Positions 1-64,000 of a DNA stretch of 64,000 nt are shown here, piece by piece (within the stretch, counting starts at the first letter, position 1; the number at the start of each line of letters is the position of its first letter). Source of the stretch: Methanocalculus taiwanensis (GTDB lineage Archaea > Halobacteriota > Methanomicrobia > Methanomicrobiales > Methanocorpusculaceae); contig NZ_VOTZ01000007.1 in NCBI RefSeq assembly GCF_024372745.1, positions 1 through 64,000 of the forward strand, written 5' to 3'. The notes beneath the pieces were generated by a model. The model was not told the origin of the DNA and searched no databases. It saw only the letters and a program-made list of their open reading frames with translations. Both the position numbers and the translations under genes were made by a program.

Positions 1-1050
1 CTGACCCGATCAATATCCCAATTGGGATGACAATCGAACCTGGCAATCTCAATGATCAGACCCACTTCAAGAAGACCTATCGCCAGTCAAGGAATCGGCT
101 CAGAGAGGGATCTCTGGTGATATTTGACAAAGGAGCGAACAGTGTCGCCAATACCCAGATGATCCGGGCAGATAATCTCCAGTACATCACCGGAAAGAAG
201 CTCAACAAAAGCGACGACAAGATAATCGCCGAATTCGAGACATATAATCCTCAGATGGTTGATGAGGAATCAGGGATTAGTGGGATTAAAATCGAGAAGC
301 CGAACAGTACGAACTATCTCTATTTCTCAGAAAAGCTGCAGAAAGAGCAGCTGGAATCCAGAGCCAGAAAAGTCGTTCGAGAGATAAAAGAAGCAAAGGC
401 CATTCAGGAAAGTATTGACAAGAATAAGGCTCTTCCAAAACGATTCCGGATAAACAATCTTCTTGTTGATGTGGATTACTCCATCCAGACAAAGTTGATT
501 GAACTCTCAGAAGATGATGCTGTCAGGCTTCTTGAAGAGAAGTTCATCACTGGGAGAGAGGGATTCTTCTGCCTGAAATCGAGTAAGAATTTGACACTTA
601 CTGAAGCCCTTCTGACCTATCGAAAAAAGGACTCGATCGAGAAGATATTCAATTCACTCAAGAACGAGATCGAGATCAAACCATTGCGCGTATGGACTGA
701 TAACAGCATTTATGGCGCTCTAATCATTGGGTTTATCGCACAATTGTTTGTCTCCCTGATCCGATTTGAGATCCCTGAACTGAAGCATACGTCAACGAAA
801 TTCATCAAAACGGCGCTATTGAATTTGACAGTAACCGTTGATTCGTGGATGAGGAAGACAAAAAGGTTCATTCACTCCAATTTTGATGCCATTAACACGA
901 TGGTTTTACGGCATAATTGGGCAGTTACATGAATTTTTGATAGGAAAATCATCAACTGTCAAATACTGTTTCCTGATGAAATTCTGGAAAAAATAGATCA
1001 CGGTAGTGAATGCTGTCACTGGGTGGCTGAACCCAAAGTGGCAAACTTAG
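1..1050 (+). mobile_element. Right part of an IS1634-like insertion sequence
   Basis: The window opens inside an insertion sequence. It holds the C-terminal part of a DDE transposase and about 115 bases of non-coding sequence after its stop. The element appears to end near 1048-1050, where the reading frame of a truncated P-type ATPase on the other strand loses family similarity. The left end lies outside the window, so the terminal inverted repeat and target duplication cannot be checked here. Confidence 0.65.
3..932 (+). CDS. IS1634-like DDE transposase, C-terminal part (5' end outside window)
   Basis: The frame is already open at the first bases, so this is the 3' part of a longer gene; the ATG at 27 is internal. 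The visible ~310 residues contain a FDKG motif near the start (second catalytic strand of the DDE fold in IS1634/IS4-type transposases), a long helical insertion, and near residue 215 a YRKKDSIEK stretch in which the E is the likely third catalytic residue, as in the family's Y-x(2)-K-D-x-(V/I)-E-K signature. A hydrophobic WTD...IIGFIAQL segment follows, also typical. The protein would cut and join element ends. The assignment rests on motif memory, not a search. Confidence 0.75.
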   Translation, partial: DPINIPIGMTIEPGNLNDQTHFKKTYRQSRNRLREGSLVIFDKGANSVANTQMIRADNLQYITGKKLNKSDDKIIAEFETYNPQMVDEESGISGIKIEKPNSTNYLYFSEKLQKEQLESRARKVVREIKEAKAIQESIDKNKALPKRFRINNLLVDVDYSIQTKLIELSEDDAVRLLEEKFITGREGFFCLKSSKNLTLTEALLTYRKKDSIEKIFNSLKNEIEIKPLRVWTDNSIYGALIIGFIAQLFVSLIRFEIPELKHTSTKFIKTALLNLTVTVDSWMRKTKRFIHSNFDAINTMVLRHNWAVT

Positions 1051-1811
1051 GTTGCAAAGACTTCCATCCTGATGACGATCGGGGGTTTCCCCATCGCAGA
1101 AGAACTAACAGAAGCAGCGATCTTTCCGATCTCGGTCTTTGTCCCGGTTCCCGTTACAATCCCGGTGCCCCTTCCTGACATGACAGTCGTGCCTGCATAT
1201 GCCATGTTGGCACGATCCGCCACCGGAGTGTCTGAGGGAAGAATGGGCGTCTTCTTCTTTGCCGCCTCGGATTCACCGGTGAGGAGCGATTCGTCAATTG
1301 CGAGCGAGGATGCCGAGATGATCCTGAGATCCGCAGGCACCCTGCTTCCCGATTCAAGGAGAACCAGGTCGCCCGGGACGAGCGCTTCTGCCGGTAATTT
1401 TTCTTCCCGGCCCCCCCTCTTCACACGGGCATAGATCTTCAGCATCTGCTGGAGCGCTGCTGCACTCTTCTCTGCTTTCCACTCCTGGATTGATCCGATC
1501 CCCGAGTTTAAAAAAATCACAAGAAAGATGAAGATCGCATCCGTCCAGTCTTCAAATGCGATTGAGAGAATGCCTGCTGCGAGGAGAATATAGATGAGTG
1601 GGCTTGCAAACTGCCTCAGAACAATAATGAATGCCGGGGTCTTCTTCCTCTCGGGCAGGCTGTTTCTGCCATATGTCAGGGACCGGGACTCTGCCTCCTC
1701 CTCAGTAAGCCCCTCATCTCCGGTATCCAGCCTCCGGCGGATATCGCTGATTGTGAGTGTGTGCCATTCTGCAACATGCTCTTCATCCTCAGTCACCGGG
1801 GATGGTGGCAT
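1047..1811 (-). pseudogene. Truncated cation-transporting P-type ATPase, N-terminal 254 residues
   Basis: The protein has the N-terminal cation-ATPase domain (about 15-75), two membrane segments (about 60-115) and an actuator domain with the TGES loop (LLTGESEA, about residue 175). It stops after a PP-x-VIRME stretch, which in intact family members leads into membrane segment 3. The phosphorylation (DKTGT) and nucleotide-binding domains are missing, so the fragment cannot pump. Normal length is about 850-900 residues. The break coincides with the presumed end of the IS1634-like element, so insertion is the likely cause. The gene lies 39 bases downstream of the radical SAM gene and may have been its operon partner. 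Confidence 0.8.
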
Positions 1812-1849
1812 ACACTCTACTTCTCTGTCCTGATTAATTCACCTTGCGA

Positions 1850-3499
1850 TCAGAAGAAGGTGATCAGGTGGTCGATCCTGGTTCCGCCGGTTGCCTTCTG
1901 CCATTCCTGCAGACTTCTGAATGGGCGTTTTGCAAGGATCGTGGCTTGTGTTTTTTTCCCGATATCGGGAAGCGCTTTTATGGCAGATGCCGGTAGCCGG
2001 TTGACCGGAACCGGGCAGGGGAGGGCGGTCAGTGATCTGCTCCCGTACCCGACAACGGCGGCATTGGTGAGGCTCCGTTCTTCCAGTTCAAGAGGGAGGC
2101 CGATCAGGATCGGGTATGTTCCCATCTGGCGGGCAAATGAGGTTTTGCCTGGGATCTCAACGACTGCATCTCTCAGGATGGTGCCGATGGGAAAGACGCG
2201 GGCAAGCATAACGGGATCGAACTGCTTCCGCGTCCATTCCTTGAAAGACTTAAATGCGCTATGGTGCTGATCAAGGGTATTCTCATCATATGCCCGTGTC
2301 CCCTCAAATGGCATCAGCTGCCGGATGTTCACCCGCCGAACAGCAAGATCTGATCTGATGAGCTCTTCAAGGAATGATTGGTTCAGCTGGTAGGTTTCCC
2401 TGGTCTCGCCAGAGAGACCGCAGACGAAGTTTAATCCTGGAAGGAGATGGGGAACGCCGTTGTCGTCACGGATACCTCCTATTTCGTTGACAATCCGGAT
2501 TGCATCCCTCATCTGATCGGGTGTTGCCTTGAGGTTATTTGCAGTAATCACAGCCGGATCGGCGGTCTCCATGCCGAATGCAGCGATATCCCCGGGTGTG
2601 TGGAGCTCGACGATAGCTGTGAGCGCTTCGCGGGCTGCCTCTTCATGCCTCACAATTGTTCCGGGATTCACATTGTCGATATGCAGGGTTAAGAGATCCG
2701 GAGCTGCCTGCCGGATTGCCGCGAATAGGGAGCGGATCTTTTCGGGATCGGGGCGTGGAAACTCGCTCCCGGAACTTCCATAGGCAAGGAGGTCAGGCTG
2801 GCGCCCGATCCGGAAATGCCGGACACCGTTTCCAGCAAGAGCAGCAACCTCCTCCTCGATCAGGTCAACCGGCCGGTACCTGGGGCTGCCGTGGAAGGGC
2901 TCGGTGCAGAAGGAACACCCCCCTGTAAGAGCACGGGAGCACCCTTTCGCCGTCTCAAGCTCCAGCATTACATACGGGAAAAGAGGGTGTTGCGGCACAA
3001 TATCCGCCCCGAGGATACTCCAACGGCAGCTCTCACCGTAATCCTCCTCTCCGTGCGGCTCTTTGCCGGAAAGGAAATGGTTTAAGGCTGTTGCCGGATC
3101 GCCGATGAGGGGTGCAGTATATCCGGGTATAGGCTCTTTCACCGCCTTCTTTCCACCACCAGTTGAGATACCATAATTGATCGGTCCACCAAGAAGGAGT
3201 CTGCTCTTCTCGAAAAGAGATCCGATCTGCCTCAGTTCCGTTTGCGTGGCGGGTGTTCCGGTAAGGTATTTTCCGGGTACGGTCTGCCCGGCGATCACCA
3301 CAACTAGTGAAACCGATCTGAGTGACTGGAGTTCGTGGGGTGCGGATCTGATCTGATCGATCGTCCTGTACTGCACCCGGTATCCGGCTTCAATGAGGAC
3401 GCCTGCGACTGTCCGGATATAGGGTGATATATATGGCGGGACGCCGAGGCAGGCGGGTTCGTCAACATACCCGTCAATAAGTACGGCATCAGAGGTCAT
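1850..3499 (-). CDS. Radical SAM protein with C-terminal helix-hairpin-helix (COG1031 type)
   Basis: This 549-residue protein has an N-terminal Rossmann-like/B12-binding-like region (GVPPYISPYIRTVAGVL), a radical SAM cluster motif with unusual spacing (C-x7-C-x2-C in CSRALTGGCSFC, about residue 190), a TIM-barrel core, and a C-terminal helix-hairpin-helix (ALPDIGKKTQATIL, about 515) that in other proteins binds DNA or RNA. Archaeal proteins of this type form COG1031; I know of no demonstrated reaction. The start ATG overlaps the 3' end of mptE by 11 bases, so translation is probably coupled. A modified nucleic acid substrate would fit the combined domains, but that is inference. Confidence 0.8.
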   Translation of the reverse strand: MTSDAVLIDGYVDEPACLGVPPYISPYIRTVAGVLIEAGYRVQYRTIDQIRSAPHELQSLRSVSLVVVIAGQTVPGKYLTGTPATQTELRQIGSLFEKSRLLLGGPINYGISTGGGKKAVKEPIPGYTAPLIGDPATALNHFLSGKEPHGEEDYGESCRWSILGADIVPQHPLFPYVMLELETAKGCSRALTGGCSFCTEPFHGSPRYRPVDLIEEEVAALAGNGVRHFRIGRQPDLLAYGSSGSEFPRPDPEKIRSLFAAIRQAAPDLLTLHIDNVNPGTIVRHEEAAREALTAIVELHTPGDIAAFGMETADPAVITANNLKATPDQMRDAIRIVNEIGGIRDDNGVPHLLPGLNFVCGLSGETRETYQLNQSFLEELIRSDLAVRRVNIRQLMPFEGTRAYDENTLDQHHSAFKSFKEWTRKQFDPVMLARVFPIGTILRDAVVEIPGKTSFARQMGTYPILIGLPLELEERSLTNAAVVGYGSRSLTALPCPVPVNRLPASAIKALPDIGKKTQATILAKRPFRSLQEWQKATGGTRIDHLITFF

Positions 3500-4109
3500 A
3501 GCCGATCATGCCAAGGAGCCTGCGTGCCCAGAAGAGTTTCCCTTTCTTCATCGGATCGACTGAGGTATCTGAGAGATCAAACCCGATGAATATGAGGCGA
3601 GCTGCCCCCAGCGCATCTGCGGCAAAGGCGGCACGGTCGCCATCGGTGAACCCGCCGAAGTTATGGATATGCGGGAGCGGGGCTGCCTGCGTTGTTCCGA
3701 TCAGGTGGCCCGGAAACCGTGGCACCCATCTCCGGAGGAGCGGCATATTATCGCCATGGGCATGGATGGCAATGAGTGTCCCTCTCTCATTCATTGTGAT
3801 GAAGGGATCGTCTGCCCCATCCAGATCTGTGAAGATGGCATCAGGGAGAATGCCTGCATTGTGAAGCACAAGTGCAGCGGCATCTGCTGCGATAACAACT
3901 CCTTCTATCCTGTCGAGTTCAGATGCAAGGCAGGGGGCATTGCCGCAGATTGTTGTAGTCTTCCCTGAGATGAGCGTTTGAAGTGTGTCAATATCATCAC
4001 GTGGGAGGAGCTCTGCGAGCACGGCTCGCGCGTCTTCATCAACGGCGCGATCAAAACCGAAATAATCCAGGATCTCCGTATAATATGGTTCCCAGTCTTC
4101 AAACCTCAT
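3489..4109 (-). CDS. mptE: 6-hydroxymethyl-7,8-dihydropterin pyrophosphokinase, archaeal MptE type
   Basis: A DUF115-family protein of 206 residues. Family members transfer pyrophosphate from ATP to 6-hydroxymethyl-dihydropterin in methanopterin/folate synthesis. The conserved IFTDLDGADDP acidic segment and the IHAHGDN and HNFGGFTDGDRA motifs are visible. The start chosen is the ATG at 4109: a GGAGAT site lies 4 bases upstream and the protein then begins MRFEDWEPYY. Starting earlier at 4139 would add ten residues inside the preceding gene. It overlaps the DHH gene upstream by 11 bases and the radical SAM gene downstream by 11, so the three form one operon. Confidence 0.85.
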   Translation of the reverse strand: MRFEDWEPYYTEILDYFGFDRAVDEDARAVLAELLPRDDIDTLQTLISGKTTTICGNAPCLASELDRIEGVVIAADAAALVLHNAGILPDAIFTDLDGADDPFITMNERGTLIAIHAHGDNMPLLRRWVPRFPGHLIGTTQAAPLPHIHNFGGFTDGDRAAFAADALGAARLIFIGFDLSDTSVDPMKKGKLFWARRLLGMIGYDL

Positions 4110-5592
4110 TTTTATCTCCATTATCATCGATGCCGACAATCTTGGTAAAGAGATTTAAAATGGGATCAATGATCATGTCAAGGAGTTCTTCCTTGTCACG
4201 GATGAGGGAGAAATAGTTCAGGGGGATGGTTGCGGCAGCCATGGTTCCGTGTCCCCCGGCATCCCCGAACGAGCCGAATGCCTCTTTGAGGACATTGCCG
4301 ATATGCACCCTGATATCCTTGTTCCGTGCGGAGATGATGATATGCTGGTCGGTGATCCCATAGACGAGTGCGGTTGTTACGCCTTCGAGGTTCACCAGCA
4401 TATCAGCTGCCTGCGGGATTGCGTCCCTGTTCCGGAGGTAGCCGACATTTGCAAAGAGAAAACCGTTCTTTATTTTTCGGCTTGTTATGGCGTTCCCCAT
4501 CACATCAATTGTTTCCTGTGAATATGACGGGGACATGATCTTCTCGAGGAGATCTGCATCTGAGAGGGGGAGGAGGTATGCGGCATTATAAAGATCATTG
4601 GAGGTTACTCCACGCCGGAACTCCCGGGTGTCTGCCCGTATGCCATAGTAGAGTGCGGTTGCGATCTTAGTATCCACATTAATATCGAGTTCCTGGAGGT
4701 ATTGGGCGAATATGCTGGCAGTTGCACCACTCTCAGGGCGGATATCCATGAATTTCGGCTTTTTCTTCAGCTCAACACCGTCTGAGCTGTGGTGATCGAT
4801 GATGATGTCAACAGTAAGGCCCGGATCCAGATCATTATTGACGCCGGGTGCTGCGCAATCAACAAGGGCGAGATGGGTGCATTCCTTCAGCTTCTCAGGG
4901 GTGATCTTCTCCATCTGGATCTCAAGAAGGTTGACGAAGGCGCGGTTCTCCTGGTGTCCGACATTTCCGTCAAAAAGGATGACACATTTCAGTTCGCCTT
5001 TGGTGGCGCCCTGAGCTATGGCACAGAGTGCCATAGCACTGGAGATTGCATCCGGATCGGGGTTTCGGTGTGTGATGATGCCGAGCGTTCCGGTCATCCC
5101 TTCAAGCAGAGAATATAGCTGTTGTGCGCTCCGTGCGGCAATAAGTCGCTTCATGTGGTTGACAGCTGATCTCGCCACCACCTGCTGGGGATACAGCACG
5201 ACATCCGCCCCTGCCTCGACGAGTTTGTCTACAGAGAAGAGATCAACCGCACGCGCAATACAGAATGCCTGCGGATGGCACTTCTTCGCCAGTGCAACTG
5301 CGCTCAGATTTGCCTCTTTATTGCTGGAGAGGATGAAGATAATCTCGGGGGTGGGAAGGTCTTTGAAGAGATCGGGGTCGGCTATGTCATGGGCTATCGC
5401 CTGATATTTATGGTCTTTTAAGTCCTCAACCCTTTTTTCGTCAGAGTCGACAACTACGATATTATCGGTTTCTTTGAGGAGTTCCTCTATGACATTGTAG
5501 CCGATGCTTCCGCACCCAAAGACCATGTATCTGACAATTGGTTTTGGGTCACCCTTCCCACCATCAGCCATACCGTACTCTGGAACCTCCAA
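4099..5592 (-). CDS. TrkA-N/DHH-DHHA1 fusion phosphoesterase
   Basis: An N-terminal Rossmann domain (RYMVFGCGSIGYNV, about residues 22-140) resembles the nucleotide-binding TrkA-N/RCK module. A DHH phosphoesterase domain follows, with the HRNPDPDAISS metal motif (about 176), the VDCAAPG motif and the IDHHSS signature, and then a C-terminal DHHA1 domain with the GGHGTMAAA glycine-rich loop. DHH-DHHA1 proteins cleave cyclic dinucleotides, nanoRNA or pyrophosphate; the RCK fusion is known in archaea, and its substrate is not settled to my knowledge. The first possible start is TTG at 5592; ATG at 5571, 13 bases after a GGAGGT, is as likely. A TATTTATG box lies near 5636-5645. Confidence 0.8.
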   Translation of the reverse strand: MEVPEYGMADGGKGDPKPIVRYMVFGCGSIGYNVIEELLKETDNIVVVDSDEKRVEDLKDHKYQAIAHDIADPDLFKDLPTPEIIFILSSNKEANLSAVALAKKCHPQAFCIARAVDLFSVDKLVEAGADVVLYPQQVVARSAVNHMKRLIAARSAQQLYSLLEGMTGTLGIITHRNPDPDAISSAMALCAIAQGATKGELKCVILFDGNVGHQENRAFVNLLEIQMEKITPEKLKECTHLALVDCAAPGVNNDLDPGLTVDIIIDHHSSDGVELKKKPKFMDIRPESGATASIFAQYLQELDINVDTKIATALYYGIRADTREFRRGVTSNDLYNAAYLLPLSDADLLEKIMSPSYSQETIDVMGNAITSRKIKNGFLFANVGYLRNRDAIPQAADMLVNLEGVTTALVYGITDQHIIISARNKDIRVHIGNVLKEAFGSFGDAGGHGTMAAATIPLNYFSLIRDKEELLDMIIDPILNLFTKIVGIDDNGDKNEV

Positions 5593-5679
5593 TATTATAA
5601 TGGTGATTGGAGGTGCCGTTCAGGTCATTTTCATAAGGCATAAATAGTCCTGGCTATAACGATATTAAGTCAAAACACT

Positions 5680-5753
5680 GGGCCTGTGGCTTAGTCAGGC
5701 ATAGCGACGGACTCTTAATCCGTCGGTCAGGGGTTCAAATCCCTTCAGGCCCG
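5680..5753 (+). tRNA. tRNA-Lys (anticodon CUU)
   Basis: A complete 74-base cloverleaf can be folded. The acceptor stem pairs 5680-5686 (GGGCCTG) with 5746-5752 (CAGGCCC), with discriminator G at 5753. The anticodon stem ACGGA/TCCGT encloses the loop CTCTTAA, giving anticodon CTT. The T arm AGGGG/CCCTT encloses TTCAAAT. No intron is seen and CCA is not encoded. It would read AAG lysine codons. Confidence 0.95.
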
Positions 5754-5973
5754 CTTTCTTTTCGTGTTTTAAGGTCGTATTGGTCGTTATTTGGATTGTT
5801 TTGTGTTCGGTATTCGTTTTAAGCGCATATATCGCACTATCGAAGAATCGAGAAGCGTTAAAGTCTGCTTTCTTGATAAATTCATCATGATCCGGGTCAA
5901 TAGTGAGAGATAATCGTTTCCTGATTCTCACCTTTAAAGGGTAGATATCATATTTAGCCTTTGATTTCATTCT
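5695..5973 (-). CDS. Small ribbon-helix-helix-like ORF whose 3' end runs into tRNA-Lys
   Basis: A reading frame of about 92 residues from the ATG at 5973 (or 102 from 6003). Residues 15-50 (VRIRKRLSLTIDPDHDEF, then SRFFDSAIYAL) look like a ribbon-helix-helix DNA-binding fold. The last 20 residues (GFEPLTDGLRVRRYA) are the antisense reading of the tRNA, a well-known artefact tail, so either the ORF is not real or it ends inside the tRNA by chance. RHH genes next to tRNA 3' ends are common in integrated elements, but no integrase is nearby. Existence is uncertain. Confidence 0.35.
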   Translation of the reverse strand, partial: RMKSKAKYDIYPLKVRIRKRLSLTIDPDHDEFIKKADFNASRFFDSAIYALKTNTEHKTIQITTNTTLKHEKKAGLKGFEPLTDGLRVRRYA

Positions 5974-6040
5974 CTTTTCCCCTGTGCGAACATGTGCGTA
6001 CACTCACGTCGTACACAATGGCAGTTATGGAGATTTGTTT

Positions 6041-6062
6041 CTCTCTCTCTCTCTCTCTCTCT
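6041..6062 (+). repeat. (CT)11 simple-sequence repeat
   Basis: Eleven perfect CT units lie in the intergenic space between tRNA-Lys/RHH-like ORF and the ABC ATPase gene. Dinucleotide tracts of this length are uncommon in archaeal genomes. It is about 95 bases downstream of the ATPase stop codon, so it is not in that gene's promoter. Confidence 0.95.
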
Positions 6063-6156
6063 AACCGGGAGGAGTGGCTCAGGGGGGTTTGGATCTGTAT
6101 GCTTTGTTTTATAGGCTGGTGTATCTCTGGAATCAGGTGCATCATGCAGGCATGCT

Positions 6157-7038
6157 TCAAACCGCCATCAGCATCTCTTCAAGAGTCGGGTACCGTGATT
6201 CTATCCGCTCAACATTCCCGCCTGCGGCATCAATCTGTGACGTGATCCGATTGAGCTGATCGATATCCTTTGCAGTTGATACAAATCCTCCGTCATCCTG
6301 CGAGAAGAGGAGGTGCTCCCCAAGCGATTCAGGTTCCCGTATCCTGAAATGTATATAATAGGTGAGGGAGCCGAACTGCTCTCTTAGCTCGTCCATTGTC
6401 CCGAATGCAACTTTCTCACCTTCGGAGAGTATCATCACGATATCTGATATCTCCTCCACCTGGAAGAGGTTGTGTGCAGAGATGATGATCATCTTCCCTT
6501 CATCACGAAGCTTCCTGAAGTACCCGGTGATAAACCGTGAGCTCATCGGATCGAGGCCTGATGTTGCCTCGTCATAGACGAGTATCGTCGGGTCATGGAG
6601 GAGTGAGCGTGCGATAGCAACCTTCCGCCGCATCCCTTTTGAGAGCTCCCCGAGCTTTTTGCCTTCATCGTCAAGGTTCAGTGAGGAGAGGAGCTCCTCA
6701 GATCGCAGTTTAATCTCCCTCCGGGGCATGCCATAGATCTCCCCGAAGAATGACAGGTACGAGGATATCGTCATCGTATCATACAGGCGTGACTCTTCAG
6801 GCAGGTACCCGAGCCGTTCCTTCAGCGCATTTGGATCTGCAATGACATTGATCCCATCGATCTCCAGGGTGCCTGATGTGGGGGTGAGCAGCCCTGCACA
6901 TATCTTCAGGAGTGTCGTCTTACCTGCCCCGTTATGCCCGATTATCCCGAAGATCCCGTTCTTATCAATATCAAAGTCAACTCCTTTCAGGGCGACAAAC
7001 GAGTCAAACTCCTTTTGAATATTGCGGGCATGGATCAT
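6157..7038 (-). CDS. ABC transporter ATP-binding protein (ABC-2 exporter)
   Basis: A 293-residue ATPase with Walker A GHNGAGKT (about 35), signature LSKGMRRK (about 135), Walker B ILVYDEAT and the switch histidine in IIISAHNLFQ. The C-terminal ~75 residues form an extra domain of the kind found in Nat/ABC-2 export ATPases. The start is ATG 7038, where the family N-terminus MIHARNIQKEF begins; GGAGGATGAT lies about 10 bases upstream and an AATATAT box just above it. The gene is divergent from two ABC-2 permeases starting at 7200 and 9008, which are its likely partners. Substrate unknown. Confidence 0.88.
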   Translation of the reverse strand: MIHARNIQKEFDSFVALKGVDFDIDKNGIFGIIGHNGAGKTTLLKICAGLLTPTSGTLEIDGINVIADPNALKERLGYLPEESRLYDTMTISSYLSFFGEIYGMPRREIKLRSEELLSSLNLDDEGKKLGELSKGMRRKVAIARSLLHDPTILVYDEATSGLDPMSSRFITGYFRKLRDEGKMIIISAHNLFQVEEISDIVMILSEGEKVAFGTMDELREQFGSLTYYIHFRIREPESLGEHLLFSQDDGGFVSTAKDIDQLNRITSQIDAAGGNVERIESRYPTLEEMLMAV

Positions 7039-7199
7039 GTTGAAACGATCATCCTCCGGATATATTAAGAGTGCCGGAAGAATACCCTGGCTGCTGGCAG
7101 TGCAGATCCACTGTATCGGGAGAATGGATCGCAATTCCAGGTTCTGCCAATATCCTGATGCCGACTCTTTTATAGAAGAAATGTCCTATGTAGGCGTGC

Positions 7200-9011
7200 A
7201 TGAGGATAGGGTATCTCCATCAGATCGCTGTTGTGGCACGGTGGGAGCTTTTGCGTACCCTCTCCACGATGGGCAGGGGTATCCTGCCCGCCGCAATTAT
7301 CCTCTTTGTTCTCCTTATTGCTGCGTCGGGCCTTGCAGCCGAGCGTGGCATCCATATCCAGGATGGGATATACCGGCTTGGTACAGACAACGTACCTGCC
7401 GGGGAGGTGATCGCAGAGGATCCCAGGTTCATGGTCTTTATCGATTCCGGGGCATCTCTTTTGAATAACCGGCTCTTTTATGATATCATCATCCTTGGGA
7501 GCGAGGTCTATGTCCAGGATACTGAGAAGGGGCGTGCCGCGCTCACCTCGCTTGAACGGGTATTTGAGAGCTACTCTGCTTTCATGAACGTTCAGGAGCC
7601 CGATCTCTATGCAGCATATCCGCTCTGGATCGATCGCATCTATGAGAGGAGCGAGTTAGACTTTTCTGCAACACAGAGCGGACAGCGTATCTCCCCGCTC
7701 CCGCAGACGGATGCGCCGCAGCCGTCAGGCCCAATCCTTCCTATTGCTACACCACAAGCATCTGTTCCCTATGAGCCTGATCAGCTGAGATCCGGAATTT
7801 CACGGGCTGCTGCACAGGATGACACCGTGAGCAGGTACACTCAGCTTATCGCTTCTGATTCTGAGCTTGGCTCATTCAGGACACCAAATCAGCTTGCCCC
7901 GCCCCTCCCCTTCGACTCGATCATCCTGATCTTCGTCTTCATATTCCCACTTTACTTCACGTCCCAGTTTTTCATGATGAGTATCATGAACGAGCGGATC
8001 GAACGGAAAGGCGAGGTCCTTCTCTCAGCCCCATACCGTCCCTCAGCCATCATCCTCGGAAAGGCGCTCCCCTATTTCGTGATGATGCTGGCAATATCCA
8101 TCCTTCTCATCATGATCAGCTCCCTCCCCCCAAAAACCATCCTTCCGCTCATCCCGGTGATCCTCTTCTTCCTCTCTGCGGCTCTCGTCATTGGCATGCT
8201 CGCTCGTAGCTTCAAGGAACTCTCCTTCCTCTCGATCTTCTTCTCAACCATCGCCACGTCATACCTCTTCTTCCCAAGCATCTTTGCCAATGTTCACATA
8301 GTCTCGCTTATATCTCCACTCACCCTGATCGTTCTTGAGATCCAGGGCGATCCATTTACCCTGACAGACTACTTCTATTCAACGAGCCTCTTCTACCTGA
8401 CTAGCGGCATCCTCCTCTATGCTGGTGCCGTGAACTTCAATGAGGAGCGGCTCTTCTCCCTTCACCGCCTGATCCCCCGGACAATCGAGTTCATATCAGC
8501 GGGGATATCGAAGACATACCCGCTCATCTCACTCTTTCTGCTTGGGGGTCTTGTTATCCCGTTTGTCTTCATGGTGCAGCTGATGGGCCTCGTCCTCTTC
8601 TTCAACCTCCCGATGCCGCTCTCCCTCCTCCTCCTGATCGGATATGCCGCTGTCACAGAGGAGGTGGCAAAGTCAGTCGGAATCTATGCACTGGCAAAAA
8701 TCCTCCCTGGCGGCCTCACCTGGCGTCATGCAATCTTCGGATCCGCCGCCACAGCAGTTGGTTTTCTTGCAGGAGAGAAGCTTCTCCTCTTTGCAACAAT
8801 TGCACAGGTCTCGGAGTCTGTGTTTGGAAGTATCATGTTCCTCTCTCTCCAGGTGCTCTGGATGCCGTTCTTACTCCATGCAGGGTGTCTCGCAGTCGTC
8901 GCTGTCGCTCTTAAGGGTGGAGGATTCCGATGGTATCTGCCGGGCATTGCTCTTGCCACCATCATCCATGTGGTCTATAATCTTACTGTCATCGGGGTGA
9001 TCACTGTATGA
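7200..9011 (+). CDS. ABC-2 permease fused to a PrsW-like intramembrane protease domain
   Basis: Residues 1-440 have the ABC-2 permease layout: one N-terminal membrane helix (about 22-45), a large external loop (to about 235) and a cluster of five or six helices. The C-terminal ~150 residues carry the motifs of PrsW-type glutamic intramembrane proteases: EE-x2-K (TEEVAKS), a second conserved E in FLAGEKLLLF, a histidine in LLHAGC and H-x3-N (HVVYN). All catalytic positions I recall for PrsW are present. The stop overlaps the ATG of the next permease (ATGA at 9008). The protein probably pairs with that permease and the divergent ATPase. What the protease part cuts is unknown; cleavage of exported peptides or of the transporter partner are guesses. 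Confidence 0.8.
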   Translation: MRIGYLHQIAVVARWELLRTLSTMGRGILPAAIILFVLLIAASGLAAERGIHIQDGIYRLGTDNVPAGEVIAEDPRFMVFIDSGASLLNNRLFYDIIILGSEVYVQDTEKGRAALTSLERVFESYSAFMNVQEPDLYAAYPLWIDRIYERSELDFSATQSGQRISPLPQTDAPQPSGPILPIATPQASVPYEPDQLRSGISRAAAQDDTVSRYTQLIASDSELGSFRTPNQLAPPLPFDSIILIFVFIFPLYFTSQFFMMSIMNERIERKGEVLLSAPYRPSAIILGKALPYFVMMLAISILLIMISSLPPKTILPLIPVILFFLSAALVIGMLARSFKELSFLSIFFSTIATSYLFFPSIFANVHIVSLISPLTLIVLEIQGDPFTLTDYFYSTSLFYLTSGILLYAGAVNFNEERLFSLHRLIPRTIEFISAGISKTYPLISLFLLGGLVIPFVFMVQLMGLVLFFNLPMPLSLLLLIGYAAVTEEVAKSVGIYALAKILPGGLTWRHAIFGSAATAVGFLAGEKLLLFATIAQVSESVFGSIMFLSLQVLWMPFLLHAGCLAVVAVALKGGGFRWYLPGIALATIIHVVYNLTVIGVITV

Positions 9012-10081
9012 AGAGCAACAATGTCCTGATCGTCACAAAAAAAGAACTCTTTGGGATCTATGCAGAGAAGACGATCGTCTTTGCGATCCTCCTTCAGCTC
9101 TTCATTGCACTCTTCTCATCATTTTTGATGGTCGGGCTGACAACGATGTACGATCCAAATGCACTCTCCGGGTACCAGGGTGTTGAGTATGGAATCGGAT
9201 ATGTAGGGTCTGATGGCGATCTTTATTCGATCATCGATGGTCGGCGTGATCTCAGGGCATACGGGATGGATCTGAACACTGCAATTGCCTCTTTGAAAGA
9301 ACGGCAGCTCTCGGCCGTGGTCTTTGTCCCGGATACTCCCCCTGACGCAGAAGGTCCCATTCTGGTAACCCTCTACATGCTCCAGAATGATATACAGTCG
9401 GCGATTGTTGAGGTGAAGATGAAAGAGGCGTTTCTTGCCTACGAGGAGGAACTCAGGACCCTACGTTCAGATAGGCTGACACTGAACCCCATACGGCTGA
9501 ACTTCCCGGATTCCGGAGGGAGATCAAACTATTTCGAGTTCGTATTCGCTCTCTTAATTCCGCTCCTCGTCTTCATGCCCGCGATCATCTCGGCAGCGCT
9601 GATCATCGATCTCATCACCGAAGAATATCAGTCTGAAACACTTGAGACCCTTCTTTCGACGACTGTCACCTATGGGGAGATGCTCTGGGGGAAGATACTC
9701 GCCTGTATAGCGATCGTGCCTATCCAGTCAGGGGCATGGCTTGCACTTCTGGCGGCAAATGGTATTGTTGTGCAGCACCCGCTTGAGATTCTGCTTCATG
9801 TCATCTGCGGATCGCTTATCCTGATCATAATCGGGGCATTCTGTGCGCTCCATTATCGTGAGAGGACGAGCGCACAGTTCATCTTCTCAACCGCGGTTGT
9901 GGTGATGATCATCATTGCGATGTCGGTTCCCTACAATCCCTTAAATCTCATAGTCAGGCTGGCAGTCGGAACAATCGGATCTCTTCACTGGATTGTCCTC
10001 TCAGGCGTCCTTGCCCTTGCTCTCTTCCTCTCCATTCTGCTGACCCGCTATGCAGGCAGGATCAGCCGCCTGCCACGGTGA
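9008..10081 (+). CDS. ABC-2 type permease (NatB-like)
   Basis: A 357-residue membrane protein with an N-terminal helix (about 20-42), an extracytoplasmic domain (about 45-170) and five to six helices in the second half, including the conserved ITEEYQSETLETLLSTTVTYGEMLWGK-type region (about 198-225) of Na+/export ABC-2 permeases, here described by its SETLETLLST core. It overlaps the PrsW-fused permease by 4 bases, so the two are translated together and probably form a heterodimer driven by the ATPase encoded divergently. Confidence 0.85.
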   Translation: MKSNNVLIVTKKELFGIYAEKTIVFAILLQLFIALFSSFLMVGLTTMYDPNALSGYQGVEYGIGYVGSDGDLYSIIDGRRDLRAYGMDLNTAIASLKERQLSAVVFVPDTPPDAEGPILVTLYMLQNDIQSAIVEVKMKEAFLAYEEELRTLRSDRLTLNPIRLNFPDSGGRSNYFEFVFALLIPLLVFMPAIISAALIIDLITEEYQSETLETLLSTTVTYGEMLWGKILACIAIVPIQSGAWLALLAANGIVVQHPLEILLHVICGSLILIIIGAFCALHYRERTSAQFIFSTAVVVMIIIAMSVPYNPLNLIVRLAVGTIGSLHWIVLSGVLALALFLSILLTRYAGRISRLPR

Positions 10082-10156
10082 GCGGTTGAGGGGGGTGCGC
10101 CGCCGGATCCCTCTGGAAAGAACTATATCTGAGCACTGCAAGGTAAACATAATTAT

Positions 10157-10369
10157 ATGTACCTTTCATATAATCCTGATCTCATCGTGTATATACTTCT
10201 AACAGCGGCAATAGTTATTCTGCTCTTCTTTTTGTTCATCTCCCTGCGCATGATTTTATCACTGTCCAGGGTAAGGGATATGAGGCGAAAAAAAGAGATG
10301 GAGGCGTTTGTTACTCCTCTCTCCGAAACCCCGAAAAATCGGTTCCTTCAGGATATGGGAAAAAAATAG
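10157..10369 (+). CDS. Small single-pass membrane protein
   Basis: A 70-residue protein with one hydrophobic segment (about residues 9-32) followed by a basic, charged tail, suggesting a cytoplasmic C-terminus. A TATATC box about 30 bases upstream and an AGGT before the ATG support expression. It lies 75 bases after the permease genes in the same direction. I do not recognise the family. Confidence 0.6.
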   Translation: MYLSYNPDLIVYILLTAAIVILLFFLFISLRMILSLSRVRDMRRKKEMEAFVTPLSETPKNRFLQDMGKK

Positions 10370-10430
10370 GTGATCCTAAATAGTCATATCTACTGAAGAT
10401 AGTACTATGAATACCCGGAGGCAGGCATAG

Positions 10431-11075
10431 GTGCGATCGAGAAAGGAGGTTGTCTCCATTCTGAAAGGATTGAAAGCCGAGATGTCCTCCTCTTTCGGGG
10501 TGACGCAGCTTGGTGTCTTTACTCCGCCCATACCTGGCGATGACGCGCTCCACGTGGTCGCCGCGTTCTCCGAGGATCGTGATCTTCTTGATATGGCCGC
10601 CCTCAGCTGTTTTATTGAGAAGATGGCAGGCCAGAAGGTCTCCCTGATCTCCCTGAAGGGTTTGCGGGATGAACTCACACCCTGTATCATGCAGGCAGAA
10701 CCTCTGACAGCTACGCAGGTGATCCTCTTTCAGAAGGAGATCGCCAGATCGATTGCTGATATCGAGCTTTTATGCCGCGGAATCATCTATGAAGTCTTCA
10801 TCTCGGATGCAAAGACCAGTAACGCTGTCCTCTCGCATCTCAGGACAATCGGCATGCTCTCTGCATGTATCCCTAAAGAGAACAAGGCAATATCACCGAC
10901 TGTGCCCTGGGATGCTCTGGAAGCGCTACCTGCTATGATCTCACCCTGCTATGGAACCGATCTCAGGCTCGTCTGGAACCTTATCCAGCGACGCCTCCCA
11001 GGAATCAGGCAGACAATTGATGGCCTGCCGGGGATGAAGGGTGATGTGGAGAGTAAAAGACGGCGTTTCTTCTGA
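10431..11075 (+). CDS. Fused MNT-like/HepT-like protein with degenerate active sites
   Basis: The first ~95 residues align by eye with the minimal nucleotidyltransferase MntA, and residues ~100-200 with the HEPN toxin HepT, normally two separate proteins of one toxin-antitoxin pair. Both catalytic motifs are lost: in the MNT part the GS-x10-D-x-D segment reads GVFTPPIPGDDALHV, and in the HEPN part the R-x4-H-x-Y motif reads P-x4-P-x-Y (PAMISPCY) although the flanking VPW...GTDLRLVWNLIQ is well kept. The start is GTG 10431. It may be a regulatory pseudoenzyme. Similar fused DUF86-type proteins could exist in relatives; I cannot check. Confidence 0.6.
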   Translation: MRSRKEVVSILKGLKAEMSSSFGVTQLGVFTPPIPGDDALHVVAAFSEDRDLLDMAALSCFIEKMAGQKVSLISLKGLRDELTPCIMQAEPLTATQVILFQKEIARSIADIELLCRGIIYEVFISDAKTSNAVLSHLRTIGMLSACIPKENKAISPTVPWDALEALPAMISPCYGTDLRLVWNLIQRRLPGIRQTIDGLPGMKGDVESKRRRFF

Positions 11076-11108
11076 GGTACATTCCCCTTCACTTTCCATC
11101 CTCATCTC

Positions 11109-12116
11109 TCAGAAGCAGTACTGCATCCCGTCTCTCTGGAGCCAGTCATGGAGTTCCTTGTATGCAGGGAGCAGGGATGCCACCAGATCCCAGAACCGCT
11201 CCTGATGGTTCCTTTCCACAAGGTGGCAGACCTCGTGGATGATGGTATATTCCAGGTATTGCGGTGGCGCCATTGCAATCCTGAGATTGATAATGATCCC
11301 GTTCCCTGGAGTGCATGATCCAAACCGCCGTTTCTGATAACCAAAACGCACCCGTGGGCAGGTGACACCTAACGCATCAGCCGATCGTTGTGCAATTTCT
11401 TTGGCAACCGGAAGGATTTCATCGGCATAGCAGTTCATCACCGCCTGACGGATCATGGGAAGCGACTCATGAGGTTTTTTTCCCTGAGGGAGGTTTATCC
11501 AGAGTTCATCTCCCCTGATCCATGCAGAAAACATACTGCCAGATTCCATCTGCCTGATCGAGAGTGCCTTTCCCTGAAATGGGATCGTCTCATCCTCCGC
11601 ATACTGTCTGGAGAGCATATTCTCACGCCAGATCCTCTTCTTCGAACGGATCTTCTGAATCCATGCTGATACATCTTCGATCGATCTTCTGGCCTCTTCA
11701 GGGGTGAGCAGAACCGGGGATCGGATCTCGATTCCGAGATCATCCCGGATGGTGATGGCAATCCGCTTCCTCTTCCTGTTGATAGTGATGTAATAGGGTA
11801 TCTCTTCCCCGTCAAGTGCCACGGCTCCATTACGGAATGTGCCGCTTTTATCATTCTTCTGAAAGACCGAGACAATCCAGGCTTCGTTTGCCTCCAGAAA
11901 CCGTTTGGCTGCCTTTTCTGTCATAGGAACGGGAGCTTCCAGGAGGAGCCTTCCATCATCTTTTGAAATGATGCATGGGTATTTTCTCCGCCTGTTAACC
12001 AAAAAAGAATAGGTGATGGCAATGCCGTCGATCAGAAACTGCCTGTCCTGCTCTTCCCCTTCCGTACATTTGCTTCCCATCAGGGATTCATTTGTTGTGA
12101 AGTGGGAAGAAACCAC
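11109..12116 (-). CDS. YgjP-like (DUF45) zinc metallopeptidase with extra N-terminal copy
   Basis: The C-terminal third carries the WrYgjP/gluzincin zinc motif HEVCHL (HExxH, about residue 292) followed by E in NHQERFW. The upstream region (about 150-290) has the family's all-beta part and the RFGSC loop. Usual length is about 230-250 residues; this one has 335. The first ~120 residues (VNRRRKYPCIIS, PEAVPMTEKAAKRFLE-like) resemble the N-terminal half of the same family, and a second similar segment (NRKRKRIAITI, LLTPEEARRSIE) follows, suggesting an internal duplication. The start could be ATG 12116 or ATG 12080. The role of the family is poorly known; often it accompanies type I restriction genes, not seen here. 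Confidence 0.75.
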   Translation of the reverse strand: MVSSHFTTNESLMGSKCTEGEEQDRQFLIDGIAITYSFLVNRRRKYPCIISKDDGRLLLEAPVPMTEKAAKRFLEANEAWIVSVFQKNDKSGTFRNGAVALDGEEIPYYITINRKRKRIAITIRDDLGIEIRSPVLLTPEEARRSIEDVSAWIQKIRSKKRIWRENMLSRQYAEDETIPFQGKALSIRQMESGSMFSAWIRGDELWINLPQGKKPHESLPMIRQAVMNCYADEILPVAKEIAQRSADALGVTCPRVRFGYQKRRFGSCTPGNGIIINLRIAMAPPQYLEYTIIHEVCHLVERNHQERFWDLVASLLPAYKELHDWLQRDGMQYCF

Positions 12117-12166
12117 TTTATCATCTCAATAGCTTTCATAGTGTCCTGTGAGAAAGAAATTAAGAG

Positions 12167-12535
12167 ATGATGATCCATGCCATCAGCAGCGATACGCTCT
12201 CTACACTTATTGAGATGGCAAAGAGCCAGCACCCGCATGAGTTTGTGGCTCTCCTAGATGCAGAAAACGGGGTCTTATCCGGCATCAACCTCCTCCCCGG
12301 CACCCGCCTCGATGAGCGGAGCGCCTCAATTCTCACCGATATGGTCCCGCTTGGAATGTCCTTTTCAGGCAGCGCCCACAGCCATCCAAATGGTGTTATC
12401 GTACCCTCTGATGCTGATATCGGCTTCTTCCCCCGCTTTGGCTCCTGCCACCTTATCTTCGGATACCCATATGGCCCGGACGACTGGCAGGCTTTTTCAC
12501 GGGATGGATTACGCCGCAGCCTTGAGGTGATCTGA
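12167..12535 (+). CDS. JAMM/MPN-domain metalloprotease-like protein
   Basis: A minimal 122-residue JAB domain. The zinc motif H-S-H-P-x6-S-x2-D (HSHPNGVIVPSDAD, about residue 70) is intact, and E at HPHEFVALL (about 25) is the catalytic glutamate. Archaeal JAMM proteins include desampylases that remove SAMP ubiquitin-like modifiers; such activity is plausible but untested. The stop lies one base before the TTG start of ribL, whose ribosome site GAGGTGATC lies inside this gene, so the two are coupled. Confidence 0.8.
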   Translation: MMIHAISSDTLSTLIEMAKSQHPHEFVALLDAENGVLSGINLLPGTRLDERSASILTDMVPLGMSFSGSAHSHPNGVIVPSDADIGFFPRFGSCHLIFGYPYGPDDWQAFSRDGLRRSLEVI

Positions 12536-12536
12536 T

Positions 12537-12983
12537 TTGACACGGATTGTTGCAACCGGGACTTTTGATATCATCCATCCCGGCCATCTTTTCTATCTGG
12601 AGCAGTCACGGGCGCTTGGGGACGAGTTATATGTCATTGTTGCGCGCGAGCAGAATGTGAAACATAAGCCAAAGCCGATCATCCCTGAAGATCAGCGGCT
12701 TGCTATGGTGCTTGGATTGAAGCCTGTCGACCATGCTGTTCTTGGAGATCTGACAGATAAATTTCGTCCCATCAGGGAGATCAAACCCGATATCATCACC
12801 ATAGGGTTCAACCAGCGGTTCACCTCCGAAGATCTTGAAGCAGAGCTGAAGAGAGAGGGGCTGGATATCCGGGTCGTACGGGTCGGAGAGTTCCGGACAT
12901 GCAAACTCTGCTCATCACGGCAGATCATTGACAGGGCTCTGCTCCAGCGCGGGTATGTGCCTCTTGGAAACGAGCAGACTTGA
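12537..12983 (+). CDS. ribL: FAD synthase, archaeal cytidylyltransferase-fold (RibL)
   Basis: The GTFDIIHPGH nucleotide-binding motif (about residue 8) and the C-terminal cysteine pair CKLCSSRQII match the archaeal air-sensitive FAD synthetase first described in Methanocaldococcus. It would adenylate FMN to FAD. Length (148) is normal. The start is TTG at 12537, supported by GAGGTGATC 4 bases upstream and by the family N-terminus TRIVATGTFD. Confidence 0.85.
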   Translation: MTRIVATGTFDIIHPGHLFYLEQSRALGDELYVIVAREQNVKHKPKPIIPEDQRLAMVLGLKPVDHAVLGDLTDKFRPIREIKPDIITIGFNQRFTSEDLEAELKREGLDIRVVRVGEFRTCKLCSSRQIIDRALLQRGYVPLGNEQT

Positions 12984-12989
12984 TAACAA

Positions 12990-12997
12990 TATTTATC
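12990..12997 (+). promoter_or_regulatory. TATA box for DUF2284 gene
   Basis: ATATTTAT lies 36-43 bases before the ATG at 13033. An AGGTGAAGTGAG ribosome site sits between, so the transcript should have a short leader. Confidence 0.5.
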
Positions 12998-13032
12998 ATC
13001 TTTTCCGCATAGTCCACCTCAGGTGAAGTGAG

Positions 13033-13677
13033 ATGGCTGTACGTAGCCTTGACGATGAGATTAGCCTCCTCTCATCATATGCAGAAGAGATGGGAGTTCT
13101 TCCGGCGGTTATCCCGGTTGAGGATATCGTTGTTTCAGACTGGGTCAGGATGAAATGCCGTTTCGGGTGCAAAGGGTATGGAAAGCACCTGAGTTGTCCG
13201 CCATATACCCCGGATCCAGAAGATATGCGTCGTATTCTCCTTGGATACAGAACCGCACTCCTTCTCAGGTTTGATGGTGACCCCGCCCATCCCAAGATCC
13301 ATCCTGAGGATATACCACTTGATTTCCATCCCTTCTACCGGGAGATGATACTCTGGATCTGGGATGCGGTCTGGAAGCTTGAGAAGATGGCATTTTATGA
13401 CGGCTACTACAAGGCCTTTGGATTTGGGGCATATCCCTGCATCTTCTGTGATGAATGTGTTGTGGAGGAATGGGAGGGTCCGGTTGATGAGAGTATCAGG
13501 AGATCCTGCAGACAGATGGATCGTGTCCGGCCGAGTATGGAATCTGTCGGGATGGATGTCTTTGCCACGGCGAAAAAGGTGGGATGGGATATTCAGCCGA
13601 TCCCCTGTGCGGGATATGAATATGGAAAGATTGAGCACGGAGATATCCGTTCGGTTGCCCTCCTCCTCATCGAGTGA
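13033..13677 (+). CDS. DUF2284 metal-binding protein
   Basis: This 214-residue protein has the family's cysteine pattern: C-x3-C in KCRFGCKGYG, a second group in LSCPPYTP (about 55), and C-x2-C-x2-C in PCIFCDECV (about 140). Such proteins are predicted to bind iron-sulfur clusters and are common in methanogens; function unknown. The last 11 bases overlap the 3' end of the convergent signalling gene. Confidence 0.8.
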   Translation: MAVRSLDDEISLLSSYAEEMGVLPAVIPVEDIVVSDWVRMKCRFGCKGYGKHLSCPPYTPDPEDMRRILLGYRTALLLRFDGDPAHPKIHPEDIPLDFHPFYREMILWIWDAVWKLEKMAFYDGYYKAFGFGAYPCIFCDECVVEEWEGPVDESIRRSCRQMDRVRPSMESVGMDVFATAKKVGWDIQPIPCAGYEYGKIEHGDIRSVALLLIE

Positions 13678-15049
13678 GATACCCGGGTTCCTCAAAACTA
13701 CCGATGTTGTAATGCCTTCTGAGGAATTTCCTAACGTTTTCCGAGTCGATCCAGCCACGATCGAGCTGTTTGATGATCTCATTGATCCTGTCCACCTGCT
13801 TCACAACCTCATCGGTTGTATCGTCCGTTGAAAGGGCGGAATAGCCGAGGATCACCTGGAGCGGATTCCTGATATGATCGGCTAGGATTGCAAACTGCTC
13901 GATATTCCGGTCAATCTGGAGAAAAGCCTGTATCTGGCTGCGTTCAAGTTCTTTCTTATCCGTGATATCATTACAGATAAAGATAGAACAGAGCGGCATA
14001 CCCTGATTGTCCAGCACAAGGTTAGCAGAACAGAATATGGAGATTGTCGAACCATCCCGCCTCACAAGCTCCATCTCACCCGACCATCTTCCTTTCTGCA
14101 TCACTTCGGAGAAGAGGACGCTAAAAGTGAGATTGTCATGTGTCAGTTCACCAATCTGTTTTTGGTACATCTCTTTCCAGGAGCCAAGATGAAACATTTC
14201 CAGGAAGGACCTGTTCATAAATGTGAGGTCCCCGGTGAGATTCGTGATGATGATGCCATTCATTGAAGAGACGATTGCTGCCTGCTTGATCCTCAGATCC
14301 CGCTCTGCTACCTTCCTCTCGGTGATATCCCTGATCACAGCCGAGACCGCATTGGGATAGCCTTTCATTGCTATCCGGCTTATGCTCACTTCTATTTCTC
14401 TCTCTTCTCCTTCTTTTCGCCGGATTGTACTTTCAATGCGATCAGCTGTTCCAGAGAGGATTAAGCAGCCAGGTAACAGATCATCGATAGACATCGATAA
14501 AATCTCATCCCCGGTATATCCAAGTATCCCTGAGACCATCTCATTAGACTCTATGATCGTTCCTGTACTCCTGTCAATAATGAGGATTCCCTCAGATATC
14601 TGCCTGACCAGGTTTCTGTACCGTTCCTCGGAATCTCTGAGATCTTCTTCTGCCCGCCTCCTCTCTTTTCGATCGATCGCCTCTTTTAATGCACGGGAGA
14701 TGGATGGAGCAAGGCGGATGAGATTGTCCTTCATCACATAATCGTCTGCACCTGATTTCACGAGGGCGACTGCCGCCTCTTCACCGATGGCACCGGATAC
14801 GATGATGATGGGTATGTCAAGCCCTTCCTTCCTGACGATTGATATCAGCTCCTCCCCGCCAAAACCCGGCATATGGTAATCTGAGAGGATGATATCCCAC
14901 TCCCTGGTATGAAGCTCCTCATGCAATCTCTCCCTGGTCCATATTCTGACCATATCCGGGGCATATCCACCTTTTTTCAGTGCCCTGATGAGGAGGAGCG
15001 CATCATCCTCGGTGTCTTCGGCAATGAGCACACGGAGCGTAGATTCCAT
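13667..15049 (-). CDS. Receiver-PAS-PAS protein with truncated kinase end
   Basis: Residues 1-120 form a response receiver (phosphoacceptor D in DIILSDYHMPG, about 56), followed by a coiled coil and two PAS domains (about 140-255 and 265-380) each ended by the conserved DIT motif. The last ~85 residues resemble a HisKA dimerisation helix (ILADHIRNPLQVILGYS), but there is no HATPase domain. It could still take phosphate and dimerise, acting as a relay or adaptor. The ATG shares bases with the stop of the upstream receiver (TAATG). Confidence 0.8.
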   Translation of the reverse strand: MESTLRVLIAEDTEDDALLLIRALKKGGYAPDMVRIWTRERLHEELHTREWDIILSDYHMPGFGGEELISIVRKEGLDIPIIIVSGAIGEEAAVALVKSGADDYVMKDNLIRLAPSISRALKEAIDRKERRRAEEDLRDSEERYRNLVRQISEGILIIDRSTGTIIESNEMVSGILGYTGDEILSMSIDDLLPGCLILSGTADRIESTIRRKEGEEREIEVSISRIAMKGYPNAVSAVIRDITERKVAERDLRIKQAAIVSSMNGIIITNLTGDLTFMNRSFLEMFHLGSWKEMYQKQIGELTHDNLTFSVLFSEVMQKGRWSGEMELVRRDGSTISIFCSANLVLDNQGMPLCSIFICNDITDKKELERSQIQAFLQIDRNIEQFAILADHIRNPLQVILGYSALSTDDTTDEVVKQVDRINEIIKQLDRGWIDSENVRKFLRRHYNIGSFEEPGYLTR

Positions 15050-15510
15050 TATGGTGTCCCCGGCAACGGGTTTGTGTTCAGGAGCAGCCAGTAATTTCCG
15101 AGGGTTCTCACCGCCTCAACAAATTCGGTAAAATCAACAGGCTTCCGGATATAGCTATTGGCACCGAGCTTGTAGCTCCCGATCACATCTTCATCTTCAA
15201 TCGATGTGGTGAGGATAATGACAGGAATAAGCTGTGTTTTCTCCTCACTCCTGATCTCCCTGAGTACCTCAAGCCCGTCAACTTTTGGGAGTTTGAGATC
15301 GAGGAGGATAATCACAGGAAGATCCTCCTGCCGCCTCTCTGCATATGAGCCACGGGCAAAGAGGTAGTCGAGCGCCTCCTGTCCATCGCGACATACAGCG
15401 ATTGGGTTGGCAATCCTGTTTTTCGAAAAAGCCCTCAGGGTCAGAAGCTCGTCATCTCTGTTATCTTCAACGAGCAGAATGGTACCTTTTGAGATCACAG
15501 GTTCATTCAT
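15049..15510 (-). CDS. Single-domain response regulator (Rcp1/CheY-like)
   Basis: A 153-residue receiver with acidic pair DD in LLVEDNRDDE, phosphoacceptor D in ILLDLKLPKVDG (about 72), T in ILTTSIED and K in RKPVDF. There is no output domain. It sits between a full histidine kinase and the receiver-PAS protein, overlapping both, so it is the likely phosphate shuttle between them. Confidence 0.9.
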   Translation of the reverse strand: MNEPVISKGTILLVEDNRDDELLTLRAFSKNRIANPIAVCRDGQEALDYLFARGSYAERRQEDLPVIILLDLKLPKVDGLEVLREIRSEEKTQLIPVIILTTSIEDEDVIGSYKLGANSYIRKPVDFTEFVEAVRTLGNYWLLLNTNPLPGTP

Positions 15511-17167
15511 ATTCTGTTACTTCTTTTGTGCCGAGAGTGAAATAAAAGGTTGCACCCACACCGATCTTTCCTTCGGCATGTATCTCGCCATGGTGTTTCT
15601 GAATGATCCTGGCTGTTGTGGCAAGGCCGATTCCTGTTCCGGGGAACTCATCAGTTGTGTGGAGCCGGGAGAAGGGCAGGAAGAGCTTCTTTTCATATGC
15701 CATATCAAAACCATCCCCGTTATCGGATATGATATAGGTGGTCTTCTCTCCATCCTTCTGCGAATAAAACGATATCTCCGGCGAATCCTTTCTGCTGGTA
15801 AACTTCCAGGCATTCGAGAGGAGGTTCCAGAGAACGCTCCGCATGAGCCCCCGGTCTGCGGAAACGACAATACCCTCTTCGATCGTCACCGTAGCGTGTT
15901 CACGCGGCTCCTGCTCTTGAATCTCATTTATCACCTCATGTGCCAGATCCGAGAGTGAGAACTCCTGGCGCCTGAGCTCTGCCCGTGAGATTCGTGAGAG
16001 GAGCAGGAGATCATCGATCAGAGTTCCCATTCTCTCTGATGCCGATCGAATCCGTCCAAGATATTCAACAGCCTCGCCAGATAATTCATCACCATAATCC
16101 TCCTGGATCGCGAGTGAAAATCCGTTGATACTCCTGAGGGGTGCTCGCAGGTCATGAGATACCGAGTAGGTGAAGGCTTCAAGTTCATTGTTCAGGGTGG
16201 CCAGTTCATGTGTCCGTTCGAACACCCGTTCCTCAAGCTGTTCATTTAGTTCCCGGAGCTTCTCTTCTGCCCGGCGGCGAAGGAGGATCTGCCAGAGCGA
16301 CTCACCCAGGTAGGTGGCAACGCGGAGGTCAAATTCATCATATGGGCGTTCTTTGCCCTTCAGGGAGATGACCGCAACAACGCGCTCTCCTTCTGAGATT
16401 GGGAGGTACATACCTTCAGGGTTTTCACCGATGATCGGTATGCCCTCTCTGATTACACGCTCCCATGGGCCATTCTTATCTGCCCGGGACAATCTTTCCA
16501 TTGCAGGGATCTCATCAAAGGATGAGGAGATGGAAAAGAAGCTCTCATCCGGCGAGAGGATTGCACAGTATGCATCACTGCTTTGTGTCAGTGCCGCTGC
16601 TTCCCTGAGGGCAGCAGAGAGGATATCGTCTTCAGGTGCATGCTGGATGGAGCTGATCCTAATAACCGATTCGAACATATCTTTTGTCCTAATCAATGTC
16701 CGCTCCGCTGACCGCTGCCTGGTGATGTCGCGGATGATCGCGATTCTGTATTCTTCTCCACCAAAGATCGCATGATGCATCGTTATCTCAAGTGCCATCG
16801 GCTCCCCGTTGTCTGACGGGAGATTATCGATGATTACCATGCCTTCATCAGACTCCTGCACCCTGGCATACCAGGCGACTGAATTGTCCGGGTTCCCACG
16901 AAGCTGCATGTTGCGGAGCTCTTTCTGCTGTTTTTTCAGCAGGTGGCAGGTTTCTTGATTCAGGTCGACGATGGTGTCGGTCTTTGGATCAATAATGATG
17001 ATACCAACACTGATCTGATCAAGAATAAACCGAAAACGCTCAAGCTCAAGAAGACGGACGCGTAACTCCGGATAGTAGCTCTTTCTGAAGGAGGTTTCTC
17101 CCAGTCCGAGGATCTTTTCACGGAGCCTCAGCTGTTCTTCCAGCGTCTTCTCAGAGCGCCGATTCAT
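15503..17167 (-). CDS. Soluble PAS-PAS-GAF histidine kinase
   Basis: An N-terminal helix leads into a PAS domain (about 45-165, closing with RDITRQR), a GAF-like domain (about 180-300), a coiled coil, the HisKA domain with the phosphorylated histidine in SVSHDLRAPLRS, and a HATPase with N box (LLSNAWKF), G1 (DNGDGFD) and G2 (GTGIGLAT). No membrane segment or signal peptide is seen, so it senses a cytoplasmic cue. It overlaps the alcohol dehydrogenase upstream by 17 bases and the receiver downstream by 8. Confidence 0.9.
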   Translation of the reverse strand: MNRRSEKTLEEQLRLREKILGLGETSFRKSYYPELRVRLLELERFRFILDQISVGIIIIDPKTDTIVDLNQETCHLLKKQQKELRNMQLRGNPDNSVAWYARVQESDEGMVIIDNLPSDNGEPMALEITMHHAIFGGEEYRIAIIRDITRQRSAERTLIRTKDMFESVIRISSIQHAPEDDILSAALREAAALTQSSDAYCAILSPDESFFSISSSFDEIPAMERLSRADKNGPWERVIREGIPIIGENPEGMYLPISEGERVVAVISLKGKERPYDEFDLRVATYLGESLWQILLRRRAEEKLRELNEQLEERVFERTHELATLNNELEAFTYSVSHDLRAPLRSINGFSLAIQEDYGDELSGEAVEYLGRIRSASERMGTLIDDLLLLSRISRAELRRQEFSLSDLAHEVINEIQEQEPREHATVTIEEGIVVSADRGLMRSVLWNLLSNAWKFTSRKDSPEISFYSQKDGEKTTYIISDNGDGFDMAYEKKLFLPFSRLHTTDEFPGTGIGLATTARIIQKHHGEIHAEGKIGVGATFYFTLGTKEVTEYE

Positions 17168-18305
17168 AGAGCTGCCTTACCTCCTCACCTGTTGGCAGGT
17201 GCGGGTTTGTCACGATGCATCCATCCAAAACGGCATTATCCGAGAGTACCGGAATATCTTTCATGAGCACTCCCCGATCGCCAAGTGTTCCTGTTATGCC
17301 AACCTCTCCTGCAAGCTCCTTTAATCTGCTGATGATCGCGTCTGCTCCGAAGGGGTTCCGATCAGCAGATGATAATCCGAGGATCTCACCGATTGTGTCG
17401 TACCGCTCCTGTGCGAATGGATAATTATAACGGATGACCGCCGGGAGCAGAAGGGAGTTTGCCTCGCCATGCGGAAGATCATAGAGTCCGCTGATTGGGT
17501 GTGCCATCGCATGTATGAGCCCGAGGCTTGCATTTGAGAAGGCGAGTCCTGCATGAAGGCTTCCAAGCATCATCAGGCGTGCTGCCTCCCTGTTGTCCCT
17601 CTCCCTGTATGCAATGGGCAGCGCAGCAGTAATCATACGTATTGCCTCAAGGGAATGAAGATCGGTCAGGCTTGAGCTGCCGGTTGATACATATGCCTCA
17701 ATCGCATGGGTTAGGGCATCAAATCCACAGTACGCAATGAATCTTTCCGGGAGTGTCGATAACAGATCGGGATCGACAAGAGAGACATCAGGTATAATCG
17801 TCTTGCTGATGATCCCGAATTTCCTCGCCTTCTCCTCTTCGGTGATGATAGCAAACTGAGACACATCGGCAGAACTGCCTGCGGTCGTCGGGATGCAGAT
17901 GAGGGGGGGGCCCATGTGGCGGATCTGGTCAACCCCTTCATAGTGTTGAATAATACCGCCATTTGTAGAGAGGATGGCGATTCCTTTTGCACAATCCATC
18001 GGGCTGCCGCCGCCGATTGCAAGGATACCATCGCACCCGTTGTCACGATACATGCCTGTGCCTGCATCCACCTCTGTGGTGCGGGGATTCTCAGAAACCT
18101 GGCTGAAGATTGTGGCGGATATTCCTTCGGATTCTGCAGCAGATACAATCTCTGATGCCCATCCGGCCCGGATAACTCCGGGATCCGTAACGATGAGAAC
18201 ATGGGCAACCCCAAGATTATCGAGATAGTGGACTGCCTGCCTCCGTGCTCCTTCCCCGAAGATCACTTCCGGCATCACAAACTTTCTGAGTGTATCACCT
18301 GTCAT
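17151..18305 (-). CDS. Iron-containing alcohol dehydrogenase
   Basis: A 384-residue group III dehydrogenase. The NAD-binding GGGSPMDCAKG motif (about 95) and metal ligands HAIEAY and HAMAHPISG...PHGEAN are in place. It would interconvert an alcohol and an aldehyde or ketone. The start is ATG 18305, preceded by GGGAGGT with 6-base spacing; upstream frame to 18509 is not family-like. A G8 run at 17903-17910 stays in frame (PPL). Coupling by overlap to a PAS kinase suggests that the enzyme and the signalling chain share a signal, or that the enzyme's product is sensed. Confidence 0.9.
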   Translation of the reverse strand: MTGDTLRKFVMPEVIFGEGARRQAVHYLDNLGVAHVLIVTDPGVIRAGWASEIVSAAESEGISATIFSQVSENPRTTEVDAGTGMYRDNGCDGILAIGGGSPMDCAKGIAILSTNGGIIQHYEGVDQIRHMGPPLICIPTTAGSSADVSQFAIITEEEKARKFGIISKTIIPDVSLVDPDLLSTLPERFIAYCGFDALTHAIEAYVSTGSSSLTDLHSLEAIRMITAALPIAYRERDNREAARLMMLGSLHAGLAFSNASLGLIHAMAHPISGLYDLPHGEANSLLLPAVIRYNYPFAQERYDTIGEILGLSSADRNPFGADAIISRLKELAGEVGITGTLGDRGVLMKDIPVLSDNAVLDGCIVTNPHLPTGEEVRQLYESAL

Positions 18306-18512
18306 CACTTCAACCTCCCCGATTCCTGCATCTCTATGTATCGCCGGGAATTGAAAACAGTTGTGGGAAAAAGGAATGGTGCCGGGTGCGTACATGCCGA
18401 TGATGAGGAGATGACGGTACGCCTGGGTGCCGGCACCTCCCATTGCCAAGGTGTGGGACGTGCCATGAATTGACGCGCCCGGTCTGGATGGTGTGTCCTG
18501 ATGGGACAAAAT

Positions 18513-18560
18513 AGTATTGCAACTCGTATTAGTTAATACTTTTCATATTTTATGTAATAC
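18513..18560. promoter_or_regulatory. Palindromic operator candidate in divergent promoter region
   Basis: A perfect 14-base palindrome GTATTAGTTAATAC (18526-18539, two-base centre) is flanked by half-sites AGTATT (18513) and GTAATAC (18554-18560). It lies between the divergent alcohol dehydrogenase operon and the DUF2117 operon, next to AT-rich TATTTTATG that could serve as a TATA box. No regulator gene is adjacent. Confidence 0.4.
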
Positions 18561-18602
18561 TAAACCAAGATCCTATCTCCTTTCAATGTAATATCTCTTG
18601 AG

Positions 18603-19640
18603 ATGCATCCTCTGCACCTTATATGTATCTTTCATGGCCCTTTCGTCTTTGATAAAGGGGATGCGGCATGGATCTATCATGCGCTTGCCCCGATCAGGTG
18701 TATTGTTGCCGGGGTCATGGGAAGGACAGCTGCTGCTGAGAGCGGACTACCTGTTACCTATGCTGATGCCCCCCCTTCTGTTGTTATAAATGAAATAGAT
18801 GGTATATGCGTACTTGTCAATCGCGGCAAGACTCCAGCCTCCGGTAGGCGGTTTGGCGAGATCGTTGCCTCAAGGATCAGAAATGGCCGTGGCTTGATAC
18901 ATATCGAATGTTCGGATCAGACCTGTTATCTCTGGGATGGCGGGGATCGCGCGGTTGCAGAAGCAATCAGCACCCGTCTCGGTTTTCCGGTTGTGAGAAC
19001 CGTATCTTCCAGCCAGGATGAACCGTCAATGAGGAGGATCTGCGGTTGCATTCCCGGTGAGCCTGTGATGGTCGAGGGTATCACGATCGGATATGCGACT
19101 GCGGAAGAGGTGGTGATCTCCTGTGAGGATGGTATTCTTATGCCTGTGAGCGGCATCCGCCTGAAGCTCCATGGGATCGAGAAGCTGAACGCCATAGGCT
19201 GCCCGCCTCTGGATCGGGCATGGTGCAAGAGCGGCTGGATCAGGACTGCCTCTCCGGAAAATCCCGTGCGAACTGCTCCTCCCTGTGGCAGCGTGCAGAC
19301 GATCGATCACGCAGGGATCACCATCTACAGGATAATCACCCCCGATACCTGCGGTATTCTGTCTATCGGGGACGATACCACTGCCGTCTGTGGGCATATC
19401 GGTGCTGTGATGGGTGTCCCGATCCTTGGAATCACCGACGGGGACGGTGATTGTGTTGTTCCCGAAGTCTATGCCCCGGGTTCTGTTATCACCTGCACTC
19501 TCTCTGGAACAGATGATCAGATTGGTCGCGAGATTGCTGCATCTCTCCCACAGGGGAACCAGATCTGCTGGGATGAGCTTGTTGCTTTCCTGCTTGAAGC
19601 ATATTCGGATTCAATTCGTGTGGTGAGGGATCTCCGGTGA
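18603..19640 (+). CDS. DUF2117 family protein
   Basis: A 345-residue archaeal protein matching what I know of DUF2117 (COG4022): an N-terminal ICIFHGPFVFDKG motif, an alternating alpha/beta core with MGRTAAAESG, and a C-terminal portion with GDDTTAVCGHIG. Cysteines are numerous (about 14). Function unknown. Its stop overlaps the start of nreA by 4 bases, making it the first gene of a repair-related operon. Confidence 0.7.
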   Translation: MHPLHLICIFHGPFVFDKGDAAWIYHALAPIRCIVAGVMGRTAAAESGLPVTYADAPPSVVINEIDGICVLVNRGKTPASGRRFGEIVASRIRNGRGLIHIECSDQTCYLWDGGDRAVAEAISTRLGFPVVRTVSSSQDEPSMRRICGCIPGEPVMVEGITIGYATAEEVVISCEDGILMPVSGIRLKLHGIEKLNAIGCPPLDRAWCKSGWIRTASPENPVRTAPPCGSVQTIDHAGITIYRIITPDTCGILSIGDDTTAVCGHIGAVMGVPILGITDGDGDCVVPEVYAPGSVITCTLSGTDDQIGREIAASLPQGNQICWDELVAFLLEAYSDSIRVVRDLR

Positions 19641-20788
19641 TACGGTGTGCTGAATGCAAGGGAAAGGGGCTCTGCGGCCTCCCGAAATGTCCGATTATGC
19701 AGCGCTTCTATGCATTGACGGATGAAAAGCCACAATCCGAATACATGGGGCCGTCACCATCGATCTTTATTGGAAGCAGCGGGTATCCCCGTGTTGTCGG
19801 GGGGCCGCTCCTGCTCCGAGAATCTGACACACCTACCGACTGGATTGCCCGCGGCCTTGGTATGGATGAGATTGTCGGCATCAGGTCAAAGACGATCCGG
19901 GGTTCCCAGCCGGTAAAAAATGTCCTTCAGAAGGCACAGGAGGTCGCCCTCTCAAGCAGGCCTCTTGATGTGGAAGCAAGGTTTGAAAAACCGATCCGCT
20001 ACGATCTCTCATTTGACGGAACTGTGGCACCGATTGGCCTTTGTGGCAAACTCTCACACGTCTCTGTCCTTGATAATGCCGTTGTTGAGCCTGCCGTTGA
20101 CCGGTACACCTCAGACACGGAAGTGCTCGCGACTGAGGCTGCATCTGCACTCTTTCTGGATGGGATCGATGTCTACCGGATCACAAGCCTCCTTACAGCC
20201 GGGCTCCTTGGTTCGAAACGGAGGTTTGTGCCGACCCGGTGGGCGATCACTGCCGTCGATGACATGGTATCAAAAGACCTGAGGAAGCGGGTTGAGCGGC
20301 TGCTCCCTCTTCAGGAAATTTTTGTTCACTCTGCCCTCCTCTATGGCAACAGGATCGTGGTGCTTCTGCTCCCTTCCCCGGACTTTGCATTTGAGATGAT
20401 CGAACGGTGGCAGACTAACTCGCTCTGGGGGGGTAAAGAGGATGTGGTCGTTGTTGATGGGGAGAAGAGGAAGAAGCAGCGGTATTCACCAATTGCAGGG
20501 GCTTATTACTCGGCACGCCTTGCTGTTCTCGAATATCTTGCCATGACAGGGAGGAGCGCACGTGTGGTTGTTATCCGGGATATCTCAGGTGATTACTGGG
20601 CGCCGCTTGGGACCTGGGTGATCCGGGAGGCAACCCGGGCTGCTCTGAAATCTCCTCCGGTTCCCTGTGCCGATCTTCAGGCCGGGGAGGCGATGGCCAC
20701 AGCATTGCTCGGGTCGTCTTTCTGGCAGGGCCGCTCTGAATTGATCCGGGATCTCCGATCCCAGCGGACTTTTGCCGACTTTGTCTGA
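19637..20788 (+). CDS. nreA: Archaeal DNA repair protein NreA
   Basis: The N-terminus carries a four-cysteine zinc motif (C-x2-C...C-x4-C: CAEC then CGLPKC), followed by the Nre core ([20 protein letters not shown], about 41-60). The C-terminus ends in QRTFADFV, a PCNA-interacting (PIP) type tail known for Nre proteins. In haloarchaea and thermophiles Nre proteins act in repair of alkylation or mitomycin damage. Length (383) is normal. It is directly followed by the DNA ligase gene, a suggestive partner. Confidence 0.85.
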
Positions 20789-20850
20789 AGGTGGCACGGG
20801 AACAAAACAATACCTTGATTCACGATCAGAAAAGAGGTATACCTGATTCA

Positions 20851-22521
20851 ATGCTCTTTTCTGAGTTTGCCCTCTGGTGTGAGAAGATAGAAGAGCTCGC
20901 AAGCCGGCTTGAGATGCGGGATCTCATCGCGGAACTCCTCCCCGGTCTTACAGCAGAGGATCTTCCGATTTTTGTCCGGTTCATCCGCGGACTGATCTTT
21001 CCTGACTGGAGTTCGGCCCATCTTGGGATCGGGCCAAACCTCCTCTATGATGCGGTTGCCTATGTGGCGGGGCGGAAACGGAACGATGTGATTAGCCTTG
21101 TAAACAGGACCGGAGATGCGGGGACAGCTGTTGAATTCCTTCTGAAAGAGAAGACCCAGACGAGTCTCTTTGCTGAAGAGCTCACTCTTGGAGATGTCTA
21201 CGCAACATTCATAAGGATGGCTGATACCGCCGGTTCAAAATCCCAGAAGGAGAAACTGAGGAATGCCCGGCTTCTCTACTCGAATGCATCACCGCTTGAA
21301 GGGCGGTACCTCACACGGCTGATGCTTGAGGAGCTCCGTATTGGTGTTGGGGAAGGAAGTGTGAGGGATGCGATCGCGGTTGCATTCTCTGTCAGTCCCG
21401 ATTCTGTCAACAGGGCGCACCAGGTGATGAATGATCTCGGTGAGGTTGCAAAGATCGCGTCCATTGACCCCGATGCCCTCCTGAATGTTAAGATCGAGCC
21501 TTTCCGCCCGGTGAAGATGATGCTCGCCCAGGCAGGATCGATTGAGGAGATGGTTGCCGTGTCAGGCGAGGTCTGTGCGGAGTACAAATATGATGGGAGC
21601 AGGTTCCAGTTTCACAGCTCCGGAGGCCGGATTGCCATATATTCCCGGAGACTTGAAGATCTCACCGCAGCGCTTCCTGATATCGCCGATCAGCTGAAAG
21701 AGGCAGTATCTGGCGATGTGATTCTTGATGGCGAGGTGGTTGCCATCGAGAATGGAAAGCCGATGCCCTTCCAGACGGTGCTCCGAAGGATACGGAGGAA
21801 ACATGATGTTTCCGCCCATGTAGATCAGATACGTATGGTTCCCTTCGTCTTCGATATCCTCTATCGTGACGGCGTTGGGTTGATCGATCTCTCCCTCTCG
21901 GAACGGCGCATCCATCTCGAATCCGTGATGAGCGGGTACATCGCTCCACAAATCAAATCGGAAAACCCAGACGAACTCAGGGAGTTCTATCATGCTGCAC
22001 TCCAGGAGGGGCATGAGGGGATCATGCTGAAAGTGCCCGGCTCTCCATATATCCCAGGAAACAGGGGGAAGCACTGGGTGAAATGCAAGCCCGAGGTCGA
22101 GACTATTGATCTGGCAGTGATCGGGGGTGAATGGGGCGAAGGGCGGCGTGCCCACCATTTCGGTTCGTTCCTCCTCGCCTGCCAGGATGATCAAGGGACT
22201 CTCCATCCGGTGAGCCGTGTTGCAACCGGGATCAATGATGAGATGCTCGGTATCCTCTATGATCTCTTCAAAGACAGGGTCATTAGTACAACTGGTAAGG
22301 AGGTGGTCTTCGAACCCGGGATCATCTTTGAGGTCGGGTATTCAGAGATCCAGAAGAGCCAGAATTATGCATCCGGGTATGCCCTCAGGTTTCCACGCTT
22401 TATCAGAATTCGTGATGATAAACGGATGGATGAGATTGAGATGCTTGCGCAGATTCAGGAGCGATACCTGCGATCCGGGCATCCGCAGGATTCTGGCATG
22501 CAGCAGGAAAAAGAGCAATAG
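20851..22521 (+). CDS. lig: ATP-dependent DNA ligase (archaeal LigB type)
   Basis: A 556-residue ligase: N-terminal DNA-binding domain (1-210), nucleotidyl transferase core with motif I EYKYDGSR (lysine near residue 244), motif III-type DGEVVA, motif IV EGIMLK and motif [14 protein letters not shown], then an OB domain. It seals nicks using ATP. The ATG at 20851 gives the family N-terminus LFSEFA; a GTG at 20791 would add 20 unlike residues. It follows nreA closely. Confidence 0.92.
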
Positions 22522-22552
22522 TGATATAACAGAGTGAAGTGATCTCTCTTGT

Positions 22553-23746
22553 ATGGAAGAGGGATTCGTTTCGGATCAGCTGCCGGATGGTGATCTGAAA
22601 CTGATGAAAGAACGCTTCTTTGTATATATTGACGATAATATTGATGCGATAGATCGCTCTCTTCCGGTCTTCTTCAGCCATGTTGTTTCAGCTCTTGAAG
22701 AAGGTCCGATTCGTCTGCCGGATCCTGATTTTAACTTTTTTCTGGATGAGATTGCATGCCAGATCTTCCGGACGAGTCCGCATGAACCTGAGCCTTCCTA
22801 TAATAAACTGCTTGGTGAGGTGCTTGCAGAACACAAACGAAATGGTGGAAGGGGGGGCCTTGATCTCATATCGGCACTTCACGCAATCGGGAGAGGCCAG
22901 TACCAGGATGCAGTAATGCTCCTGAAGAAGTACAGGAACACTGATCCCCTGATCGGTGTTGCCATAGCCTATTGCTATCTTCAGCTGGATCGATTGCAGC
23001 CTCGCAGTGAAGGGCAGATAGAGCCGGATTATTCGCCTTCGGAGATGCTCCTCTCTGCAAGGCAGCAGATACTCTCTCTTGCTGATCGCCGCCCCCCTCT
23101 CTCCGCTCACCAACTCCTGAATGAAGATGAAGAAGCCCTCCTCGACTCTGTCTTCTGGAATGTCTATGAACAGGTACGGGAATGGTTCCCTTATGAAGCC
23201 TGGTTTCCTGAGATTGCACTTGCCAAAGCGGAGCGGGATGCTGACAGCCTCCATTATGCCCGGGTATTGGATGATGCCCTGTCTGCATTCCCGGATGATA
23301 TCAGGTTTCTCAGGCGGGCGTTTTCAAAGGCACTTGCAGAAGAATCAATTGAGTCTGCTGCTGCTATCCTCAGGAAGATGGTGAAAGTGATGCCTGATGG
23401 TATGGAACCTGTCTATTATGGTTTTAAACTGGCGGTTATCACCGGGAAGAGGCAGGTCTTCTACCGGTTTGGAAAACTTGCGATCATCCGGGGAATCCCC
23501 CCGTATCTCATACATCTTCTTGAGTATGCAAATGCATTCCTCCGGATGAATCATGATGAGGTGATCAGGAGCCGAGAACGCTTCTGTGAGCTGTATCCGA
23601 GGCTAGGCTATATTATGGAGTTGTTGTCATATCTTGAAGCAGATGCATTTTCTGGTGATCTGTTACGGCAGAAGAGGAGTATGCAGGCAATAATGCCGGT
23701 CATTGACAGATTTGCGATGCATGTCCTGAAAATTGGAGATGAGTGA
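22553..23746 (+). CDS. Helical-repeat protein of unknown function
   Basis: A 397-residue protein, almost all alpha-helical. From about residue 90 on it contains TPR-like helix pairs (ISALHAIGRGQYQDAVMLL, AIAYCYLQLDRL, and others near 270 and 330). No enzyme motif or membrane segment is seen. It starts 31 bases after the ligase stop and its stop overlaps the region of the kinase start, so it belongs to the same transcript. A scaffold role is plausible. Confidence 0.65.
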   Translation: MEEGFVSDQLPDGDLKLMKERFFVYIDDNIDAIDRSLPVFFSHVVSALEEGPIRLPDPDFNFFLDEIACQIFRTSPHEPEPSYNKLLGEVLAEHKRNGGRGGLDLISALHAIGRGQYQDAVMLLKKYRNTDPLIGVAIAYCYLQLDRLQPRSEGQIEPDYSPSEMLLSARQQILSLADRRPPLSAHQLLNEDEEALLDSVFWNVYEQVREWFPYEAWFPEIALAKAERDADSLHYARVLDDALSAFPDDIRFLRRAFSKALAEESIESAAAILRKMVKVMPDGMEPVYYGFKLAVITGKRQVFYRFGKLAIIRGIPPYLIHLLEYANAFLRMNHDEVIRSRERFCELYPRLGYIMELLSYLEADAFSGDLLRQKRSMQAIMPVIDRFAMHVLKIGDE

Positions 23747-23751
23747 TCTCT

Positions 23752-24774
23752 ATGCACGAAGATTTATGTATTCAATTGTTTATGCGTTCTCCCTGCGGTA
23801 TGCTAGTATTCGAGAAGAGGACAGGGTCTGTTATTGCTATTAATGCTTCACTCTCAAAATTACTCGGATGCAGGAGTGGCCTGGATATGTCCATTCCTCT
23901 TGTATCCATTCTTCAGACTGGGGCCGATTCACAACAGTCACGAGGGATATTTGAACAGAAGATCAGGAATGCCGTTATGGAGGAGAGGGATGGCTTTACC
24001 CAGCTGCTCCGTGATGCTTCTGGTGTGAGTGCAGAGTACCTGATCCAGCCACGGCCGTTCGCTCTCGATTTCCGTGAATATATACTTATCAGCGTATCAA
24101 GGGTGTCTGATACCGTATCCTCCCGGCTTCTCGTGGAGGAGGCTCTTGCTGAGAAGGAGGTGCTGCTTCGTGAAGTCCACCATCGCGTCAAAAACAATCT
24201 TCAGGTGATCTCAAGCCTTCTTCAACTCCAGTCCCAGTTCGTTGACGATCCAAAGATCCTTGGCTATATGACAGACAGCCAGAACAGGGTCCGGGCACTT
24301 GCCTATGTCTATGAACATTTATATCGGTCAAAGGAGCTGGGACGGATCGATTTTTCAGAATATACGACACGGATCACCCAGAGCCTCCGAAGAGAGTATG
24401 GCTCACATGCAAAGAACGTGCAGGTTATATTTGATATCCGGGACGTGGTGTTAAATCCGGATACTTCGGTTCCACTCGGGCTTCTCCTGAATGAACTGGT
24501 ATCAAATGCTTTCAGGCATGCGTTTCCTGATGAACGTGAAGGGCAGATTACAATCGTTATGCACCCGCTTGGTGATGGGGGCTATAGCCTGATGGTCTCT
24601 GATGATGGTATCGGAATGCCTGCGGGTATTGCTATTGACAAGATCCAGTCACTCGGCCTTCTCCTTGTCTCCTCACTGGTGACGCAACTGGATGGTGCAA
24701 TTGAGCTGAAGCAGGATCATGGTACTGAATTCAATATCAGGTTTTATCCGTTGAATTATAAGGAGAGGAGGTGA
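23752..24774 (+). CDS. PAS-HisKA_2 histidine kinase
   Basis: A PAS domain (about 5-115) is followed by a HisKA_2-type dimerisation domain with the H in LREVHHRVKNNLQVISSLLQ (written here up to 20 residues) and a HATPase with N box LNELVSNAFRHAF, DDGIGM and a degenerate G2 (LGLLLVSSL). The protein is soluble. The start ATG 23752 has GGAGATGA 9 bases upstream; a GTG at 23743 is the alternative. The next gene, a receiver-PAS protein, starts 4 bases after the stop. Confidence 0.88.
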   Translation: MHEDLCIQLFMRSPCGMLVFEKRTGSVIAINASLSKLLGCRSGLDMSIPLVSILQTGADSQQSRGIFEQKIRNAVMEERDGFTQLLRDASGVSAEYLIQPRPFALDFREYILISVSRVSDTVSSRLLVEEALAEKEVLLREVHHRVKNNLQVISSLLQLQSQFVDDPKILGYMTDSQNRVRALAYVYEHLYRSKELGRIDFSEYTTRITQSLRREYGSHAKNVQVIFDIRDVVLNPDTSVPLGLLLNELVSNAFRHAFPDEREGQITIVMHPLGDGGYSLMVSDDGIGMPAGIAIDKIQSLGLLLVSSLVTQLDGAIELKQDHGTEFNIRFYPLNYKERR

Positions 24775-24778
24775 AGGG

Positions 24779-26053
24779 ATGGTAGAATATCAGATCTGGA
24801 TCGTTGAGGATGAGTCGATAGTTGCAATAGATCTGAAGGGCCGGCTTCAGGCGATGGGATATCGTGTCCCCGGCATCTCAAACAATGCAGAGGATGCAAT
24901 CGAAGAGATTCGCACTCACCGTCCGGATCTTGTCCTGATGGATATCGTCCTGAAAGGTGAGATGGATGGGATCGCAGCAGCGGCAATCATTAAGGAGGAA
25001 ATGGATATCCCTGTTGTCTATCTGACAGCCTATTCTGAAGATTCTACGGTTTCACGGGCAAAATTAACCGAGCCGTTTGGGTACATCCTGAAGCCCTTCA
25101 TGGAGCGCGATCTGAGAATTGCGATCGAGATAGCCCTCTATAAGTCCTCGATGGAGAAGAGGCTCCGGGAGAGTGAACGGTGGCTGAAGACAACGATCAG
25201 GAGTATGGGTGAAGGCATCATCGCAACAGATACCGGGGGTCTTATCAGGTTCATGAACCCGGTGGCAATCGATCTCACCGGTGTGAGCGAGGAGCAGGTG
25301 ATCGGCAGGCCTTCACGGACTGCTTTTCAGATCGAGATCGGAAGTACTGGTGAGGATGCCCCCGATCCGGTTATGCGGGCTCTTATTGATCAGGAGGCAG
25401 TCAGATCAAATTCCCATGTGGTGCTGATATCTCTGGATGGAACCAGGCGTAATATTGAGTATACTGCAACCCCGATCCTTGATGAGAAGGGTCGTTTCAC
25501 CGGGGCAGTGCTTATATTCAGGGATATAACTGATCGCATAAGGATTGAAGAGGAGCTGCGATGCCATCGCGAACACCTTGAGGAGCTTGTGGCTGAACGC
25601 ACAACTGAGCTTAGAAAGGTGAATACACGGCTTGAACAGACCCTTCATTATATTGATATGGCAGAGAAGAAATGGGTGGAGGAGGCGCTTGTCTCCGAGG
25701 TCACCGACGGCTACAGTACAAAGCCGGTTCTGCCGGAAGGGCTGATCAGCATCGATTCCGGCTGCACGGTGCTCCTGATCAATTATGCCGCAGAAGAGAT
25801 CACCGGATGGACACAGAAAGAGGCATCTGATCACCACCTCTCTTCAGTTCTGGTGCTTGAAGATCTAATGGGTTCATCCATCGACTGCCCCTTTGATACG
25901 CTCTTTGGGACTGCTCATAAATTGCCTTCTAAGAAAGACTGCATCTTAATAAGCCGTGATGGTTGCAGGCTCCCGGTTCTGATTGGGATCGAACCCTTCC
26001 GTGATCATTGTGGTGAAGTCACCGGTGCTACCGTCTCAATCAAACGGAAGTAA
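24779..26053 (+). CDS. Response receiver-PAS-coiled coil-PAS protein
   Basis: The N-terminal receiver (1-120) has ED in IVEDES, D in LVLMDIVLKG (about 54) and K in ILKPFME. A PAS domain (about 135-255, closing RDITDR), a coiled coil with HLEELVAERTTEL, and a second PAS-like domain (about 310-420) follow. No DNA-binding or catalytic output is visible. GGAGAGGAGGTGAAGGG precedes the ATG. Partner of the HisKA_2 kinase immediately upstream. Confidence 0.88.
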   Translation: MVEYQIWIVEDESIVAIDLKGRLQAMGYRVPGISNNAEDAIEEIRTHRPDLVLMDIVLKGEMDGIAAAAIIKEEMDIPVVYLTAYSEDSTVSRAKLTEPFGYILKPFMERDLRIAIEIALYKSSMEKRLRESERWLKTTIRSMGEGIIATDTGGLIRFMNPVAIDLTGVSEEQVIGRPSRTAFQIEIGSTGEDAPDPVMRALIDQEAVRSNSHVVLISLDGTRRNIEYTATPILDEKGRFTGAVLIFRDITDRIRIEEELRCHREHLEELVAERTTELRKVNTRLEQTLHYIDMAEKKWVEEALVSEVTDGYSTKPVLPEGLISIDSGCTVLLINYAAEEITGWTQKEASDHHLSSVLVLEDLMGSSIDCPFDTLFGTAHKLPSKKDCILISRDGCRLPVLIGIEPFRDHCGEVTGATVSIKRK

Positions 26054-26117
26054 TCGTCCTCCTTTATTTTTGAATAATAAGGAGATTGAATGAATCCACT
26101 TTCTCAGACAGCATGAT

Positions 26118-26909
26118 TCAATGAATCCGTATTGCTCGTGAGATGCAGGAGCAGTCGATTCCAGCAGATGCCACCCGGAGATCGGTGTAGGCCATATCGA
26201 GGCCGAGCGCCTCCTGTGACGAGGCAAAAGCCCGGTAAGGGGAGTTGTTCACTTCGCTGAGATGCGACAGGATGACAGTGTGGGCTGAGCCATGCAGCTC
26301 GGTGAGACATTCTGCTGCCATTTTGTTTGAGAGATGCCCCTTCTTCCCCCTGATCCGGCGCTTCAGGTACTCAGGGTATGGCCCTTCATCAAGCATCTTT
26401 GGGCAATGGTTGGATTCAAGGACTATCCCGTCGCTCTGTGAGAGCAATTCCATCATTCGGGGTGTCACAATCCCGGTATCGGTCATGATCGAGAGTTTCA
26501 GGTCTCCGTCTGCAATAGAGTATCCGCAGGGTTCGATGGCATCATGAGAGACGGCAAATGGAGTAACCTCGAATGCTCCGACTCTCAGGGTGGTATTGTA
26601 CCGGCAGGCGATATGGCATGGGGGGTTTTTGATCTGCTGGCGGGTCGAGGAGAAGGCTTGGAGTGTCCCACCAGTTGCGATCAGGGGGAGGTTAAGTGCC
26701 CGGGCAAGGGCATTGGCACTCCGGACATGATCGGTATGCTCATGAGTGAGCATGATCCCCTCGACAATTGAAGGGTCGCCGCCTGACTCTGTTATTCCTG
26801 TGATGATATCCCGTTTTGCGATGCCCGCATCAATGATCAGGGCACTAGTGCCGTTGCTGACGTAGATGCAGTTGCCACTGCTCCCGCTTGCAAGCACTGT
26901 GCATTCCAT
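26118..26909 (-). CDS. Metallo-beta-lactamase fold hydrolase (YycJ/WalJ-like)
   Basis: A 263-residue protein with SGSSGNC at the N-terminus, the zinc motif THEHTDH (about 55) and later conserved H/D residues (VSHDAIEPCGY, DTGIVTP, ESNHCP). Relatives in bacteria are 5'-3' exonucleases acting on DNA ends; other MBL proteins act on small molecules. Convergent with the receiver-PAS gene. Confidence 0.85.
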   Translation of the reverse strand: MECTVLASGSSGNCIYVSNGTSALIIDAGIAKRDIITGITESGGDPSIVEGIMLTHEHTDHVRSANALARALNLPLIATGGTLQAFSSTRQQIKNPPCHIACRYNTTLRVGAFEVTPFAVSHDAIEPCGYSIADGDLKLSIMTDTGIVTPRMMELLSQSDGIVLESNHCPKMLDEGPYPEYLKRRIRGKKGHLSNKMAAECLTELHGSAHTVILSHLSEVNNSPYRAFASSQEALGLDMAYTDLRVASAGIDCSCISRAIRIH

Positions 26910-27028
26910 CAGGTACGTATTGGTTGCTCCTGTTAGATAACAGGCGGGGTTCTGCTGTCTCTCTCATTTTATTCTGTCATTCTTCCTTCTTGGAAAGATT
27001 CAATGGATCTCCGGGTGTATAGGTACAC

Positions 27029-28279
27029 ATGTGGAACCAACTTGATATTTCAGGCTGGAAGGAGAGGCGACGAGGTGATATCTCCGGGGTTCTTGGTGCA
27101 GTCCGGGATATCATCGATCTGATCGAGAGAGATGGTGATTTGGCTCTTCTTGATCTGACAAAAAGGTTTGATCGGATCGAGCTTGAAACCCCGGTCATCT
27201 TTCCTGAGGAGGTGGAAGAGGCATACGAAGAGGTGGATGAACGCCTCGTCGAAGCGCTCTGTGAAGCAGAAGCACGAATCACACGGTTCCATGAACTCCA
27301 GAAGTCCCGCTCCCTCTGGCTTGAGGAGGTTGAGCCGGGAGTCACGCTTGGTGTCCGGACACGCCCGCTTGACCGCGTTGGCTGCTATGTGCCCGGAGGA
27401 AGGGCCGCGTATCCTTCAACAGTCCTGATGACAGCCATTCCTGCACGGGTTGCGGGGGTTCCTGAGATCTGCTGCTGCACACCTCCTCCGGCTGATTCCC
27501 TGACCCTTGTTGCGATGGATATCGCCGGGGTGACGGAATGCTACCGGGTTGGTGGCGCCCAGGCGATTGCTTCAATGGCACTCGGCACCGAAACGATCCG
27601 GCCGGTCGATAAGATAGTGGGTCCGGGAAATGTCTATGTGACGGCGGCGAAGATGCTCCTCCGTGACCAGGTTGAGATCGATTTCCCGGCAGGCCCCTCT
27701 GAGATCGGGATCATCGCGGATATGACGGCTGATCCATCCTATATCGCAGCCGATGTCCTTGCCCAGGCAGAGCATGATCCACATTCCGCAAGTGTGCTGG
27801 TGACGACTGATGCGGGGGTCGCTGAGCGTGTCGGGAGTGAGATAGCCCGGATGCTTGCATCAGCCCCAAGGCGTGAGATCATCGAGCAGGCCCTTTCACA
27901 ATCCGGGTATGTGATCGCATCCTCCCGTAGCGAGGCAGTTCGCCTGATGGAAGCAATAGCTCCTGAGCACCTTTCGCTCCAGGTGGCCGATCCGATGGCC
28001 CTTCTAAGCGAGGTCGGGCATGCAGGCTCGATCTTTGTTGGGCCCTACACCCCGGTTGCCTGCGGGGATTATGCATCAGGCACAAACCATGTCCTCCCCA
28101 CAGCAGGGTATGCGAAGGTTCACTCAGGGCTCGATGTCCAGCACTTCTGCACCCGATCACAGGTTCAGATCCTGACCGAAGAGGGGCTTTCTGCGATCGG
28201 CGATGTGGTGGAGGCGCTCGCCGAGGCAGAAGGGTTGTATGGGCATGCGGAGTCTGTGAGGGTACGGCGGCGGGGGTAG
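27029..28279 (+). CDS. hisD: Histidinol dehydrogenase
   Basis: The enzyme oxidises L-histidinol to histidine in two NAD-dependent steps. The conserved PGGRAAYPSTVLM (about 120), GPGNVYVTAAK (about 202), PAGPSE (about 221) with zinc ligands QAEHDPH (about 245) and the EHLSL and SGTNHVLPT motifs are present. Length 416 is normal. It is monocistronic here; its 3' end is 25 bases from the first copy of a 26-bp repeat. Confidence 0.95.
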   Translation: MWNQLDISGWKERRRGDISGVLGAVRDIIDLIERDGDLALLDLTKRFDRIELETPVIFPEEVEEAYEEVDERLVEALCEAEARITRFHELQKSRSLWLEEVEPGVTLGVRTRPLDRVGCYVPGGRAAYPSTVLMTAIPARVAGVPEICCCTPPPADSLTLVAMDIAGVTECYRVGGAQAIASMALGTETIRPVDKIVGPGNVYVTAAKMLLRDQVEIDFPAGPSEIGIIADMTADPSYIAADVLAQAEHDPHSASVLVTTDAGVAERVGSEIARMLASAPRREIIEQALSQSGYVIASSRSEAVRLMEAIAPEHLSLQVADPMALLSEVGHAGSIFVGPYTPVACGDYASGTNHVLPTAGYAKVHSGLDVQHFCTRSQVQILTEEGLSAIGDVVEALAEAEGLYGHAESVRVRRRG

Positions 28280-28298
28280 GCTCCCCTGCCTTGAAACC

Positions 28299-28463
28299 TC
28301 ACCTATATCCTATACACCGCTTTACCGCTTTTTCTCCCTTCCACTTCCCCGTCCTCACATGTTTCGCAGGGAGGTTGAACTGGTGACCGCAGATGCACCG
28401 CGGGAGGGGCGGGAATGTTTCGGGGGCTGCCTCACCACACGCCCCCCGATACCCGTGCCACAT
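28299..28463 (-). CDS. Possible 54-residue cysteine-containing small protein
   Basis: An ATG at 28463 opens a 54-codon frame with C at 9, CIC at 23-25 followed by GH, and a basic end (KWKGEKAVKRCIGYR). The last ~15 codons overlap the 26-bp repeat and share the GKWKGEK peptide with the C-terminus of the HD exoribonuclease at 30120, after which a one-base difference changes frame. It may be a real tiny zinc-binding protein or just a remnant. Confidence 0.25.
   Translation of the reverse strand: MWHGYRGACGEAAPETFPPLPRCICGHQFNLPAKHVRTGKWKGEKAVKRCIGYR
28304..28329 (+). repeat. Direct repeat copy A (26 bp exact)
   Basis: Twenty-six bases beginning TATATCCTATACACC are identical to 30121-30146. The similarity continues imperfectly to about 28350. 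Copy A lies just after hisD; copy B is the 3' end of the HD exoribonuclease gene. Confidence 0.9.
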
Positions 28464-28639
28464 CTGCTTCAAAATACCCGCATAAAATAGCGAGGAGATA
28501 TTTTATAGGCATCCAGACGGTATTTTGTCTCCGGCTGAAATTGAATCATAGGCACCATGTTATCCCATAGGGGGGTCCTGGGAGAAAGGTTTGCTGAAAG
28601 TGGATTTCTGTTTTTGATAAGCGAAAAACTCCTTCCCTG

Positions 28640-28906
28640 TCAGATCTTCCCATATTTCTTGTGCGCCTGTTCAATTGTCATGATCTTTTCTATCCATATG
28701 GTATCGGAATCGGCTGAAAAGAATATCGTATATTTCCATGCTATATGCATGCGCCAACGGGGTTTTTTTGTATGAAGCTTCTTGATATTGCCCCGGGCAT
28801 GTGGATGGTTGATAAGCTGTTCGATATGTTCGCCAATGATACGTTGATCTTTTTGAGGAAGTTCCCGGATGAACTCCTTTGCACGATCCTCGATTTTGAT
28901 CTGCAC
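28640..28906 (-). CDS. RelE/ParE-family toxin
   Basis: An 88-residue protein with the short alpha/beta layout of RelE-type toxins: helices with AKEFIRELPQKDQRIIGEHI, then strands WRMHIAWKYTIFFSA and a C-terminal KIMTIEQAHKKYGKI. Such toxins cleave mRNA at the ribosome or poison gyrase. The antitoxin gene ends 12 bases upstream. First of two modules in the repeat-bounded island. Confidence 0.8.
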   Translation of the reverse strand: MQIKIEDRAKEFIRELPQKDQRIIGEHIEQLINHPHARGNIKKLHTKKPRWRMHIAWKYTIFFSADSDTIWIEKIMTIEQAHKKYGKI

Positions 28907-28918
28907 AAAGAACCTCGT

Positions 28919-29146
28919 TTACAGATTAAGTTCTTTTTTTGCTTCTTCCCATGAGGTGAAGGTGCCGGTTGCATCAATTTCATCGAGATCCAACTCAAGC
29001 TTTCGTCTCTGGTGTTCGGCAATAAGATCAGCAACTGTTTGACCAAGGGTCTTCCCCGGTTCTTTGATATTCGAGAGTGCCGCCCATGTACCCGGGGTGA
29101 GGGCTACCCGCTTCGTTGCTACATCAGCCTGTTTCTGTGCTGTCAT
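28919..29146 (-). CDS. Antitoxin of RelE-type module (DUF7557-like)
   Basis: About 75 residues with a strand-helix-helix N-terminus (KRVALTPGTWAALSNIKEPG, TLGQTVADLIAEH) like a ribbon-helix-helix fold, and an acidic C-terminal tail (DLDEIDATGTFTSWEEAKKEL) that should wrap the toxin. The ATG at 29146 has AGGG four bases upstream; ATG 29161 is the alternative. It precedes the toxin gene in the usual order. Confidence 0.75.
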   Translation of the reverse strand: MTAQKQADVATKRVALTPGTWAALSNIKEPGKTLGQTVADLIAEHQRRKLELDLDEIDATGTFTSWEEAKKELNL

Positions 29147-29210
29147 TTTTCCCTTCTCCATAAGACAATTATTTTCTTTTACTTCTGCTTGTATTTCGGA
29201 TTTTACCTTC

Positions 29211-29286
29211 GTGTATCAATACACACCAGTACATGTGTGTGGCGATATGTGTTTATACAGTTGTATAATCATATACAGCTGTACAA
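29211..29286. promoter_or_regulatory. Array of palindromes upstream of the antitoxin gene
   Basis: Within 76 bases are GTGTATCAATACAC (29211-29224, perfect 6-base arms), TATACAGTTGTATA (29254-29267, perfect arms) and TACAGCTGTA within 29272-29285 (perfect), the last two starting 18 bases apart. A CACA...TGTG pair lies near 29222-29239. This is the expected layout of an autoregulated toxin-antitoxin operator. Confidence 0.6.
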
Positions 29287-29409
29287 TAATGTATCTTGAT
29301 GCTATTAATCATTTTCAGGCTTTCAGATATTCGTGGTAACGAGTCAGAGACAGGTCTCGTGTTACTTTGGAGAAGAGTCCCATTTTTTAAATCGGATTGT
29401 AATGGTTGG

Positions 29410-29745
29410 CTAACAGAAAAAACGTGTATCCAGCAGGCGTCCCTTATGTACTACACGGAGAATGATCGCTTTTGAGCCGAACACTCTGAAGATGATACGG
29501 TAATTGCCATAGAGAAGATGGCGATACGCTGTTCCAAGAATTTCGTTTTCTGGTACGAGTGAACAACGCAAGGGAAGGGTACTGAGCCCCGCTATGCTCT
29601 TCTCAAGATCAAAGATGGATGCTGTTGCTCGTTCTGCGTTGTCCTGAGAAATATATTCCCATATCTCCTCAATATCCCGTTCAGCGACGGTGGTGATCTC
29701 AACCCGATATCTGCTTTTCACGTTTGAACTCACGTATAAATTCAC
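29410..29745 (-). CDS. RelE/ParE-family toxin, second module
   Basis: A ParE-like toxin: EITTVAERDIEEIWEYI helix, LPLRCSLVPENE loop, then AYRHLLYGNYRIIFRV strands and HKGRLLDTRFF at the C-terminus. The ATG at 29745 overlaps the antitoxin by 47 bases; GTG 29721, just before the family's first strand, would overlap by 23 and may be the true start. Co-transcribed with the Phd-type antitoxin. Confidence 0.8.
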   Translation of the reverse strand: MNLYVSSNVKSRYRVEITTVAERDIEEIWEYISQDNAERATASIFDLEKSIAGLSTLPLRCSLVPENEILGTAYRHLLYGNYRIIFRVFGSKAIILRVVHKGRLLDTRFFC

Positions 29746-29977
29746 TGGCTGAGCGTGTCTGTCCGTTCTCTACATCTTTTTCAGCCGGAATAAGCAGTCG
29801 TGCGAGATTCGCTGCTTCCAGATATTTTTCATATATCTTGATATCAAGCAGGATGGAGTCCGCCCTCCCATTGACAGTAAGTATGACAGGACGGCCGGTT
29901 GCATGGAGGTGATCAAGAATCTCACGTGTGTGACGTTTCAGATCCGTGACTGATCGAATATCTTCCAGGGGGCTCAT
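29699..29977 (-). CDS. Phd/YefM-family antitoxin
   Basis: A 92-residue protein with the Phd N-terminal fold: RSVTDLKRHTREILDHLHATGRPVILTVNGRADSILL contains the typical strand-helix-strand with (T/N)-x-NG-x-(A/P). The C-terminal part is helical and charged, fit to block the toxin. It precedes and overlaps the toxin. Confidence 0.82.
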   Translation of the reverse strand: MSPLEDIRSVTDLKRHTREILDHLHATGRPVILTVNGRADSILLDIKIYEKYLEAANLARLLIPAEKDVENGQTRSASEFIREFKREKQISG

Positions 29978-29984
29978 GTATAAT

Positions 29985-30043
29985 CATATGGTGTCTTTTG
30001 TCATATGAAATTTAGCATTGAATATGGTGCCTTCTATCATATC
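29985..30043. promoter_or_regulatory. Imperfect tandem operator of Phd module
   Basis: Two related 23-base units start 36 bases apart at 29985 and 30021. Each contains ATATGGTG...TCATAT, with inverted ATATG/CATAT ends. They sit 8-66 bases before the antitoxin ATG and match the idea of Phd binding to paired sites. Confidence 0.5.
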
Positions 30044-30119
30044 TTTCCATCTCACCTTTTATGTACGTTAATTTAAGCCTTCAGACTACTTGTCTATAAA
30101 TTATTGACAGAATCCTCCC

Positions 30120-31076
30120 TTATATCCTATACACCGCTTTACCGCTCTTCTCCCCCTTCCATTTCCCTTCTCCGGGTGCAAGCCCGGCGACATCATCTGC
30201 CACCTCCCTGAGGGTGGCGCTGGCGAGATCGGCGAGGTGCACCGCCCATGCTTCCGGTGTCCTGGGTTCCACATCGCCATAGTCTCCGTGGTGTGACTGG
30301 ACGATATGGAGGAGGTGGAGGTAAGTGGCATCATCGAGATAGTCCTTAAACCGGGTGAGGAAGGTGATCCCAAGCGGGATGTGGCCGATCAGATCGTATT
30401 CGGGGCGGGCTGCATACCCGATCCCCTTCTCCTCAAAGCAGAGGGCTTTTCCGATATCATGGAGGAGTGCACCGGCGATCAGGATGTCGCGGTCGATCCC
30501 AAAGCTTTTCTTCGCATCAGCCATGGCAACGGCAATTGTTGCCGTCTCAAGGGTATGTTCTGCAAGGCCTCCCCGGTAGTTGTGGTGGCGTTTTTTGGCG
30601 GCAGGTTTCTCATAGAAGCCGCCCGCATCCATCAGGGCGAGGGAGACGACCATTTTGAGCTGGCCGTTTCTGATCGTTCCGGCGAGGTTCTGGATTGCGA
30701 TTGCTGTCTCCCTGATATCAACAGGCGAGTAGATGAACTCTCCCTTCTCAGATGCCTGGATGGCAGCCGGAGCAGCGAGGTCTGCTATCCCTTCATTGAT
30801 ATTGATCTCGCACTCGCCATTGAAGACCTTTGCAAAGCCCCGGATCCGGTAGACCTCTCCGGGCTGAAGGTTTTTTCCGACTGCCTCGATCTCGTCGGCC
30901 GAGTGTGCCGGCAGGCCCCATATCTTGCAGGAGATCCGGCCGGTTCTGTTGGCGAGAGTTGCGAAGAGGTACTTTCCATCCTGTTTCTTTTTCCTGATGT
31001 CGATGCTTTCGAGGAGGAAGAGTGAGTCGACCTCGCATCCGTCGCTAATCTCGGTTATGGTCTGGGTTTTTGGCAT
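30120..31076 (-). CDS. OB-fold/HD-domain 3'-5' exoribonuclease (YhaM-like)
   Basis: An N-terminal OB domain (about 10-110: YLFATLANRTGRISCKIWG) precedes an HD domain with HTLETATIAVAM, LLHDIGKAL (HD, about 200) and a later HH/D pair (IVQSHHGDYGD). The layout is that of YhaM/CBF1 3'-5' exonucleases. The start ATG 31076 has AGGTGATCC right before it; the upstream open frame to 31253 is not family-like. Its last 26 bases are repeated at 28304. Confidence 0.85.
   Translation of the reverse strand: MPKTQTITEISDGCEVDSLFLLESIDIRKKKQDGKYLFATLANRTGRISCKIWGLPAHSADEIEAVGKNLQPGEVYRIRGFAKVFNGECEININEGIADLAAPAAIQASEKGEFIYSPVDIRETAIAIQNLAGTIRNGQLKMVVSLALMDAGGFYEKPAAKKRHHNYRGGLAEHTLETATIAVAMADAKKSFGIDRDILIAGALLHDIGKALCFEEKGIGYAARPEYDLIGHIPLGITFLTRFKDYLDDATYLHLLHIVQSHHGDYGDVEPRTPEAWAVHLADLASATLREVADDVAGLAPGEGKWKGEKSGKAVYRI
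30121..30146 (+). repeat. Direct repeat copy B (26 bp exact)
   Basis: This copy is part of the coding end of the HD exoribonuclease gene. With copy A at 28304 it bounds a 1.8-kb stretch holding two toxin-antitoxin modules. Confidence 0.9.
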
Positions 31077-31170
31077 TGGATCACCTGAAGGGGAATTTTG
31101 GGTATTCTGTCCGGACTGTTTGTATGAGGATCTGGTTGTTGAGAGGTATTTTGTGTATCGATTGGCCCCT

Positions 31171-32469
31171 CTATGGATACAGATCAGGGTAGAGCATATA
31201 CTTCCATGCAGGGACGATGATGATATCCTTTCCTTCGATCTGCTCATGGCCATAACTATCCATTGTCAGGATATACCCTCGCGCCAGATTATATTCATGA
31301 AGAGCATCAAGGAGCCCGCTAATCTCCCTCTTTCTTGTCTCACTGTTTTTTAGATCAGCTGATACCTGGATGGCAGAGAGGACAGCTGGTTCTTTCATGA
31401 TCAGAAAATCACACTCCTTCCCGGATGCGCCTGAGTGATAGAAGAGGGAATACGCTTTCTTTGCCTGCAATAAATAAAGGAAAACCAGATTTTCAAGCTT
31501 CTGTCCGGTATTTTCAGAAAACCGGAATGATATGGTATTTAAGAAGCTGTTGTCGCCCGTGTATACTTTTTTTGATGCCTGAACCTGTTTCTTCAGGGAA
31601 TAATAAAAGGCAGGCAGCGTGTAGAAGAGGTATGAGTCCCTGAAGTACCTGATGTACTGGCTGATTGTGTTTGTGCTTTTCAGTCCGGTTACGCTCTTCA
31701 GTGTTGAATATGAAAATCTGGAGGCGGCATTCGAGGCGAGGTAGGTGGCAAGACGTGCCAGCCCTGTCTGCTCGCGTATCATATAGCGGGTTTCGATATC
31801 CCTCTTCAGGATGTCATTGAAGTAGTGTCCCGATAACTCCATGTTCGCCTCTTTTAATACCTCGGGAAATCCTCCGTATTCGAGATATTCCTTAAAATAA
31901 TGAACAATTTCGGAAGCTCTATCTGAGGTGAGATGCTGCTCTGCCGGTATCTCTATCCCTTTGAGCCGTAAAAATTCACGGAAGCTGAATGGATGGAGAT
32001 CCAAAACGACATTCCTCCCCGTAAGTGATGTTGCAATCTCTCCACCCAGGATCTTTGCATTCGATCCTGTGACGAAGACTTTATGGCCCTTGAAATGGAG
32101 GTTGTTTGCCCATCGCTCCCATTGTGGAGCATACTGTATCTCATCAAAGAAGAATACTGTCTTCTTCCTGCGGGAGAACAATTCTATTGCGATATTCTCG
32201 ATATCATGATAGTTGTCTGTTGTGATGTCGAGGAGCCTGATATCTTCAAAATTGATAAAGAGGATATTCTCATCCGGTTGTTGGTATTGATCTGCAATGA
32301 GCTTGAGGACGGTGCTCTTTCCCGATCGCCTGATGCCTGTTATGATAACGATCTCTTTTCCACGCATGTATCTCTGCAGATCGATATCCCGCTCTATCGT
32401 ATCTTCAGGTATTCCTGCAAAGATCTCCTGATGCTGCAGGATTACATCCATGAGCTGCGCTTTATCCAT
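31171..32469 (-). CDS. AAA_14/DUF4143 ATPase
   Basis: A 432-residue protein. Walker A GIRRSGKST (about 45), Walker B FFFDEIQ (about 111) and the sensor motif TGSNAKIL are in the AAA_14 domain; the C-terminal half (KEYLEYGGFPEVL, then VFLYLLQAKK, CDFLI) is the DUF4143 nuclease-like domain, with a possible E...D(F)L catalytic segment. These proteins are abundant in archaea, of unknown role, and often mobile. Confidence 0.85.
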   Translation of the reverse strand: MDKAQLMDVILQHQEIFAGIPEDTIERDIDLQRYMRGKEIVIITGIRRSGKSTVLKLIADQYQQPDENILFINFEDIRLLDITTDNYHDIENIAIELFSRRKKTVFFFDEIQYAPQWERWANNLHFKGHKVFVTGSNAKILGGEIATSLTGRNVVLDLHPFSFREFLRLKGIEIPAEQHLTSDRASEIVHYFKEYLEYGGFPEVLKEANMELSGHYFNDILKRDIETRYMIREQTGLARLATYLASNAASRFSYSTLKSVTGLKSTNTISQYIRYFRDSYLFYTLPAFYYSLKKQVQASKKVYTGDNSFLNTISFRFSENTGQKLENLVFLYLLQAKKAYSLFYHSGASGKECDFLIMKEPAVLSAIQVSADLKNSETRKREISGLLDALHEYNLARGYILTMDSYGHEQIEGKDIIIVPAWKYMLYPDLYP

Positions 32470-32639
32470 GTATATTCAACTCTGTTTCACTGTTGTCGCT
32501 TCCCTTATATAACCGTTCTTTCCTATTGACATGGTTCTTTATAAATGGTGTATCGTTGGCAAAGAAATGTTGTCGGTGGCATTCCATTCATATATTCAGA
32601 TGCCTCAGAAATGAGCAGGCAGATATGCATTATGGTATG

Positions 32640-33230
32640 ATGAGGGATGGAAAAGCAGGAGATGGATCTCTGGAGCCGCTGGCAATCGGGAAAATGAAGA
32701 TTCTCATCATCGGAACACTCGGTGCGGGGAAGACGACACTCGCACGGACTCTCTCAGGCGAAACCGGTTTTCCATATATATCCATTGACGGCTGCCGGAT
32801 CAGATATTCTGATGGCACAATTGTTGGTGAAGAGACGGCATGGGATTATTTCCTGGAGGCTTGTTCTGATCCATCCCCGGCAATCCTTGAGTTCTCAGGC
32901 ATGGGCCCATATGCCAGCCAGGTTCGCGATGCACTTCTCAGCTCAAAGATGCCGGTAGCAATCATATGGATCGACTTTCCCCATGATCTCTGTATCGAGA
33001 GGGCTTCAAAACGGGAGAGTATCGTTCCTGCACCATATGTATGGGCACCAATCGGCTATTCTGTTCCTGCTATTCATTCCGGGATAGAGGTTGCCTGGGA
33101 GGGGATATGGAGTTTCGAGTCTTCGTTCCATGCGAGGAGAATGACGTTTTCCCGTGATGCGCTGTCGACTGAGGTCTATAAGAGGGTCGAATCATATCTT
33201 CCGGGTATCACTCCTGAAAGGGCTTATTAG
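32640..33230 (+). CDS. P-loop nucleotide-binding protein (AAA_18/kinase-like)
   Basis: About 196 residues. The Walker A GTLGAGKTTL and SIDGCRIRYSDG motif near it resemble small-molecule kinases such as shikimate or adenylate kinases. No clear lid is seen. Start choice is open: ATG 32625, 32640 or 32694, the last just before the P-loop strand. No operon partners. Confidence 0.6.
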   Translation: MRDGKAGDGSLEPLAIGKMKILIIGTLGAGKTTLARTLSGETGFPYISIDGCRIRYSDGTIVGEETAWDYFLEACSDPSPAILEFSGMGPYASQVRDALLSSKMPVAIIWIDFPHDLCIERASKRESIVPAPYVWAPIGYSVPAIHSGIEVAWEGIWSFESSFHARRMTFSRDALSTEVYKRVESYLPGITPERAY

Positions 33231-33346
33231 TGGATCGTTCCTGTGATTGTCGATCCTCGCCTGCATAAGCGCCTGTGTCCTCATCTGACTGACTGCATGT
33301 TCAGATATGCGAAGATATATGATGATATATTTTCATATATATAAAT

Positions 33347-33589
33347 ATGCCTGCTATCACAACAATCCGGATCAGCGCTGATCTCCGGGACCGGCTGGCG
33401 TCGCTGAAGGTGCACCCGAAGGAACCATTCGAAGATGTCATCGAGCGGCTTATCAAGGTTGCAATCGACGATGAACCTCTCAGTGATGAAACGATCCGGG
33501 CAATAGGGGAGTCGCTTGCTGATATCAAAGCCGGCAGGGTCCAATCCCTTGAAGACGTTGCAGACGAACTTGGTCTTCTGGATGCCTGA
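33347..33589 (+). CDS. Antitoxin (DUF7557-like)
   Basis: An 80-residue protein: TTIRISADLRDRLASLKVHP strand-helix, EDVIERLIKVA helix, and an acidic tail containing DIKAGRVQSLEDVADEL. It closely resembles the antitoxin at 52893 in layout and in DDEPLS and DIKAGR words. An AT-rich palindromic tract (ATATATGATGATATAT-like) at about 33308-33342 is a likely operator/TATA box. Confidence 0.85.
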   Translation: MPAITTIRISADLRDRLASLKVHPKEPFEDVIERLIKVAIDDEPLSDETIRAIGESLADIKAGRVQSLEDVADELGLLDA

Positions 33590-33593
33590 TTGA

Positions 33594-33867
33594 ATGGCGT
33601 ATAAAGTGCTGATCTCAGCCGTTGCAAAAAAAGATCTGAGTAGGCTCCCGGTACCTGTCGGAAAGGCAATATACCGGGAGCTAAGCACACTTGCCGGTGA
33701 ACTGAATCCAAAAACCCATGTAAAAAAAGCCCAAGGGAAACAGCGATCCGCCGTTTTATTCTCTTCGGGTAGGGGATTATCGGATCATCCTCACTATCGA
33801 CAATGCAGTGCTGATCATCCACGGTATTGAAGCAGACCATCGAAGCTCGATATACCGCCGGTATTGA
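33594..33867 (+). pseudogene. RelE-type toxin with a +1 frameshift at an A7/CCC tract
   Basis: The first ~45 residues (YKVLISAVAKKDLSRLP) are a normal RelE N-terminus. After 33722-33732 (A7 then GCCC) the reading changes: in the shifted frame the typical PPFYSLRVGDYRIILTI core and a C-terminal IHGIEADHRSSIYRRY follow to the stop at 33865-33867. Without the shift the product ends in unrelated residues at 33830. A one-base excess in the homopolymer explains it: real mutation, slippage-based switching or a sequencing error. Confidence 0.8.
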
Positions 33868-33913
33868 AGGATACATGATGGGAAAAGCCTCTTTTAGCAC
33901 TTCCACTGTCCGA

Positions 33914-34798
33914 TCATGTATTCCCTGCTTCCCCTATCTCCTCATCAGAGGGATCAAGGATGCAGAGCGTTGCTGAGTCACGTGCCTTCTTAAAAGCCAC
34001 GGCAGACTCATCCCTCCTGCCGAGCCTTGCGAGTGCCAGCCCCCGGTAGTACCATTGGAACCGGGCTTCTGCCATAAAACCGATCACTTTCTCCCATGCC
34101 AGGACTGCTTCATCGTGCCGACCGAGGGTATCAAGGGAACAGCCCCGGATATAGAATGGGATACAGAAATCAGGGTAGATGGTAATAGCCTGATCGCATG
34201 ATTCGATCGCATCAGAATATCGTTCAAGGGAGTAGAGCGACGACGCCCGCAGTGCCCATGCATCCACGTACCGGGGCTCAACTGCAACTGCCCGGTCATA
34301 TGACAGAATCGCCTCTTCATACCTGCCGAGGGCATGGAGGGCACGACCCTGGTTGACATATGCCGGTGCCAGCTTCTCATCATGCCGGACAGCTGTATTA
34401 AAGGCTTCAAGAGCCTCTTCATGGCGTCCAAGGGTGCAGAGGACCGATCCCCGGTCACTCCATGCGCCTGCATGTTTTGGGTTTATTGCGAGTGCCCGGT
34501 CATATGACAGAATCGCCTCTTCGTACCTGCCGAGCCCCTGGAGGGCACCTCCCCGGTTTATCCATGCGACGCAATGTCCCGGCTCGATTGTGAGTGCCAT
34601 ATCATAGGATCTGAGTGCCTCTTCGTGACGGCCGAGATTGCTCAGTGCTGCACCGCGATTGTTCCAGGTATCGACATGGCCGGGGTGGTGGGCGAGTGCC
34701 CGGTCAAAATAATCGAGGGCTTCGGCATAATGGCCGGCAACAGAGAGCTCGACACCTTTATTGAAGTCGCTTTTCCTGAGAAAGTCAAAGAGTGGCAT
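33914..34798 (-). CDS. Tetratricopeptide repeat protein
   Basis: A 294-residue protein with about eight consecutive 34-residue TPR units (for example DYFDRALAHHPGHVDTWNNRG, abbreviated here as the ALAHHPGHVDTWNNRG core, and YDMALTIEPGHCVAWINRGG). Repeats are highly alike, suggesting recent internal expansion. No other domain. TPRs bind proteins; partner unknown. No obvious operon. Confidence 0.88.
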   Translation of the reverse strand: MPLFDFLRKSDFNKGVELSVAGHYAEALDYFDRALAHHPGHVDTWNNRGAALSNLGRHEEALRSYDMALTIEPGHCVAWINRGGALQGLGRYEEAILSYDRALAINPKHAGAWSDRGSVLCTLGRHEEALEAFNTAVRHDEKLAPAYVNQGRALHALGRYEEAILSYDRAVAVEPRYVDAWALRASSLYSLERYSDAIESCDQAITIYPDFCIPFYIRGCSLDTLGRHDEAVLAWEKVIGFMAEARFQWYYRGLALARLGRRDESAVAFKKARDSATLCILDPSDEEIGEAGNT

Positions 34799-34892
34799 TA
34801 TGGTAATCCTTGTTGTTGGGTATGTTTTCTATTGAGTGGCTTTCATGTTTTGGGCTCATGCAAACATAGCTCCTCAATAAAGGTGTATCGAA

Positions 34893-35300
34893 TCACAACT
34901 CTCCATGTGAGCTCTTCTTCATCGATCCAGCCAGATGTGCCTTCCCTTTATCAGTGAGGCGATATTGCTGCATCCTGCTGGAAGGCTTCTCAGGAATTGT
35001 CATCTCAATATAGCCTGCTTCCAGAGCAGGATGAATATAATTTTCCTGAAATTGTGCCTGTGTGTCATATTAAGCCCTGATCTCAGTTCCTTAGAGGATC
35101 TCTCACCATCAGCAAGGAGCGTCAGCAGCCTCTCAACCGGGTCGCCGACTGGGTCGGCAAACGTGTCGGTGAGCCTGCATCAACTTTCTCTGACACGAAT
35201 AGCCCCTGTCCTTTCTGGTGAAGAAACACAGTGACCCGCACCCGCATGCCGACCTCAACCATAACCGGCTCGGGGAGTCCGAGTTCTTCGGCGTCACATT
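34893..35300 (-). pseudogene. Remnant of an AlbA_2/Fic-like regulator C-terminus, multiply frameshifted
   Basis: Reading the minus strand in three successive frames gives EELGLPEPVMVEVGMRVRVTVFL, then DPVERLLTLLADGE...KELRSGLN, then [18 protein letters not shown] with [13 protein letters not shown]. Together (each shown only in part) they match the C-terminal winged-helix end of AlbA_2 or Fic family proteins. Frameshifts lie near 35160 and 35040, and stops precede the fragment. The rest of the gene is missing. Confidence 0.6.
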
Positions 35301-35511
35301 GCCGGGTTCAGTATCAATACAGGGTGAAGCCGATTCTTTTACGCTGATTGTTCTCTGGTATCATAATCTTTCTTCCTCAGCATTTTTTTAAGGCTCCGGA
35401 TGTATCATATCCGGATCAACGTAACCTGAGAGAGGGAGTGCTTCATATTGTGATTTCCTCCCTCTTCTAATACGCATCGGAACGTGAAACAGAGAAAAGA
35501 TCCTCTCCTCT

Positions 35512-36807
35512 TCACCACTCAACCTCCATCACTGCCCGCTCCTCCTCCTTCAGCTCAGGCATACCAGCTCCCTCGAACCGGTACTTCTCGATCGGATCGT
35601 AGGTGGCATGGAGTGTGCATTTGTCAAGAATATCCACAAACTCACGCAGGAATATCCGGGGGATCACATCAATCCGGCCGCCAAACCTGAGTGTGATCCG
35701 GTCGATCATCGCCCGTATGAACCTGAGGTTCACCCGTTCCGGGTCCACCTCGGCGTATGCCTCGCCATAGATCTCAACAACCCTCGAGGCCACCTCAAAG
35801 AGCCGCTTCTCGTCAAACCGGGAGAGGACGATCTGGGTCTGGAGAGGATTTGCAAACCCGTCATCCTCCATCACCTGCAACCGGTCATAGAGCGGGGGGA
35901 GTGACCTGATCCCTTTTGGCCCCTCGAAGAAGGATGGAGTTCCCGTGAAGAGGAGGAATGAGTAGGGCATCTCGTTTCTGTCGACAGTATCAATGATCCG
36001 CCTCAGGTTCACATACCCCTTCTCGCGGAGTGGGCGGGAAGAGCTCTGTGTAGTCTCCGCCTCGTCAAAGGCAATCGCAAGACCCCGGTACCCTGCCTGG
36101 ACGATGATCCGGATCAGCCCACGGAGGAAGGGAAGTGTAGAGCCTTCATCCACTGCACCTTTCAGTCCAGCCTCTGATTTGAAGCTCCGACCAACCGTCT
36201 CCTCGCCGGATATCCAGCCAAGGGCTGCCTGTGCGATAGCAAAGTCGCCCCGGTTGTTTGCCAGGTAGTATGTCCTGACTGCTGCTGCAAGCCCTGAGTT
36301 CTCTTCGGATATCCTGAGCAAGGATGCTTCGATCTCTCGCGTAGCAGCCGCTGCCAGCCGTTCTTCATCCTCCTCGCCTACAGACTCGATCAGCCGCTCC
36401 TCAATCCGGTATATCCAGGTGTCGATGATGCTCTTTACAGCCGCCTCACCGGTTTCGGTCCTGAGATTCTGTGCTATGGCACGATAGAGAGCGGCAAGCT
36501 TGTGAAGCGGGGTGTCGGGCGAGATGACCACATGGGCCGTTGCAAACCCGCTGTTTCTCGCAATCTCAAGGGCACGACAGATTAGAAAGGTCTTCCCGCT
36601 CCCAAAATCGCCCCTGACAAACTTCAGGTCTGATCGGCCGGCTGCCACATACTGAAGCTGATCGGCGATCACCCGCTCCTCGTTAGCGATACCGACTGCG
36701 AGCCGTTCAAGCCCATCTGCTGGGACGGTGCCCCGCCGGAGGGCATTGATTATCCCGATACTCTGCAGTTTCCGGTCGTTCTGTGTATTATCTAAAGACC
36801 CAGGCAT
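35512..36807 (-). CDS. DUF2791 P-loop ATPase (BREX-type ATP-binding protein)
   Basis: A 431-residue ATPase. Walker A RGDFGSGKTFL (about 65), Walker B LAIAFDEAETTQ (about 230), a sensor-like LLFTGTPSFFEG and an arginine-rich C-terminal part match DUF2791, the family of BREX ATPases BrxC/D. No other BREX gene (PglX, PglZ, BrxL) is in the window. The ATG at 36807 has GGGGAGATAT right before it and overlaps the upstream TPR-winged-helix gene by 20 bases. Confidence 0.8.
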   Translation of the reverse strand: MPGSLDNTQNDRKLQSIGIINALRRGTVPADGLERLAVGIANEERVIADQLQYVAAGRSDLKFVRGDFGSGKTFLICRALEIARNSGFATAHVVISPDTPLHKLAALYRAIAQNLRTETGEAAVKSIIDTWIYRIEERLIESVGEEDEERLAAAATREIEASLLRISEENSGLAAAVRTYYLANNRGDFAIAQAALGWISGEETVGRSFKSEAGLKGAVDEGSTLPFLRGLIRIIVQAGYRGLAIAFDEAETTQSSSRPLREKGYVNLRRIIDTVDRNEMPYSFLLFTGTPSFFEGPKGIRSLPPLYDRLQVMEDDGFANPLQTQIVLSRFDEKRLFEVASRVVEIYGEAYAEVDPERVNLRFIRAMIDRITLRFGGRIDVIPRIFLREFVDILDKCTLHATYDPIEKYRFEGAGMPELKEEERAVMEVEW

Positions 36808-38578
36808 ATATCTCCCCATTCTCTGAGATGCCACGCTTCCCGATGACGCTGATCCCTTCTTCGCCTGCCTTCCTGATAATCTCATTGATGATCCCGGCAA
36901 CACGCCTCGTGCCGAGAAGAGATCTGAGTTCCATCTCATTTGCTTCCGAATGCTCCCGGATGAAGGCTAGAGCTTTCTCCTCCTTTTCGGTGAGCATCAG
37001 CCTCTCCGCGATCGGCACCTCTTCAGATACCTCCTCAACCTTCACCTGCTGTATCACCGGCTGCTCAGAGAGTGCATGATCCTTTGCCTGTGAGAGGAGG
37101 GGGATAAAATCCTCAATTCTGATCGACGAGGGATAACAGGGCATCATATCAAGTCCGATCAGGCAGTGTTCCTTGCATGCCTGGTAATCCCTTTTATGAA
37201 GAGCATCGGATGCCGCATAAAGGGAGGCGACTGCGAGGATCTCTCTCCCATTTGCACTCAGATCAGGGATCATTTCAATGAGCCGCTGAATAAGTGCATG
37301 GGTGATCTTCATAATCTGGTACAGCTTCTCCTCACCATGGACGATAGCCTCCGCAACCATCTCAAGATCGCCTGTTTTCCGGAGATGTGAGAGGATATAG
37401 AGGATCACCTTCGGAGCCTCACGCATCTCGTTGTTTCGTGCACAAAATGCGGCATAGGGGATCCCTCCGCGGAGAAAGTGGCTCCGGTATCCCCGGTAGA
37501 AGGCATCACGGGCTCGTGGCAGATCGCCATACCGCTCAAACATCTCTCCAAGCGAAACCAGGCATGCCCAGGACGGATGAGGCTCAAGCAGAGCTGAGAT
37601 CTGCTCTATCACCTCATCCTGTTCTTTTCTGAGCTCAAGGAAGTCGATATATTTTCGGATGATAACTCCAAGTGTTTCAGGATGTTCCAGGGATCCAAGC
37701 TGACAGGAGAGGAGCTGTGAGTATTCTTCCTCCGCTGAATCCATATCACCCTGTACCCTGAGCAAATCACAGAGGAGGAGATGGTATATAGGCTCATTCT
37801 GCTGCTCCCTGAGCAAATGGAGCATCTCCATAGCCTCATAATAGTGCTGTAGCTGTTTGGCAAGTAGTGCCGCTGAGAAGAGGAGTTCGGTATCAGGATG
37901 CTCCCGGATATGAATTTTATACAATTCATATGCCGCATCTGGATCGGTTCGGGCAAGGGCTTCAAGCCAGAGATGGAGATAGATTGCCTCTCCCTTTTCC
38001 CTCCATGTCTCCTCAGCCGCTGTAGCCGCCTCTGCATATCGTTTTGAAGCGATCAGCGCTTCAATAAAACCTGGATTACTGGTTCGCACCCGCAGGCTCT
38101 CCTCATATAGGGCAATCGCTTCCTCAGCTTCCCCGATTGCAACCAGCGACCTGAGAAGTTGAAGCGTATCGGCCGGGTTCTGCGATCCTCTGGCAAGTGC
38201 CTTCTGAACTGGTATAGCCCCCCGGTGATCCCCTCTCTCAATCAGGAACCGGGAATAATGCCTCAATGCCGGGATGTTTGTCTCATCAAGCCGGACAGCT
38301 TCTGCGTACTCCGCCAGGGCCCGTTCATCCCCTCTCCTCCTGAGCACCTCTGCCAGCCCGAAGTGGGCCTTTGATGAGCCGGGTATCGTGCTGATAAGAT
38401 CGCGGAATGCAGCCTCAGCTTCAGCGAGCCTCCCGAGTGCAAGCAGGTTTTCAGCAGCCAGGATCTCAAGCGCAATCTCCTTTGATCCAGAGCAGAGAGC
38501 AAAGGACTCTTCATAGGCTCCCGTCTCGTACAGCAGAAACGCCTGGTGAATCCGATCTTCGGGTGCAGTATCCTTCAT
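36788..38578 (-). CDS. Large TPR protein with C-terminal winged helix
   Basis: A 596-residue protein. Residues 1-480 are TPR helix pairs (for example AEAEAAFRDLIS, SKAHFGLAEVLRRRGDERAL). The last ~85 residues (LTEKEEKALAFIREHSEANEMEL... with LGTRRVAGIINEIIRKA) form a winged-helix-like domain that could touch DNA. The ATG overlaps the glycosyltransferase stop (ATGA); its end overlaps the DUF2791 ATPase. The two are likely partners in a complex. Confidence 0.75.
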   Translation of the reverse strand: MKDTAPEDRIHQAFLLYETGAYEESFALCSGSKEIALEILAAENLLALGRLAEAEAAFRDLISTIPGSSKAHFGLAEVLRRRGDERALAEYAEAVRLDETNIPALRHYSRFLIERGDHRGAIPVQKALARGSQNPADTLQLLRSLVAIGEAEEAIALYEESLRVRTSNPGFIEALIASKRYAEAATAAEETWREKGEAIYLHLWLEALARTDPDAAYELYKIHIREHPDTELLFSAALLAKQLQHYYEAMEMLHLLREQQNEPIYHLLLCDLLRVQGDMDSAEEEYSQLLSCQLGSLEHPETLGVIIRKYIDFLELRKEQDEVIEQISALLEPHPSWACLVSLGEMFERYGDLPRARDAFYRGYRSHFLRGGIPYAAFCARNNEMREAPKVILYILSHLRKTGDLEMVAEAIVHGEEKLYQIMKITHALIQRLIEMIPDLSANGREILAVASLYAASDALHKRDYQACKEHCLIGLDMMPCYPSSIRIEDFIPLLSQAKDHALSEQPVIQQVKVEEVSEEVPIAERLMLTEKEEKALAFIREHSEANEMELRSLLGTRRVAGIINEIIRKAGEEGISVIGKRGISENGEIYAWVFR

Positions 38579-39273
38579 CTAAAAAACCGTATCCGGATGA
38601 GGCCAGCGAACATCGCTAATGAATCTGTCATCCTCACGCTGGATCCACCCCGGTCGCTCCACCTGATTGGGACTTCTTTTATGAAAAAACCGGCATTCCG
38701 TGCTTTCCAGAGCAGCTCAACATCAAACTCAAAACCGGTGGATTGTATTGTATCCAGAATGGTATAGATCAACTCCCGGCGGAATGCTTTTGCGCCGCAC
38801 TGGGTATCGGCATAGGAAAGGCCAAAGAGGATGCGAATGATTCCATTGAAGATTCTGCTCTGGATTATGCGCATCATCCCCTGCCTGACCGGAATGACTG
38901 AGCCTGGCACCCACCGCGATCCGATCACCCCGTCGCTCTGATCAAGATGCGAAAATACCTTTTTCATCTCTTCAATACCCGTTGAGCCATCGGCATCAAT
39001 ATAACCGATATATGCCCGTGTGGCACTTTTCATGCCTGATCTGATCCCGCCGCCTTTGCCGAGCCTCCTGGGGAAAGAGAGGCATCTGATGTCATGATCC
39101 GGGTGATCCCTGACAAATCCTGATACAATAGAGGCAGTTGCATCGGTCCCATCTGAAATAATGATGATTTCCCCGCCAAAATCGAGGAGATCGTCGAGGA
39201 GGCCCCCTATCCTCCCCTCCTCATTATAGGCAGGAATGATGAGGCTGCAATCCTTCTCAAGAACCTCTGCCAT
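38575..39273 (-). CDS. Family 2 glycosyltransferase (dolichol-phosphate sugar synthase type)
   Basis: A 232-residue GT-A enzyme: IIPAYNEEGRI (about 12), IIIISDGTDAT, and the DXD-type YIDADGST (about 90). GxGR-like RRLGKGGGIRSG follows. It resembles DPM1/AglJ-type enzymes that load sugar onto a lipid phosphate, used in archaeal N-glycosylation. No C-terminal membrane helices. It starts 5 bases after the DJ-1 gene stop. Confidence 0.85.
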   Translation of the reverse strand: MAEVLEKDCSLIIPAYNEEGRIGGLLDDLLDFGGEIIIISDGTDATASIVSGFVRDHPDHDIRCLSFPRRLGKGGGIRSGMKSATRAYIGYIDADGSTGIEEMKKVFSHLDQSDGVIGSRWVPGSVIPVRQGMMRIIQSRIFNGIIRILFGLSYADTQCGAKAFRRELIYTILDTIQSTGFEFDVELLWKARNAGFFIKEVPIRWSDRGGSSVRMTDSLAMFAGLIRIRFFR

Positions 39274-39278
39274 GGTGT

Positions 39279-39794
39279 TTATGCGTTCAGCACGTTGACG
39301 ATTGCTTCACCGAATGCCCTGGCAGCGGTGGGTCCGTTGGCAGTTATGATCCGCTCATCGACGACAACCGGTTCGTTCTGGAGGGATGCGCCGCCGTTCT
39401 TCATTGCATAGGTTGATGCCGGGCTTGCAAAGACGGTTGCCTTCTTCCCCTTAAGGATACCCGCAAGCGCAAGAACTGCCGGGGAGAGGCAGATGGCAGC
39501 CACAACCTTTCCATTTTCATAAAACTCCTTCACAAGGCCGATCAGCTCCTGGCTGTTCCAGAAGAAGTCCTGTGACCCGATACCGCCGACGATAACGATA
39601 CCATCGAAGTCAGAGGCTGCAACATTATCAAAGACAACTGTTGCCTCGATACGATCGCCAACCATTCCCATACATTCCCCGGTTTTCGTGGAGCCGATTA
39701 CTGTCTCAATTCCTTTTTCTTTGAATATCTTCATCGGCTCGCTGAGCTCCTCATCACGGAATCGTTCCGGTGCAACTGCAACTAAGAGTTTCAT
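39279..39794 (-). CDS. DJ-1/PfpI family protein
   Basis: A 171-residue class I glutamine amidotransferase-like protein. The nucleophile cysteine is in AAICLSPAVLA (about 101), with the nearby acidic E in AVAPERF (about 13). The histidine common in AxCHGP is replaced by LSP, as in many archaeal members. Roles proposed for relatives are deglycase, protease or chaperone. ATG 39794 begins the family strand KLLVAVAP and is preferred to TTG 39815. Confidence 0.85.
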   Translation of the reverse strand: MKLLVAVAPERFRDEELSEPMKIFKEKGIETVIGSTKTGECMGMVGDRIEATVVFDNVAASDFDGIVIVGGIGSQDFFWNSQELIGLVKEFYENGKVVAAICLSPAVLALAGILKGKKATVFASPASTYAMKNGGASLQNEPVVVDERIITANGPTAARAFGEAIVNVLNA

Positions 39795-39850
39795 GTATAC
39801 TGGTATCGGAAACAATTGAATTAAGGGTTTTCACGGGGGCAGGCCATCAG

Positions 39851-40537
39851 CTATTGTGATCCCCTTGTTTTGTAGAGGCAAAAAATAATGGCTGCCCCGA
39901 TGATGAGCAGGAGAATGGTGATGATTGCAATGAGATTGTGGCCAGTAAACTTATCTATGAGGGCAATACCCGAAGCAATCGCAAGGGCTGACAACCCGGA
40001 TCCTGCAATAATGCAGAAGAATGCAGTTCGCGGGTTAATTCCCATCAGTCTGCTGAGGATAGTTCCGTTGATCGCCCCGGATCCCTGCAGGGGAAAAAAG
40101 ATGAAGAGGAAGAGTCCGAAGATCGAGAGGCGCGATATCCATGGGTTCGTTGCTGAGATCCTCTTCATACTCTCTGTACATTTCATGAATATTTCTCCAA
40201 ACCATGGGATTTTTGCTATATGGTGAAAATTCATTGTGATAAAGCATGCACTTGCACAATCAATAATAAAAACAGCCGAGGCGATCATCCACCATTCATA
40301 TCCAAGAATAATGGCACATGGAATAACCGACTCTTTACCGGCTGGCGGGATGATATATGCTGCAAGAAGGGTGAGAAACTGAACCATTCTCCCCTCTGGA
40401 AGCATGAGGAGCAGAAGAAAAAGAATGGGTAGAAAAAAGAGGAAGGGAATGATGATATACGCAATTTCAGTCCATAATAAAGGCCTTTTGCTATTATGTA
40501 TATTCTCTACTACCTCCGGAAGGGAAGAGATCTGCAT
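39851..40537 (-). CDS. Small multi-drug export-like membrane protein (COG2426)
   Basis: A 228-residue protein with five to six hydrophobic segments and the conserved PAGKESVIPCAIILG (about 65) and FPLQGSGAINGTI (about 150) motifs of COG2426. The family is named for weak multidrug export; true substrate unclear. Monocistronic. Confidence 0.78.
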   Translation of the reverse strand: MQISSLPEVVENIHNSKRPLLWTEIAYIIIPFLFFLPILFLLLLMLPEGRMVQFLTLLAAYIIPPAGKESVIPCAIILGYEWWMIASAVFIIDCASACFITMNFHHIAKIPWFGEIFMKCTESMKRISATNPWISRLSIFGLFLFIFFPLQGSGAINGTILSRLMGINPRTAFFCIIAGSGLSALAIASGIALIDKFTGHNLIAIITILLLIIGAAIIFCLYKTRGSQ

Positions 40538-40654
40538 ATGATCTCTTCTCTGTCATGTCAGTGGATATACTATTGGTGTCCCATCATCCTTGGCCTGGTA
40601 ATACACCGTCTTTTCTACGTGGGGGCTTCACCCTGAAACCAACGGGCGCATTCA

Positions 40655-41101
40655 TCAGAGTTTTATTGCCATGATATACCGATCCCCGCCCGGACCGAAA
40701 TACTCGGATTCAAATGAATGTTCAGTAAAGCCAAGTGAGCGATACAGGGGCAAAGCTGCATGGTTCTCGGGAGAGACCGAGAGGAGTGCCTTGGTAACAC
40801 CCATCGCCTCGAAAGTTGCAAGGAGCTGCTCCATCAGCCGCCGGCCGATCCCGTTCCTCTTATAGCGATCTGCCACCTGGAGGCGGAGGATCCATCCCGT
40901 ATCGGGGGATCTGCCTACGATGGATCCGATCGTATAGCCGGCAATACAATCATCTGCGACTGCTACAAAGAATGTGTCGCCTGAAATCGCCTGCATCTGC
41001 CTGATGAAGACATATGCGCCCGAAATTGAACCGGAACTTCGTTCCTCCATCCGGGCGACCGCTTCACAATCCCCGTTTTCAAATATGCGAATGATAACCA
41101 T
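40655..41101 (-). CDS. GNAT N-acetyltransferase
   Basis: A 148-residue acetyltransferase of the RimI-like kind: the acetyl-CoA motif A RLQVADRYKRNGIGRRLM (about 87-104) and LSVSPENHAALPLYRSLGF motif B are present. It would acetylate an amine or a protein N-terminus. Substrate cannot be told. Confidence 0.88.
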   Translation of the reverse strand: MVIIRIFENGDCEAVARMEERSSGSISGAYVFIRQMQAISGDTFFVAVADDCIAGYTIGSIVGRSPDTGWILRLQVADRYKRNGIGRRLMEQLLATFEAMGVTKALLSVSPENHAALPLYRSLGFTEHSFESEYFGPGGDRYIMAIKL

Positions 41102-41123
41102 TGTTTAGAAAAAGAGAATTGGA

Positions 41124-41813
41124 TTATTTCCGCCTGAAGGCGAGGAGAACTGCTGCCCCGAATGCGCCAGCAACAATCGTCAGGACTGATACCGGTGATG
41201 GCTGAGGCTGGGTTGGTGCAACCGGCTGCAGGTTTGCATGGAGTTTAATCGTCTCTCCGGCTGCGGGCCAGTCAGTGATCTGGCTGGTAAAGTCTGAGTA
41301 CCCTGCCTTTGAAACCCGGAATGTCTGATATGGTGTGGCTGTTACATAAACCTGAACAGTCAGCTCACCGTTTGCAGTGGTGCCTTTTAAGTCATTGTCA
41401 AAGTAAACACTTGCACCGTCGACATTTGCATAGACGGTGTACCAGCCGATGCTTCCGCCGATCGGCGGGGGCATCGGGGTTGGCTCGGCAGGCTGCAGGG
41501 TGGCATACAGATCAACAACCTCACCCTTTGCGGGATAGTGGGTGATCTGGCCAGTATATGGTGAATAGCCATCCTTTGTCACCATGAAGTATGTAACTGG
41601 TGTGCCTGTCGTGAAGTACTCAACATAAAGCTCCCCGTTGGTGGTTACACCCTGATATTCTCCTCCAAAAAAGACGCTGGCTCCATCAACATTGCTGTGG
41701 ATGAGGAACCATGCCTTGTCTCCTCCCACCATCGCCGAAGCGGCAGGTAGGATCACCGCAATTGCGATGATAAGTGCCAGGAAATGCTTAATTGTTACCA
41801 TATGAATTTCCAT
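41124..41813 (-). CDS. Secreted, membrane-anchored protein with two PEGA domains
   Basis: An N-terminal signal sequence (KHFLALIIAIAVILPAASA, about 8-26) is followed by two PEGA domains of about 65 residues each (SNVDGASVFFGGEYQG, ANVDGASVYFDNDLKG), a proline-rich linker, and a C-terminal hydrophobic helix ending FRRK. The form suggests export and anchoring at the cell surface. A TATATAA box at 41833-41839 fits initiation near 41813. Common in Methanomicrobiales envelopes. Confidence 0.85.
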   Translation of the reverse strand: MEIHMVTIKHFLALIIAIAVILPAASAMVGGDKAWFLIHSNVDGASVFFGGEYQGVTTNGELYVEYFTTGTPVTYFMVTKDGYSPYTGQITHYPAKGEVVDLYATLQPAEPTPMPPPIGGSIGWYTVYANVDGASVYFDNDLKGTTANGELTVQVYVTATPYQTFRVSKAGYSDFTSQITDWPAAGETIKLHANLQPVAPTQPQPSPVSVLTIVAGAFGAAVLLAFRRK

Positions 41814-41832
41814 CTTTTCAGAAGGTTTTGAT

Positions 41833-41839
41833 TATATAA
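41833..41839 (-). promoter_or_regulatory. TATA box of PEGA protein gene
   Basis: TATATAA lies 20-26 bases before the ATG at 41811-41813 on the minus strand, so the transcript probably starts close to that ATG. Confidence 0.5.
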
Positions 41840-41886
41840 AAAATCTATCTTCGAAATGCTTATGCCGCGGTGAAGGTGACTCATAC

Positions 41887-42306
41887 ATGATGGAATATAT
41901 CGAGCGCCTGAAGGTGGATTCTGATCAGGCAAACCCGTTTTTTAAGATGATGGGCGTCTCCGTCCTCTCATTTACCGATGGTCACGCAGAACTTTCAATG
42001 GAGATTTTGCCAGAAATGCATAACGGGGTCGGATGGCTTCAGGGAGGTCTATTTGTGGCGCTCGCCGATGAAGCGATGGCGCTTGCACTCTATACGGTAC
42101 TCGCTGGCAATGAGGGGATCGCCACCATCTCTGAATCGACCAGTTTTCTGCGTGGTGCACGGGAGGGAACATTATTTGCGCGCGGATGGGTTATCAGGCG
42201 TGGACGAAGGGTGGCCTTCACAGAAGCCGAAGTGCGAAGAGGTGGCGGATCCGGGGAAGTCCTTGCCAGAACGACCGCATCTTTTGCGATCGTCTCAAAA
42301 ACCTGA
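41887..42306 (+). CDS. PaaI-type hotdog thioesterase
   Basis: A 139-residue single hotdog fold. The MHNGVGWLQGGLFVALADEA segment (about 38-57) matches the PaaI catalytic region (usual HGG is WLQGG here), and the C-terminal strand pattern is typical. It would hydrolyse an acyl-CoA; substrate unknown. Another hotdog gene is at 55469. Confidence 0.8.
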   Translation: MMEYIERLKVDSDQANPFFKMMGVSVLSFTDGHAELSMEILPEMHNGVGWLQGGLFVALADEAMALALYTVLAGNEGIATISESTSFLRGAREGTLFARGWVIRRGRRVAFTEAEVRRGGGSGEVLARTTASFAIVSKT

Positions 42307-42390
42307 CCTCTTCTGCATCCCCTCCATCACAGATCGATGCGAAGGATAATAGTTTGAGAAAAAGAGACGGATCTAAAGCGGGGGTCTCTC

Positions 42391-43971
42391 TTGAAATACA
42401 TAGTTGTTACCGGAGGGGTGATGAGTGGCCTTGGAAAAGGTATCACTGCTGCCTCAATTGGACGTATCCTGAAGAACCGGGGTTATATCGTAACTGCTGT
42501 AAAGATCGATCCATACCTCAATATCGATGCGGGCACGATGAATCCTGCACAACATGGCGAGGTATTTGTCCTTCGTGACGGCGCGGAGGTTGATCTCGAT
42601 CTCGGGAACTATGAGCGGTTCATGGATATCGAGCTCACCTCAGATCATAATATCACCACCGGAAAGATCTACCGTACTGTAATCGACAAGGAGCGCCACG
42701 GAGATTATCTCGGGGAGACCGTTCAGATCATCCCCCATATCACCGATATGATCAAGTGCCTCATCCGGAATGCAGCTGAAAACTGGAGGACAAACGGTGA
42801 TCCGGCAGATGTCTGTATCGTCGAGGTGGGAGGAACAGTCGGTGATATCGAGAGCATGCCGTTTCTGGAAGCGGTCCGGCAGATGCATGGCGAGTCTGCA
42901 CCCGGCGACTTTATCCTTGTCCATGTCACGCTCATACCGGCAGATTCGATGGGGGACCTGAAGACAAAGCCGACACAGCACTCGGTGAAGGCGCTCAGGG
43001 AGCTTGGGTTGTATCCGGATGTGATCGTCGGCAGAAGTGAGCTGCCGGTTGGGGGACATACGAAGCGAAAGATCTCAGCCTTCTGCGATGTGCCGGAACG
43101 GGCGGTGATCAGTGCAACAACTGCCCCCGATACCTACCATGTCCCTATGGAGCTTGAGAAAGAGGGGCTTGCAGATGTGCTCATGGACCTCCTCCGGCTT
43201 GGGGTGCATAACCTCTCAACAGACTGGTACCGGCTCGTAACCAGGGAATATACAAGCAGGATCACCGTTGCCATTGTCACAAAGTACGGGGTTGAGGATG
43301 TGTATATGAGCATCAAGGAGGCGCTGAAGCATGCTGGCCGCTCCCTCTCAACAGAAGTGAATATCAGGTGGATTGATGCCGAGGATTGTGATGATTCCGA
43401 TTTCAACGAAGTTGATGGTGTCCTGATCCCCGGAGGATTCGGCACACGCGGCATCGAAGGGAAGATCGCTGCGATTCGGTGCGCTCGTGAGAAGAAGATC
43501 CCTCTCCTTGGCCTCTGCCTCGGGTTCCAGCTGGCAGTTGTTGAATATGCACGGCATATCGCAGGGATCAGTGATGCGATCAGCGCAGAGATGGGAGACG
43601 GCACTCATGTGATCATAATCCTCCCTGAACAGGAGGGTGAGATGGATCTTGGTGGAACGATGCGGCTTGGAGACTATCCGGTCGCAATCACCCCGGGTAC
43701 CGTTGCAGATCGGATCTATGAGGCTGCTGAAGTGATCGAGAGGCACCGCCACCGGTATGAGGTGAACCCTGAATATATACCGTTGCTTGAAGAGCACGGT
43801 CTCATCTTCTCGGGAAGAAACGGGAACCGGATGGAGATACTGGAGCTCCCTGATCATCCGTTCTTCTTTGCGACCCAGTTCCATCCCGAGTTCAGATCAC
43901 GGCCGACACGGCCGTCCCCTCCGTTCATAGGATTTGTAACAGCATGTAAGGCAGGTAAAAAGACAACATAG
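42391..43971 (+). CDS. pyrG: CTP synthase
   Basis: Makes CTP from UTP, ATP and glutamine. The N-terminal amidoligase (1-270) begins [16 protein letters not shown] and has [13 protein letters not shown]; the C-terminal glutaminase has [12 protein letters not shown] with nucleophile C (about 376) and FHPEF. Length 526 is normal. The start is TTG at 42391, the only one giving the conserved [10 protein letters not shown]-terminus. Confidence 0.95.
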
Positions 43972-43980
43972 GTGACAACC

Positions 43981-44898
43981 ATGGTAAATGCACAGAAATT
44001 CATCGAAGAAGCGGTTGAGGAGATCAAAGTAGCAGCAGCGGATGGCCATGTTGTCATGGCACTCTCAGGTGGAGTCGACAGCTCGGTCTGTGCAGCACTG
44101 GCAGCACGGGCAATCGGTGACCGGCTTATTCCTATCTATGTGGATACCGGCCTGATGAGGAAGAACGAGAGTGCACGGATAAAGCAGCTCTTCGGTTCAA
44201 TCAACCTCAAGACCGTGGACGCCTCAGCCGGGTTCTTCGACTCACTCAAAGGGATCATTGATCCCGAAGAGAAGAGGAAGGCGATTGGAGAGCGTTTCAT
44301 CCGTATATTCGAACATGAGGCAAAGGAGACCGGGGCTGTATATCTCCTCCAGGGAACTATCTACCCTGATCGGATCGAGAGTGAAGGCGGAATTAAAAGC
44401 CACCACAATGTCGGTGGGATGCCGCTCGATATCCGGTTCAAGGGTGTCATCGAGCCTCTCAGGGATTTATACAAGGATGAGGTGCGGGTCGTTGCCGGTG
44501 CTCTCGGCCTGCCGCCTGAGATCCAGCACAGGATGCCGTTCCCGGGACCCGGCCTCGCGGTCAGGGTGCTTGGTGAAGTGACCCCCGAGAAGGTTGCGAT
44601 CGTGCGGGAGGCAAACCATATCGTTGAGGAGGAGCTGATCGAGATCTACTCCCCCTGGCAGTGTTTTGCCGCTCTCATCGGCCTTGGGACTGGTGTCAAG
44701 GGTGATGTCCGGCTCCACGGGTGGATCGTCTCGGTGCGTGCGGTGAACTCCCGTGATGGCATGACCGCAGATCCTCTCCGTCTACCCTATGAGACGCTTG
44801 ATCGGATCGCATCCCGGATCACTTCGGAGATCCCAGGGGTGGCACGGGTTGTCTACGATGTAACCCCAAAACCCCCTGCAACAATAGAATATGAGTGA
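43981..44898 (+). CDS. guaA: GMP synthase ATP pyrophosphatase subunit (GuaAB)
   Basis: The archaeal split enzyme: this subunit activates XMP with ATP; the glutaminase subunit is encoded elsewhere. The PP-loop [10 protein letters not shown] (about 27) and C-terminal dimerisation part ending PATIEYE are present. The ATG at 43981 has GGTGA 5 bases upstream; GTG at 43972 is possible. It directly follows pyrG, a purine-pyrimidine pair. Confidence 0.93.
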
Positions 44899-46041
44899 AT
44901 GAATATGACTGATTACAAGAGCCTTGATGCTAAATACTATATGCCTGCTTTCTCCCGGACGATGATGATCCGGAGCGGGAAGGGATGTACTGTCTGGGAT
45001 GCTGACGGACGCGAATATCTTGATTGTGTGGCAGGTATTGCCGTCTGTAGCACCGGCCATTGCCATGATCATGTTGTAGAGGCAATCTGCCGCCAGGCTA
45101 AGGAGCTGATCCACTGCTCAAACCTCTACTATGTCCCCGGCCAGGCAGAGTTTGCAGAGCGGCTGGCAACGGCTACACGGATGGCGCAGGTATTCTTCTC
45201 AAATTCCGGCGCAGAAGCAAATGATGGGGCGCTGAAACTTGCACGGCTTGCCACAAAACGAAAAGAAGCAGTAGCGTTCACCGATGGATTCCACGGGCGC
45301 ACGATCGGATCACTTGCTGTTACACACAAGCCTGCAATCCGTGAACCCTTTGGACCCCTTGAGCCGAAATGCAGCTTTGTTGGGTATGGCGATCTCGATG
45401 CACTCAGGAAAGCCGTCACCACGGATACCGCGGCAGTCCTCCTCGAACCTGTTCAGGGTGAAGCCGGGATCATCATCCCGCCTGAAGGATTCATTGAGGG
45501 TGTAAGGGAGATCTGTGATGAGAAGGATGCCCTGCTCATTGCAGATGAGGTGCAGACCGGTATGGGCAGGACCGGTACCTGGCTTACGATGCACCAGACA
45601 AAAGTAATGCCGGATATCGTCTCGCTTGCGAAAGGAATCGCATCCGGATTCCCGATGGGGGCAATTGCAGCTCGTGAAGGTCTTGCATTCCAGAAGAGCG
45701 AGCATGGCAGCACCTTTGCCGGTGGCCCGCTTGCGATGGCAGCTGCTATGGCTACAATGGATGTGATCGAGCCGATCCTCCCTGATATTGCAGGGAAAGG
45801 AAAGCGGTTTGCTGAATTGCTGGCGAAGTGGAATCCCCGCGTACGCGGGCTGATGATCGGTATCACCGTCGGTGAACAGGAATGCCCAAAGGTCCAGCAG
45901 CTCTGCGCTGATCGCGGTGTGCTGGTCAATTGTGCCGGGCATGGCAATCTCCGGCTTGTTCCCCCGCTGATCATCTCGGATAGCGAGATCGATCGTGCTG
46001 CAGGAGTCGTCAATGAAGCCCTCACCGAGGTCCTTGGTTAG
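44899..46041 (+). CDS. argD: Acetylornithine aminotransferase
   Basis: A class III PLP enzyme of 380 residues. NSGAEANDGALKLAR (about 95), FHGRTIGSL (about 128), DEVQTGMGRTG (about 216) and the PLP lysine in SLAKGIASGFPMG (about 245) are conserved. It transaminates N-acetylglutamate semialdehyde in arginine synthesis; other class III substrates cannot be excluded. ATG follows the GMP synthase stop directly. Confidence 0.9.
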   Translation: MNMTDYKSLDAKYYMPAFSRTMMIRSGKGCTVWDADGREYLDCVAGIAVCSTGHCHDHVVEAICRQAKELIHCSNLYYVPGQAEFAERLATATRMAQVFFSNSGAEANDGALKLARLATKRKEAVAFTDGFHGRTIGSLAVTHKPAIREPFGPLEPKCSFVGYGDLDALRKAVTTDTAAVLLEPVQGEAGIIIPPEGFIEGVREICDEKDALLIADEVQTGMGRTGTWLTMHQTKVMPDIVSLAKGIASGFPMGAIAAREGLAFQKSEHGSTFAGGPLAMAAAMATMDVIEPILPDIAGKGKRFAELLAKWNPRVRGLMIGITVGEQECPKVQQLCADRGVLVNCAGHGNLRLVPPLIISDSEIDRAAGVVNEALTEVLG

Positions 46042-47080
46042 ATCCTGCTTTCAGAACGGTGGCTATGTCTTTGCCGGAAAGGCAGAGGATATCGCAGCGA
46101 GGTACGGGTTTTCCGAGGTGGCACGCCTCGCCTCAAATGAGAACCCCTCCCCTCCTTCTGAAGCGGCGCAGGCAGCAGCAGCTAGAGCCATTCTCTCATG
46201 TAACCGCTACCCTGGAACTACACATGGAGAGCTGATCAAAAAATTACAGGAGATCAATGGTTCATATCCTGTTGTCGCCGGAGCGGGGATGGATGGCGTC
46301 ATCGAGACGGTTGTCCGATCGCTTATTGCCTGTGGCGATAGAGTGGTTGTCTCCTCACCCACCTTCTCTTTCTATGGCCTTGCTGTTGGTGCACAGGGAG
46401 GTATTATTGATTATCTCCCCCGTGGTTCTTCCTATGAAGTTGATACAGAATCATTCATTACAGCTGCCAGGGATGCGAAACTCTCTTTCATCTGTTCTCC
46501 GAATAATCCCACCGGGACGGTGACAGCTCCTGAGGATATTGCGTGCATCCTTGAGAATATCAACGGTATCCTGTTCCTCGACAATGCATATGTCGAGTTT
46601 TCTGATGTTGATTATCTCCATCTTCTGGATCAGTATGACAACCTGATCATCGGGAGGACGATGTCAAAGGTCTATGGACTAGCCGGATTCCGTGTCGGGT
46701 ATGCGTTTGTCCCGGAATGGTTCAGACCCTGTTATATCCGGGCTGAGACCCCCTTTGCTCTGAATGCCGTATCTGAAGCTGCCGCCATCGGGGCCCTCTC
46801 AGATCGCTCCTATGCAGATCGCTATATCTCTCATGTTACAGAGTGGCGAAAACGCTTCCGTGAAGAGATCCCCTACCCGGTTGCGCCGAGCGGTGCAAAC
46901 TTCGTCATGATCGATCTTGCCCCCCGCACCGGGAAGGAGGCGATGGATGCACTGGCAAGGATGGGTGTGCTGGTCCGTTCATGCGAGAGCTTCCCCGGAC
47001 TTGGAGAGACTTTTATCCGTGTCTCGATCGGCGCTGACTGGGAATGTGAACGCTTCCTCTCTGCTATTGTGTCATTATGA
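46013..47080 (+). CDS. hisC: Histidinol-phosphate aminotransferase
   Basis: A class I/II PLP enzyme: LASNENPSPPS (about 33), GAGMDGVI, CSPNNPTGTV (about 162) and the PLP lysine in TMSKVYGLAGFRVGYA (about 218). It makes histidinol phosphate. The ATG at 46013 has AGGAGT 5 bases before it and overlaps argD by 29 bases. The partner hisD is 18 kb away. Confidence 0.9.
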   Translation: MKPSPRSLVRSCFQNGGYVFAGKAEDIAARYGFSEVARLASNENPSPPSEAAQAAAARAILSCNRYPGTTHGELIKKLQEINGSYPVVAGAGMDGVIETVVRSLIACGDRVVVSSPTFSFYGLAVGAQGGIIDYLPRGSSYEVDTESFITAARDAKLSFICSPNNPTGTVTAPEDIACILENINGILFLDNAYVEFSDVDYLHLLDQYDNLIIGRTMSKVYGLAGFRVGYAFVPEWFRPCYIRAETPFALNAVSEAAAIGALSDRSYADRYISHVTEWRKRFREEIPYPVAPSGANFVMIDLAPRTGKEAMDALARMGVLVRSCESFPGLGETFIRVSIGADWECERFLSAIVSL

Positions 47081-47592
47081 TGATCGGCTTGACCGGTGTT
47101 CCCGGAACCGGAAAAACGACTGTTGCCAATATCCTTGAAGAGAGGGGGATCTGTGTTGTCCGGATCAACGACACCATTGCCCCATATGTGCTCGGGAAGG
47201 ATCCTGACCGTGACACGACAATCATTGATGAAGAGCTCTGGGCAGCGGAGTTTGAGCCTGTTGATGGCGTGGTGGAAGGCCATCTTGCCCATCTCCTCCC
47301 CTGCGACCGGGTGGTGATCCTCAGGTGTGATCCGGATGTCCTTCTTGATCGGCTGATGAGCCGGGGGTATTCTCCTGAAAAAGCTGAAGAGAATGCCCTT
47401 GCAGAAGCGCTGGACAGCACACTTATCGAGGCCCTCGAGAACCATGATCCAGAAGTGATTTATGAGTTCGAGACGACAGATACAACGAGCGAGACAGTTG
47501 CTGACTTTGTTCTGGATGTCAGGGCGGGAGATGCCTCCCCCTCACATGGCACCTGTGACTGGTCTCTCTATCTCATGAACCGGATGCCATGA
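47077..47592 (+). CDS. Adenylate kinase, archaeal Fap7-like
   Basis: A 171-residue P-loop protein: GLTGVPGTGKTTV (Walker A at about 9), short lid, RCDPDVLLDRLMSRGYSPEKAEENALAE (cited as RCDPDVLLDRLMSRGYS). The archaeal/eukaryal Fap7 family acts both as adenylate kinase and in small-ribosomal-subunit maturation. It overlaps hisC and the next gene by 4 bases each. Confidence 0.88.
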   Translation: MMIGLTGVPGTGKTTVANILEERGICVVRINDTIAPYVLGKDPDRDTTIIDEELWAAEFEPVDGVVEGHLAHLLPCDRVVILRCDPDVLLDRLMSRGYSPEKAEENALAEALDSTLIEALENHDPEVIYEFETTDTTSETVADFVLDVRAGDASPSHGTCDWSLYLMNRMP

Positions 47593-48194
47593 CCCTGGAC
47601 CAGCTCCGCCCCTACATGACCGGGATTGTAACCCCGGTTGCACGGCTCTCGATACGCCTCGGCCTCACCCCGAATACCTGCACGGTACTCGCACTTGTAG
47701 CGGCAATGGTTGCCGGAACTGCATTCTGGTACCGCGAGATTGGCCTCGGTGTCCTCTTTGTCGCAGTGAATGCTTTTTTTGATGCAATAGATGGAGCTAT
47801 TGCCCGCGAATTGGGATCTGCCGGTGTAAAGGGTGATTTCCTGGATCACGTGCTTGACCGCTACGCTGATATCTTCATCATCATCGGTATCTTTGCCGGA
47901 GGGTTTGCCTCATGGGAGGTCGGCGTCTTTGCACTCACCGGTGTGCTGATGTCATCGTATCTTGGAACCCAGGCCCAGGCGGTTGGGGTTGGCCGGTACT
48001 ATGGCGGGCTTCTCGGGAGAGCCGACCGGCTGGTGCTGATCCTGCTTGCGGGGATTGCGGATATCCTCTTCCCGTCAGGGCTCTTCTCCTGGACATTCCT
48101 GGGAATAATGCTCCTGCTCTTTGGCTTCCTCGGGCATATCACAGCAATCCAGCGGTTTATGTTTGTCTGGCGGGAGCTGAACCGTTTAGAGTGA
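47589..48194 (+). CDS. CDP-alcohol phosphatidyltransferase (archaetidylinositol phosphate synthase type)
   Basis: A 201-residue membrane enzyme with the full D-G-x2-A-R-x8-G-x3-D-x3-D motif (DGAIARELGSAGVKGDFLDH plus VLDRYAD). About five hydrophobic helices. It condenses CDP-archaeol with a polar head group, likely inositol phosphate. The 3' end overlaps a convergent exonuclease gene by 38 bases. Confidence 0.85.
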   Translation: MTLDQLRPYMTGIVTPVARLSIRLGLTPNTCTVLALVAAMVAGTAFWYREIGLGVLFVAVNAFFDAIDGAIARELGSAGVKGDFLDHVLDRYADIFIIIGIFAGGFASWEVGVFALTGVLMSSYLGTQAQAVGVGRYYGGLLGRADRLVLILLAGIADILFPSGLFSWTFLGIMLLLFGFLGHITAIQRFMFVWRELNRLE

Positions 48195-48831
48195 TCATAG
48201 CCTGGTAGATGGCAATGATCTGCTGCACCTCAGTGATGGTTCTTTGTTCAATTGCCTGTGTATCTCCTGCGTCCACCATATCCCAGACAACACCCCCACC
48301 GGCTTTTGTCTCATTTCCAATGAACCGTTTCAGGAGATCGGTATGGGTGACCGGGTGCGGGATCGGATGGCGTTCTCTCAGGTAACCGATCCCGGCAGAT
48401 GCGAGGTCGAGCACCCGGCAGCAGCAGAAGGTCTCGTAGAGGTCTTCTGCGGGGGCGATGCTGTTGATAAGTGCACGCGAATAGAGGAAGGGGATGTCAA
48501 AGGTTCCGATTCCAACACCTGCTATGATCAGGTCAGCTTCATGCTTTTCCTTCCCTTTCAGTGTCTCCCATGCCTGTTGAAAGAGGGAATAGATTGCTGC
48601 CAGGAGATCCCGCTCGGATTCATATTCCCAGATCCAGTGCCCCTCTATCCCGGGTGAATCGATCTGAAACGGGTTGCAGCAGCTGAATGCACCTCCGATG
48701 AGATAGACTCCCGGAAGATGCGGGTTTGCGGCAAGTGAAGGGATTCTTGGCCTGCTTCGGAGCGGTCCCGGAACATACGCCTCAAGGTCGAAGAAGAGGA
48801 TGGTAGTGTGTTGTGGGTTCAGTCGTGCCAT
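48157..48831 (-). CDS. RNase H-like 3'-5' exonuclease-type protein
   Basis: A 224-residue protein with DEDD-type elements: FFDLEAYVPG (D-x-E, about 14), a central GVGIGTFDIPFLYSRA (cf. Exo II) and THTDLLKR and later D. It resembles the archaeal predicted PolB-like exonuclease group. Target not known. It overlaps the lipid synthase gene tail to tail. Confidence 0.65.
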   Translation of the reverse strand: MARLNPQHTTILFFDLEAYVPGPLRSRPRIPSLAANPHLPGVYLIGGAFSCCNPFQIDSPGIEGHWIWEYESERDLLAAIYSLFQQAWETLKGKEKHEADLIIAGVGIGTFDIPFLYSRALINSIAPAEDLYETFCCCRVLDLASAGIGYLRERHPIPHPVTHTDLLKRFIGNETKAGGGVVWDMVDAGDTQAIEQRTITEVQQIIAIYQAMITLNGSAPARQT

Positions 48832-48852
48832 GTCTGTGAAGAATCGAGTGTG

Positions 48853-50040
48853 TTATTCATTTCCATTGAGGAAACAGAAGGGATCTTCTGCATGGATATC
48901 TCCACGAAGCCGGAGCGCCCGTACCCTGCATCCGCCGCCGCAGAGGGTGAGATAGTGGCAGTCTCCACATCGTCCGGAAAATTTCGGTGACTTCTCCCTG
49001 AAAACAGAGAGGATCGGATGATCGCCCTCATCCCATATCCGGGAAAACGGCATATCCCGTACGGATCCGACACAGAGCTCTTCTGCCTGTGCAAACTGGC
49101 AGGGATAGACATTTCCCTCATGATCGATATTGGCAACCCGTGTCCCGGCACTGCATCCGCCCTTGAGGGATGCGACAAGCTCTTCTGCCTCGGCGATATC
49201 ATCGGCATTGTCACGTTTCATCGCTGCAAGGAGGTGGATTGCATCCTGGGGCGAATCGACAGTGAGGAATTCCATCGTCTTTGGATCTGTCTCTTTTGCC
49301 CGGCTGTAGAGGAGTGTAAGCGCATTATGTACCTCATCGCCGGAGAGCTGGAGACGGTTATAGGCGTCTATTCCCCTCCCGCTTGGGACCAGCCAGTAGA
49401 GGCAGAACCGGGATGCCCCGATCTCTGCTGCGAGATCGATGAGTGCGGGGAGTTCAGCATAGTTCTCTCTTGTCAGCGTCACCCGGACACCGCACCTGAT
49501 GCCTGCCTCCCTGCAATGTGCAAACGCAGCAATGGATCGTTCAAATGCGTCAGGCGATCCACGGAACCGGTTGTGGGTATCTGCGGTCGCACCATCAAGC
49601 GATATCCCGGCATAGCCTATCCCGGCTGCTTTGATCTTCGCTGCGATTTCCGGTGTGATCAGAGTACCGTTTGTCGAGAGGGCGGTCATGATGCCTTGTG
49701 TGCGGGCATGATCTGCGAGGGTGAAGATATCCTCCCTCATGAGCGGCTCGCCTCCGGTGAAGAGTATAAGGGGGACTCCCATCTCCGCAAGGTCGTCGAT
49801 GAGTGCTTTTGCCTCGTCTGTTGTCAGCTCGCTATTTCTGCCGTTTCCCGGCCCCGATCGGTTATAGCAGTGGACGCAGTTCAGATTGCAGTGGTTTGTG
49901 AGGTTCCAGAAGATGACCGGCCGGAACTCGGCTGCATAGGCGAGGTATTCTCCACGGGATCCATTCCCTCCATTTTTTCTCTGATGCATCATGCCGCTGA
50001 TTGTCCCTTTTCCATGGAGGCACTGGGTGATCCGGTTCAT
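48853..50040 (-). CDS. ahbC: 12,18-didecarboxysiroheme deacetylase AhbC (radical SAM)
   Basis: Third step of the siroheme route to heme. The radical SAM motif C-x3-C-x2-C is CNLNCVHCYN (about 52). C-terminal SPASM-like cysteines (GGCSAGTRV, YPCQF, CGDCHYLTLCGGGC) bind extra clusters. The N-terminal ITQCLHGKGTISG resembles AhbC's ISKL-CG start. It overlaps ahbB by 4 bases (ATGA) and completes the operon. Confidence 0.85.
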   Translation of the reverse strand: MNRITQCLHGKGTISGMMHQRKNGGNGSRGEYLAYAAEFRPVIFWNLTNHCNLNCVHCYNRSGPGNGRNSELTTDEAKALIDDLAEMGVPLILFTGGEPLMREDIFTLADHARTQGIMTALSTNGTLITPEIAAKIKAAGIGYAGISLDGATADTHNRFRGSPDAFERSIAAFAHCREAGIRCGVRVTLTRENYAELPALIDLAAEIGASRFCLYWLVPSGRGIDAYNRLQLSGDEVHNALTLLYSRAKETDPKTMEFLTVDSPQDAIHLLAAMKRDNADDIAEAEELVASLKGGCSAGTRVANIDHEGNVYPCQFAQAEELCVGSVRDMPFSRIWDEGDHPILSVFREKSPKFSGRCGDCHYLTLCGGGCRVRALRLRGDIHAEDPFCFLNGNE

Positions 50041-50519
50041 CTGATTCTCTCTCCTGTCTCATCGATCCGGACTGCCGGGACACGCTTTAACTCTTCGGTA
50101 CTGAAGAGCACCTGGTAGTCAGTGATCCCTTCTTTCCCCGCAAACTGGCTCACAATGAAATATACTTCGCTTTCTGTACGGTTATGATGAACGGTATAGA
50201 CAGAGTACTCCCATTTCCCGGGAACCGGCTTTCTCAGGTAGCAGTGCGATACTCCAGGAAGAGCCGCAAGCCTTGAGTACCCGTCCCATCCCTCATGTAC
50301 ATTCCATGCGACAAGTGCGTTTGCAGCAATTCCGATCTCCCGCTGGTTTATCCGTGCCCGGATCTTCCTGATGATCCCTGTATCTTTCATCCTCTGTATG
50401 CGGGATATGACCTCATCTTCTGTGATACCGGTCCGCTTTCCGATCTCTGCAAATGGTTGCTGTATCATCGGCATGCCGGGTTCGAGTTCTCGCAGGATCG
50501 ATTGGTCAGTCTTATCCAT
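50037..50519 (-). CDS. ahbB: Siroheme decarboxylase, AhbB subunit
   Basis: A 160-residue Lrp/AsnC-like protein. An HTH (PFAEIGKRTGITEDEVISRI, about 25-45) precedes a RAM-type domain with GVSHCYLRKPVPGKWEYSVY, a pattern of AhbB. With AhbA it removes two acetate carboxyls of siroheme. ATG 50519 has GGAGGGAT three bases before. It overlaps ahbA by 8 bases. A/B assignment is by motif memory. Confidence 0.82.
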   Translation of the reverse strand: MDKTDQSILRELEPGMPMIQQPFAEIGKRTGITEDEVISRIQRMKDTGIIRKIRARINQREIGIAANALVAWNVHEGWDGYSRLAALPGVSHCYLRKPVPGKWEYSVYTVHHNRTESEVYFIVSQFAGKEGITDYQVLFSTEELKRVPAVRIDETGERIR

Positions 50520-51006
50520 CTGATCCCTCCGGGATGCACCTGAACCGGACATCGATCTTGTAGGATCGGATGGTGGGGAGGCTGATCATATCCTCATCCG
50601 GGATCCCGGCTTTCGTCTGAATCTCCTCTATTATTCTCTCGATCTCCCCATTGCTCCTCCCGGCGATGGTGAACCAGATGGAGTAGTGGTGATCCCGCCG
50701 GTAGTTATGGGAGACTTCAGGGTAGCTGTTGATGATTGCTGCAACCTCATCTATCCGCTCTTCCGGGATGTGAAAAGCGATGAGTGTTCCGGCATTGAGG
50801 CCGAATTTCCGGGATTCAAGGACTGGTGAGATATTCCTGATGACCCCGGATTCGCTCAGGCGTGAGATTCTTTGCAGGCATTCTTCTTCAGAAACGCCGA
50901 TTTGTTCTCCTATTGCCTGCCAGGGGCGGGGAGTGAGGGGCAGATCGTCCTGCAGGGCATCAAGGAGAAGGAGGTCCGTTGTATCAATCCTGTTATCTTT
51001 TCTAAT
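50512..51006 (-). CDS. ahbA: Siroheme decarboxylase, AhbA subunit, apparent AUU start
   Basis: An Lrp/AsnC-like protein of about 164 residues with HTH (PWQAIGEQIGVSEEECLQRI) and GVSHNYRR-like motif (EVSHNYRRDHHYSIWFT). After the ahbD stop no in-frame ATG, GTG or TTG exists before the conserved NRIDTTDLLLLDAL start; a perfect GGAGGTGAG precedes an in-frame ATT (51004-51006) at about 4 bases. The alternative ATG at 51060 lies inside ahbD, has no ribosome site and would add 18 residues. Confidence 0.75.
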   Translation of the reverse strand: MRKDNRIDTTDLLLLDALQDDLPLTPRPWQAIGEQIGVSEEECLQRISRLSESGVIRNISPVLESRKFGLNAGTLIAFHIPEERIDEVAAIINSYPEVSHNYRRDHHYSIWFTIAGRSNGEIERIIEEIQTKAGIPDEDMISLPTIRSYKIDVRFRCIPEGSDG

Positions 51007-51010
51007 AGTC

Positions 51011-52093
51011 TCACCTCCCTGGCTGGTATGAACACCAGGGATCTTCTGCGAATATCTCATTTGTAGAGTGTTTTGGTGTGGCAAGACCATCGCACCAGCG
51101 GGGCGAGGAAGCCGGGCTCTGGTATGCCCGTGCCCGGCATCCGCCACACACTGTCTTATAGGTGCAGCGGCCACATTTTCCCGTGATATTGTCCAGGTTA
51201 CGGAGTTTTGAAAAAAGGTCCGACCTGTACCAGATATCCATAAATGACGTTTTTTTCAGGTTTCCGGCAGATACCGGGAGGTAGGGGCAGGGTGTCACCT
51301 CGCCGGTTGCATAGATCCGGCAGTAGGTGATCCCGGCGAGGCATCCCCGACCCCACTGCGGGTTTTTGATTCCAAGATCATCTGCAATCCTCCTGAACTG
51401 CGGGGCACATGTCGGCCGGATATTCAGGCCGCTATGTTGGTATCTGATCAGGACGTCGCGGATGATCCCCTCATATTCCTCTGGTGTGCTGAGGCTGATT
51501 TCTTCGCCCCGGCCGGTCTGGACCGGGAAGAAGAGGTGATAGTCTTTCACTCCTTTGCTTTCGCCAAAGTTGATGAGAGATTCGATATCCCCGAGAACAG
51601 GCCTGGTCACCGTCATGTTGATCTGCACAGGAATATCTGCTGCATTACAGGAGTCGATTGCATGCACTGCCCGCTCCCATGCCCCATCCAAGCCACGGAA
51701 TGCGTCATGGATGGCGGGGTCAGTCGAGTCAAGGCTGATTGCAACGGCCTTTATCCCAGCCATCTTCAGGCGGCGTACCATCTCTTTGTCAAGATAGTAT
51801 CCTGAGGTGCCCATCACCATCCTGAGCCCTTTCTCTGTTCCGTAGGCTGCTATCTCGCAGATATCTTCCCGGAGCAGGGGTTCGCCCCCGCTCAGGACAA
51901 GGATCGGACTGCCAACGTCCGCGATCTGATCGATTACCTCCTTTGCCTCGTATGTGGAGAGGATGCCCTCCGGCTCGCTATTCCCTGCATCCACATAGCA
52001 GTGGGCGCATTTCAGCGGGCAGCGGAGGGTGATGTTCCATGATATAAGGCGGGGAGGGCCCGGCTCTCTCTTCTGAAGATTGTGGATGGACAT
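51011..52093 (-). CDS. ahbD: Heme synthase AhbD (radical SAM, Fe-coproporphyrin decarboxylase)
   Basis: The radical SAM motif CPLKCAHCYV (about 26) is intact, and C-terminal auxiliary-cluster cysteines (CGRCTYKTVCGGCRARAY) are present. AhbD decarboxylates propionates of Fe-coproporphyrin III to vinyls in the last step of archaeal heme synthesis. 360 residues is typical. Stop codon TGA of the gene overlaps the ribosome site for ahbA. Confidence 0.85.
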   Translation of the reverse strand: MSIHNLQKREPGPPRLISWNITLRCPLKCAHCYVDAGNSEPEGILSTYEAKEVIDQIADVGSPILVLSGGEPLLREDICEIAAYGTEKGLRMVMGTSGYYLDKEMVRRLKMAGIKAVAISLDSTDPAIHDAFRGLDGAWERAVHAIDSCNAADIPVQINMTVTRPVLGDIESLINFGESKGVKDYHLFFPVQTGRGEEISLSTPEEYEGIIRDVLIRYQHSGLNIRPTCAPQFRRIADDLGIKNPQWGRGCLAGITYCRIYATGEVTPCPYLPVSAGNLKKTSFMDIWYRSDLFSKLRNLDNITGKCGRCTYKTVCGGCRARAYQSPASSPRWCDGLATPKHSTNEIFAEDPWCSYQPGR

Positions 52094-52684
52094 TCAGCTC
52101 TTCTTCTCTATTTCTTCCAGGACTGATCTGATCCGGCGCAGCTCATCTATGACCGGATCCTTTGATCGTGGCACTACGGTTTCGCCTCCCGATTCGGTTG
52201 CAATGGCAGGGCCGGATCTGACATATCCCATGATCAGTTCCCGGAGCTCTTCTGCACCGGTGATGCCGTTTAAGCAGAGCTCTGCCATCTGCTGTGCCGA
52301 GTAGCCTGCTGTCTGGAGATGGAGGGAGGAGATCCCAAAGAACCGCATGACGGGACCCTGGTGGATATCGACGTTTGTGATCCTCGAATAGGGAACAATT
52401 GCGTTCTGCCGGAACCAGACGCCACGCCTCCAGCTGATCTCTGTTGGTGTCAGTTCGTAGATGATTGACCTGTAGTAAAGCCCAAGCCAGTAGAGGATGA
52501 AGAGGAGCACCGCTACAATCGGGATGGTGATGATCAGGCCGGTGATATCCGGCGTTACCGCGAGGATGCTGATGCAGAACCCTCCAAGAAGGATGAGGGA
52601 GATTACGTACATGAGATAGTAGTACTTCTTCAGGGCTGGATCGGGGTTGAAAGCCTCGCCGATCCGGTATGGCTGCGTGGTCAT
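52094..52684 (-). CDS. Membrane protein with bacterial PH domain (bPH2)
   Basis: About 196 residues. Two adjacent hydrophobic helices (about 24-70) form a hairpin, followed by a PH domain (YRSIIYELTPTEISWRRGVWF; YSRITNVDIHQGPVMRFFG) and an acidic helical tail with coiled-coil character (RIRSVLEEIEKK). The start ATG at 52684 is exactly 25 bases after a TTTATATT box, so the transcript may be leaderless; the longer frame to 52759 lacks a promoter. One base separates it from ahbD. Confidence 0.75.
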   Translation of the reverse strand: MTTQPYRIGEAFNPDPALKKYYYLMYVISLILLGGFCISILAVTPDITGLIITIPIVAVLLFILYWLGLYYRSIIYELTPTEISWRRGVWFRQNAIVPYSRITNVDIHQGPVMRFFGISSLHLQTAGYSAQQMAELCLNGITGAEELRELIMGYVRSGPAIATESGGETVVPRSKDPVIDELRRIRSVLEEIEKKS

Positions 52685-52704
52685 GAAAGAGTACTCGTGG
52701 TCTG

Positions 52705-52712
52705 AATATAAA
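52705..52712 (-). promoter_or_regulatory. TATA box for PH gene and ahb operon
   Basis: TTTATATT reads on the minus strand, its centre 24-25 bases before ATG 52684. The five downstream genes overlap or nearly touch, so this is probably the promoter of the heme operon too. Confidence 0.55.
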
Positions 52713-52892
52713 GGGATTGCGTGGGAATGGGTGAGCCTTCTCTTGTATGGCTCCTTCATTCCATACAGTTAACACTGTGCTGTCAGTGCGTATGAGAGTC
52801 TTATAATGTGCTCATGTTATCTATAACCAATTCTTCATATTATAATGTTTGCAACCGAAATCTATAATATTCTATAGCGACTGTATGTCTAT

Positions 52893-53153
52893 ATGTCAAT
52901 GACGTCAGTTCAGCTCCGGCCAGAGACAAAAGAAAAACTCAATGATCTGAAGATTCATCCAAGGGAAACATACGATGAACTCATAAATCGCCTTGCTGAT
53001 GCAGCATATGATGATGAGCCTCTTTCCCCGGATGAAATTGAAAGTTTAAAAGTAAGTGAAGAGGACATCAAGGCAGGCCGTTACCGGACTCTCCGGGATA
53101 TAATGTGTGATCTTGGTGATGATCAGATAATACGGCAACTCGGTGAGGAATAA
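52893..53153 (+). CDS. Antitoxin (DUF7557-like)
   Basis: An 86-residue protein with TSVQLRPETKEKLNDLKIHP and ELINRLADAAYDDEPLS and the DIKAGRYRTL word. Strongly alike to the antitoxin at 33347. The stop shares a base pair with the toxin start (TAATG). AT-rich palindromic promoter at about 52845-52885. Confidence 0.85.
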   Translation: MSMTSVQLRPETKEKLNDLKIHPRETYDELINRLADAAYDDEPLSPDEIESLKVSEEDIKAGRYRTLRDIMCDLGDDQIIRQLGEE

Positions 53154-53419
53154 TGTTCAGGGTCCTCTTAACACCTTCTGCTGAGAAATCATTTGCTGCA
53201 TTACCACGGGTCGCTCGTATAAGAATAGGTATCGCTCTGGAGAAGTATGCTGCCGATCCATCAATCCGTCACGATGTCAGAAAGGTGCGAGGATATCCTC
53301 CTGATAAACCACGTTATCGTTTGAGGGTGGGAGATTATAGAATATTATTTCAGATATTCCAGGATAAGTTGGTAATATGTGTGGTTGCACTTGGGAAGAA
53401 GGAGAATTTTCATTATTGA
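53153..53419 (+). CDS. RelE-family toxin, intact
   Basis: An 88-residue toxin: RVLLTPSAEKSFAALP N-terminus, KVRGYPPDKPRYRLRVGDYR core and ILFQI strand. Intact relative of the frameshifted toxin at 33594, giving a direct comparison for its repaired reading. Co-translated with the antitoxin. Confidence 0.88.
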   Translation: MFRVLLTPSAEKSFAALPRVARIRIGIALEKYAADPSIRHDVRKVRGYPPDKPRYRLRVGDYRILFQIFQDKLVICVVALGKKENFHY

Positions 53420-53579
53420 TTTTTCGATACAAAAAACGAAGAAAAGAATAGTGCTATGTTTCAGCCCAACGAAATATCCGGGAAAAAGACATAATCACAG
53501 CTTTAATGATCACCTCAACACAACCAGCAGAATTACACCGATGACCGGTGCTGAAGCCCGTTCATCCAGATTTCCCATT

Positions 53580-53957
53580 CTATCGGTCCGCCCAGAGCAG
53601 ATGGATGTTGCAGAACTCCCGTACTTTGACTGGCTCATCATCTGTTTCGAAGTATGCCGTTGGTGCCATCCCCGGCTTTAACTGGGCAAGACAGGTGCCA
53701 TTCTTTGTCTGGAGCTCGATCCATTCGACGTAGTGGTTTGGCTCCATCGGGTGCGGAGTTGAGCCGACAGTGACAACATATCCTTTCCCTGACTTTTCTA
53801 TGATCGGGACATGCTTCTCGGTGGTCTTATCTGCGGTCTGTTCGATCAAAAGCTCCATCTCCTTTCCGCAGCAGACGAGTTTTCCGTTTCCGCTGTGCAT
53901 GACGCTGGTGATGTTTCCGCAGACGCTACATTTGTAGATCTGATGCAGTTCTGTCAT
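53580..53957 (-). CDS. dfx: Superoxide reductase/desulfoferrodoxin
   Basis: A 125-residue 2Fe-type desulfoferrodoxin. The N-terminal rubredoxin-like site is CSVCGN plus VCCGKEM (Cys 10, 13, 29, 30), the catalytic His4Cys centre comprises HVPIIE, HPMEPNHYVEWI and CNIHLLW. It reduces superoxide to peroxide without making oxygen. It sits near FprA and rubredoxin, which supply electrons and remove oxygen. Confidence 0.93.
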   Translation of the reverse strand: MTELHQIYKCSVCGNITSVMHSGNGKLVCCGKEMELLIEQTADKTTEKHVPIIEKSGKGYVVTVGSTPHPMEPNHYVEWIELQTKNGTCLAQLKPGMAPTAYFETDDEPVKVREFCNIHLLWADR

Positions 53958-54026
53958 AGTGAGATACTACACGGGTTTGGAATAATAAAATGATTGGTGT
54001 GGTGGTTTATTTAATCAACATGATGC

Positions 54027-55199
54027 TTATTTTGCATTTTTCGCTGCAATCGTCTTTGCGAGCTCTTTTAGCGCAGCAATGTCTTTTTCAGTGGGGTGGC
54101 CTTTGATGTAGACCGGCTCTATGACCTCGCATTTCAGCGGGGCGATGATTTCCGCGATCTGTTTTACGGCCTTTCCTCCCCAGCCAAATGAACCGATGAC
54201 CGTTGCATACTGTGCTTTTGGTTTGATAGCTGCTGCGAGGTATGCTGCATAGATCGCAAGCGGGTGAGCACCGAAGAGAACTGTCGGGGTGGCAACGATG
54301 ATTGTCTTTGCTTCAACGAGGCTCATTGCCAGAAGCCCGATGTCAGTTTCCGGGAGATTGAACCGTTCTATATCCACTCCCTCGGCGATAAGGGCGTTTG
54401 AAAGGATATCCACCATCTTCTTTGTGCTCCCGTGCATCGAGACATACGCGATCACTGCCGTGTTCTTCGGCTCCCCAGTTGCCCATTGCCGATAGTATCC
54501 CATGATCAGATCAGGGTTGTTATAGAGGGGGCCATGGCTTGGGGCGATGATCTCAACATTGAGGCTCTCGATTTTATCAAGGTATGCTGGTATGCTGCCT
54601 GCAAAGGGCATCATGATCTCGGCATAGTAGCGTTTTGCGGATTCATACAGCCGCTCGGGATCATTGATATAGAGATCTGAAGCCGCTATGTGAGAGCCGA
54701 GGAAGTCGCAGGTGAAGATGATCTGATCTTCTGCGATATAGGTAAACATGGTATCCGGCCAGTGGACCCAGGGGGCATGGAAGAACTGCATCGTCTTTCC
54801 GCCAAGATCAACAGTTTCATTGTCTTCAACAACCCTGATCCTCCCCTCATCAATGCCGAAAAACTCAATTAACAGCTCTTTTGCCTTGGGGCTTGTCAGG
54901 ACGAGTGCAGACGGATACAGTTCAAGCAGGAGCGGGAGGCAGCCGGTGTGATCCTGTTCGGCATGGTGGACGACAATATAGTCGATCACATCAGCCTTGG
55001 CGGCCATCAGGTTTGTAACCAGCTCCATCTCCTTCGTCTCGCTCACGGCATCGAGAAGGGCAGTTTTATCGCTTCCTTTGACAAGGTACGAGTTGTAGCT
55101 TGTTCCTTTTGGCGTGGGAATCAGGGAGTCGAAGAGCCGCAGATCCCAGTCGATTGCTCCGACCCACGAGATTCCATCTTTGATGGTTCGGACTACCAT
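54027..55199 (-). CDS. fprA: F420H2 oxidase/flavodiiron protein FprA
   Basis: A 390-residue protein: a metallo-beta-lactamase diiron part (HHAEQDHTG, about 79) and a C-terminal flavodoxin (YVSMHGSTKKMVDIL, about 250). Methanogen FprA reduces O2 to water with F420H2. The ATG is preceded by CAGGAGTGA and follows rubredoxin by 6 bases. Confidence 0.93.
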   Translation of the reverse strand: MVVRTIKDGISWVGAIDWDLRLFDSLIPTPKGTSYNSYLVKGSDKTALLDAVSETKEMELVTNLMAAKADVIDYIVVHHAEQDHTGCLPLLLELYPSALVLTSPKAKELLIEFFGIDEGRIRVVEDNETVDLGGKTMQFFHAPWVHWPDTMFTYIAEDQIIFTCDFLGSHIAASDLYINDPERLYESAKRYYAEIMMPFAGSIPAYLDKIESLNVEIIAPSHGPLYNNPDLIMGYYRQWATGEPKNTAVIAYVSMHGSTKKMVDILSNALIAEGVDIERFNLPETDIGLLAMSLVEAKTIIVATPTVLFGAHPLAIYAAYLAAAIKPKAQYATVIGSFGWGGKAVKQIAEIIAPLKCEVIEPVYIKGHPTEKDIAALKELAKTIAAKNAK

Positions 55200-55205
55200 T
55201 CTATT

Positions 55206-55343
55206 TCACTCCTGCTTTGCAAAGAGGGCTTTGCGTGCTGCACAGACCGGGCAGACCCAGTTTTCGGGGAGTTCCTCGAATTTTGTTGTTTCTTTCTCAT
55301 CATTGTGAATATGTCCGCAGATTGTGCATTTCCATGTGCTCAT
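55206..55343 (-). CDS. Rubredoxin
   Basis: A 45-residue protein beginning MSTWKCTICGHIHNDEKE with the two C-x2-C iron ligands (CTIC and CPVC, residues 6-9 and 33-36), as in short archaeal rubredoxin-like proteins. It transfers electrons, likely to FprA and Dfx. GGAGG lies 8 bases before the ATG. It is short and easily missed. Confidence 0.9.
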   Translation of the reverse strand: MSTWKCTICGHIHNDEKETTKFEELPENWVCPVCAARKALFAKQE

Positions 55344-55468
55344 TTGTGTATTCCTCCTTTGCTATCTCAATTGGCAAAACAGTGGATAATGGTTTTGATT
55401 GTATCATTCCCTCTTCTGTTTTAACAACCCTGCCATAATTCTCATGGCTTCCGGAAAAAGGCTCAATC

Positions 55469-55966
55469 ATGAAGAAAGAACAACTTCGTATTGGGGCTTC
55501 CACCACGTATTTCTTTGATCAGGCACCATCTCCCTGTATGACTGCTCCAGATGATGCATACGAGTTCTTCAGGGGGGATCATTTCGCCCGGGAGAATGGT
55601 CTAGAACTCATAGATGCCGGGCCCGGCCGGGCTGTCGTATCCATGCAGATCCAGAAGCGGCATAAAAACAGCCATGGCACCGTCCACGGAGGTGCGCTCT
55701 TTACGCTTGCAGATTGTGCTTTTGCCCTTGCCTCCAATTCAGATGGCGTTTTGGCAGCAGCGATCAATGCCTCCATCTCCTATCTTACTGCTGCACGGGA
55801 AGGCACCCTTACCGCGGTTGCAGAGGAGTTTGCGAAAAATCCAAAGCTCGCTTCATACACCGTCATCATCACTGATGAGAACAATGCCCGGATAGCAATT
55901 TTCCAGGGAATGGTCTACCGGAAACAACCATGGGATAATGAAGATAACAAAAGGGTGAGAGCCTAA
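55469..55966 (+). CDS. PaaI-type hotdog thioesterase
   Basis: A 165-residue hotdog protein with the PaaI catalytic word NSHGTVHGGALFTLADCAFALASN (cited in part: SHGTVHGGALFTLADCA). Asn/Asp/Gly-rich loop intact. Start ATG 55469; ATG 55538 would trim 23 poorly conserved residues. Convergent overlap of 4 bases with the CGGC gene. Confidence 0.85.
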   Translation: MKKEQLRIGASTTYFFDQAPSPCMTAPDDAYEFFRGDHFARENGLELIDAGPGRAVVSMQIQKRHKNSHGTVHGGALFTLADCAFALASNSDGVLAAAINASISYLTAAREGTLTAVAEEFAKNPKLASYTVIITDENNARIAIFQGMVYRKQPWDNEDNKRVRA

Positions 55967-56410
55967 TCGTAGGCCTTCCTTGTCTCCTCGTCTGATAATG
56001 CAAAAGCGATCAGCTCCTGCCAGAGCCTGGAATCCCAGGTCTTGAGCGATGTGTGGGTCGTGAGGTAATTCTCAGGTATTGGGTGTGTACCGACAACCAC
56101 ATCCATGTTGTACTTCTCCCTGATGAATTCAGAAAAGTACCTGATCCGGGGGCATGGCGGATAGCCGACAAGCATTCCTGTTGCAAGATGAATCACCGAA
56201 ACGCCATTCTTCTTCATCTCCATTGGAGCATACTCGATATTTCCACCCGGACATCCTCCGCAGCTTGCATATCCGGCAATCTCCACGTCCTTATCTTCAT
56301 ACACAGAAAATGCCCCCTCCCTGTTATGAAGGGATCTCAGGCATTTCCCCCCCGGCACAACTCCGGTAGCGGTCGCAGATAATTATCCCGATTTTTATTG
56401 GGTCGGTCAT
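55963..56410 (-). pseudogene. CGGC-domain protein with frameshift at a G7 run
   Basis: From ATG 56410 the frame reads TDPIKIGIIICDRYRSCAGG, then breaks at G7 (56347-56353). In the shifted frame it continues KCLRSLHNREGAF and the family signature ASCGGCPGGNIEYAP to the stop. With six G's the family N-terminus is whole. The CGGC domain (Pfam 'CGGC') is thought to bind metal or iron-sulfur. Either a sequencing error or slippage. Confidence 0.8.
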
Positions 56411-56638
56411 AATACTCTAATAGTCACCCGCATATGCCAATAGGCTGACGGTGCAACCGGTTCCAAACCGGTATATCCCCTCTCATTATCAACCCCCCTG
56501 ACAAGAAATCCAAATATAAAAAGTATCTCAATATCCGGATCCCGCCACTTGGGATCCTGTGTATCGCAGCAGTCTTCGAAGAGAACTCCTGGATCTTTGA
56601 TGTGAATATGCCGATTGCAACGTGTTGCGAAGAACCGG

Positions 56639-58222
56639 CTACAGGCGGGATCCGATTACCATAACGATGATTCCCAAGGAGGCGAGGAGCAGGCCGTACC
56701 CCGGCATGAAATGGTTCCCGAGGATCCCGCCTGCAAAGCCAAGCAGGATCCCGGAGAGGACGATGAGCGTTCCGGCACCTGTTCTCCCCTCGTTTGCCCG
56801 GGTGCCTTCAGGCCCGACAATATCTGACCAGTACAGACCCCATGCCTTGATCCGGGGGTATAATACCAGGTATAATGGCAGGCTTAGCAGGAAGATGGGT
56901 AAGAGATTATTGACGAGAAGAACTGGCCCGAGGAGAGAGAAGGGCAGCAGGCCGAGGAGCTGAAAACCCCATGCAATGATAAGTGCACAGGCAATTGATC
57001 CAAGAACGGCGAGGAGAAAGAAATTCAGCGTTTTCCTCATCGAATTGATCTGGCAGGGAGCCGGATCATCTCCTCGCAGAAGCCATGTCCTCTTCCAGAG
57101 ATGGTACATGATCCATGCCATTGCAAGATTCCCAAAGAATCCAAAGAACGTTCCGGGCCCAAATGTCCCGAAGAGATCACTGATCACCACTCCAAGGCCG
57201 ACTCCCCATGCTCCAGCCGGCCCAAACAACAAGCCCAGTACGGGTACAAGGGCATTGGCCGGCCGCAGATCCACCACTCCCGGTATCAGGACCACACCCT
57301 TGAATGGAATGACCACTGCGGCATAGAGTGCAGCAGAGAACGCAGTCAGAACCACCATCCGGGTATTTCCCCAGAGGTACCTGCTGTTTCTTCCAAGTAC
57401 TGACAATCGTGCCATCCCGATGAAGATCAGAAAGAGGATAGTAAGTGTCAGGAATACCCGGATATCGGTTGAGAAGGGTGCAGTATTGATGAGCAAAGCC
57501 CCGATGACGACAAGGATCGAAGCGATCAAAAATACGATATCCCCTGCCATGATCCTGGTTGTAAGGAATGAACTCCGGCTACTCTCCGGGTCATATCCCC
57601 TTGATTCGAGGGCCATGGCAAAATGGTGCGTATTCCGTATCATCGAGACGATGGCAGGAATTATGATCATGATCTGTTTTTTGATCCGCTCCCGAATTGA
57701 ACCGCTTCTGAGATCGAGGCCCCGCGACTGCTGTGCCTGTGAGATGGTATGGGCATTATGAAGGACTAGGGGGAGCATCCGGACAGCTGTTGAGAATGAA
57801 AAGGCAATCGGCCGTGGAATGCCAAGCTTCTCCATCCCGATCACCATCTCCTCTGTCCGTGTCGTGCTTATCCAGATAATCCCGGAAAGGATCATGATCA
57901 GAAGCTTGATTCCTGTCAGAAATCCAAAGAGGAGTCCGGTGGAACTGATCATCCCATAAATGAGATCCTCCCGTGTGGCAATCCCCCACATGAGAGAGGA
58001 CATGATGATTATGATCACGAGTACGGGAGCAAAACGGATCAGGTTTCTTCCGATTCCCGCACTCATTCCAACCAGCAGAAGAATCCCCACAAGAAAGAGG
58101 AGGGGAAGCAGTTCATCCTCGACAAGCGCGATGAAGACCATGCCGAAGACGCTGAAGATCTTCACCCTCGGATCGATCCGATGCATCCATGTATGCCTCT
58201 CAAGATAGAGGGAGATGTTCAT
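56639..58222 (-). CDS. ECF transporter T-component fused to S-component-like domain
   Basis: Residues 1-265 are an EcfT/CbiQ transmembrane protein: the coupling motifs (ISQAQQSRGLDLR and MALESRGYDPE, the A-x2-S-R-G pair) are present. Residues ~290-480 form a second membrane unit with LRPANALVPVLGLLFGPAGAWGVG and DLFGTFGPGTFFGFFGNL, like ECF S-components. The end has two more helices. Substrate unknown. It overlaps the ATPase gene by 4 bases. Confidence 0.82.
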   Translation of the reverse strand: MNISLYLERHTWMHRIDPRVKIFSVFGMVFIALVEDELLPLLFLVGILLLVGMSAGIGRNLIRFAPVLVIIIIMSSLMWGIATREDLIYGMISSTGLLFGFLTGIKLLIMILSGIIWISTTRTEEMVIGMEKLGIPRPIAFSFSTAVRMLPLVLHNAHTISQAQQSRGLDLRSGSIRERIKKQIMIIIPAIVSMIRNTHHFAMALESRGYDPESSRSSFLTTRIMAGDIVFLIASILVVIGALLINTAPFSTDIRVFLTLTILFLIFIGMARLSVLGRNSRYLWGNTRMVVLTAFSAALYAAVVIPFKGVVLIPGVVDLRPANALVPVLGLLFGPAGAWGVGLGVVISDLFGTFGPGTFFGFFGNLAMAWIMYHLWKRTWLLRGDDPAPCQINSMRKTLNFFLLAVLGSIACALIIAWGFQLLGLLPFSLLGPVLLVNNLLPIFLLSLPLYLVLYPRIKAWGLYWSDIVGPEGTRANEGRTGAGTLIVLSGILLGFAGGILGNHFMPGYGLLLASLGIIVMVIGSRL

Positions 58223-59952
58223 GCCCCATCCCTCCGCCGCGTGCAGGCAGCCATCTCATCAACCGTGCAGATCGGATACCCTATTTTTGTTGAGAATTCG
58301 GTTATCTGTGGGGCTTTCATGGAGTTTTCCGCGAGCAGTGGTGGGTTCGATAAGATCGTCCGTGGCGTCCCGTCGGCGATGATCTCCCCGTCCCTGAGAA
58401 GAACAACCCGGTGCATATACTCTGCCAGAACCCACATCGCATGCGTGATGATGATGATCGTGTGCCCCTTTTGGTTCAGATCAGCAACAAGCTCCATCAT
58501 CCTGACCTGATCCTGGTAGTCGAGCCCGGTTGTCGGCTCGTCAAGGATGATTATATCCGGCTGTATCGCCAGGACTGAGGCAACCGCAACCCGCTGCCTG
58601 TCTCCCCTGGGAAGCGAGAAGGGATCGTAATCCTCCTTTCCCTCCATGCCCACGGCAAGAAGGGCTTCTGCAACTCTCAGGGAGACCTGATCCGGTGAAA
58701 ACCCGTGGAGCCTGACCCCGTATGCGACCTCCTCAAAGACTGTATCCGAGAAGATCTGGTGATCAGGATTCTGGAAGACATACCCGATCACCCTGCTGAG
58801 ATCGTGGATTGAATGGTGTTGGGTATCCATGCCTGCAACCGTCACCGAGCCTGAATCCGGGTGGATCAGCCCGGCGAGCAGCCTCGATACCGTGGTCTTT
58901 CCGGAGCCGTTTGCCCCTGCTATCGCAAGGCACTCCTGCCGCCGGATGGTGAGATTGAGGTTTCGGATCACCAGGTTATCCTCATATCCGAAGCTCACTC
59001 CCCGGATCGAGATGATCTCGGGGCCATAGCGTTGGGTGCGTATGCTATCGGCCTTGATGATCTCCTGATAGCGGCTTGTATCGATCTCAAGATCGCTTGC
59101 ATGAAAGAGTGATACTGCATCAGGGACCGAGAGGAGCTGTTTGCTGCTCTCGATCCCAAGTGCTGCAAAGTATTCGCAGACCGGGAGGGGCCGGAGCCCG
59201 AGCTGCTGAAAGAGCGATATATCCTTCATTACTGCCTTGGGTGGGCCGTCTGCGATGATTGTCCCTTTATCCATGAGAATGAGCCGATCGAGAGCGGCCA
59301 TCTCCTCGGTCTCCTGCTCAATGATGATCCCGTTCTGAATGGCCTCTTCACCAGGGGCATGATGCTGGCTCCTGCAGAGCGATCGAATGAGTGAAAATAC
59401 CTCCTCCTTTCCGGCAGGGTCGAGGTCGGTTGTCGGTTCGTCGAAACAGAGTATCTCCGGGTTCAGGGCAAGGACAGAACCGATCACCAGCCGCTGTTTC
59501 TGCCCTCCGGAGAGGGATCCCGGCGGCCGTTTTGAGAATCCTGAAAGGCCAATGATTGCTTCGATCTCCCGGACCCGCCTTCGCATGCTCTCCGGGTCAA
59601 CTCCCCGGTTCTCCATTGCAAAGGCGATCTCAAGCTCTACGGTGGATGAGAAGAGCTGTGATTCAAAGTCCTGGAATACGATCCCGATGGTATCTGCCAT
59701 GGTACGGGGAGAGGCCGTGATCGGGTTTTGTGCTCCGACGGTGATAGTCCCGGAATGCGTGCCGTGGATAAAATCGGGGATCAGGCCGCCCAGGGCAAAG
59801 ACGAGTGTTGACTTTCCTGCCCCGGCGGGACCCATGATCCCGACGACCTCTCCCTTTGGGATCTCAAGGTGTATACCTTTGAGCACCGGTCCGGTTGAAG
59901 AAGGGTATCTGAATGAGAAATCAAAAAGGGTGATGGGGGTGCTCCTGTCCAC
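58219..59952 (-). CDS. ECF transporter double ATPase (EcfA-EcfA' fusion)
   Basis: Two ABC domains in one chain: Walker A GPAGAGKST (about 38) with LSGGQKQR and CFDEPTTDLD, then Walker A GANGSGKTT (about 349), a less canonical signature FSLPRGDRQR (about 475) and ILDEPTTGLD. The second signature lacks the usual LSGG. With the T-S fusion downstream it makes a complete two-gene energy-coupling factor transporter. Confidence 0.88.
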   Translation of the reverse strand: MDRSTPITLFDFSFRYPSSTGPVLKGIHLEIPKGEVVGIMGPAGAGKSTLVFALGGLIPDFIHGTHSGTITVGAQNPITASPRTMADTIGIVFQDFESQLFSSTVELEIAFAMENRGVDPESMRRRVREIEAIIGLSGFSKRPPGSLSGGQKQRLVIGSVLALNPEILCFDEPTTDLDPAGKEEVFSLIRSLCRSQHHAPGEEAIQNGIIIEQETEEMAALDRLILMDKGTIIADGPPKAVMKDISLFQQLGLRPLPVCEYFAALGIESSKQLLSVPDAVSLFHASDLEIDTSRYQEIIKADSIRTQRYGPEIISIRGVSFGYEDNLVIRNLNLTIRRQECLAIAGANGSGKTTVSRLLAGLIHPDSGSVTVAGMDTQHHSIHDLSRVIGYVFQNPDHQIFSDTVFEEVAYGVRLHGFSPDQVSLRVAEALLAVGMEGKEDYDPFSLPRGDRQRVAVASVLAIQPDIIILDEPTTGLDYQDQVRMMELVADLNQKGHTIIIITHAMWVLAEYMHRVVLLRDGEIIADGTPRTILSNPPLLAENSMKAPQITEFSTKIGYPICTVDEMAACTRRRDGA

Positions 59953-59991
59953 ATGATCTATCTCATGGGTGTTAATAATAAGCCTATCTGG

Positions 59992-62900
59992 TCACCCTTC
60001 GCCCTTCATATCGCAGAGTGCCCCATACGCACACCACTGGCACCGCTGGTAATCCGGTTGGGCCGGGAAGTCGCCTGCCTGGATCAGGTTGAGCATCTCC
60101 TCAAGGCTCTCGCTGAATGCCCGGATACTCTCTTCGGTTGGGTGGTAGTCGATGATCCGGTTGTCTGCGAGATAGAAGAGCGAGGCCCGTTTTGGCAGTT
60201 CTCCAAAGAGCTCCCTGATCGCCATTGCGTAAATGTTCAGCTGGATGTTCTCGGGAACGCTCTTCTTTGTCATGCCTGAAGGTGACTTCCCGGACTTGAA
60301 GTCGATCACCACGTAGCCGCCGTCCGGGGTCTGCTCGATCCGATCGATATAGCCGTGTATCTCTCGTCCGGCGAAGGAGAAGGCAAACCACTTCTCAGGG
60401 GCGATGATGGTATTCTTGTTTCTCTTCTGCCATTCCAGATAGGTCATGAGGAGATCCAGGGCTGATGCCTTATTCTGCTCCGCCTGCGTCTTTGACTCGA
60501 ACTGATCAGGCGTCCAGTGCTTCTCAAGCAGCAATTCTACCTGCTCCTCTGCCGGCTGCTCCGGGTCGAGGTTCTCGATGACGGCATGGATGCCGATCCC
60601 TTTTGCAGCTGCCGGTGCCGGGCCGGGAGGCTCTGCAATCTTCAGGATGTGCCTGAACCTGAACTGGAGCGGGCAGTCTTTGTACTGTTGCAGCTTTGAG
60701 TACGAGAACGCCATCGTCTCCGGGACCACTGCCTGTTCCGGGGGTCTCCCGATGATCTCGGTGATCGGCATCTCGGTAGAGGCGGCCTGGATGAATGCGT
60801 ACCGATCAAACTCCTCTCTTCCCTCTTCTGAATAGCTTCGGATCCTCTCGAGCGTCACCAGATCCTGGAGTGCGGTTCCAAGCCGCATCTCAGCAATCGC
60901 CCTGATCGCCTGCTCCTGGAGCCGGGTGCGTGCCTCTCCGGCAGGAGTTTCCTCAGGTAAGGGGAGATCGATATTCCGTGCCGGCGGCTCGACCAGCGTG
61001 ATCAGCGGGTTCTCCCGGAACGAGAGCTCCTCAAGGAAAGGTGAGGGTTTTGTCTCCAGCTTGTTCTTCCCATACCATTTCGCATAGGTAAGGTACAGCC
61101 GCTCCTCGGCCCGTGTCATCGCGACAAAGAGGAGCCGCCGTTCCTCCTGGGTGAAGAGCGCTTTCTCGTCCTCGCCTGCCCGGAGCCCTTTGGCGAGATC
61201 TGATGGAACCACGAACTGCTTCTCCCGGTAATTTAGGGGGAACTTCCTCTGGGCGAGATCGACGACAAAGACGACCGGGAACTCTTTTCCCTTGCTCTTG
61301 TGGATGGTGAGGATCCTGACGGAATCGGCCTCCTCCCGCTCCTCGATCTCTACAGAGAAGTCAGAGAAGTACTGGAGGTACTCAAGGAACCCGCCGATAG
61401 TGGCATCACGGGTGATCTGGTCGTACTCCTGTGTGATCTCAAGGAATCTGGCAAGGTACTGCCGGGTCATGGCAGCCTCATCATAGAGGGCGGACCGGTA
61501 GAGCCCTGATGCCTGCATCATTACGAAATGGATGAGTGCCGGGAGCGCCTGCCTCTCTTTCTCCTCGATGAAGTGGCTGAGCATCCCGATGATCTCTCTG
61601 ATCTTTTGGGCATGCTCCGGGACAACGGCTTGTGCATCCAGCATCGTTTCGAATACATGGTCATTGCCGGGATCGGATCTCCCTGCTGCCACGGTATTGA
61701 TCGCCTGCACAACGGTCTCGGGGATGGAGCAGAGCTTCATGATCCGGTTGAGTGCGATTCCTGCGATCAAGGGGTTGTTGATGATCTGCAGGTATGCGAG
61801 CATATCACGGATCACTGGCAGCCGCAGGAAATCGACATCTGCCTGGTAGATGCAGGGAATATTGTGCCGTTTCAGGGCAGCCTGGAACTTTGCCCCATCC
61901 TTCCTGCTCCGGCAGAGTATCGCACAATCCCGGTACCTAAGCGGCCGTGCCGGCTCGCCGCCCCGTGGAGGGAGCGGGGTTCCCACGAGCCGCCCGATCT
62001 CTGCCGCAACATATTCTGCTTCCCCCTCCTCGTTTCCGCAGGCTGCTGCCACAACCGGCTCTCCTGCCGGCTTCTTTGAGATGAGCTCCTTCTGCTGCCG
62101 GTTCGGCGCCCTCTGCATCAGCTGGAAGGCGAGCTGAAGGACTGCCGGAGGGTTTCTGTAGTTCTCGTCAAGCAGAACCTCCGCATGCTCCTTTGCCCAC
62201 TCCCGGAAGTCCCGGATGTTTGTCAGGTATGCTCCCCTGAACCGGTAGATGGTCTGGTCATCGTCTCCGACGACGCAGAGGTGATCGCCTGCGAGGAGCT
62301 TGATGAGCTCGAGCTGGGCGAAGTTCGTATCCTGGAACTCGTCGACGAGGATGTAGGGGAAGCGGTTCTTATACAGGCTCTGGATTCCCGGATTGTTCCG
62401 GAGGAGACTCACAGCTCCGAAGATCATGTCATCGAAGTCGATGAGGTGCTCGTCCTGCTTGTACTGCTCATAGGCCCTGTAGACCTTCAGGAGGTCAGTG
62501 AGCTTGTTCAGGTAATCCCGCTCCTCGTCTGTCATTTCTGTCTGTTGTTTTCCCTTCAGGTACACATCAAGCATCTCAGGGGTGATCAGCTCGTCCCGGA
62601 ATGCGCTGATGCCGTCGATGATCGCGGTGATGATGTCTGAAGAGTTGTTTCCGATCCGGATATACTCAAAGCCGAACGTATCGATGTTCCGGAGTCCCCA
62701 GACGAGCACATTGGTCCGGCTGATGATCCCGTTTGCAATAGAGATCCCGCTTGTGAGCATATTCTCACGGAGCATCTCAAGGCAGAAGGAGTGGAAGGTG
62801 TGGATCCCGATATCCTGGTGCGGCCGCAGCGCCTCGATCCGCTCGCTCATCTCGGCTGCAGCTTTCTCAGAGAAGGTGAGGGCAAGGATATTCTGAGGGG

Positions 62901-63030
62901 ATACTCCCTGGTCAAGCAAATGGAGGATCTTCTCGACGATCACCTTCGTCTTGCCAGACCCGGGGCCGGCAAGCACGAGCTGGAAGCCGCTGCCGGTGAC
63001 GGCTTTCTCCTGTGAGGGATTGAGGGGCAT
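59992..63030 (-). CDS. UvrD-family helicase with C-terminal PD-(D/E)XK iron-sulfur nuclease
   Basis: A 1012-residue protein. Helicase motifs: Walker A LAGPGSGKTK (about 16), DEFQDT, GDDDQTIYRFRGA (motif III/IV region), FPVVFVVDLAQRKFP, VAMTRAEERLYLTY. The C-terminal ~250 residues (YSKLQQYKDCPLQFRF; GYIDRIEQTPDGGYVVIDFKSG with the PD-ExK D and DFK) end in CQWCAYGALC, so with CPLQF four cysteines could hold a 4Fe-4S cluster, as in AddB/Cas4. A repair or end-processing enzyme. Confidence 0.9.
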   Translation of the reverse strand: MPLNPSQEKAVTGSGFQLVLAGPGSGKTKVIVEKILHLLDQGVSPQNILALTFSEKAAAEMSERIEALRPHQDIGIHTFHSFCLEMLRENMLTSGISIANGIISRTNVLVWGLRNIDTFGFEYIRIGNNSSDIITAIIDGISAFRDELITPEMLDVYLKGKQQTEMTDEERDYLNKLTDLLKVYRAYEQYKQDEHLIDFDDMIFGAVSLLRNNPGIQSLYKNRFPYILVDEFQDTNFAQLELIKLLAGDHLCVVGDDDQTIYRFRGAYLTNIRDFREWAKEHAEVLLDENYRNPPAVLQLAFQLMQRAPNRQQKELISKKPAGEPVVAAACGNEEGEAEYVAAEIGRLVGTPLPPRGGEPARPLRYRDCAILCRSRKDGAKFQAALKRHNIPCIYQADVDFLRLPVIRDMLAYLQIINNPLIAGIALNRIMKLCSIPETVVQAINTVAAGRSDPGNDHVFETMLDAQAVVPEHAQKIREIIGMLSHFIEEKERQALPALIHFVMMQASGLYRSALYDEAAMTRQYLARFLEITQEYDQITRDATIGGFLEYLQYFSDFSVEIEEREEADSVRILTIHKSKGKEFPVVFVVDLAQRKFPLNYREKQFVVPSDLAKGLRAGEDEKALFTQEERRLLFVAMTRAEERLYLTYAKWYGKNKLETKPSPFLEELSFRENPLITLVEPPARNIDLPLPEETPAGEARTRLQEQAIRAIAEMRLGTALQDLVTLERIRSYSEEGREEFDRYAFIQAASTEMPITEIIGRPPEQAVVPETMAFSYSKLQQYKDCPLQFRFRHILKIAEPPGPAPAAAKGIGIHAVIENLDPEQPAEEQVELLLEKHWTPDQFESKTQAEQNKASALDLLMTYLEWQKRNKNTIIAPEKWFAFSFAGREIHGYIDRIEQTPDGGYVVIDFKSGKSPSGMTKKSVPENIQLNIYAMAIRELFGELPKRASLFYLADNRIIDYHPTEESIRAFSESLEEMLNLIQAGDFPAQPDYQRCQWCAYGALCDMKGEG

Positions 63031-63315
63031 ACTGATTCACTGATTGGTCTCTGGCAGGAAAAAGGTGGCGGGGGAACAGGGGATTCATCAGGGCGGTGGA
63101 GAGGTATGGGCAGTCCGGAGAAAAAGATCATCTGTGAATATGAGTCCGAAGAGATTGAGACTGATGGCAGAACCATGCATATCATCTCCCATATGACTGG
63201 TTCAACCGGACTGCTCTCTTCTCCGGGTGGCTATTCTATTGGCCATACATGTTCACAGGAAAAACCGATTTGGGTAATTAGAAACTTTTTTAAGCGATTA
63301 AGAATACCTCTCCCC

Positions 63316-64000
63316 ATGCAAAATCCATTAAAAAATGTAGATCTCCGACTTTTTTTATCACTTCTTCTTCTCACCGCTCTTGTTATCCCGGCAACTGTTT
63401 CGGGATGCACAATCTTTGGAATAACACCCGGAGCATCTGAAGATGGCACAGTGTATCTTGGCCATACGAATGATGGTGTCGGGATGGATTGGAGAAAGAG
63501 GGATGACATCTTTGTGACATACATCCCCCCGGCAACGCATCAGCCCGGTGAAAAGCGGCCGGTCTTCTTTGATCCAAACAGCGGATCCGATGCTCCAGGA
63601 AGTAAGCAGGGTTCATCATCAAATCATGTTCTTGGTTATATCGATCAGGTTCCCTCGACATATGGCTATTACACCGGGGCGTATGGAATGATTAATGATC
63701 AGAACCTGATGAGTGCCGAATGCACAGATTATGCAAAGTACGAACCTCAGGCTGAAGAGAACAGGAGACTCTTCTACTCTTCAGAACTCTCAAATGTTGC
63801 TCTTGAGCGATGTACTGGTGCAGAGGAGGCAGTCCTCCTTGTTGGAGATCTGATTGATCGGTATGGATACTATGGCACCGGCGAGACTCTCATCTTTGCA
63901 GATGCAGAGGAGATCTGGGTGATCGAGATGTGCGGGAACCCGGACGGCGTTGGAGGACTCTGGGTTGCGCAGAAAGTAAAGGATGGAGAGATCTTTGTTG
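63316..64000 (+). CDS. C69-family dipeptidase, 5' part (runs off window)
   Basis: A signal-like segment (LRLFLSLLLLTALVIPATVSG, cited as FLSLLLLTALVIPATVSG) ends at a cysteine followed by TIFGITPGASEDGTVYLGHTNDG, the N-terminal nucleophile region of Ntn-hydrolase dipeptidases (C69). Thus the catalytic Cys would be exposed after signal cleavage. At least 228 residues are in the window. The frame is also open upstream to ATG 63106, but those residues are not family-like. No stop is reached. Confidence 0.8.
   Translation, partial: MQNPLKNVDLRLFLSLLLLTALVIPATVSGCTIFGITPGASEDGTVYLGHTNDGVGMDWRKRDDIFVTYIPPATHQPGEKRPVFFDPNSGSDAPGSKQGSSSNHVLGYIDQVPSTYGYYTGAYGMINDQNLMSAECTDYAKYEPQAEENRRLFYSSELSNVALERCTGAEEAVLLVGDLIDRYGYYGTGETLIFADAEEIWVIEMCGNPDGVGGLWVAQKVKDGEIFV

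Follow-up and report, generated by a model that had tools for sequence, protein, structure and literature searches.

Processing and export of lipoprotein-leader peptides in Staphylococcus aureus depend on an intramembrane protease, Eep, as well as on an ABC transporter, EcsAB (PMC7157817). In Bacillus, the loss of Ecs inhibits RasP, and a membrane-cleaning function has been proposed for Ecs (PMC2996298). The principle proposed for these Firmicutes systems (Eep/RasP with EcsAB/PptAB) is intramembrane cleavage of leader peptides combined with ABC export of the products, the two activities residing in separate proteins and the protease being a site-2 metalloprotease. In general, little is understood of how peptide stubs are removed from membranes, particularly in archaea. 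A single chain of about 636 positions, in which an ABC-2-type permease half is followed by a glutamic intramembrane protease half of the CPBP family, has been named by NCBIfam (NF041647, ABC_perm_CPBP, 'ABC transporter permease subunit/CPBP intramembrane protease'), so that permeases with a glutamic intramembrane protease in the same chain are already known in principle. CPBP proteases are distant relatives of PrsW, and APH-1B is a recognised remote relative of both (PMC6588880). Permeases go unmentioned in a survey of PrsW domains fused to toxins and signalling domains (PMC3482391), as does PrsW in a survey of fusion proteins from archaea, and a review of archaeal membrane proteases gives one PrsW-like protein for Haloferax volcanii, the stand-alone HVO_0408 (PMC9263693).

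The locus analyzed here lies in a 64,000-nt stretch of the Methanocalculus taiwanensis genome (contig NZ_VOTZ01000007.1, positions 1 to 64,000; hereafter the window), where an intact open reading frame with an ATG start (7200..9011, + strand, 603 amino acids) combines an ABC-2 permease half (residues 1 to about 420, 7200..8459) with a PrsW-type glutamic intramembrane protease domain (residues about 435–603, 8502..9008). An earlier note made from the sequence alone had proposed exactly this fusion, and both the identity of the domain and the coordinates were borne out to an extent that we regard the assignment as practically certain. The fusion is real, widespread and under-annotated: its closest named homologues, with 78–85% identity, come mostly from Methanocalculus, and in a named haloarchaeal record the product is called nothing more than 'ABC transporter permease subunit'. 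Our findings correct the description of this gene, which is widespread in archaea and, where its annotation could be read, carries the label of a plain permease subunit. The arrangement differs from the Firmicutes systems in that protease and permease are fused and the protease is glutamic, belonging to an unrelated family, and from NF041647 in that the protease half is PrsW rather than CPBP. The NF041647 model (curated cut-off 435 bits) did not match the window fusion, and none of 60 genomes from the phylum contained a member above the cut-off. The claim of the earlier note that the arrangement is new stands for the version with PrsW and for its wide occurrence in Halobacteriota, both of which appear to be undescribed, but not for the principle, in view of the permease/CPBP fusion already named. 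Nowhere in the open-access papers searched is a PrsW/ABC-2 fusion described, which, given this limited coverage, is weak evidence of novelty.

Assignment of the C-terminal half to PrsW is carried by profile methods. The Pfam scan of the single window protein gave ABC2_membrane_3 only, without PF13367, which was likewise absent from the Pfam scans of 35 relatives; an NCBIfam scan of the window protein yielded no protease, nor did Pfam and NCBIfam scans of distant family members. An HMM built exclusively from 24 stand-alone PrsWs of the phylum and used in an unfiltered search of 2753 open reading frames nevertheless detected the window protein with an E value of 2.7e-6 and 150 of 155 fusion-family reading frames at E<1e-3. 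Only three non-fusion reading frames passed the same threshold, all of them PF13367 matches that had been left out of the model, and the next one followed at E 0.68. In profile-profile comparisons, the C-terminus of the fusion matched stand-alone PrsWs with a probability of 96.6% (E 5.6e-10) and the motifs in register, versus 0.2% for the N-terminal half as a control. Given this evidence, library scans of single sequences are too insensitive for the fused PrsW domain, and the missing PF13367 match in the window protein, which the earlier note had expected at residues 440–600, is judged to be a false negative. CPBP was considered as an alternative identity of the protease half and could be ruled out, since the profile-profile probability was 13% for CPBP compared with 96.6% for PrsW and the motifs are EExxK and FxxxE instead of EExxxR and FxxxH. 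In a six-frame search, several homologous fusions had a PF13367 match above cut-off at their C-terminus, but the match was missing when two of these proteins were submitted to hmmscan as a whole; we attribute this discrepancy to the HMMER filters and do not rest the identity on the six-frame matches. PF13367 also found no match in the whole genome to which the window belongs, which by that test has no recognisable stand-alone PrsW.

The putative active-site residues named in the earlier note are all present, and their conservation is not a matter of chance. The EExxK motif (E487, E488 and K491; 8658..8672), the FxxxE motif (F522 and E526; 8763..8777), H560 (8877..8879) and the HxxxN motif (H590 and N594, here HxxYN; 8967..8981), all on the + strand, were invariant in 67 of 67 near and 21 of 21 distant homologues, i.e., in 88/88, even though the distant homologues are only about 27–38% identical over the protease domain. 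When fusions and stand-alone PrsWs were aligned jointly, the columns conserved in both sets were exactly these eight residues, where it should be taken into account that the stand-alone reading frames had been chosen as PF13367 matches with the motif pattern, such that seven of the eight columns were pre-selected and the H560 column was not. The fusion domains thus have EExxK, FxxxE, H and HxxxN in common with stand-alone PrsWs, whose prototype is B. subtilis PrsW and which lack an ABC-2 half. They differ in the residue following FxxxE, which is mostly K in the fusion domains (K527 in the window protein) and N in the stand-alone enzymes, and they form a clade of their own on a long branch. Judged by this conservation, the active site is probably live and the domain catalytically active.

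A separate model of the protease domain was predicted with confidence (mean pLDDT 93.2, one model), with the motif residues on helices. Foldseek searches with this domain retrieved nothing significant (all E values of at least 1); among the top 11 of these non-significant matches were APH-1B of gamma-secretase (probability 0.38–0.47) and two chains of ER multipass-translocon/BOS complexes (0.57 and 0.28). The APH-1B match, albeit no proof, is consistent with the predicted domain adopting the CPBP/PrsW/APH-1 fold.

As to the permease half, the ABC2_membrane_3 match of the window protein (residues 225–374, E 7e-6) amounts to 25.7 bits and does not reach the Pfam cut-off of 31.6, but the same family was detected in 33 of 35 relatives of the fusion (best E 1.1e-13) and exceeded the cut-off with 60.8 bits in one homologous fusion (L158). 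The predicted structure shows a transmembrane helix at residues 28–48, a large loop domain at 49–237 and further transmembrane helices up to residue 411. The mean pLDDT of the whole-protein model was 75.9, with the loop domain being partly of low confidence. The nearest solved structure to this model in Foldseek was a mycobacterial ABC efflux pump (PDB 8k1o and 8k1n; probability 0.99, E 0.017), yet the match is weak (TM 0.25) and the entry title names no protease domain. A PDB sequence search with the fusion-family profile returned chance matches only.

The fusion gene belongs to a conserved module. Its end overlaps by four bases with the start of a gene for a second, plain ABC-2 permease (9008..10081, + strand; ABC2_membrane_3 E 2.5e-11), which resembles the N-terminal half of NF041647 (E 1.4e-9). 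On the other side, a DrrA-like ABC ATPase is encoded divergently (6157..7038, − strand, start taken at the ATG at 7038; ABC_tran E 2.2e-29), in which Walker A (GHNGAGKTT), the signature (LSKGM) and Walker B (ILVYDE) can be read directly. The 161 bp between the divergent genes (7039..7199) would, by position, be a probable shared promoter region; promoter and terminator scans gave chance numbers only. The next gene after the fusion was that of the second permease in every locus read that reaches far enough, and the ATPase was found upstream in nearly all loci, exceptions being two long loci (L056 and L157) without an ATPase match nearby. Among 135 near-complete Methanomicrobia genomes, the partner permease was detected in 116, the same figure as for the fusion, and every genome in which only one of the two was listed is less than 90% complete. 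As the same near-complete genomes carry both, the two permeases are retained or lost together. Beyond the module genes the neighbourhood varies, with some Methanomicrobiales retaining a TrkA-N/DHH protein and two further genes of the window and others not, and none of the loci read had a conserved peptide gene beside the module. Just downstream of the second permease, the window contains a reading frame of about 70 amino acids with one hydrophobic helix and no Pfam match (10157-10369, + strand), counterparts of which in this position are confined to congeneric loci (41–71% identity).

Counting the fusion in archaeal genomes, as had been suggested in the earlier note, revealed matches in 174 of 232 Methanomicrobia genomes, covering 36 of 40 genera. 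Nearly all complete Methanomicrobia genomes encode the fusion in full length and almost always in a single copy, and the same full-length reading frame was recovered from many independent assemblies. It is missing throughout the sister genus of the same family, which we take to be Methanocorpusculum. In the phylum Halobacteriota, the fusion-family profile matched 197 of 393 genomes sampled. The distant-family loci that were read, including those of haloarchaeal type, encode full-length fusions with the exception of L152 from an incomplete genome (G258), where the fusion is split over the overlapping reading frames 168-1256 and 859-1920, either as a real split or as a frameshift error. A plasmid collection contained one haloarchaeal fusion copy only. 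In a tree with stand-alone PrsWs, the fusion domains formed one long-branch clade with a support of 0.77, consistent with a single fusion event.

The conserved fusion and its unchanged active site hint at a machine by which membrane peptides are first cut and then cleared away. By analogy to the Firmicutes systems, which concerns the working principle of protease and permease and not membership, the simplest reading of the window protein would be a fusion of both activities. According to this reading, Halobacteriota would possess a three-gene ABC transporter composed of an ATPase, a plain ABC-2 permease and an ABC-2 permease with a C-terminal PrsW-type protease; the PrsW domain would cut small membrane-embedded peptides, such as remnants of signal peptides, inside the lipid bilayer, and the cleavage products would be taken out of the membrane by the two permeases, driven by ATP ('cut and clear'). 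To this whole mechanism of cleavage in the membrane coupled to ATP-driven product removal we assign a probability of roughly 40%. Somewhat more tentative is the idea that an active protease within the permease polypeptide feeds the cut peptides straight into the ATP-driven pathway, in what would be a widespread and ancient membrane-cleaning system of Halobacteriota. General membrane peptides appear to be the likelier substrates because the module is lineage-wide, single-copy and without a cognate peptide gene. Against the mechanism, on the other hand, counts the unrelated protease family of the Firmicutes precedent, and also that 196 of the 393 genomes sampled from the phylum gave no match, so that the function must be dispensable there or be accomplished otherwise. 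Co-occurrence with the archaeosortase ArtA (TIGR04125) was uninformative to negative: ArtA was found in every one of the 321 near-complete genomes sampled, regardless of whether they carry the fusion, and the tail stubs of archaeosortase substrates are thus not a required substrate. If the mechanism holds true, the natural protease-pump fusion would allow direct tests, on a single protein, of how intramembrane proteolysis is coupled to ABC transport, and the PrsW family would gain a role outside anti-sigma factor cleavage.

Other functions have to be weighed against the cut-and-clear mechanism. The transporter might monitor envelope stress or a toxic substrate, upon which the PrsW domain would make the site-1 cut in a membrane-bound regulator, just as RsiW is cut by PrsW in B. 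subtilis. Site-1 cleavage of an anti-sigma factor is indeed the only characterised PrsW role that we found described (PMC4602095, PMC3482391). No regulator is conserved beside the module, however. To our knowledge, archaea also lack a sigma/anti-sigma system of the RsiW type, and we consider a signalling function unlikely. Slightly less probable still is a protective exporter against foreign antimicrobial peptides or other toxic amphiphiles, in which the protease would degrade the cargo expelled by the pump. The mycobacterial efflux pump as best solved-structure neighbour (probability 0.99, E 0.017) would be in line with such a role, but its TM score of 0.25 makes for a weak match, and the single-copy, syntenic and lineage-wide occurrence in Methanomicrobiales would be unusual for a resistance gene.

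The earlier note had likened the protein to peptide exporters with built-in soluble peptidases, a role that is no more than a possibility here. In its strict form, the PrsW domain would remove the leader of one cognate peptide, comparable to the soluble C39 peptidase domains of bacteriocin exporters; besides this analogy in architecture, the small membrane-protein reading frame at 10157-10369 could be taken as a candidate peptide gene, yet its confinement to same-genus loci and the lack of a conserved peptide gene next to the module render such a dedicated exporter improbable. We consider it equally improbable that the PrsW-like half has only a structural, non-catalytic role, like APH-1 within gamma-secretase: APH-1B did appear among the first, non-significant Foldseek matches of the domain, but a purely structural part would hardly need eight motif residues that are invariant in 88/88 homologues. 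Finally, the absence of a protease from the Pfam and NCBIfam scans of the single sequence and of distant members could suggest that the C-terminal helices form an unrelated bundle or that the fusion was produced by an assembly artefact. The sensitive HMM and profile comparisons with their negative controls contradict the former, and the recurrence of the full-length fusion reading frame across many independent assemblies the latter, which leaves this explanation with hardly any credibility.

Some further features of the window deserve mention. The TrkA-N/DHH protein referred to above is encoded at 4099-5592 (− strand) as a TrkA-N domain fused to a DHH/DHHA1 phosphoesterase, and lies near the module in several Methanomicrobiales families. 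Between this gene and that of the ATPase, a tRNA-Lys (CTT) gene (5680-5754, + strand) is entered in antisense by a reading frame of 102 amino acids without Pfam match (5695-6003, − strand), which may be the end of an old insertion. Another transporter fusion is encoded at 56639-58222 (− strand), where the CbiQ-type T component of an ECF transporter and a QueT-type S component are combined in one protein, adjoined by a gene for two fused ABC ATPase domains (58219-59952).
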